In this document: piece by piece, positions 1-24,122 of the stretch
Numbering within the stretch: position 1 is the stretch's first letter
Layout: each line of letters starts with the position of its first letter
IMG/VR virus record: IMGVR_UViG_3300012208_000120
Location: 1-24,122 of that record
Length of the DNA: 24,122 nt
Strand: one strand, 5' to 3'
DNA from: a virus
Notes under the pieces: model-generated
The model's database searches: none
What the model was told of the DNA's origin: nothing
Seen by the model: the letters and a program-made list of their open reading frames with translations, nothing else
Translations under genes and position numbers: made by a program

Positions 1-497
1 CTCTGGACATCCTCGACAAGTGGTACGCCGACCGCCGCAAAGAATGGCGTGACATATCGGTAGATGTAACCGGCCGTATCCAGGTCATGATCCATCGCAA
101 CGCCTCGCACCTAGCGTGGCTGATGAGTGGAGCAGACGTGGTACCGAACGCCGAGGCGGCCAAGGTGCCTATCCAAGTGGACTGCGACGAAGACATCATC
201 GAGCGGGCCATAGCGTTGGCCGAGTACGAGTTAGACGCTCGCGCGGCGCACCAGCCGGTTCCTGGTCGCAACGATTACGCCGTAATGGAAGGTTTGATCA
301 AGACGGTTGTCAAGAGGCATGGATCAATCGTTAGATCTAAACTGAGCCGTGAAGTGCGATCGGATAATTTTGGAGTGCAGATATTTGACAAGGCGATACA
401 ATCCCTCTTGCACGAGGGGTACATCAAGATCGGCCTACGCGAAGGCGAAACCAAGCGTGGTAGGAAGGCTCAGATCGTCTCGTGGGTCGAGGATTAA
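1..497 (+). CDS. C-terminal part of a replication protein, possibly helicase/primase-like (partial at window start)
   Basis: An open frame runs into the window from its left edge (first full codon at 3) and stops at 495-497, so only the last ~164 residues are visible; an internal ATG at 87 is not taken as the start. The visible part has a helical stretch (MIHRNASHLAWL, then DEDIIERAIALAEYELDARA) and ends in a probable winged helix (LSREVRSDNFGVQIFDKAIQSLLHEGYIKI) with a basic tail. This resembles the C-terminus of phage and plasmid helicase/primase-like proteins of the DUF3987 type, but the ATPase motifs would lie outside the window, so the function is inferred from faint resemblance and position. 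Its TAA directly abuts the ATG of the DNA polymerase gene, and GAGGA inside its last codons (489-493) would serve as that gene's ribosome binding site. It could instead be another DNA-binding replication protein. Confidence 0.55.
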   Translation, partial: LDILDKWYADRRKEWRDISVDVTGRIQVMIHRNASHLAWLMSGADVVPNAEAAKVPIQVDCDEDIIERAIALAEYELDARAAHQPVPGRNDYAVMEGLIKTVVKRHGSIVRSKLSREVRSDNFGVQIFDKAIQSLLHEGYIKIGLREGETKRGRKAQIVSWVED

Positions 498-2648
498 ATG
501 AGTCGAGAACTTCATTTCGATTACGAAACCCGAAGCCCCCTAGACCTCACTGAAGTAGGGGTTCACAAGTATTTCGCACATCCTCAAACCAAACTGCTGA
601 TGGCCGCATATGCTTTCGGCGACGGCCTGGTCAAAGTTTGGGAATGCCACAAAGGCCCAATCCCTCAGGATTTAGAGAAAGCTTTGCGCGATCCAGACAT
701 CACGAAGGTGGCCTGGAATACACACTTCGAACACACCGCTACCGACACGCAGCTTGGCATTTTCATACCGTTTGAGCAGATGAAAGATCCGTCGGTTGGC
801 GCGCGGTATCTGTCCATCCCCGGCAAGTTGGCCAACGTTGGTCGCGCGTTGGATCTGCCGCTTGAAGTCTACAAGGACGAGGAAAGCGGCGCAACGTTGC
901 GCAAGTTGTTTACCGAGCCCAGACCGTCGAAGTTCAAGAGACAGGCGGAAGACGAGAACGTCCTATTCGATATAAGCCCTGTGTACGACCCTAATCGCGA
1001 ATACATATTCAATGACCACCGGTCTCACCCCAAAGAATGGGATGAGTTCGTCGAGTATTGCCGCCAGGACGTCGTAGCCGAGCGCGCCGTCCAGAAGTGC
1101 ACAGACGTCTTCCCCTTGACCGAGACCGAGCAGAAGATGTGGTATTTGGATCAGAGGATCAACTATCGCGGCATCGCCGCCAACAAGGATTTTGCTGAGA
1201 AGTGCTTCCGGTTGGCTAAACGTAATCGAACCCATTACACAGATCAACTCAAGAAGATAACAGGTCTTGAGAATCCAAACTCCACCCCTCAAATGCTGGC
1301 GTGGGTTACGCCTAAAGGGTATCCATACGGCTCCCTCCGTAAAGAGCCCGTTCGCGCCGCGCTTTCCGACGATCAAGTCAAGATGACGCCCGACTGCCGA
1401 AAGGCGTTGGATATTCTCAAATATTCCAAGAAAACTTCCTACACAAAATTACAAGCCATCAGCGAGGGCTTGAGCGCCGACGGCCGGCTGCGCGATCAGT
1501 TTCTGTTCTACGGCTCTCCCCGCGCGGGACGATGGGCGGGCCAGGATGTGCAGTTTCAGAACATGGCGCGCCCGATCAAGAGCATCGAAAAGAAGGGCGG
1601 GCTCGATAAAGCCATCAAGTTAATCTTCGCGGAAGACTACGACGGCATCGCTACAGCGTTCCCAAGCGACCCAATCATCGACGTTATGACGTCGTGCATT
1701 CGGTCTTCGTTCGTCGCGGAAAAGGGAAAGCGATTGGATGTGAGCGATCTGAACGCGATCGAAAACCGCGTGCTCGGGTGGGTTGCCGGGGAGCAAGCAA
1801 TCCTAGACGTGTTCTCTGCAGGCAAGTGCCCGTATATAGATTTTGCGTCATTCTGGTTCAACATCCCGTACGAGGTGTTGTTCGCGGCGTACGAGAACGG
1901 AGATCCAGACGCCAAGTTCAAACGGCAGATTTCCAAGCCGGCCGTACTCGGCTGCGGGTATAGGCAAGCTGGCGGCGACTGGGGCACCAACAAGTACGGC
2001 GATCGCGTTAAGACTGGTCTGTGGAAGTACGCAGAAGATATGTTCTGCCCGATGACCAAAGATCAGGCGCACGAGGCCGTGCACATATTTCGGTCCAGGT
2101 TCAAGAAGGTGGTCAGTTTCTGGTATGACGTAGAGCGTGCGGCCATCCGCTGCATCAAGATGGGCTCCACCGAATGGCTAGGGCCCACCAAGTTGGTATG
2201 GTGCGATCGCAGGAAACGCAAGAACGGCACATTCATTTTCAGGATCCACCTGCCGTCCGGCAGATGCTTGCACTACCTGAACGTCGGGGTTGAAGAGCGC
2301 GAGCAGAAGGGCCGCGATGGGACGACCTACGTCAAGGACACAATATTCTATGACGGCATTGATCAGACCACGAAGATGTGGACTCAGATCACCACGCACG
2401 GAGGGAAGCTCACAGAAAATATCGTACAGGCAATCGCCAGGGATCTGTTGGTGGTTGGCATGTTGCGGGCCGATGAACTTGGCTTGAATATTGTTGCTCA
2501 CGTTCACGACGAGATCGTCTGTGAGCACCCAGAAGACGGGAGTATGGGTCTGGAAGATTTGGTATGGTGCATGTCGCAGCCAGTTGATTGGGCCCCAGGA
2601 TTGCCCTTGACAGCGAACGGCTGGTCAGGGTACTATTATAAGAAGTGA
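498..2648 (+). CDS. Family A DNA polymerase with 3'-5' exonuclease (phage type)
   Basis: This 716-aa protein replicates the phage genome. The N-terminal DEDD-type proofreading exonuclease shows Exo I as FDYETRS (D8, E10), Exo II around WNTHFEHT (residues 73-80) and Exo III as YCRQD (D191). There is no 5'-3' exonuclease domain, as in other stand-alone phage polymerases. The palm and fingers follow: motif A has D417 and E422 in DLNAIENR, motif B has R476, K480 and Y488 in RQISKPAVLGCGY, and motif C is VHDE (H670, D671, E672). By alignment to E. coli Pol I, L484 sits where Pol I has Phe762, the residue that contacts the dNTP sugar; this is seen by eye only. The ATG directly follows the previous stop. 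The next gene starts 10 nt after the TGA, and the group polymerase, annealing protein, helicase and nuclease forms a replication/recombination operon. The family call is near certain. Confidence 0.96.
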   Translation: MSRELHFDYETRSPLDLTEVGVHKYFAHPQTKLLMAAYAFGDGLVKVWECHKGPIPQDLEKALRDPDITKVAWNTHFEHTATDTQLGIFIPFEQMKDPSVGARYLSIPGKLANVGRALDLPLEVYKDEESGATLRKLFTEPRPSKFKRQAEDENVLFDISPVYDPNREYIFNDHRSHPKEWDEFVEYCRQDVVAERAVQKCTDVFPLTETEQKMWYLDQRINYRGIAANKDFAEKCFRLAKRNRTHYTDQLKKITGLENPNSTPQMLAWVTPKGYPYGSLRKEPVRAALSDDQVKMTPDCRKALDILKYSKKTSYTKLQAISEGLSADGRLRDQFLFYGSPRAGRWAGQDVQFQNMARPIKSIEKKGGLDKAIKLIFAEDYDGIATAFPSDPIIDVMTSCIRSSFVAEKGKRLDVSDLNAIENRVLGWVAGEQAILDVFSAGKCPYIDFASFWFNIPYEVLFAAYENGDPDAKFKRQISKPAVLGCGYRQAGGDWGTNKYGDRVKTGLWKYAEDMFCPMTKDQAHEAVHIFRSRFKKVVSFWYDVERAAIRCIKMGSTEWLGPTKLVWCDRRKRKNGTFIFRIHLPSGRCLHYLNVGVEEREQKGRDGTTYVKDTIFYDGIDQTTKMWTQITTHGGKLTENIVQAIARDLLVVGMLRADELGLNIVAHVHDEIVCEHPEDGSMGLEDLVWCMSQPVDWAPGLPLTANGWSGYYYKK

Positions 2649-2658
2649 GGAGAACACA

Positions 2659-3597
2659 TTGGCACACCTAGAATCATTAGTCGTAACCGGTGATTTGATT
2701 CTGCTAGACGCGGAGCAGCGGACACAGTTCTATATCCAGGTCTGTGAAGCCCACGGGCTAAACCCCCGCACCCGGCCTCTGCAGTACTTTGAGCAGATTG
2801 ATCGCAACGGGAAGCGTAACTTGATCTTGTACGCGTTGCGCGGCGCCTCCGCGCAGTTCAGCAAGCTACATCACCTAAGTTCCTCAATCGTCAATCAGAA
2901 CCCAACGTTCGAGCGCGATATCGCCGTATTCGAGGCCACCATCAAGAGTCCAGACGGACGCACCGAAACCGCGTCCGGCGTGACGTCCTTGAAGGGATTG
3001 AGTGGCAAGGAATACGCCGACGCCATCATGGCCGCGCAGACGAAAGCCAAGCGGCGCGCGATCCTGGACTTCGTCGGTTCTGGCATGCTAGACGAATCCG
3101 AAGTAGAAGGCATGCGGGGATCCGTGGTCGAGGTCACCGACGCCGACCTTGCGGGTTACGTGCCTATTCCTGCGGTCCCAGTAGTGGTCGCCCCGGCCCC
3201 GTCTGTGGAAGTGGTTCTTGCACCGCTGCCCCCTACGTCTACCGCCCCTATAACATTTACAGAATACGGCAGGACGTTTGAGGCCGCTGTGCCCCCGCCG
3301 TTCGAGCCGCCCCCGCTGCCTCCCCCGTTTGTTCTAGAGGCCCCGCCATCAAAAGACGAGATGGAAAAGATCTTCGCGCGCCTAGGAATATACAGGCGCG
3401 ATGTGCTCCAGCGCGGCGGCATGCGCCCATCTAAGGGTTTCGGCATTGCGGCCAAGTGGGAAAAGTACGTGCGCAAGTACGCGCCGAATAAGACCATCGA
3501 GGAATACAAAATGCTGTTGGGGGACCTCGACGTTGTGCTTAAGAATCAAGGTGATGCCGCCGTCGTTAACGCGATCGAAAAGGAAATCAGTGCTTAA
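2659..3597 (+). CDS. Putative single-strand DNA annealing protein (RecT/Rad52-like)
   Basis: The 312-aa protein starts at TTG 2659, chosen because GAGGAG at 2647-2652 lies 6 nt upstream and no better start exists. The first ~155 residues are the conserved part: HGLNPRTRPLQYFE (32-45), LILYALRGASAQFSKLHHLS (55-74) and TKAKRRAILDFVGSGMLDES (128-147). This pattern (short basic beta segments, then a helix with TKAKRR and G-x-GMLDE) is what I know from phage annealing proteins annotated as RecT- or Rad52-like, which pair complementary single strands during recombination and end-joining. A proline-rich linker (about 165-235) leads to a separate C-terminal domain (about 235-312) of unknown role. It sits between the polymerase and a UvrD-like helicase plus RecB/Cas4-like nuclease, which supports a recombination role. 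The exact family is unproven; a general ssDNA-binding protein is the alternative. Confidence 0.7.
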   Translation: MAHLESLVVTGDLILLDAEQRTQFYIQVCEAHGLNPRTRPLQYFEQIDRNGKRNLILYALRGASAQFSKLHHLSSSIVNQNPTFERDIAVFEATIKSPDGRTETASGVTSLKGLSGKEYADAIMAAQTKAKRRAILDFVGSGMLDESEVEGMRGSVVEVTDADLAGYVPIPAVPVVVAPAPSVEVVLAPLPPTSTAPITFTEYGRTFEAAVPPPFEPPPLPPPFVLEAPPSKDEMEKIFARLGIYRRDVLQRGGMRPSKGFGIAAKWEKYVRKYAPNKTIEEYKMLLGDLDVVLKNQGDAAVVNAIEKEISA

Positions 3598-5452
3598 TCC
3601 CGAGCAAATGCAGGCAGTCAACGCCAGGGGTGGTTATTGGGTTTGTCAAGCCGGCCCCGGCAGCGGCAAGACGCGCACGCTAGTCGAGCGCGTTCACTCC
3701 TTGCTTAGAGAGGGTTACCCGCCAGAGAACATCCTGGCCCTAACCTTCACGCGCGAGGCCGCAGCCGAAATGGCACGCCGCGCCAAGCTTCCGGAGGATC
3801 AGAAGATATTCCGGACGTTCCACAGCCTGTGCCTTGAACTCATCCACCGAGAGCGCGAGAAACTTCCGTTCGTGCTACACAATGCGCCGCCGGAGCCCGG
3901 GCAGCAGCGTAAACTGCTGTATACGTTGTGCCGCGAGAATAGACTTGACTTTAAACAATTGGTAGGGTATATTTCTCTTATGAAGCGTACCGCCAAGACA
4001 CCCGACCAGGCAATGGAAGAAGCCCTAGGGGCTGTCGGGCTGCACCTGGCAGTGGCGTACAAGTATTACGAAGCGCGCAGCCGCGAAGAGGGCTGGCTCG
4101 ACTTCGATGGAATGCTCATCGAGAGCGTCAACATCCTCCAGAACAACGCAGACGTACTGGCCCGCTGGCAGTATCAGTTCGTGCTGGTCGACGAGGCTCA
4201 GGATACCGACGACATTCAGTGGAAGTTGGTCGAACTACTATCCAAGGAGAACAAAAATGTATTCGCTGTTGGGGACGAAGAGCAACTCATCTACGCTTGG
4301 CGGGGAGCAAAGCCCGACGGACTTTCTAACTTTGCTACGCGTTTTCCTGGCTGCCGAACCATCTATCTTTTCCGCAATTATCGTTCTACTAGGCAGATCG
4401 TGGACTTTTGCAAGAAATTCGCTCCGAAGAAAAGCGAACTTATCGACCGTATGGTATCTGAAGTCGGCGATGGACCAGATCCGATTGTACGCCGGTATTG
4501 GTCCGACTCCGACGAAGCTGCAAAAATTCTTGGCTCCATCCTGGACCCCGAACACACCGCAATTCTCACGCGCACGAACCGTCAGCTCGCGCGCTTCGAG
4601 AATGCGTGCATTGATCGGGGAATTAAGTATAACCTGTTGGGGAAGTCTGGATTTTGGACACAGCCCGAAGTCAAGTACCTTCTGGGATACACAAAAGCGG
4701 TTGACTTTCCCAATGACGCAGCAGTTAAATCAATTATCCAATCACCGTACCAAGTTACGAAATACCTCAAAAAGCGCGATCTTATCTGCGCCCTACAATC
4801 TAAAGCCAAGCGAGAACTAGAGGCCACTGGCACCGCACCGCCGTTCATCAAGCTGATGGCGGACCCCGAGGTCTTGGCGGAATTCAATCAATCACAGCGA
4901 GACAACATTCAGAAGGCCGCAGCATTCATCAAGTCATTCAGGCAGCCAAGCATGAAGCCCGTAGATGCGCTGAGAATGATTCTTGACCACGCGGACGTCG
5001 AAGCCTATTACGAAAACGAAGAGGAGAGCGATGGAGACAACGACGCCAAAGAAAACATCGGAGAGCTATCTAAGGTCGCAGCTAGGTATAACACAATTCC
5101 CGAGTTCCTGGACCACGCCCGACGGGCGATCGCAGCTTCTAGGCGATCACGAAGTTTGCGACTTACTTTGTCGACCGTTCACCAAGCCAAAGGAAAAGAA
5201 TGGGATGTTGTTTATGTTGCGGGAGTTTCTAAGGATCTACTACCTCACAAGCGAGGGGACATTCACGAAGAGCGCAGAATAATGTGGGTCGCGCTCACCC
5301 GTGCAGCCAAGCAACTCACGGTGACATTCCACGGCACTATGTCCGAGTTTCTTGAAGGGCACTGGACCGAGGACAAGCAGAAAGTGCTGGACGCAGAACC
5401 GGTTTCTGGATTCAAAGGGCAGCCTGGGCTGTTTGAAGGGATGATGGCATAA
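3590..5452 (+). CDS. SF1A UvrD/Rep/PcrA-type DNA helicase
   Basis: This is a 620-aa ATP-dependent 3'-5' helicase. I start it at GTG 3590 (VLNPEQMQAV): the Q-motif follows at once, AAGGAA (3580-3585) is a suitable ribosome binding site, and it overlaps the previous gene by 8 nt. A longer frame from 3401 only adds residues that read as the shadow of the annealing protein. Motifs in order: Q6; Walker A AGPGSGKT (K27, T28); motif Ia LTFTREAA (51-58); motif II DEAQD (201-205); motif III VGDEEQLIYAWRGA (227-240); motif IV FRNYRST (261-267); motif V TVHQAKGKEW (529-538); motif VI WVALTRAAK with R571. All core motifs are present, so it should be active. The C-terminus carries QPGLF (611-615), which fits the bacterial sliding-clamp-binding pattern QxxLF. 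It is translationally coupled on both sides. Confidence 0.95.
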   Translation: MLNPEQMQAVNARGGYWVCQAGPGSGKTRTLVERVHSLLREGYPPENILALTFTREAAAEMARRAKLPEDQKIFRTFHSLCLELIHREREKLPFVLHNAPPEPGQQRKLLYTLCRENRLDFKQLVGYISLMKRTAKTPDQAMEEALGAVGLHLAVAYKYYEARSREEGWLDFDGMLIESVNILQNNADVLARWQYQFVLVDEAQDTDDIQWKLVELLSKENKNVFAVGDEEQLIYAWRGAKPDGLSNFATRFPGCRTIYLFRNYRSTRQIVDFCKKFAPKKSELIDRMVSEVGDGPDPIVRRYWSDSDEAAKILGSILDPEHTAILTRTNRQLARFENACIDRGIKYNLLGKSGFWTQPEVKYLLGYTKAVDFPNDAAVKSIIQSPYQVTKYLKKRDLICALQSKAKRELEATGTAPPFIKLMADPEVLAEFNQSQRDNIQKAAAFIKSFRQPSMKPVDALRMILDHADVEAYYENEEESDGDNDAKENIGELSKVAARYNTIPEFLDHARRAIAASRRSRSLRLTLSTVHQAKGKEWDVVYVAGVSKDLLPHKRGDIHEERRIMWVALTRAAKQLTVTFHGTMSEFLEGHWTEDKQKVLDAEPVSGFKGQPGLFEGMMA

Positions 5453-6672
5453 TGGCAATCCTCTACATCGATTCCGACGGCAATGAACGCAACCGACACT
5501 CTTATAGTGCCGGCCTAGAGTTCGACCATTGTCCCTACAAATATTGGCTGCATCGTGTCATGGGCTGGAGGGAGAAAGACTCCAAAGCGGCGCTCCTGTT
5601 CGGCCGCGCGCTCGAAGACGCGGTGCAGTTCCACCACGAAGTCAAAGGTCGCGCGGGTGCAGGCGAGGAGGAATTCGCGCGCCTATGGACTAGCGCGCGC
5701 GAGAAGCCCCTGGTCTACACCAAGAAAGAGATCAATTGGGAAAGCCTTATGCGCGCCGGTCGCGAAATGATGCGCCTATACGCTGTTCGTCAACCGTCCC
5801 TGCCGATCCCTCTGGATACCGTCTTCCAACGTCAGTTCACCAAAGAAGTTTTCCCCGGCGACCCTAAGTACGGTGGTATCGAGTTCTTTGCCAAGCTCGA
5901 CATGATCTGCCACGTTGACCCCAATCATCCGGCGTTGCCGAAACTTGAGTGGAAGCCAGAAGATGGCATCTATAGGAAAGTCATCGTCGACATGAAGACG
6001 AGCGGCATAGATTTAGACGATTCAATAGGAATCGTCGCACATGATCTGCAGTTACGGCAGTATGCTTGGGTGCTCAGCGAGAAGGACAAATGGACAGACG
6101 TCGCCTTCCTGTGGTTCAAGAAATGCGGCCACGGTCTCAAGAAGGGTTACAGCGTAACACTGCTGGTGGATACGATGCACTTTCCCGCGGGTGCCGAGGC
6201 TGTGGTTGCGTGCGTCGACGATGAGGCTGGTGGGGTGTACCTTGTTGGCAACGACCTGATGATTGAAGAGATGCGAAAGGCCCAGGGTTTCCGCGAGGGC
6301 ACCACCAATCTGGATACCACTAAAGTCGCCAAAGAGCGGGCGGCGCGTTGGGTCCAAGAGAACGCCGTATTTGTTAAGCGAGAAGACATCACTAGGCAGC
6401 GTTTGCAGTTCAGCGCGGCGCGCGTGAGTCCAGAGAGCGCCAAGGACGCCGGTGCCATAGCAGCAGATCAGATCGTACGGATCGTCAACGCGTGGGAGTC
6501 GAATCGGTGGACCAACACCTTCGGAGTGCGGTTCCCGCACGACGATCGGGGCGACGGATACTTCAGGGCTTTCGTCTTACGCGACAGTGTGTTTCGTGAC
6601 AGCATGTTTGAGCAGAAAGCAGAAGAAGATTTGAGTGACTATTTTGACGAGCCTGAGGAGGCCACTGAATGA
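5452..6672 (+). CDS. RecB/Cas4-like PD-(D/E)XK nuclease
   Basis: The 406-aa protein starts at ATG 5452, sharing one base with the helicase stop (TAATG). The N-terminus reads SYSAGLEFDHCPYKYWLHRV (18-37), the S-x-x-x-L-x-x-x-x-x-CP-x-x-Y entry typical of RecB-family nucleases, followed by LLFGRALEDAVQFHHE (48-63). The catalytic core is D150 in FFAKLDMIC, D180 and K182 in VIVDMKTS, and the downstream Q200 and Y204 in LQLRQYAW. Such nucleases resect or trim DNA ends and often pair with a helicase. Only C27 belongs to an obvious motif, and I see no four-cysteine set for the Fe-S cluster found in many Cas4/AddB proteins. The C-terminal third (about 300-406) has no recognised motif and ends acidic (DEPEEATE). 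With the SSAP and helicase it forms a plausible phage recombination module. Confidence 0.88.
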   Translation: MAILYIDSDGNERNRHSYSAGLEFDHCPYKYWLHRVMGWREKDSKAALLFGRALEDAVQFHHEVKGRAGAGEEEFARLWTSAREKPLVYTKKEINWESLMRAGREMMRLYAVRQPSLPIPLDTVFQRQFTKEVFPGDPKYGGIEFFAKLDMICHVDPNHPALPKLEWKPEDGIYRKVIVDMKTSGIDLDDSIGIVAHDLQLRQYAWVLSEKDKWTDVAFLWFKKCGHGLKKGYSVTLLVDTMHFPAGAEAVVACVDDEAGGVYLVGNDLMIEEMRKAQGFREGTTNLDTTKVAKERAARWVQENAVFVKREDITRQRLQFSAARVSPESAKDAGAIAADQIVRIVNAWESNRWTNTFGVRFPHDDRGDGYFRAFVLRDSVFRDSMFEQKAEEDLSDYFDEPEEATE

Positions 6673-7271
6673 AGCTATTTCGTTGTTCGAGTCCAGATTG
6701 TCCGCACAGCATATCGTTGCCGGAGGAAAGTATCAGCAAGGAGTTCATTTTCCTATGCTATGAATGTGTTGTCGCCGAAGAGGACGTACACTTTCAGGAT
6801 CACTCTTTTGATCCGAATTTAAATGGTAGTCGCGAGCCGGACGGCACCGGCCACGTAAACGTATACAAAAATCGCAAGAAGCGCGGGCTCTTTGCGGAAG
6901 TTTCTAAATTCGTAGATCTAGGATCAAATTTATCAAATAGACCTAAGAACGAGCCCATAGGATTTCAGATCAAGAAGATCAGGCGAGAAGAGCGTAGCAT
7001 GCCGGATTGGGCCAAATCCGATACGGGCGTTCAAAAAATTCTTCTAACGGCGTTCCCTAAGCTTCATGAGAAACCGTTGCAGCGAAAGCGTGCTGGAAGG
7101 TGGGCGCAGGTGATTCAATTATACTTCCGCCAGGGGTGGACATTCTCCGAGGTCGCGGATGAACTGAACGAGAAGCCAAGATCCATCGAGATGGTAATTC
7201 GTGGTATTACCTGGACTTCTAAAGGAATGCGCGCCGACGGACGGGGTCCACGACGTAACCAGCAGGTTTAA
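6669..7271 (+). CDS. Zinc-ribbon / sigma-like helix-turn-helix DNA-binding protein
   Basis: This 200-aa protein overlaps the nuclease gene by 4 nt (ATGA) and has a strong ribosome binding site, GAGGAG at 6655-6660. The N-terminus holds a probable zinc site, C6-x4-C11 and C30-x2-C33 (FRCSSPDC, FLCYEC). The middle (about 45-110) is polar and basic. The C-terminal part, RAGRWAQVIQLYFRQGWTFS then EVADELNEKPRSIEMVIRGI (141-180), looks like a helix-turn-helix of the sigma-70 region 4 or RinA/ArpU kind, which in phages often controls late transcription. That function is inferred; a role as a packaging or replication accessory factor is possible. Its last codons contain the first copy of a 28-nt element that ends in the ribosome binding site of the next gene, so the two genes may be coupled through it. 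No close family is recognised. Confidence 0.72.
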   Translation: MKLFRCSSPDCPHSISLPEESISKEFIFLCYECVVAEEDVHFQDHSFDPNLNGSREPDGTGHVNVYKNRKKRGLFAEVSKFVDLGSNLSNRPKNEPIGFQIKKIRREERSMPDWAKSDTGVQKILLTAFPKLHEKPLQRKRAGRWAQVIQLYFRQGWTFSEVADELNEKPRSIEMVIRGITWTSKGMRADGRGPRRNQQV

Positions 7272-7276
7272 CGGAG
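7249..7276 (+). repeat. 28-nt start-associated element, copy 1
   Basis: The sequence CACGACGTAACC, then AGCA, then GGTTTAACGGAG matches 8739-8766 at 26 of 28 positions. Here it encodes the last residues and stop codon of the preceding protein (RRNQQV, TAA), and its end GGAG is the ribosome binding site for ATG 7282. AACC and GGTT flank a 4-nt spacer and could form a short hairpin just before the binding site. Confidence 0.8.
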
Positions 7277-7281
7277 AGCCC

Positions 7282-7725
7282 ATGGCAAAAGAAGTTCTAA
7301 CACATACGTGTTACTCCATAGAACGCGGCGAGCCCAAACCTAAGGTTTGTGCGTGTCGGAAGCGTGTGTCCAGGTTGGTAGCCAAAGTGATGGTAGTAGA
7401 CGGTTTGGCGGAATATGTTCTCAAATACGACAAGCAAAGCGTCTACCACAGTCCTAATGAGATTTGCATAATAGAGCGCAAGAAATCAACTCCGCGCGCC
7501 GCTACGATCGAGAGGGCGCATATTGAGCGCGCGTATGTGGCCGGGGATTTGCAAGAGCAAGAGCGCATCAAAGTGTACGGCGAAATGCAGCGAGAGTTTT
7601 TTGCGTCCATTACGAGGCTATACGACAACGATGAGTGGGTGGTGGCTGAGAAGAAGTACCGCGGTCGCTATTTGTCCATAGTGGATGGCGGCGATTTGAT
7701 TAGGCCGATTGAGGAGAGAAAATGA
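7282..7725 (+). CDS. Hypothetical protein with a short cysteine cluster
   Basis: I start this 147-aa protein at ATG 7282 because GGAG at 7273-7276 precedes it; the frame is open back to 7201, but that part overlaps the previous gene and has no ribosome binding site. The N-terminus carries C11 and then VCACRKRVSR (C23, C25), a possible partial metal site followed by a basic stretch. The centre is helical and charged (IERAHIERAYVAGDLQEQER), and the C-terminus is beta-like (EWVVAEKKYRGRYLSIVDGG). I do not recognise a family. It overlaps the next gene by 4 nt (ATGA), so it is probably translated with it. Confidence 0.75.
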   Translation: MAKEVLTHTCYSIERGEPKPKVCACRKRVSRLVAKVMVVDGLAEYVLKYDKQSVYHSPNEICIIERKKSTPRAATIERAHIERAYVAGDLQEQERIKVYGEMQREFFASITRLYDNDEWVVAEKKYRGRYLSIVDGGDLIRPIEERK

Positions 7726-8069
7726 TCAAGATCAATATGCTCTCGAAAGAGCAGCAAGCAGCCAACGAATTGATGTTCAAGTTTCAGAAGGCCTTCCGCG
7801 AGCGGTCGTTCGCCGGCCGCAACGCTGAGCTCGGCAAAATGATGGATTGCCCTGTGTGTGGGTTTCGCCACCGCGCGGCTCTGTCGCAGTGCCACAAGCG
7901 CGGCGAGGTCACCTACGCTAACAGGCCTGGAACGCCCGAAGGTGAGAAGGACCCGATGATCGCAGAAACAAAGCATGCGCACGGTACAGCGAATCCGTAT
8001 TGGAGAGCAAAGCCCGGGAAGATGTTTTGGATCCCTGAACTAAAGAAGTTCATGACAATCACGAGGTAG
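7722..8069 (+). CDS. Small hypothetical protein with a CxxC motif
   Basis: This 115-aa protein overlaps the preceding stop by 4 nt and has GAGGAGA (7711-7717) as a strong ribosome binding site. A helical N-terminus (SKEQQAANELMFKFQKAFRE) is followed by MDCPVCGFRHRAALSQCHKR, with two cysteines as CPVC and a third with histidine as CH, which looks like a zinc-knuckle or zinc-ribbon site. The rest is polar with GTANPYWRAKPGKMFWIPEL. No family is recognised; a zinc-stabilised nucleic-acid or protein-binding role is only a guess from the cysteines. Confidence 0.75.
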   Translation: MIKINMLSKEQQAANELMFKFQKAFRERSFAGRNAELGKMMDCPVCGFRHRAALSQCHKRGEVTYANRPGTPEGEKDPMIAETKHAHGTANPYWRAKPGKMFWIPELKKFMTITR

Positions 8070-8071
8070 TC

Positions 8072-8215
8072 ATGTTGCAGCTTTTGTTGATGGTGATCCT
8101 CAACGTATGCTTTTGGGGACACGTATGTAAAAGGGTGATTTATGGCAAACTTCGGAAGTATTGTGGATTGGGTTCTTCGGCTCGAAGACCGGACCTTGGC
8201 CGGAAAGACCGTTAA
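8072..8215 (+). CDS. Possible 47-aa single-pass membrane peptide overlapping the endolysin gene
   Basis: ATG 8072 lies two bases after the previous stop and has GAGG at 8063-8066, 5 nt upstream. The frame gives a hydrophobic N-terminus (MLQLLLMVILNVCFWGHVC) and a strongly basic tail rich in K and R (KRVIYGKLRKY, then ARRPDLGRKDR), ending at TAA 8213-8215. It overlaps the first 74 nt of the endolysin gene in another frame. Genes on both sides are packed without gaps, so the 72-nt space before the endolysin favours a real coding start here. A short membrane peptide next to an endolysin could be a holin, antiholin or spanin-like factor, but nothing in the sequence proves this. The overlapping part could simply be a shadow of the endolysin. 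Confidence 0.42.
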   Translation: MLQLLLMVILNVCFWGHVCKRVIYGKLRKYCGLGSSARRPDLGRKDR

Positions 8216-8681
8216 CCTTGGTGACGGCGCGGGCTGGACGCGCTTCGGTATGACGTCTAAAAATGGCCGAGGAGTTCCCTGGGAGTTTTGGAATGACGTT
8301 ATGGGTGCTCCGCGCATGAACAACGATCTAGCGCTCATCGTGGCTAAGCATTTCTATTGGAACGAGTTTTGGACGCCGATGCAGCTTACGCATCTCCAGA
8401 ACGACGAGTTGGCCGCCACGCTGATGTCGTTCGGCGTGAACGACGGAGTGGAGCGCGCCACGAAACTTCTCCAGCAAGCCCTGGGGCTCCAGGTTGATGG
8501 CAAACTGGGCCCAGTAACCTTGGCCGCCGTCCTGAAGAATGACAGCGCCATATTGGCTTCTGAACTCAGGGCTGCCCAAGAGAACTTCTATCATGCAGTG
8601 GTTGCACTGCATCCAGACCGGCTGAAGGATCTAGCCGGATGGGTGAAAAGGGCTCGGGCAGTCTATCCTGATCTACCGTGA
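8142..8681 (+). CDS. Endolysin: GH108 N-acetylmuramidase with peptidoglycan-binding domain
   Basis: This 179-aa enzyme should cleave the glycan backbone of host peptidoglycan at lysis. The catalytic domain shows VLRLEDRTLAGKTVN with E15 at the place of the essential Glu of the usual E-G-G-Y motif, then GDGAGWTRFGMTSK (27-40), matching the family's DPGG-x-T-x-FGIT segment. YWNEFW (72-77) and FGVNDGVERATKLLQQALG (97-115) follow. The C-terminal part, LGLQVDGKLGPVTLAAV (114-130), is the peptidoglycan-binding repeat that goes with GH108. The length fits the family. There is no signal peptide or SAR segment, so it needs a holin; candidates are the peptide at 8072 and the membrane protein at 9269. 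The residues after E15 (DRT) differ from the family's GGY, which may affect activity. AAGGGTG at 8131-8137 is the ribosome binding site. Confidence 0.9.
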   Translation: MANFGSIVDWVLRLEDRTLAGKTVNLGDGAGWTRFGMTSKNGRGVPWEFWNDVMGAPRMNNDLALIVAKHFYWNEFWTPMQLTHLQNDELAATLMSFGVNDGVERATKLLQQALGLQVDGKLGPVTLAAVLKNDSAILASELRAAQENFYHAVVALHPDRLKDLAGWVKRARAVYPDLP

Positions 8682-8738
8682 GTGTTTGTTTGGAGTAACT
8701 CGTTTGTTTTCATACTACCAAGTGCCAACATATGGGCA

Positions 8739-8766
8739 CACGACGTAACCCGCGGGTTTAACGGAG
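8739..8766 (+). repeat. 28-nt start-associated element, copy 2
   Basis: CACGACGTAACC, then CGCG, then GGTTTAACGGAG differs from copy 1 (7249-7276) at two positions. Here it is non-coding and leads directly into the ribosome binding site of GTG 8772. In this copy the centre is a perfect palindrome, AACCCGCGGGTT (8747-8758). Another inverted repeat, GTGCC/GGCAC (8722-8726 and 8735-8739), lies just upstream. Confidence 0.8.
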
Positions 8767-8771
8767 GAACG

Positions 8772-8945
8772 GTGAAATATCTTTACCGCTGTGCCCAATG
8801 TGGTGGATCTGTTTCAAAGCCCCCTGTCAGTGCTGACAAGGAGGGCAAATTCCTCCACGGTCTCCATGGATGGAAGTGTGCCGTCCACGGCCCGACGAGT
8901 GTCACTCGTTCGATGGCCAAGAAAGACGAACAAGTTTCGGGGTAA
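8772..8945 (+). CDS. Small zinc-ribbon-like protein
   Basis: I choose GTG 8772 because GGAGG (8763-8767) sits 4 nt before it; the frame is open back to 8682, but that part contains the repeat element and has no ribosome binding site. The 57-aa product begins KYLYRCAQCGG, giving C7-x2-C10, and has a second pair in GWKCAVHG (C36, H39), so it probably folds around one zinc ion. Similar zinc ribbons follow at 8997 and in the C-rich proteins at 7722 and 20730. Nothing more specific can be said about its role. Confidence 0.68.
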   Translation: MKYLYRCAQCGGSVSKPPVSADKEGKFLHGLHGWKCAVHGPTSVTRSMAKKDEQVSG

Positions 8946-8981
8946 GGTCCTTGATTGGAATCGTCTGCCCCTTAAAGCCTA

Positions 8982-8995
8982 ACACCGGAGGGTGT
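8982..8995 (+). promoter_or_regulatory. Ribosome binding site in a hairpin loop before the FmdB-like gene
   Basis: ACACC (8982-8986) and GGTGT (8991-8995) can pair with GGAG in the loop, placing most of the Shine-Dalgarno sequence of ATG 8997 in a small hairpin. This may tune translation; it is inferred from sequence only. Confidence 0.4.
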
Positions 8996-8996
8996 C

Positions 8997-9197
8997 ATGC
9001 CTGTCTATGAATATTTGTGCAGCTCGGGCCATAAAATAGAGCGCGTCAAATCGATCAAAGTCTCCGACAAAGAGCGAGATCATGACGTTTGCAGCTGTGG
9101 TCAGAAAGCTGAACTGACGGTTTCCCAAACCGGCGCGCCGATCCTTGTAGGTCGTGGTTTTCACGCGAATGACTACGGCGCTCCAACAAAAGCATAA
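8997..9197 (+). CDS. FmdB-like zinc-ribbon protein
   Basis: The 66-aa protein opens with MPVYEYLCSSGHKIERVKS, the hallmark of the FmdB/CxxC_CxxC_SSSS family of small zinc ribbons. The second half has VCSCGQKAEL (C32, C34) and a beta-rich end with VGRGFHANDY (51-60). Family members usually have CxxCGH near the N-terminus; here it is C8-S-S-G-H, one residue shorter with the second Cys missing, and the second knuckle is CxC rather than CxxC, so zinc binding may be altered. FmdB-like proteins are common in phages and bacteria, but their molecular role is mostly unknown. An intrinsic terminator follows the gene. Confidence 0.85.
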   Translation: MPVYEYLCSSGHKIERVKSIKVSDKERDHDVCSCGQKAELTVSQTGAPILVGRGFHANDYGAPTKA

Positions 9198-9219
9198 CCG
9201 CTGACGCAAACCAAATCAG

Positions 9220-9254
9220 AGGGCGACCGTGCTAGCGGCCGCCCTTTATCTTTT
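9220..9254 (+). terminator. Intrinsic terminator after the FmdB-like gene
   Basis: AGGGCG (9220-9225) pairs with CGCCCT (9240-9245). The stem continues past one A/C mismatch through CCG/CGG, with a small loop around GCTA. TTTATCTTTT follows directly. It ends the early/lysis transcript or lowers its level before the membrane protein gene at 9269. Confidence 0.7.
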
Positions 9255-9268
9255 CTGGAGTCCGCGAA

Positions 9269-9478
9269 ATGAATTTCGACAAAGTTTTCGACACGCTGAT
9301 CAACAAATTCCACATTCTTTTGGCGGCCACAGCGCAGGGCGCGGTTCTGGCTTATCATTTCAAGACCGGCCACGACATAGGGTCCGGCATTCAAAACAGT
9401 TTGTATGGCTTCTACGCGTTCCTGGCTGGCCATGCTTTCACATACCAGCGCTATCCGGACGCAGACACGAAGGTGTAA
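9269..9478 (+). CDS. Small membrane protein, holin candidate
   Basis: ATG 9269 has GGAG at 9257-9260, 8 nt upstream. The 69-aa product has an amphipathic start (NFDKVFDTLINKF), a first hydrophobic segment (HILLAATAQGAVLAYHF, 15-31), a short polar link (KTGHDIG) and a second, less hydrophobic segment (IQNSLYGFYAFLAGHAFTY, 41-59), then a charged tail. Two membrane spans, small size and location about 600 nt after the endolysin fit a class II-type holin, which would form the membrane lesion that releases the endolysin. I do not recognise a specific family, so the holin call is inference. The terminator just upstream means it is probably read through or starts from its own promoter. Confidence 0.6.
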   Translation: MNFDKVFDTLINKFHILLAATAQGAVLAYHFKTGHDIGSGIQNSLYGFYAFLAGHAFTYQRYPDADTKV

Positions 9479-9479
9479 T

Positions 9480-9683
9480 ATGCCGTTCAAAAGTGAAGCG
9501 CAAGAAGCTTGGGCCCACACCAAAGAGGGCACTGAAGCCCTAGGCGGGAAAGCCGCAGTTCAAGAGTGGGAAACGGAAACCAAGAAACAAGGCAAGAAGC
9601 TCCCGGCGCACAAGCGTCCGAAGCAGGAACCAAAACCAGCACCGGTCGTTCGAATTAGACACACCGCTAAGCCCCGAGGATAA
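9480..9683 (+). CDS. Small lysine-rich hypothetical protein (MPFKSEAQ type)
   Basis: Start at ATG 9480, one base after the previous stop, with AAGGTG at 9470-9475; the frame extends upstream to 9405, but that part is the shadow of the membrane protein gene. The 67-aa product begins MPFKSEAQEAWAHTKEGTEA, recalling short phage proteins starting MPFKSKAQ-x-x-W seen near packaging and head genes, and ends in a lysine/proline tail (KKLPAHKRPKQEPKPAPVV). The basic tail may bind nucleic acid. Function unknown. Confidence 0.72.
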   Translation: MPFKSEAQEAWAHTKEGTEALGGKAAVQEWETETKKQGKKLPAHKRPKQEPKPAPVVRIRHTAKPRG

Positions 9684-9687
9684 GACA

Positions 9688-10473
9688 ATGGCACAAGATG
9701 GAAAGAAGATGGCGGACGAAGCGATCGCCAAGAGCAAGAAACTTTTAGAAGTCGCCGACAAGACCAGCGATAGCATGAAGGTGGCGCCTGCGCCTCCTCC
9801 GAAGAAATCTTACACGGGCATGCTGTCCGACATGATCAGCAAAGGTGCAAAGAAAGTAGGAGACGCGCTTACACCGAAACCCAAACCAGCGGGATCCGGG
9901 GTAGGCGAAGAAGCGAAGTCCGCGGCTGAAGGCATCAAAGCGAAGGCCGACAACGTGGATCAGTACAACAAAGCGAATCCTGACCAGCCGCTGAAGCCTT
10001 ACAAAAAGGGCGGTAAGGTCGACAAGACCGGTCCTGCCATTCTTGACAAGGGCGAAATGGTTCTGCCTACGGACAAGAAAAAGGCTGAGAAACTTGCCAT
10101 GGAACATCTAGGCAAGAAGGCTGGCGCAATGGCGTCCGCTGCCGAGGAAGAGGAGCAAGAGTCTCCGAAGAAAGAAAAGGCCGAAGGCAAGAAGGGCGAG
10201 AAGGCCGAAGAGAAGAAAGACGAAAAAGACGACAAGCCCAAGCACAATTTCCATAGATCCGAAGTCGTTCACCACGCGAACGGGTCGCACACGACGACGC
10301 ATCATCACCACCCGCCAAAAAACGGGGAAGTGGCAAAAGATGCCATCACCTACGCGTCCCCCGATTTCGCGACCATGATTAGCGGAATGCACGACAACGT
10401 TGGCGGCGGGCAAGCAGTTGGTCCGCAGCAAGCTGGCCCCCAGGCCACGCCAGCACCAGAACCAGGCGTCTAA
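9688..10473 (+). CDS. Lysine-rich, low-complexity protein upstream of the large terminase
   Basis: The 261-aa protein has GAGGA (9676-9680) 7 nt before its ATG. Nearly the whole chain is charged and probably disordered: K/A/P-rich repeats in the first 100 residues, an E/K block (about 150-185: EEEEQESPKKEKAEGKKGEK), a histidine cluster (HTTTHHHHPP) and a P/Q/G-rich tail. The only ordered-looking part is YKKGGKVDKTGPAILDKGEM followed by VLPTDKKKAEKLAMEHL (104-140). The short K-K-G-G-x-V then I-L-D-K-G-E-x-V-L-P motif recurs in phage structural proteins. It sits where a small terminase often lies, but I see no helix-turn-helix, so I do not call it TerS. The coding DNA at 10163-10240 is almost purely purine on this strand. 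Function unknown. Confidence 0.75.
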   Translation: MAQDGKKMADEAIAKSKKLLEVADKTSDSMKVAPAPPPKKSYTGMLSDMISKGAKKVGDALTPKPKPAGSGVGEEAKSAAEGIKAKADNVDQYNKANPDQPLKPYKKGGKVDKTGPAILDKGEMVLPTDKKKAEKLAMEHLGKKAGAMASAAEEEEQESPKKEKAEGKKGEKAEEKKDEKDDKPKHNFHRSEVVHHANGSHTTTHHHHPPKNGEVAKDAITYASPDFATMISGMHDNVGGGQAVGPQQAGPQATPAPEPGV

Positions 10474-10552
10474 AACCCCGCCGGCCTCGCGCCGGTCGCG
10501 TCCATCGAAGTACCACGAGTAGCCCGGATTGGGCCCCTCCCAGGTCACGACA

Positions 10553-12514
10553 ATGTCAGAACAATTAGTTTGGAACACGGAGTATTTGCTCCGTGAAGCC
10601 CAAGCTCTCGCCGCAACGCGCGAAGAGGGCTTGGCATCGAAACACTTTTGGTTGGTAGCAGATCGCGATATGTCCGGCGATCCGCCGAAGGAGTTGCTCG
10701 ACCTTAAAACTCGAGCGGAGAATTATCTCGCCTTCGATTTGGCCTTCATCAAGCATTCGACGAACAAGTCGGATCCGGATGTGGCCGCAGCTGTCAAGCG
10801 CATCGAAATTTTCAAAAGCAACGACGGCAGAAAAGCATTAGCAGAAGGCCGCACCTTAGATTTCCTGAGGTTGATGTGCCAAACGAATTTGTTGTTTCTC
10901 GGCCGCGAGATGTTCAACAAGTTCTTCACGTTTTATACGCACGCGCCGGTCTGTAATTTCTTCGTCCAGAAGGATCCCTCAAAGAAGATCGAGGATCAGG
11001 ACGAGACGAAAGAGCGCTTGCTTCTGTACCCCCGCGGCACCGGGAAGTCCACGCTGGATGTTGTGGATTGCGTACAATGGTTTATTAATCTGCCGAGCAT
11101 ACGTATTTTGATCTTGGCGGCAGAAACAGGTTTGGCGGCGTCGTTCATCGGAGAGTTGAAGAACTATTTCTTCATCCCGAAAGGCGCGGCGCCCACCAAC
11201 TTTCAGAAGCTGTTTCCCGAGTGGACGATCGCTTCAAATACCGACGGCGTCGAGTCAGAGTTCATCTGTCCGAAGCGTACCGTCGGCGACGAGAAGAAAA
11301 AAGATCCCTCTGCTTGGGCGGCTTCGATTTTGTCTAACTTGCCTGGATGGCACTGCGATCTGGCGAAGGTCGACGATGCCGTCAACGACAAGAACGCCGA
11401 GACACCGCAGTTGGTGGCCAAGGTAATTCGCAAGGTCAATTACGCCGCGTCCCTAGTGGACCCCGGCGGTATGACTGACCTTCTCGGCACGCCGTACGCC
11501 GGCAACGACCTCTACGCGTTCACGATCGAGAAGGCTGAGAAGCCGGAAGATCTCCGGTTGCTCTCGACACCCGCGCGCTGGCTCAAGCCAGCGTCGATGC
11601 ACAAAGACGAGCGGGATTGCACTGACGCGGATTGGGAATTATTGTTTGAGTTCGACAAGACTGGCCGCAAGCGCCTGACCAGCGATTTTTTGAACAAGAA
11701 GAAGCGGAAGGATCTTGGCATTTACCTTTCGCAGTACATGCTTAATGCATCAGGAACTAGGAAAGTAAAGTTCCCGATGGACCTGCTGGTTCAGCGCACA
11801 ATTCCGTTGGATCAGTTGCCCCATCAATTGAGATATTACATTCTGTGGGATTTCGCGTATGCCGCGAACCAGCAGAGCGACTACTCTTGCGGAGCCGTGA
11901 TTGGGCTAGACAGCGAGAATCGCATGTATCTGGTCGAGTTATATCGCGACCACTATACGGACAGCGAGTTGGCGCGCGAGATTGTGGCGTCGTATCAGAA
12001 ATTTCAACCCCGCCTGGTGTGCATCGAGAATTCGAACGGAGCTCAGTTCCTTGAACAAACGATCCGTCGGTATTCGGAAGAGTCAGGGATTTCGTACATT
12101 CCTCTGGATTTCTTCAAAGTCGACCGGTCACCAAACGCGAAGGCTTCCCGCGTAGGCGCATTGCAACCGCTTCTAGTCGGCGCGCAGCTGTTCTTTTTGA
12201 ACTCAATCTCGTATCTAGATGATCTCTACAAAGAGTTCAAAGATTTTGGAACGGCCCTTCACGACGATATCCCGGACGCGATCAGTCATGCGCTCCGCGT
12301 TCTTCCTACCGGCGTTATAGAACCTGGCGGTCCCGGCGGAAAGAAACGCCAGGAAGAATTCAATAGGATGCTTCAAGAGAAGGATTTTTATGACATGCTC
12401 TTCGGACAAGGCGATTACGCCCCCGTGATCGTCGAGCAGCCTGTATCACCAGAACCAGGAACCGGCGGCGAGGATCTGTATGATCCGTATTCCATATCCG
12501 GTTTCGGAAAGTAG
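10553..12514 (+). CDS. terL: Large terminase subunit
   Basis: This 653-aa protein packages DNA into the prohead, with an ATPase motor and a headful or cos nuclease. I choose ATG 10553 (AGGT at 10542-10545); TTG 10529 in frame has no ribosome binding site. Motifs: Walker A PRGTGKST (160-167, K165), Walker B-like CDLAKVDDAV with D274/D275, and a coupling motif LLGTPYAGNDLY (310-321). The RNase H-like nuclease has its acidic residues in LWDFAYAA (D433), VCIENSNG (E492) and HDDIPDA (D575). Residues 1-150 form an unusually long N-terminal extension before the ATPase. The last ~60 residues are P/G/E-rich (PEPGTGGEDLYDPYSISGFG), a possible portal-contacting tail. The portal gene starts 2 nt after its stop. 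Confidence 0.94.
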   Translation: MSEQLVWNTEYLLREAQALAATREEGLASKHFWLVADRDMSGDPPKELLDLKTRAENYLAFDLAFIKHSTNKSDPDVAAAVKRIEIFKSNDGRKALAEGRTLDFLRLMCQTNLLFLGREMFNKFFTFYTHAPVCNFFVQKDPSKKIEDQDETKERLLLYPRGTGKSTLDVVDCVQWFINLPSIRILILAAETGLAASFIGELKNYFFIPKGAAPTNFQKLFPEWTIASNTDGVESEFICPKRTVGDEKKKDPSAWAASILSNLPGWHCDLAKVDDAVNDKNAETPQLVAKVIRKVNYAASLVDPGGMTDLLGTPYAGNDLYAFTIEKAEKPEDLRLLSTPARWLKPASMHKDERDCTDADWELLFEFDKTGRKRLTSDFLNKKKRKDLGIYLSQYMLNASGTRKVKFPMDLLVQRTIPLDQLPHQLRYYILWDFAYAANQQSDYSCGAVIGLDSENRMYLVELYRDHYTDSELAREIVASYQKFQPRLVCIENSNGAQFLEQTIRRYSEESGISYIPLDFFKVDRSPNAKASRVGALQPLLVGAQLFFLNSISYLDDLYKEFKDFGTALHDDIPDAISHALRVLPTGVIEPGGPGGKKRQEEFNRMLQEKDFYDMLFGQGDYAPVIVEQPVSPEPGTGGEDLYDPYSISGFGK

Positions 12515-12516
12515 AC

Positions 12517-14652
12517 ATGGCACTCGTCCAAGAGATCCCCGGCACAAGTACCGCCGGAAAGATAGATATTACGCAGATCAAAAGTCCTGCGGAAGTATCG
12601 GACGACGTCGCCCTCAAACTGGTAACGCGTGACGCGCAGTACACGCGATCCTGGATCGAGAGCCGTTATTTCAACATTCGATGGATCGAGATCGACCTTC
12701 TGTATCAGTCTCCCCCGACGCTACGCGTTTGGGAAGGAACTTCGATGCCGAAGGCGAACATCGCCAAGTTCACAGTGGCGACACACGTCAACGCTATCAA
12801 TTCGAAGCTGGTCGGCGGGCTATTCTACGAGACACCCTCGTTTGATCTGTCTCCGAAATCAAGCATCTCTTCGGACACCGCGCGCTCAATCGAAGAGATC
12901 CAAGCATTTCAGTTGGACGAGATGGGCTTCCAGCAAGAAGTAAAGTACGGCTTCTTTTCGTGCCTGTTGAACGGAACTGGTATTTGGAAGTGGGGCTGGA
13001 AAGATCGCTACGTCGACGAGTGGGATTTTACACCCAAAGAAGAGCCGATGAAGGTTTCGGATCCGGACAATCCCGGACAAATGATCGAAGTTCCGACGCC
13101 TGAGTCCGATCTCTTCACGATGGTCAAAAAAGAAGTTTTGAAGTCGCATCCGTATTTGGAGAACTGCGACATCCGACAAGTCCTGGTTGACCCAGGCTGC
13201 CGCGTTCCTGACATCACCAAGGCCAAGTTTGTCATTCACGAATTTCCGGTTACGTATCGCGACCTCATCTGCATGAAGGATGAAGTCTATTACAACGAGA
13301 AGAACGAGCCGATCTATCGATACAACCTTCCTTCCGAGGAAGAGATCAAGTCGTGGTTCGAAACGCCAGTAGCAGCAGATGCAGGCGGAATGGCTGGCGG
13401 TCATAACTACACGTCCGGTCAGAACAATTCTCAGTTCGTTCAGCACGCGGCACCCCTGTTCACAAAGACGACAGAGGACCCCCTGGACGAGCCTCTGGTT
13501 TTGCAAGAGCGTTGGGACAACAACAAGGTGCTTACGGTTCTCGCCGGCAAGCGCATCATTCGCAACGAGCCCAACGTGTTCGGTTGCATTCCATTTTATT
13601 CGGTCAACTGGTGGCAGATTCAAGACTGCTTCTGGGGCCTCGGGCTTGGGACCATCCTGGGCGGCGAACAACGCCTCCAGCAAGGTTTCATCAATGCTGT
13701 AGCTGATATCGGCTCTTTGGCTGCGAACCAACCAATAGTCAGGTCGCGCGGAGCCAATATCAACACGCAGCAGGTTCGTGCCAGACTTGGTGGATTTATC
13801 GACGTCGATGGACCCGCCGACAAGGCATTACATCCGCTGGACATCCCCAAGATTCAGGGCGAACTGTTCCAGGTCGTCGCTGCGTCCGAGTCGCGAACGG
13901 AAGCCTCTTCCGGCGCGAGCGAGATGCTGACGATGGGCGCATCCAAGCCAAGTGGCCGCGGATCCTCTATGGGTCGCACCGCCACGGGCGCTGGCAATCT
14001 TATGACGGCCGCCATGGATCGTATTGGTGGACTGGTCGAGGATTTCGTCCGTCAGGTGTTCCAACCGTGGTTGTGGAAGATGTACGATCTGAATCGTATG
14101 TTCTTGCCGCCGTCGGTGTACCGTGAAATTTTGAATGAGTCTCTGGAAAAGGATCGTCAAGCCTCGTTCCAGGATTTCATGAAAGCCAAGAAGGGCATCA
14201 AGACTTTCAACGTCCTGGCCGGCAGCCATTTGGCGGCTCGTCAGCAGATGGCGCAGTCGATGCCTTTGATCATGCAGTATTTCACCAACCCCGCGTTGGC
14301 TGGACAGATCGCTGACATCAACCAGGAATACATTTCCTACTCTGAACTGCTCCACATGTTGACAGACGTCAGCGGATGGGGAAGTTCGGCGTACTACTCG
14401 ATCTTCAAGAAGTTGACGCCCGAGATGATTCAACAGCGGCAACAGCAAAGCCCCGGCGCCCAGAAGATGGCGGCGCAGGCGGCCAATAACGATCAAAAAT
14501 TCAAGCAGAAGGCGCAGTTACAATCGCAGGCGTGGACCGAGCGCGCGGCCGGAGACGTCATCCGCCATTCACTTGAACAAGCAGGAATTAACGAAGCTGT
14601 TGGTGGATCCCCCGGCGGCCCAGGCCTCGGCGGCAGCGAATTAGCAGGATAA
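12517..14652 (+). CDS. Portal protein
   Basis: The 711-aa protein is the dodecameric head-tail connector through which DNA enters and leaves. It directly follows the large terminase (GGAAAG at 12506-12511 as ribosome binding site), the usual place for a portal. The size is in the range of podovirus portals (about 500-750). Visible elements include TRSWIESRYFNIRWIEIDLL (43-62), ATHVNAINSKLVGGLFYE (87-104), a central GGEQRLQQGFINAVADIGSL helix of the clip/stem kind, SSGASEMLTMGASKPSGRGS, and helical wing/crown segments near the C-terminus. The last ~80 residues are Q/A/G-rich (SPGAQKMAAQAANNDQKFKQ), fitting the helical barrel or disordered tail of such portals. The call rests on position, size and overall pattern, not on a short diagnostic motif. 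Confidence 0.85.
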   Translation: MALVQEIPGTSTAGKIDITQIKSPAEVSDDVALKLVTRDAQYTRSWIESRYFNIRWIEIDLLYQSPPTLRVWEGTSMPKANIAKFTVATHVNAINSKLVGGLFYETPSFDLSPKSSISSDTARSIEEIQAFQLDEMGFQQEVKYGFFSCLLNGTGIWKWGWKDRYVDEWDFTPKEEPMKVSDPDNPGQMIEVPTPESDLFTMVKKEVLKSHPYLENCDIRQVLVDPGCRVPDITKAKFVIHEFPVTYRDLICMKDEVYYNEKNEPIYRYNLPSEEEIKSWFETPVAADAGGMAGGHNYTSGQNNSQFVQHAAPLFTKTTEDPLDEPLVLQERWDNNKVLTVLAGKRIIRNEPNVFGCIPFYSVNWWQIQDCFWGLGLGTILGGEQRLQQGFINAVADIGSLAANQPIVRSRGANINTQQVRARLGGFIDVDGPADKALHPLDIPKIQGELFQVVAASESRTEASSGASEMLTMGASKPSGRGSSMGRTATGAGNLMTAAMDRIGGLVEDFVRQVFQPWLWKMYDLNRMFLPPSVYREILNESLEKDRQASFQDFMKAKKGIKTFNVLAGSHLAARQQMAQSMPLIMQYFTNPALAGQIADINQEYISYSELLHMLTDVSGWGSSAYYSIFKKLTPEMIQQRQQQSPGAQKMAAQAANNDQKFKQKAQLQSQAWTERAAGDVIRHSLEQAGINEAVGGSPGGPGLGGSELAG

Positions 14653-14661
14653 GGAAAGCAA

Positions 14662-14979
14662 ATGCCCAACCAACTTGCAGGACCAAATTACCGAATCGTC
14701 GGGCTCATGCCTGTATCTCTGAAGAATTCGCAGCCAGGACTTCTTCCTAATCCTGGCGACCGAATCAGGATTTACAAGATTACATACAACACGTCCTTCA
14801 CGTTGACGGACGGAGCCGCGTCGGGCCCTATTACCCTCATGTCGCCCACGGGACCAGCGGGCACACCCCCTGTTGCGCCGTTGACTATGGATTTTAATCC
14901 GCCGCTAGAAATTGCGGATTTTCAGGTCACAACTTTCACTGCTGCTTCAGGGGCGGAAATAAACATTTTCGCGAAGTAA
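14662..14979 (+). CDS. Small probable virion protein
   Basis: This 105-aa protein has AAGGAAAG at 14651-14658 and lies between the portal and the triplicated-domain protein. It is rich in G, P, T and S, without charged helices (PNQLAGPNYRIVGLMPVSLK, then DGAASGPITLMSPTGPAGTP), suggesting a small beta-fold. Genes of this kind in this place often encode head decoration or minor head proteins, but I recognise no family. Confidence 0.72.
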   Translation: MPNQLAGPNYRIVGLMPVSLKNSQPGLLPNPGDRIRIYKITYNTSFTLTDGAASGPITLMSPTGPAGTPPVAPLTMDFNPPLEIADFQVTTFTAASGAEINIFAK

Positions 14980-15029
14980 CTCGCCGGGGCAGAACCGTCG
15001 ATATAGTTTAAAGAAATTTGGAGAAACAA

Positions 15030-16424
15030 ATGTCTCAACCAACATACGCATCGAGCACTGCCGAAGGCGGAAAGCTAGGAACTCTCTTTTCTAGAGGGTC
15101 CGGCACTGGGAACTATGCTGTCGCGTCCCAGGCGAACTACACGATTCTTGACCCCACGAATCTTAACGCGGGACAGAACCTGTTCGTCCCTGCGGGATTC
15201 TGCGCCATCGTTAGCGCAGGCGGATCCGTGGGCACTCTGACGGCCGCCGTTCAGGCGTCTGTCGGACTGTTTGTCGACGGCGTTCTGGTGGTTGAACAGC
15301 AGATCACGGCTGCAGGAACTTCTGTTGCCGCGACCTTCGCCAACTATTCGAACTTCGGGCTGAACTGGCTCATCAAGGGAGACAACAAGTATCACACTGT
15401 CACCCTCGGCGCGCGCACCGCAGTCGGCGCAGACGTGGTCTCCATCCTGAACGATGCGATCACGCGCGCTCCGTACCTGATGGTTGAGATCACCCAGAAC
15501 AGCTTTTTCGGTGCCAGCACCTTCGCGTCTTCGATGTCTGAGGCGCAAGGCAAGCTCGGGGCCCAGATGGTTGTTGGCTCGGGTGCCGGCAATTACAGTT
15601 CTGCCTCCAAATCGTTCCAGCCGGTTGACGGCGGCGGTGGGCAGCTTACTGTCACGACTTTGATCCCCAAGGGTTTCGTTCTATTACTCGCTTCCGGCGG
15701 CGTTATTGGTTCTACGCACGCGGGCGATGCGGTCGCGGTTGGCCTCTTGGTCGACGGCGTCCTAAAGACCGAGCAGGACATTGTTCCACATGGAACATCT
15801 CAGCTGTCGCCTTTCGGCCTCAGCTACGCGGTATTCGGCGACGACAAGATTCACTCGATCGCTCTCGCGTACCACACGCAGGGAGCCTCGGCCACAAACG
15901 TCACGATTGGAAACAACTCGGCGACCCATGCCCCGTTCATTTTGGCTGAACTCACGCAATCTAACCTGACTGGACAGAATACAGACGCCAGCAGCTTGTC
16001 TGAAGGCGGAAAACTTGGTTGCACGTTCTTGTCCGGAGCAGGGACTGGAAATTACGCCACCAACAGCCAGTCGTACGTTAACGTTGATTCCACCTTGCTG
16101 TCTACGAACATTCTGGTTCCCTTTGGATACGTTCTACTCGTTTCCGCGAACGGCGTAGCCGGAACGGCGACAGCAGCCGCGGAAGTCAGCGTCGGCATCG
16201 CGGTCGACGGCGTGCTTGCAGCGGAGTCTATCAACGAAGGCGCGGCGGCCAATAATCTCGTCGGCTTCGACGTCCAGTACATGATCGTCGGGGATAACAA
16301 GACGCATAGCGTTGCCATGGTGTTCAGAACGAACGCCACAGCGGATAACGCTCTCATCGGCAACAACATCGCCACCAACGTTCCGTCTATGTTGCTGGAA
16401 CTGACCCAATCGAATCTGAACTAA
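15030..16424 (+). CDS. Virion protein made of three tandem copies of one domain
   Basis: I start at ATG 15030, preceded by GGAG (15020-15023); TTG 15018 in frame would overlap that site. The 464-aa protein consists almost entirely of three similar domains (5-157, 164-312, 318-463). Each begins with a variant of A-S-S-x-x-E-x-x-GKLG followed by a G-x-G-NY segment, has VDGVL in the middle (82-86, 241-245, 392-396), KGDNKYH/FGDDKIH/VGDNKTH later, and ends with EITQN or ELTQSN. The fold is probably a beta-sandwich, and its place between portal and scaffold genes suggests a head decoration, head fibre or other surface-exposed virion protein. No enzyme motif is visible, and I do not recognise the family. 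Confidence 0.8.
   Translation: MSQPTYASSTAEGGKLGTLFSRGSGTGNYAVASQANYTILDPTNLNAGQNLFVPAGFCAIVSAGGSVGTLTAAVQASVGLFVDGVLVVEQQITAAGTSVAATFANYSNFGLNWLIKGDNKYHTVTLGARTAVGADVVSILNDAITRAPYLMVEITQNSFFGASTFASSMSEAQGKLGAQMVVGSGAGNYSSASKSFQPVDGGGGQLTVTTLIPKGFVLLLASGGVIGSTHAGDAVAVGLLVDGVLKTEQDIVPHGTSQLSPFGLSYAVFGDDKIHSIALAYHTQGASATNVTIGNNSATHAPFILAELTQSNLTGQNTDASSLSEGGKLGCTFLSGAGTGNYATNSQSYVNVDSTLLSTNILVPFGYVLLVSANGVAGTATAAAEVSVGIAVDGVLAAESINEGAAANNLVGFDVQYMIVGDNKTHSVAMVFRTNATADNALIGNNIATNVPSMLLELTQSNLN
15042..16418 (+). repeat. Three tandem coding repeats of about 150 codons
   Basis: Units at about 15042-15500, 15519-15965 and 15981-16418 encode the three domains of the protein above. Similarity is clear at protein level (VDGVL, GDNK-x-H, E-x-TQ-x-N at equivalent positions) but much weaker in DNA, so the duplications are old. 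The 5- and 6-residue linkers are short. Confidence 0.85.
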
Positions 16425-16459
16425 CCTTAGCGGGGTAGTGAACTCTTTGGAGGAATCCC

Positions 16460-16852
16460 ATGAGCGTTTTAGACGAGTTTCAGGACGGCCCGTCTGCCGA
16501 TCCCGTCCCGGGGCTAGCCCCGATCGGCGATCGCAGGTTCGTTGCCCTGACTCCGCAGGACAAAGTAACGCTGGCACAGTTCTCGTCTTCGCCCGCATAT
16601 GCAGTATTGTTCAAGCTGATATACGGCGAAGTTGAGAAGGCCGAGACAGAGCATTTTCGCAAGTGGAGATCCGAGGAAGAGTTTCACCGCACCGGAATTT
16701 TTGCGGTCGGTATGAGGGTGTTCGCGGAACGCCTAGAGGCAGAGATCGGCCGTCAGGTCGATGAGTTCTCTGGCGAACTAGAGTTCCTTCGAGACAAAAA
16801 GAAATTGAACGATACGCCGCTTGAGGATCGAATCATTCAAGGCTTCAAATAA
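16460..16852 (+). CDS. Small hypothetical protein upstream of the scaffold
   Basis: ATG 16460 has GGAGG at 16449-16453. The 130-aa product has a flexible P/D-rich N-terminus (about 1-30), then long charged helices (YAVLFKLIYGEVEKAETEHF, GMRVFAERLEAEIGRQVDEF) that could form a coiled coil. Such short helical proteins near the scaffold can be head assembly factors, but no family is recognised. A 156-nt non-coding leader follows. Confidence 0.72.
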   Translation: MSVLDEFQDGPSADPVPGLAPIGDRRFVALTPQDKVTLAQFSSSPAYAVLFKLIYGEVEKAETEHFRKWRSEEEFHRTGIFAVGMRVFAERLEAEIGRQVDEFSGELEFLRDKKKLNDTPLEDRIIQGFK

Positions 16853-17008
16853 TTTGTGACGGGTTTCTATGACGGGTTTCACCGCTCCGTCTGGCCAGCG
16901 GAGAGTAGCAACCGTCTCCAAAATTTAAATCGTACAAATCCCAGAAATGGGACGAAGCAGTACAAGACTCATTTTACGCACCGGATTGGTGCCTAAGGAG
17001 ATAGTACC
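16853..17008 (+). other. Non-coding structured leader before the scaffold gene
   Basis: The gap holds two copies of TGACGGGTTTC (16857-16867, 16870-16880). Alternative stems use the same bases: CTCCG/CGGAG (16885-16889 with 16899-16903) or GGAGA/TCTCC (16900-16904 with 16915-16919). A hairpin with a GAAA loop, TCCCA/TGGGA (16939-16952), and another, GCACC/GGTGC (16978-16992), follow. The last ends 2 nt before the ribosome binding site AAGGAG (16995-17000). I see no convincing promoter and no credible ORF; a 19-codon frame at 16869 lacks a good binding site. Confidence 0.5.
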
Positions 17009-18349
17009 ATGAGAAGCGTTCAAGAATTAATTGCAAGCGGGAAAGTCCCAGCCAACACTGTGCCGTCCCATAATCGCCCGGTATATCCAGATGGCTGGCC
17101 GATTTTCGTAGAATTGACCAAGCAGGTCGAATACGACTGGAACAGCCTTCCGTCTGATCGTGTTCGTCTTCTGAGACAGGACTCGGCGTATAGGACAGCC
17201 CTTGAGGCTTTCTTGACGCCAGCCGTGGCCCCCGCGCAGGACGCATCGTCGGAGATTCCGACCGCTGCCGCCCAGGCGCAGGCCGCTTCTCCTGAGGAAG
17301 CGATCATTAATGCGCCGGCCGTCGAAGAGGTTGTACCGGCAGCCGAAAACGCTGTTGTTCCTGAGGTGGCCGTCGAAGAGCCGCCAGTGCCGGCCGCCCC
17401 TGCCGAAGAGGCCGATGGTACCAAAATTGAATACCCTTTCGGAACCGTCGAGAAAGTCAAAGGCGGCTGGGAAGCGCGCGTCGACAACAAAGATGGATCC
17501 GGTGTCCAGGTTTACAAGAGCAAGACCTTACACGAATTGATCGGAAAGCTGATGCAGGCCCACGCGCATGCGTCGGCAAAGATCCGAGAGCAAGAAGCAG
17601 AGCGGCTGCAGCGACTAGCAGACGAGCCTGCCGATGTCGCCGTTGAGCGCAGGCGCCTAGCGCCCCGCAAGATGACGGCGGACGAGCAGTTTGAGTTCGG
17701 CGAGGCGATGTCTTCCGGAGACCCGGTTCGCATCAACAAAGCGATGGCCAAACGCGACGAGATCATTCTCGGCGGGGCCGTTGAAGAAGTCATCGGCGAA
17801 GTCAACAAGACGCGAGACGAATTAGAGCTCGCGGGACACATGAACACCGCCAAGTCTTTCATCAGGCAAAATCCTGATTTCCTTTTTACCCAAGAAGTCG
17901 GCGCCAAGATGGACGCCATCCTTTTGGAAAACAATTGGGCCTACACCGTTCGGAATTTGAACAAGGCCCTCGCCATTTTGCAAGAGCAAGGCGAAGTTAC
18001 AAAACAAGTTTCGACACCAGAACCGGAGATACCTGTTCCGACTTCTGCAGCAGTTCCAGTAGCACCAGCAGCGCCCGCACCTAAACCGGCGGTGGCGCCT
18101 GCTGTACGGCCAGCACCTCCAAAACCTACGCCTGCGCAGGTTGAGGGACGGTTGAGGCCAGGGTCCGCATCCACAGGGGTATCGCCGCGCCAAGCCAGTG
18201 TCAGGCAAGGAGCGACTCCCGTAGCAACCGTGGGGCTGACCGCCGAGGAATACAATAGAATGTCTGTAAGCGATACTCGTCGCAAGTACAAAACCGATCC
18301 GGGATTCAGATCGGCTGTCGACAAACTAATCGCAGAGGGCCGAATCTAG
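17009..18349 (+). CDS. Probable scaffolding protein
   Basis: The 446-aa protein precedes the major capsid gene, where phages place the scaffold that guides prohead assembly and then leaves or is degraded. It begins with an ordered-looking stretch (VPSHNRPVYPDGWPIFVELT), followed by an A/P/E-rich linker (about 70-150), a compact middle (KIEYPFGTVEKVKGGWEARV), a long charged helical part with HAHASAKIREQEAERLQRLA (about 190-330), another A/P-rich linker and a short basic C-terminus (EEYNRMSVSDTRRKYKTDPG). Alanine/proline linkers, acidic helices and a small basic C-terminal end resemble scaffolds, whose C-terminus binds the capsid protein. No protease motif is seen, so it is not an obvious protease-scaffold fusion. 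A minor head protein is the alternative. Confidence 0.62.
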   Translation: MRSVQELIASGKVPANTVPSHNRPVYPDGWPIFVELTKQVEYDWNSLPSDRVRLLRQDSAYRTALEAFLTPAVAPAQDASSEIPTAAAQAQAASPEEAIINAPAVEEVVPAAENAVVPEVAVEEPPVPAAPAEEADGTKIEYPFGTVEKVKGGWEARVDNKDGSGVQVYKSKTLHELIGKLMQAHAHASAKIREQEAERLQRLADEPADVAVERRRLAPRKMTADEQFEFGEAMSSGDPVRINKAMAKRDEIILGGAVEEVIGEVNKTRDELELAGHMNTAKSFIRQNPDFLFTQEVGAKMDAILLENNWAYTVRNLNKALAILQEQGEVTKQVSTPEPEIPVPTSAAVPVAPAAPAPKPAVAPAVRPAPPKPTPAQVEGRLRPGSASTGVSPRQASVRQGATPVATVGLTAEEYNRMSVSDTRRKYKTDPGFRSAVDKLIAEGRI

Positions 18350-18388
18350 CGTAGACCGCGCACATGCAGTTCATTGGGAAAAACTCTA

Positions 18389-19420
18389 ATGTCTCTAGGA
18401 TTCCCCGCGTCAAACGTGACCGGGAACTTGCCTCAATCGACTGTCAAGTTCTATGACAAGCAATTCGTAGAAAACTTGAAAGCCGAAACGCCTTACGTCC
18501 GTTGCGCGGAACGTCGGGATTTGCCGCTGAATAGCGGAAACCAGTTGGTCCTCTTCGAATACAATACGTTCGGAGCCAACACTACACAAGCATCGGAAGG
18601 CAACCCGCCTGCCGGTCTTATCGCTTCTCTCGTCAGCAACACTTCGACTATCGGGGAATATGCTGATTACGCCTCGTTCTCGAGCCTCGCTCTGGCTACC
18701 GCCATTGACGACACTCTCGGAAACGTAGCGAAAGAGCTGTCGTATCGCCTCGGTCAGTCCTTGTCGAATCTCGTCCGTTACACCGTTGACGGCGCTTCGG
18801 CGATCGATTCGTCCGTTCTCGTGTCCCTGGCAGCGGCTTCTAGCTCCAGTTTCACTTCACTCTCTATCGGGACCGTGCGCGCCCAGATCCAGTCCATGGC
18901 TGGCCGCTCGATCAAACCGTTTATGGCTGCTAAGAAACGGTTTGCCGGAATCGTTCACCCCTTTGCTTGGGGCGATGCGATCAACGACACCTCCAACAAC
19001 AGCCCCATCGACACCCTGAAGCACACCTCAGAGGGTCTGATGAAAATGGAAGAGCTGCCTTCTGCCGACCTCACGGAAGTTTTCGAACTCCCGGGAACCG
19101 GTGTTGACTTCTTCCAGACGAACCTCGTCACCCAGACGGCGAACTATAAGACCTCTGGTGCGACGGCTCTTCGTACGTACATCTTCGGGCGCGACGGCGT
19201 TATTGCCATCAACCTCGCGGGCCGTGGCGACACGGGGTACGGCGACGGGAACTATCGCGGAATCAAGTGCAACGTTGTCCAAAACGCCGCTTTGAGCGTT
19301 TCGGATCCCGAAGGCTTGATCCCCGGCTGGACGAGCTACAAAGTGCACTTCACCGTCACTCTGCCGCCCGATCCGACGCAGCGCGTCCGCCTCATTGACG
19401 CCTTGTCCGGAATCAGCTAA
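18389..19420 (+). CDS. Major capsid protein, N4-gp56 family
   Basis: This 343-aa protein should form the icosahedral shell (HK97-like fold). I prefer ATG 18389 with GGGA upstream over TTG 18374, which lacks a binding site. The pattern is that of the N4-gp56 family: STVKFYDKQFVENLKAETPY (17-36), DLPLNSGNQLVLFEYNTF (44-61), ASEGNPPAGL (68-77), a stretch on STIGEYADYASFSSLALATA (86-105) and the helix AKELSYRLGQSLSNLVRYTV (114-133). HP-x-A-W in IVHPFAWGDA and FGRDGVIAINL are later typical pieces. The family includes the capsid protein of coliphage N4 and many podovirus-like phages. No N-terminal prodomain is obvious. It is followed by a 218-nt non-coding region full of hairpins, one of which looks like a terminator, as expected for a highly expressed gene. 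Confidence 0.9.
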   Translation: MSLGFPASNVTGNLPQSTVKFYDKQFVENLKAETPYVRCAERRDLPLNSGNQLVLFEYNTFGANTTQASEGNPPAGLIASLVSNTSTIGEYADYASFSSLALATAIDDTLGNVAKELSYRLGQSLSNLVRYTVDGASAIDSSVLVSLAAASSSSFTSLSIGTVRAQIQSMAGRSIKPFMAAKKRFAGIVHPFAWGDAINDTSNNSPIDTLKHTSEGLMKMEELPSADLTEVFELPGTGVDFFQTNLVTQTANYKTSGATALRTYIFGRDGVIAINLAGRGDTGYGDGNYRGIKCNVVQNAALSVSDPEGLIPGWTSYKVHFTVTLPPDPTQRVRLIDALSGIS

Positions 19421-19426
19421 ACCCAC

Positions 19427-19452
19427 GCAGGAGGGAATCCTGCCTTACTTTC
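19427..19452 (+). terminator. Possible intrinsic terminator after the capsid gene
   Basis: GCAGGA and TCCTGC form a 6-bp stem with loop GGGAA just 6 nt after the capsid stop, followed by a moderately T-rich CTTACTTTCT. Partial termination here would raise the capsid level relative to the genes after it. Confidence 0.4.
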
Positions 19453-19481
19453 TCTGGCAGAGGGGCCTTAACAGTTCCTCT

Positions 19482-19522
19482 GTCTACGCAATCCTTCAAG
19501 ACTCTTGAGGGATTACGTAGAC
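19482..19522. repeat. 41-nt near-perfect palindrome
   Basis: GTCTACG-C-AATCC on the left matches GGATT-A-CGTAGAC on the right, with TCAAGA/TCTTGA around a single central base. Only the C/A pair at 19489 and 19515 fails; T/G at 19495 and 19509 can wobble in RNA. As RNA it is a stem of up to about 17 pairs with a small loop. No T-run follows, so it is not a classic terminator; RNase III processing, RNA stability or a protein-binding site are possible. Confidence 0.85.
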
Positions 19523-19638
19523 ACGATTATTGTCGTGGGCGGCGTGAACCGAGACGCCCGCGGCTTGACTGACGAGCTCTCTCGGGGGACGCACCAGCGC
19601 GGGCTTCGACGTTCTTAAAGCCCTAGGAGGACTTTCCC

Positions 19639-20355
19639 ATGGCAGAAGCAAACATCGTTCGAAAGGCATTACCGGCAAATCTACCAGAGCACGTCAAGCG
19701 TAGGCTGATGGGAACATCGGCCGACGAGCGCGCGCCCTGGGAGACTTGGACAACGGCGGATCCGTTGGCTGGATGTTCGCCGCAACTCAAAGCCGAGATC
19801 GCCGAGTATTCGCAGAAACACCACGGCAAAACATCTTCAGCTAACCTCGAGGAACTCTGTCGACAGAAAGAAATGTCGAAAGAGATGGTTAAAGAATACA
19901 GATTCTACAACCAGGAAGACCTCCTCGACACCCCTTCGCGTAAAGGCCGCGTCCTCAATTGCCTTGAATTTTTGAAAATGCTCGAGACGATCCGTCCGGC
20001 ATATCTCTCTGCCAACATCCGTCGAGGTCTTACTGGGCTCGCGGTCTATCACCCTAAAGATATTCAAACCGCCGACGGCGTCAAGCGCGTTGATTGGCAA
20101 TACGTTTGCGGCGTTCAGGTCGGCTTCATGTGGGAGTATTCTGTCGTTTGGTTGGATGCTCACAATCTGCCGTTGAACGAGAAGTGGCGCGGCTGGAGAA
20201 CGGTTCTCCTCCGTTTGATTCAGCAAGGCCACGTCACCGAGAAACAGGCTCTAGAAGTTTTCGGTGAGCCTACCCCGGCCGGCGCAAAGCGTTACCAGGA
20301 GCAGCTGTATTACTGGCGTAACAGAAAAGAACTTGACAACTTCATTCAGGAGTAG
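19639..20355 (+). CDS. Hypothetical protein downstream of the capsid gene
   Basis: The 238-aa protein has a strong binding site, AGGAGG at 19625-19630. It is mostly helical and soluble, with LKAEIAEYSQKHHGKTSSAN, then SRKGRVLNCLEFLKMLETIR and a tryptophan-rich second half (DWQYVCGVQVGFMWEYSVVW, then NEKWRGWRTVLLRLI). The end (AKRYQEQLYYWRNRKELDNF) is basic and aromatic. No family is recognised. Position suggests a virion or head-completion protein, but a regulatory or host-interaction role cannot be excluded. Long structured non-coding stretches flank it on both sides, so it may be a separately regulated unit. Confidence 0.75.
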   Translation: MAEANIVRKALPANLPEHVKRRLMGTSADERAPWETWTTADPLAGCSPQLKAEIAEYSQKHHGKTSSANLEELCRQKEMSKEMVKEYRFYNQEDLLDTPSRKGRVLNCLEFLKMLETIRPAYLSANIRRGLTGLAVYHPKDIQTADGVKRVDWQYVCGVQVGFMWEYSVVWLDAHNLPLNEKWRGWRTVLLRLIQQGHVTEKQALEVFGEPTPAGAKRYQEQLYYWRNRKELDNFIQE

Positions 20356-20605
20356 TAGCCTTAAATTTCTGGGATGGTATGCCGAATCCGCAATGGCATT
20401 GCGGTACGATCTAAGGAGGCAAAGAGTCCCCAGAAAGCGACCTGGTTCGCACCAGGCCGAAGTCGCCCTTTGTGCACACGGGCGGCGCACAATCGGTCCC
20501 GCGCAACAAAGCGCGCTGCCGGCGTCCGGGGGTTGTGTACTGGCCCCCATTAGTGACGGCCGAACACGTTAGCGGCTTGTGCTATACCTTTAAAGGAGAG
20601 CGCAA
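20356..20605 (+). other. Structured non-coding region before the 39-aa membrane protein
   Basis: About 250 nt contain no credible gene but several inverted repeats: CCGCAAT-GGC-ATTGCGG (20388-20404, perfect 7-bp stem); GCGA/TCGC around CCTGG/CCAGG (20437-20466); and GGGGG/CCCCC (20528-20548). A strong Shine-Dalgarno-like CTAAGGAGG at 20411-20419 has no start codon after it. The hairpin with loop TTCGCA is not a tRNA arm: the loop is 6 nt and no cloverleaf can be drawn. The true binding site, AAAGGAG, is at 20592-20598. Confidence 0.55.
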
Positions 20606-20725
20606 ATGGAAAGCAACATCTTCGTTCAATTGGCAACAGCTGGTCTGGTGTATCTGGTCGCCGCGATCATCGTCGGGTTCGGCTTGTACGTTGGGTTCAG
20701 AGCAGCCTACAAGCTCATCGGGTAA
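20606..20725 (+). CDS. 39-aa single-pass membrane protein
   Basis: ATG 20606 has AAAGGAG at 20592-20598. The product starts MESNIFVQLA, has one strongly hydrophobic stretch (TAGLVYLVAAIIVGFGLYVG, 11-30) and ends in FRAAYKLIG with basic residues, predicting N-out/C-in insertion. The next gene starts 4 nt after its stop. A role in lysis (holin or antiholin) or in the host membrane is possible but not shown. It is supported by the binding site, hydrophobicity and tight spacing to the next gene, despite its size. Confidence 0.65.
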   Translation: MESNIFVQLATAGLVYLVAAIIVGFGLYVGFRAAYKLIG

Positions 20726-20729
20726 AACC

Positions 20730-21068
20730 ATGGATTTCCACAAGTACATTTGTCCTTGCGGGAAGAAGATCGAGGCCACCGGGCCTAGATCCCTGTGCAT
20801 GTTTGTGCGCGCCCATGAAGGCCTGGGGTGTCCCATCGTGGGCCACACCAAGCCGTTCATTGAAAAGACGGACGCCGAAATTTTGGTCCCAGGTCGCTAC
20901 ACCAAGCCGTTGATGGCTAGCACCTATGACCCCAGGCCGATCGTTCCGTATGGCAGCCCGATTTGGACCGCGAACGACTATTCGTTTCTTGCTGACATGA
21001 AGATTTCTCCGTTAGCGGATCTCCGCGGCGAGGTGGAACTTGCACACCGATACCGTACTATCGCCTGA
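20730..21068 (+). CDS. Small cysteine/histidine (zinc-finger-like) hypothetical protein
   Basis: I start at ATG 20730, 4 nt after the preceding stop, so it is probably translated by coupling; the frame is open back to 20472, but that covers the structured region and the membrane peptide. The 112-aa protein starts DFHKYICPCGKKIEATG and has C8, C10, C23, H29 and C34, a likely zinc site (CPCG, SLCMFVRAHEGLGC). The rest is a P/Y-rich extended region (LMASTYDPRPIVPYGSPIWT) ending in a short helix. No family recognised. Confidence 0.7.
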   Translation: MDFHKYICPCGKKIEATGPRSLCMFVRAHEGLGCPIVGHTKPFIEKTDAEILVPGRYTKPLMASTYDPRPIVPYGSPIWTANDYSFLADMKISPLADLRGEVELAHRYRTIA

Positions 21069-21336
21069 AATCCAAGAGCGGCTACGGCTGGCCAACGACC
21101 TTATCGAAGGCAAGCTACAACGCATGCCGGAAAAATTGGCTAGGCTTTACAGGCCTGGTCTTGCGCAACTCCAGATCCTACTCAGACGGTGCCTTGCCCC
21201 ACCTAAAGAGGTTGAGACCGATCCGCCGATCACGGGCGGCAAGAAACTTTCTCCTGATCTAGCGCTAGCGGCGGCCGCAGCCGTCCCGGTGTTCCCAAGG
21301 CTACTGCCATTCTGGGGTGCAGGCCTGAACCTGTAG
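21040..21336 (+). CDS. Small hypothetical protein with a TTG start
   Basis: The frame starts at TTG 21040 with GAGGTGG just upstream (21030-21036) and overlaps the previous gene by 29 nt. The product (98 aa) has a helical amphipathic first half (SPEIQERLRLANDLIEGKLQ, then MPEKLARLYRPGLAQLQILL) and a hydrophobic A/P/L-rich end (LSPDLALAAAAAVPVFPRLL, then PFWGAGLNL), which could be a membrane-associating tail. A shorter version from an internal ATG is possible. Function unknown. Confidence 0.58.
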   Translation: MHTDTVLSPEIQERLRLANDLIEGKLQRMPEKLARLYRPGLAQLQILLRRCLAPPKEVETDPPITGGKKLSPDLALAAAAAVPVFPRLLPFWGAGLNL

Positions 21337-21493
21337 TTTTACTGAAAAATTTCAGTTTACCCCAATAGCGGCCCTTAGCCGTGATACTGTCCATTTTTAA
21401 GACTTCTTTAATCGTCGAGCAGAGGATTCCCCAAAGGAAGCGACTACGAGTGGCTGATGCTCTGCAAAGGGGCCATTCCTAAGGTGTATTTCA
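21337..21493 (+). other. Non-coding leader before the serine protease gene
   Basis: No gene is seen. The palindrome ACTGAAA-AA-TTTCAGT (21341-21356) lies right after the previous stop and may be a weak terminator. GCAGAG (21419-21424) and CTCTGC (21460-21465) could close a long stem-loop over the region. AAGGTG (21481-21486) is the binding site for ATG 21494. No clear promoter was found. Confidence 0.45.
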
Positions 21494-22237
21494 ATGCGTT
21501 TAGGAACCGCGTTGTTGGCTGTGGTGTTGTTTGCATCGTCAGCGTTTGGAGAGATCCAACCCCTCAAAGGTTTTGACAAAAAGGTTTACGACGGGTCTCT
21601 GGCGCTTTACACCACCAGCGAATCACGCGGCGTCAAGGACAAGTTCACTTGTTCGGCGCAGGTCATCGCCAAGGTCGACGGCGGCTACGAAGTCCTGTCC
21701 GCGGGCCATTGCACTCCTGCGAGCCAGGAGATGCCGGCCGACATGACGTTCGCGGTGGCGAATAACCTGGGCAATACCAGGCATCCCGTCACCCTGATTG
21801 CGGCGAAGAAGGACGGCTCTAACGATTGGGCCATCTTCTACTACAAGACCGATAAAGAATATCCAGTCATTCCGTTAGGCGACGAGAATGAAGTTCAACT
21901 CAACAGCCCGACGATCGATGTGAACTATTCCCTGGGTATCGCCAAAGAAGTCAGCATGGGCGTCGTGTCCAGCACCGTTGCTTTGAGTGGCCCGATGAAA
22001 GGCTTCTTCGAAGTCACGCAGTTCGACTCGCACGGCGCATCCGGAAGTTCTGTAGTCAGCGAGAAGACGCACAAAGTTATCGGCATCGTGATCGCCGGCG
22101 TGGATGGAACCACAACCCCAACGTGGGTTGAGCCCGCCTCTTCGATTGCACCGCAGATCAAGGACCTAGATGTCGCGCACGCTCCCGCGTACGTAGCCCC
22201 ACCTAGAGTGTTTGAGCCGTTTCAAGACTACCATTGA
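21494..22237 (+). CDS. Exported trypsin-like (S1 family) serine protease
   Basis: The 247-aa protein has a Sec-type signal peptide (MRLGTALLAVVLFASSAFGE: basic start, hydrophobic core, likely cleavage after A17-F-G). The mature part carries the chymotrypsin-fold triad: H72 in LSAGHC, D111 in SNDWAIFY and S183 in SHGASGSSV (G-x-S-G). C53 and C73 stand where chymotrypsin has its C42-C58 disulfide, next to the catalytic His, which suits folding outside the cytoplasm. The last ~20 residues are P/V-rich. The size fits a bacterial S1 or S1B protease without extra domains. It lies between head genes and a fibre-like gene, behind its own leader and before two terminator-like hairpins, so it may be a single-gene unit. 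It could process virion or host envelope proteins; the target is unknown. Prohead proteases are cytoplasmic, so that role is less likely. Confidence 0.87.
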   Translation: MRLGTALLAVVLFASSAFGEIQPLKGFDKKVYDGSLALYTTSESRGVKDKFTCSAQVIAKVDGGYEVLSAGHCTPASQEMPADMTFAVANNLGNTRHPVTLIAAKKDGSNDWAIFYYKTDKEYPVIPLGDENEVQLNSPTIDVNYSLGIAKEVSMGVVSSTVALSGPMKGFFEVTQFDSHGASGSSVVSEKTHKVIGIVIAGVDGTTTPTWVEPASSIAPQIKDLDVAHAPAYVAPPRVFEPFQDYH

Positions 22238-22241
22238 ATAG

Positions 22242-22263
22242 CAGCGTTGATCGCTGTTTGGTT
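22242..22263 (+). terminator. Weak terminator-like hairpin after the protease gene
   Basis: CAGCG/CGCTG (22242-22246, 22252-22256) with a 5-nt loop is followed by TTTGGTTT. The stem is short and the T-run is interrupted. Confidence 0.4.
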
Positions 22264-22270
22264 TATGCTC

Positions 22271-22300
22271 GCCTGCCTTATAGCGATCAGGCTTATTTTT
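22271..22300 (+). terminator. Terminator-like hairpin before the fibre gene
   Basis: GCCTG (22271-22275) and CAGGC (22288-22292) pair over a 12-nt loop, followed by TTATTTTT. With the hairpin 15 nt upstream it may form a tandem terminator separating the protease from the fibre-like gene. Confidence 0.5.
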
Positions 22301-22311
22301 AAAAGGAACGA

Positions 22312-24122
22312 ATGAGTACCAGACAAAATCCGCCGTCTACCGATGACAGCCAGATCCACAAGTCCTGGCTGTTCACGCAGAATCCCGATGGTACCCTTTC
22401 TCCTGCGGATTTGTCGAAGTCAAACATCTTCGTCAATGGCGCTCTCCCTTCCCTCACGAACCCGCTGCCAGTTGAGTTATCAGACGGTACCCAGGCATTC
22501 GGCACCCCTTCAAATCCTGTAGGTGTAAATCTAGCAAAAGTCGGCAATGCTGCCGTCTCTCTCGGCGCAAAAACATCTGCAAACTCTATCCCAGTTGTAT
22601 TAGCCTCTGATGAAGCAACTCTTCCGGTCTCCCTCGCCTCAACTACAGTAACCAACACAGTTGCTGAGAACCTTACTCAAGTTGGCGGCTCCGCTGTCAC
22701 CTTAGGCGCAAAGACATCTGCAGCCTCGATTCCTGTGGTGTTGGCTAGCGATGAAGCGAATGTCCCGACATTAGGGGCAATATCCGCCATCGTAAGTACA
22801 ACCATTACTAGCGCAACTTCTACTGGGACCGTTTTGTCAATTCCGTGCGCAGGATACTCAACCGTACTCGTTGATATACGCGCTCTGAATTCCTGCACAG
22901 GCGGGACGATACAGTTTGAGGGCGTGGGTCCAGGAGCCTTTAACTCATCTGTAACGGGGATGCGTCAGATCGATTCAAACTCTCAGCAGTTTTACGATGC
23001 TACATCAAGCCAGTCCTTAGCTTTGAGCAACGACACGAGAATTATATACCAGATTCCTGTGGCGGGACTCTCGACAGTAAATGTGATCTTGTCTCCAGCT
23101 TTCACAGGTTCAGGCAGTATATTATTGGCAGGCAGAGCATCTAACGGTTCAGCACCAGGCCCCACCACCGTCGGTCAGAGCGATGCGAGTAAGTTGAACG
23201 TTACGAATCAAGCTCCAGTAACAACCAATCCTCCTGTTTACACCACAGGTACAACAAACCCTTTATCACTAGATGTGAATGGGGGTTTGAGAACGGTTGG
23301 CACGGTAACGCCGGTCTCATCTGCCACCTGGACTAGTGCCACAGCCGCAGGTACACACGTCGATATAAACTGCGCTGGCATGGGCAGCGTTGTTGCTATC
23401 ATTTCTACAACCGGAGGAACTTTCTCTACCGGACAGATTCGATTTTTCGCAGAGAGCAGCGGCGGTTTCGGTTTTGATACCGTTGGTATGAGAATGCGCA
23501 CGCAAGGCGGAGTTTTTACACAGCAGTACGACGCAGACCACACCCTAACTCTACTAACCAATGATGCGTACTCTTACTGGTTCCCAGTATCGGGTTTCAC
23601 GGTGTTCAGAGTTTATTTGAACACAGCTATCACAGGTTCTGGTCAAGTATCCATCAGTTTACAAGCGGCACCTTCGACCATTACTGGTCCTACCACAGTC
23701 GGGCAGGCTGATCCGACAAAGTTGAATGCGACTACGATTGGAGCGGTTTCTTCTGCATTAACAGCGACTTGGACAAGTTCTTCTTCGCCAACACTAGTAA
23801 TCCCGTGTGCTGGCTACAATTCGGTTGTGGTTACTATTGTCACCAACGGCGGTACCTTTACAGGCCCACCTGTTATCGGATTTGCTGCACTCCTAAACGG
23901 GGTCGCATTCTTTTATCCAGGAATGCGAGTAGGTCCCTCCTCCGTTCAAGCTTACGATGCTAGTACTAGCCACACTCTTAGAACAAGTGAGACATGGGGC
24001 TACTGGTTCAACGTAGCGGGTCTGGACACTCTTGAGTTATTTCTTGAGGGCGGCGGGACAATAGGAGGAACGGGGACGGCAACGCTCGTCGGCAAAGCAA
24101 TGGTTGGTGCATCTCTTGGTCC
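22312..24122 (+). CDS. Fibre-like repetitive virion protein (partial at window end)
   Basis: ATG 22312 follows AAAAGGAA (22301-22308), and the frame stays open for 603 codons to the window edge, so the C-terminus is missing. An N-terminal head (about 1-75, with SQIHKSWLFTQNPDGTLSPA) probably anchors the protein. Two 30-residue motifs follow, VG-x-x-AV-x-LGAKTSA-x-SIPVVLASDEA, a pattern common in phage tail and structural proteins as S-I-P-V-x-x-A-S-D. Then come three modules starting with G-x-V/I-S-A and C-A-G-Y/M (IPCAGYS, INCAGMG, IPCAGYN), each ending near a hydrophobic beta stretch. Two linkers, GPTTVGQSDASKLN and GPTTVGQADPTKLN, are almost identical. T/S/G/V-rich composition and lack of helices suggest a trimeric beta fibre or spike. 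Codons such as aca, tca, gta, tta and ata are commoner than in the head genes, suggesting separate ancestry. Confidence 0.75.
   Translation, partial: MSTRQNPPSTDDSQIHKSWLFTQNPDGTLSPADLSKSNIFVNGALPSLTNPLPVELSDGTQAFGTPSNPVGVNLAKVGNAAVSLGAKTSANSIPVVLASDEATLPVSLASTTVTNTVAENLTQVGGSAVTLGAKTSAASIPVVLASDEANVPTLGAISAIVSTTITSATSTGTVLSIPCAGYSTVLVDIRALNSCTGGTIQFEGVGPGAFNSSVTGMRQIDSNSQQFYDATSSQSLALSNDTRIIYQIPVAGLSTVNVILSPAFTGSGSILLAGRASNGSAPGPTTVGQSDASKLNVTNQAPVTTNPPVYTTGTTNPLSLDVNGGLRTVGTVTPVSSATWTSATAAGTHVDINCAGMGSVVAIISTTGGTFSTGQIRFFAESSGGFGFDTVGMRMRTQGGVFTQQYDADHTLTLLTNDAYSYWFPVSGFTVFRVYLNTAITGSGQVSISLQAAPSTITGPTTVGQADPTKLNATTIGAVSSALTATWTSSSSPTLVIPCAGYNSVVVTIVTNGGTFTGPPVIGFAALLNGVAFFYPGMRVGPSSVQAYDASTSHTLRTSETWGYWFNVAGLDTLELFLEGGGTIGGTGTATLVGKAMVGASLG
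22540..22770 (+). repeat. Two 30-codon motif repeats in the fibre gene
   Basis: Units 22540-22629 and 22681-22770 both encode LGAKTSA-x-SIPVVLASDEA with flanking V-G. Protein identity is high while synonymous positions differ widely, so the copies are kept by selection and are not recent. Confidence 0.85.
22774..24122 (+). repeat. Three tandem beta-rich modules in the fibre gene
   Basis: Modules begin near 22774, 23299 and 23740 (the third is cut by the window end). Shared marks are the C-A-G-Y/M motif early, YDA in the middle (QQFYDATSS, QQYDADH, QAYDASTSH) and a V-A/S-G-L/F near the end. Conserved linkers lie at 23158-23199 and 23686-23727. Confidence 0.78.

Follow-up and report, generated by a model that had tools for sequence, protein, structure and literature searches.

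Origin of the question

Why would a soil phage encode an exported serine protease, and does the gene belong to the block of virion genes in which it lies? The question is raised by a viral fragment of 24,122 bases (the window, i.e., the whole stretch of DNA that was analysed), which encodes an endolysin, a large terminase, a SU10-like portal, an N4-gp56-type capsid protein and fibre-like proteins; a DNA polymerase of the PolA type and helicase/nuclease genes were read from the translations. By portal, its closest cultured relative was Tunturi_3 (35% identity), a podovirus of the acidobacterium Tunturiibacter (PMC11924767), which makes an acidobacterial host plausible for the window phage.

Table 1. 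Features of the protease locus and of related loci (window coordinates unless a locus is named)
Feature	Position	Strand	Basis
Endolysin (GH108 / PG_binding_3)	8142-8681	+	domain matches
Small holin-like membrane protein, resembling the one encoded immediately before the protease in L066 and L080	9269-9478	+	similarity
Structured 5′ leader RNA, type 1 (P1, P2, P3 and pseudoknot)	21412-21480	+	covariation; no Rfam match
Pseudoknot strand CAGAG	21420-21424	+	pairing with 21460-21464; covariation in L079 and L053
Pseudoknot strand CTCTG, in the P3 loop	21460-21464	+	pairs with 21420-21424
Shine-Dalgarno-like AAGGTG, directly 3′ of the leader RNA, 7 nt before the start	21481-21486	+	sequence
Predicted exported trypsin-fold (Trypsin_2) serine protease, 247 aa, ATG start	21494-22237	+	Pfam, conservation, AF2, Foldseek
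Sec-type signal peptide; cleavage predicted to follow residue 19 (AFG↓E)	21494-21550	+	features conserved in homologues
Cys53 codon, likely His-loop disulfide partner	21650-21652	+	invariant in 24 homologues
Catalytic His72 and disulfide Cys73	21707-21712	+	invariant; His aligned with the HtrA catalytic His
Catalytic Asp111	21824-21826	+	invariant; aligned with the HtrA Asp
Catalytic Ser183, in GASGS	22040-22042	+	invariant; aligned with the HtrA Ser
Terminator-like hairpin just past the protease stop, closing the unit	22240-22258	+	consensus match only
Type 2 leaders, before exported/membrane proteins	L024:9892-9957; L060:5941-6006; L072:913-978; L081:3880-3945; L083:3938-4003; L042:6461-6526

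The ORF encodes a predicted exported trypsin-fold protease

The product of the ORF matched the Pfam profile Trypsin_2 (PF13365) with E=1.5e-9 and 39.2 bits, the cut-off being 27.6. The initial annotation had described a signal peptide, an H72/D111/S183 triad and two cysteines, and all of these were confirmed: C53, H72, C73, D111 and S183 were invariant in 24 of 24 phage homologues, at identities down to ~25%, and in a phmmer alignment with mycobacterial HtrA the triad residues fell on the catalytic His, Asp and Ser. Sec-type signal peptides, read from sequence features (n-region charge, h-region and an AXA-like site), were present in the family members examined. AlphaFold (AF2) reached a pLDDT of 39 with only 5 sequences, and the final model, based on an alignment of 24 homologues, had a mean pLDDT of 91.3 and a pTM of 0.86. 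When this model was compared by Foldseek, HtrA/DegS/DegP protease domains were recovered (E ~1e-10, TM ~0.63); 494 PDB matches were obtained at E ≤ 0.001, and the best 50 of the 494 were nearly all HtrA-type proteases. The structure comparison that the initial annotation had proposed thus returned a predicted chymotrypsin fold, and the lack of such a fold, which had been named as the outcome against the assignment, did not arise. With a score above the curated profile cut-off, a conserved and ordered His-Asp-Ser triad and this predicted fold, assignment to Trypsin_2 within clan PA (S1-like) is well supported for the predicted exported protein, and we infer proteolytic activity and a periplasmic site for it. 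Purifying selection on the gene is indicated by dN/dS values of ~0.12-0.14 (0.186/1.50 and 0.213/1.55), obtained from the two pairs of homologues for which dS could be measured, and the GC and GC3 of the gene agree with those of the other genes of the phage.

The likeness to HtrA/Deg proteases (DegP, DegS and mycobacterial HtrA) extends to the best structural matches, export, the order of the triad and the chymotrypsin fold. However, identity to these proteins is ~13-20%, the phage protease has the His-loop cysteine pair, and no PDZ domain was detected in it with Pfam, the chain ending ~25 residues past the protease domain. Its scores against the NCBIfam HtrA/Do models (19.6, 16 and 16.2 bits) stayed below the respective cut-offs of 800, 416 and 450. 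Staphylococcus aureus Jep, a prophage-borne exported S1 protease (PMC12554148), is likewise a phage-encoded, secreted serine protease of the trypsin fold, but it is cargo of a temperate phage of a Gram-positive host and is related to the Spl proteases, and no Jep/Spl type S1 protease was among the 17 PDB sequence matches of the window protease at E up to 1. Annotated trypsin/HtrA-like proteins of the same fold are also found in phage genomes (Rhizobium phage AF3, Podoviridae ct9P15 and uncultured Caudovirales), with 14-18% identity to the window protease. The fold and the idea of phage-borne exported proteases were already known (PMC12554148), and the earlier statement that such an enzyme is not a standard phage part holds for this family, which had no match in 50,697 INPHARED records at the sensitivity of tblastn, but not for exported S1 proteases or trypsin/HtrA-like proteins of phages in general.

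The protease gene as an exchangeable cassette

Homologues were gathered stepwise and formed three divergent classes, namely class A (the window, L024, L002, the L004 group, the L029 group and L040), class B (L057 to L061) and class C (L052 and L062 to L083). In several class C members the C-terminal segment is hydrophobic or amphipathic, which suggests that they are attached to a membrane. Members of the family were present in no fewer than 20 distinct contigs of uncultured phages, and this recurrence in independent phage contigs argues against the host contamination that the initial annotation had considered. Two scans of bacterial and archaeal genomes, which were pattern-based so that chromosomal homologues may be missed, gave one relative, in a metagenome-assembled genome (MAG) called archaeal, whose gene-bearing contigs are phage-like. 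Matches on plasmids were weak DegQ-like alignments and were rejected. For a class B member, PADLOC reported RT-protease and other defence proteins, most likely because these have the trypsin fold in common with it; no PADLOC match was obtained for the class A and class C members tested.

Sister phages whose portals are 74-82% identical to that of the window showed no class A protease in the stretches examined; among the long sisters, G005 and G006 had no member of the protease family, and G007 encoded a class B protein with 33% identity to the window protease. Between the window and L024 the protease was 68% identical, as against 33% for the portal, 30% for the terminase and 38% for the capsid protein. 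The protease tree conflicts with the portal tree, and grouping the window with its sister in the protease tree was rejected (AU p 1e-36). Furthermore, the position of the gene varies among relatives, where it may precede the terminase or follow either the capsid gene or fibre genes, and in L024 and most class B and C phages it shortly precedes terminase and portal. Many relatives, of roughly 100 kb, encode a tyrosine recombinase/integrase. These comparisons support well the view that the protease gene is a mobile, exchangeable cassette of uncultured phages and not a virion gene. Of the earlier reading, the presence of an exported S1-type protease in the phage was upheld, and its membership of the virion block had to be given up.

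A pseudoknotted leader RNA precedes the protease gene

The most unusual part of the locus is the leader RNA, which was overlooked in the initial annotation. An element of 66-70 nt was common to the regions upstream of protease genes. Its structure (type 1) was derived by eye from the sequences and scored on a plain MAFFT alignment of 15, in which 92.4% of the cells were paired, with 51 compensatory cells, as against at most 43% in slid versions, a control that somewhat favours the structure because it came from the same sequences. In an 18-member alignment built with the model, and biased towards the structure, 93.5% of the pairs were kept (at most 42% when slid), with 66 compensatory cells. 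Members that had not entered the derivation matched strongly (L052, E 5.6e-14; L019, E 1e-11); L053, also outside it, matched weakly (E 0.011), yet its pseudoknot was compensated. The variants of the pseudoknot were CAGAG/CTCTG, CAAGG/CCTTG and CAGGG/CCCTG. Since single-sequence folding did not show the leader to be unusually stable (z 0.5 for the window), the case for the leader rests on covariation and not on energy.

The type 1 model gave 20 matches in 700 kb (0.7 Mb) of phage sequence, corresponding to 18 distinct places after removal of duplicate fetches (L041/L057 and L040/L047). Seventeen of the 18 lay just before a protease and one (L019) before a different exported protein, counts that measure dedication within these phages and are not a census, because the loci had been chosen for proteases or a related portal. 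Whole records contained no more than one copy for each phage genome, and in the four Tunturi phages (Tunturi_1, 3, 4 and 5) neither the leader RNA nor the protease had a match. Between its 3′ end and the start codon there were ~5-15 nt, in most cases 8-13 (the start used being a few bases off for L053, L064, L077, L079 and L080). Compensatory base changes and a fixed place before a gene, by which cis-regulatory RNAs are generally recognised, were thus both present, and the type 1 structure and its link to the protease gene are well supported by the comparison of sequences. The element resembles the structured cis-regulatory leaders of Rfam in being a covarying RNA that ends beside the ribosome-binding site, but no Rfam 15 family reached a meaningful or gathering score on it with covariance models. 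Translational control would be its favoured function, because it sits at a fixed place beside the ribosome-binding site.

A second leader element (type 2) was identified in L024, L060, L072, L081 and L083, with 90% of cells paired and 13 compensatory cells in these five sequences only. It has a conserved CGAACANGGCACCAT-like loop. The type 2 model also matched ahead of a DUF5317 membrane protein in the sister G005. Type 2 was found with proteases of classes A, B and C, leader type being independent of class, and hence leader and protease recombine. L065, L073, L004 and L029 had neither leader type. We regard the odds as even that these leaders form a new regulatory RNA class devoted to exported proteins that phages make late, in which a pseudoknotted RNA would retard or gate translation of an envelope-attacking protease and recombine between protease classes as a control module, type 2 being an interchangeable alternative. 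Proteins of the DUF5317 membrane family are also encoded at L040:8297-8620, directly after the protease gene, and at L042:6494-6856, after a type 2 leader.

Holin-like neighbours of the cassette

In most relatives the protease gene directly follows a small holin-like gene, whose product has 1-2 TM segments, and precedes the terminase. In the window the slot after the holin-like gene is empty, with nothing before the next conserved gene, and 12 kb separate the cassette from the holin-like gene and the endolysin; where relatives carry the protease in the terminase slot, its distance from the endolysin is tens of kb. Compared with a lysis cassette, then, the protease adjoins holin-like genes in most relatives and not the endolysin. 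Several unrelated families of small membrane proteins occupy this position, ahead of the protease or the terminase slot (L059, L062, L063, L064, L066, L071, L075, L077, L079, L080, L081 and the window), and from their position and features they look like interchangeable holins; those of the relatives tested had no Pfam or PHROG holin match. The sister L019, which lacks the protease, carries in this holin-terminase slot, within the endolysin-to-terminase interval, type 1 RNA and a 167-residue exported protein of unknown family (L019:6475-7057).

Possible roles of the exported protease

The reading that we prefer, with a probability of roughly 0.45, is that of an exchangeable cassette in which the leader RNA is joined to a late, translationally tuned and secreted envelope protease, most likely aiding lysis. 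The leader would fold into P1-P2-P3 and the pseudoknot beside the ribosome-binding site and would tune the timing or the amount of protease translation. The protease would be made late in infection, cross the inner membrane via Sec, form its His-loop disulfide in the oxidising periplasm and cleave host envelope proteins, most likely contributing, together with holin and endolysin, to disruption of the outer envelope during lysis. Export, late-region placement, the holin-like neighbour in relatives and the rapid exchange of classes favour a target in the envelope at a late stage of infection, and the swapping of classes between closely related phages fits host-specific envelope targets. We infer a role in lysis, for which the protease would not be generally essential, because the sisters G005 and G006 show none. 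Further points against this reading are that the holin-like proteins had no holin match in Pfam or PHROG, that cassette and endolysin lie far apart, and that some relatives have neither leader.

The main rival is superinfection exclusion or host takeover, in which the exported protease would trim a receptor on the cell surface, or an envelope protein that assists injection, and so block other phages. An accessory, patchy and fast-exchanged gene in variable slots is what this would predict, the sites of the cassette also house other membrane or exported proteins (e.g., DUF5317 in G005 and L040), and a tyrosine recombinase is present in many relatives. Exclusion genes, however, are usually expressed early or in the prophage state, and a location among the late packaging genes, next to a holin-like gene, suits late action better, so that we consider exclusion unlikely, at clearly longer odds than the envelope protease acting at lysis. 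Longer odds still are given to an enzyme that is secreted, or released at lysis, and works outside the cell on matrix, competitors or nutrients. The signal peptide, the disulfide and the precedent of Jep (PMC12554148) would agree with it, as would the integrases of many of the roughly 100 kb relatives, but in a cell with an outer membrane a signal peptide alone reaches the periplasm only, and the C-terminal segments of several class C members suggest membrane attachment.

The position of the window protease between capsid and fibre genes would suit a maturation protease that processes fibres or capsid, and ripening of the neighbouring fibre had been proposed in the initial annotation. This is very improbable, because the product is exported and the gene neighbours change between lineages; in addition, close sisters with 90% identical capsid proteins have no protease. 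Trypsin_2 proteins are common in bacteria, as the controls showed, and a host-derived contaminant or a chimeric assembly would account for one here; the chance of this is negligible, given that homologues adjoin terminase and portal in many independent viral contigs, that the matching MAG contigs are themselves phage-like, and that GC and GC3 values are in line with the rest of the phage.

How the outer envelope is opened at lysis is an open question for some phages of outer-membrane bacteria that lack a recognised spanin. A concrete and testable candidate for this step, by a poorly known route of attack, is an exported protease encoded next to holin-like genes, and an RNA dedicated to such a protease, if true, would be a new layer of control. 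No description of the protease family, of its cassette behaviour or of the leader RNAs was found in the literature and libraries searched, absence from which is no proof of novelty.

Additional observations

The MAG named uncultured archaeon LFW-28 (L040, L052 and L053) includes at least three phage-like contigs, each with an exported protease, and the bin seems to contain phage sequence. Dense tRNA arrays, with dozens of Rfam tRNA matches, lie upstream of the terminase region in L002, L024, L059 and L060. The large terminase of L062 (L062:5185-7572) is apparently split into two ORFs, and the major capsid gene of the closest sister (L041:1662-2842) has an apparent interruption at ~residue 193, followed by a homing-endonuclease-like ORF.
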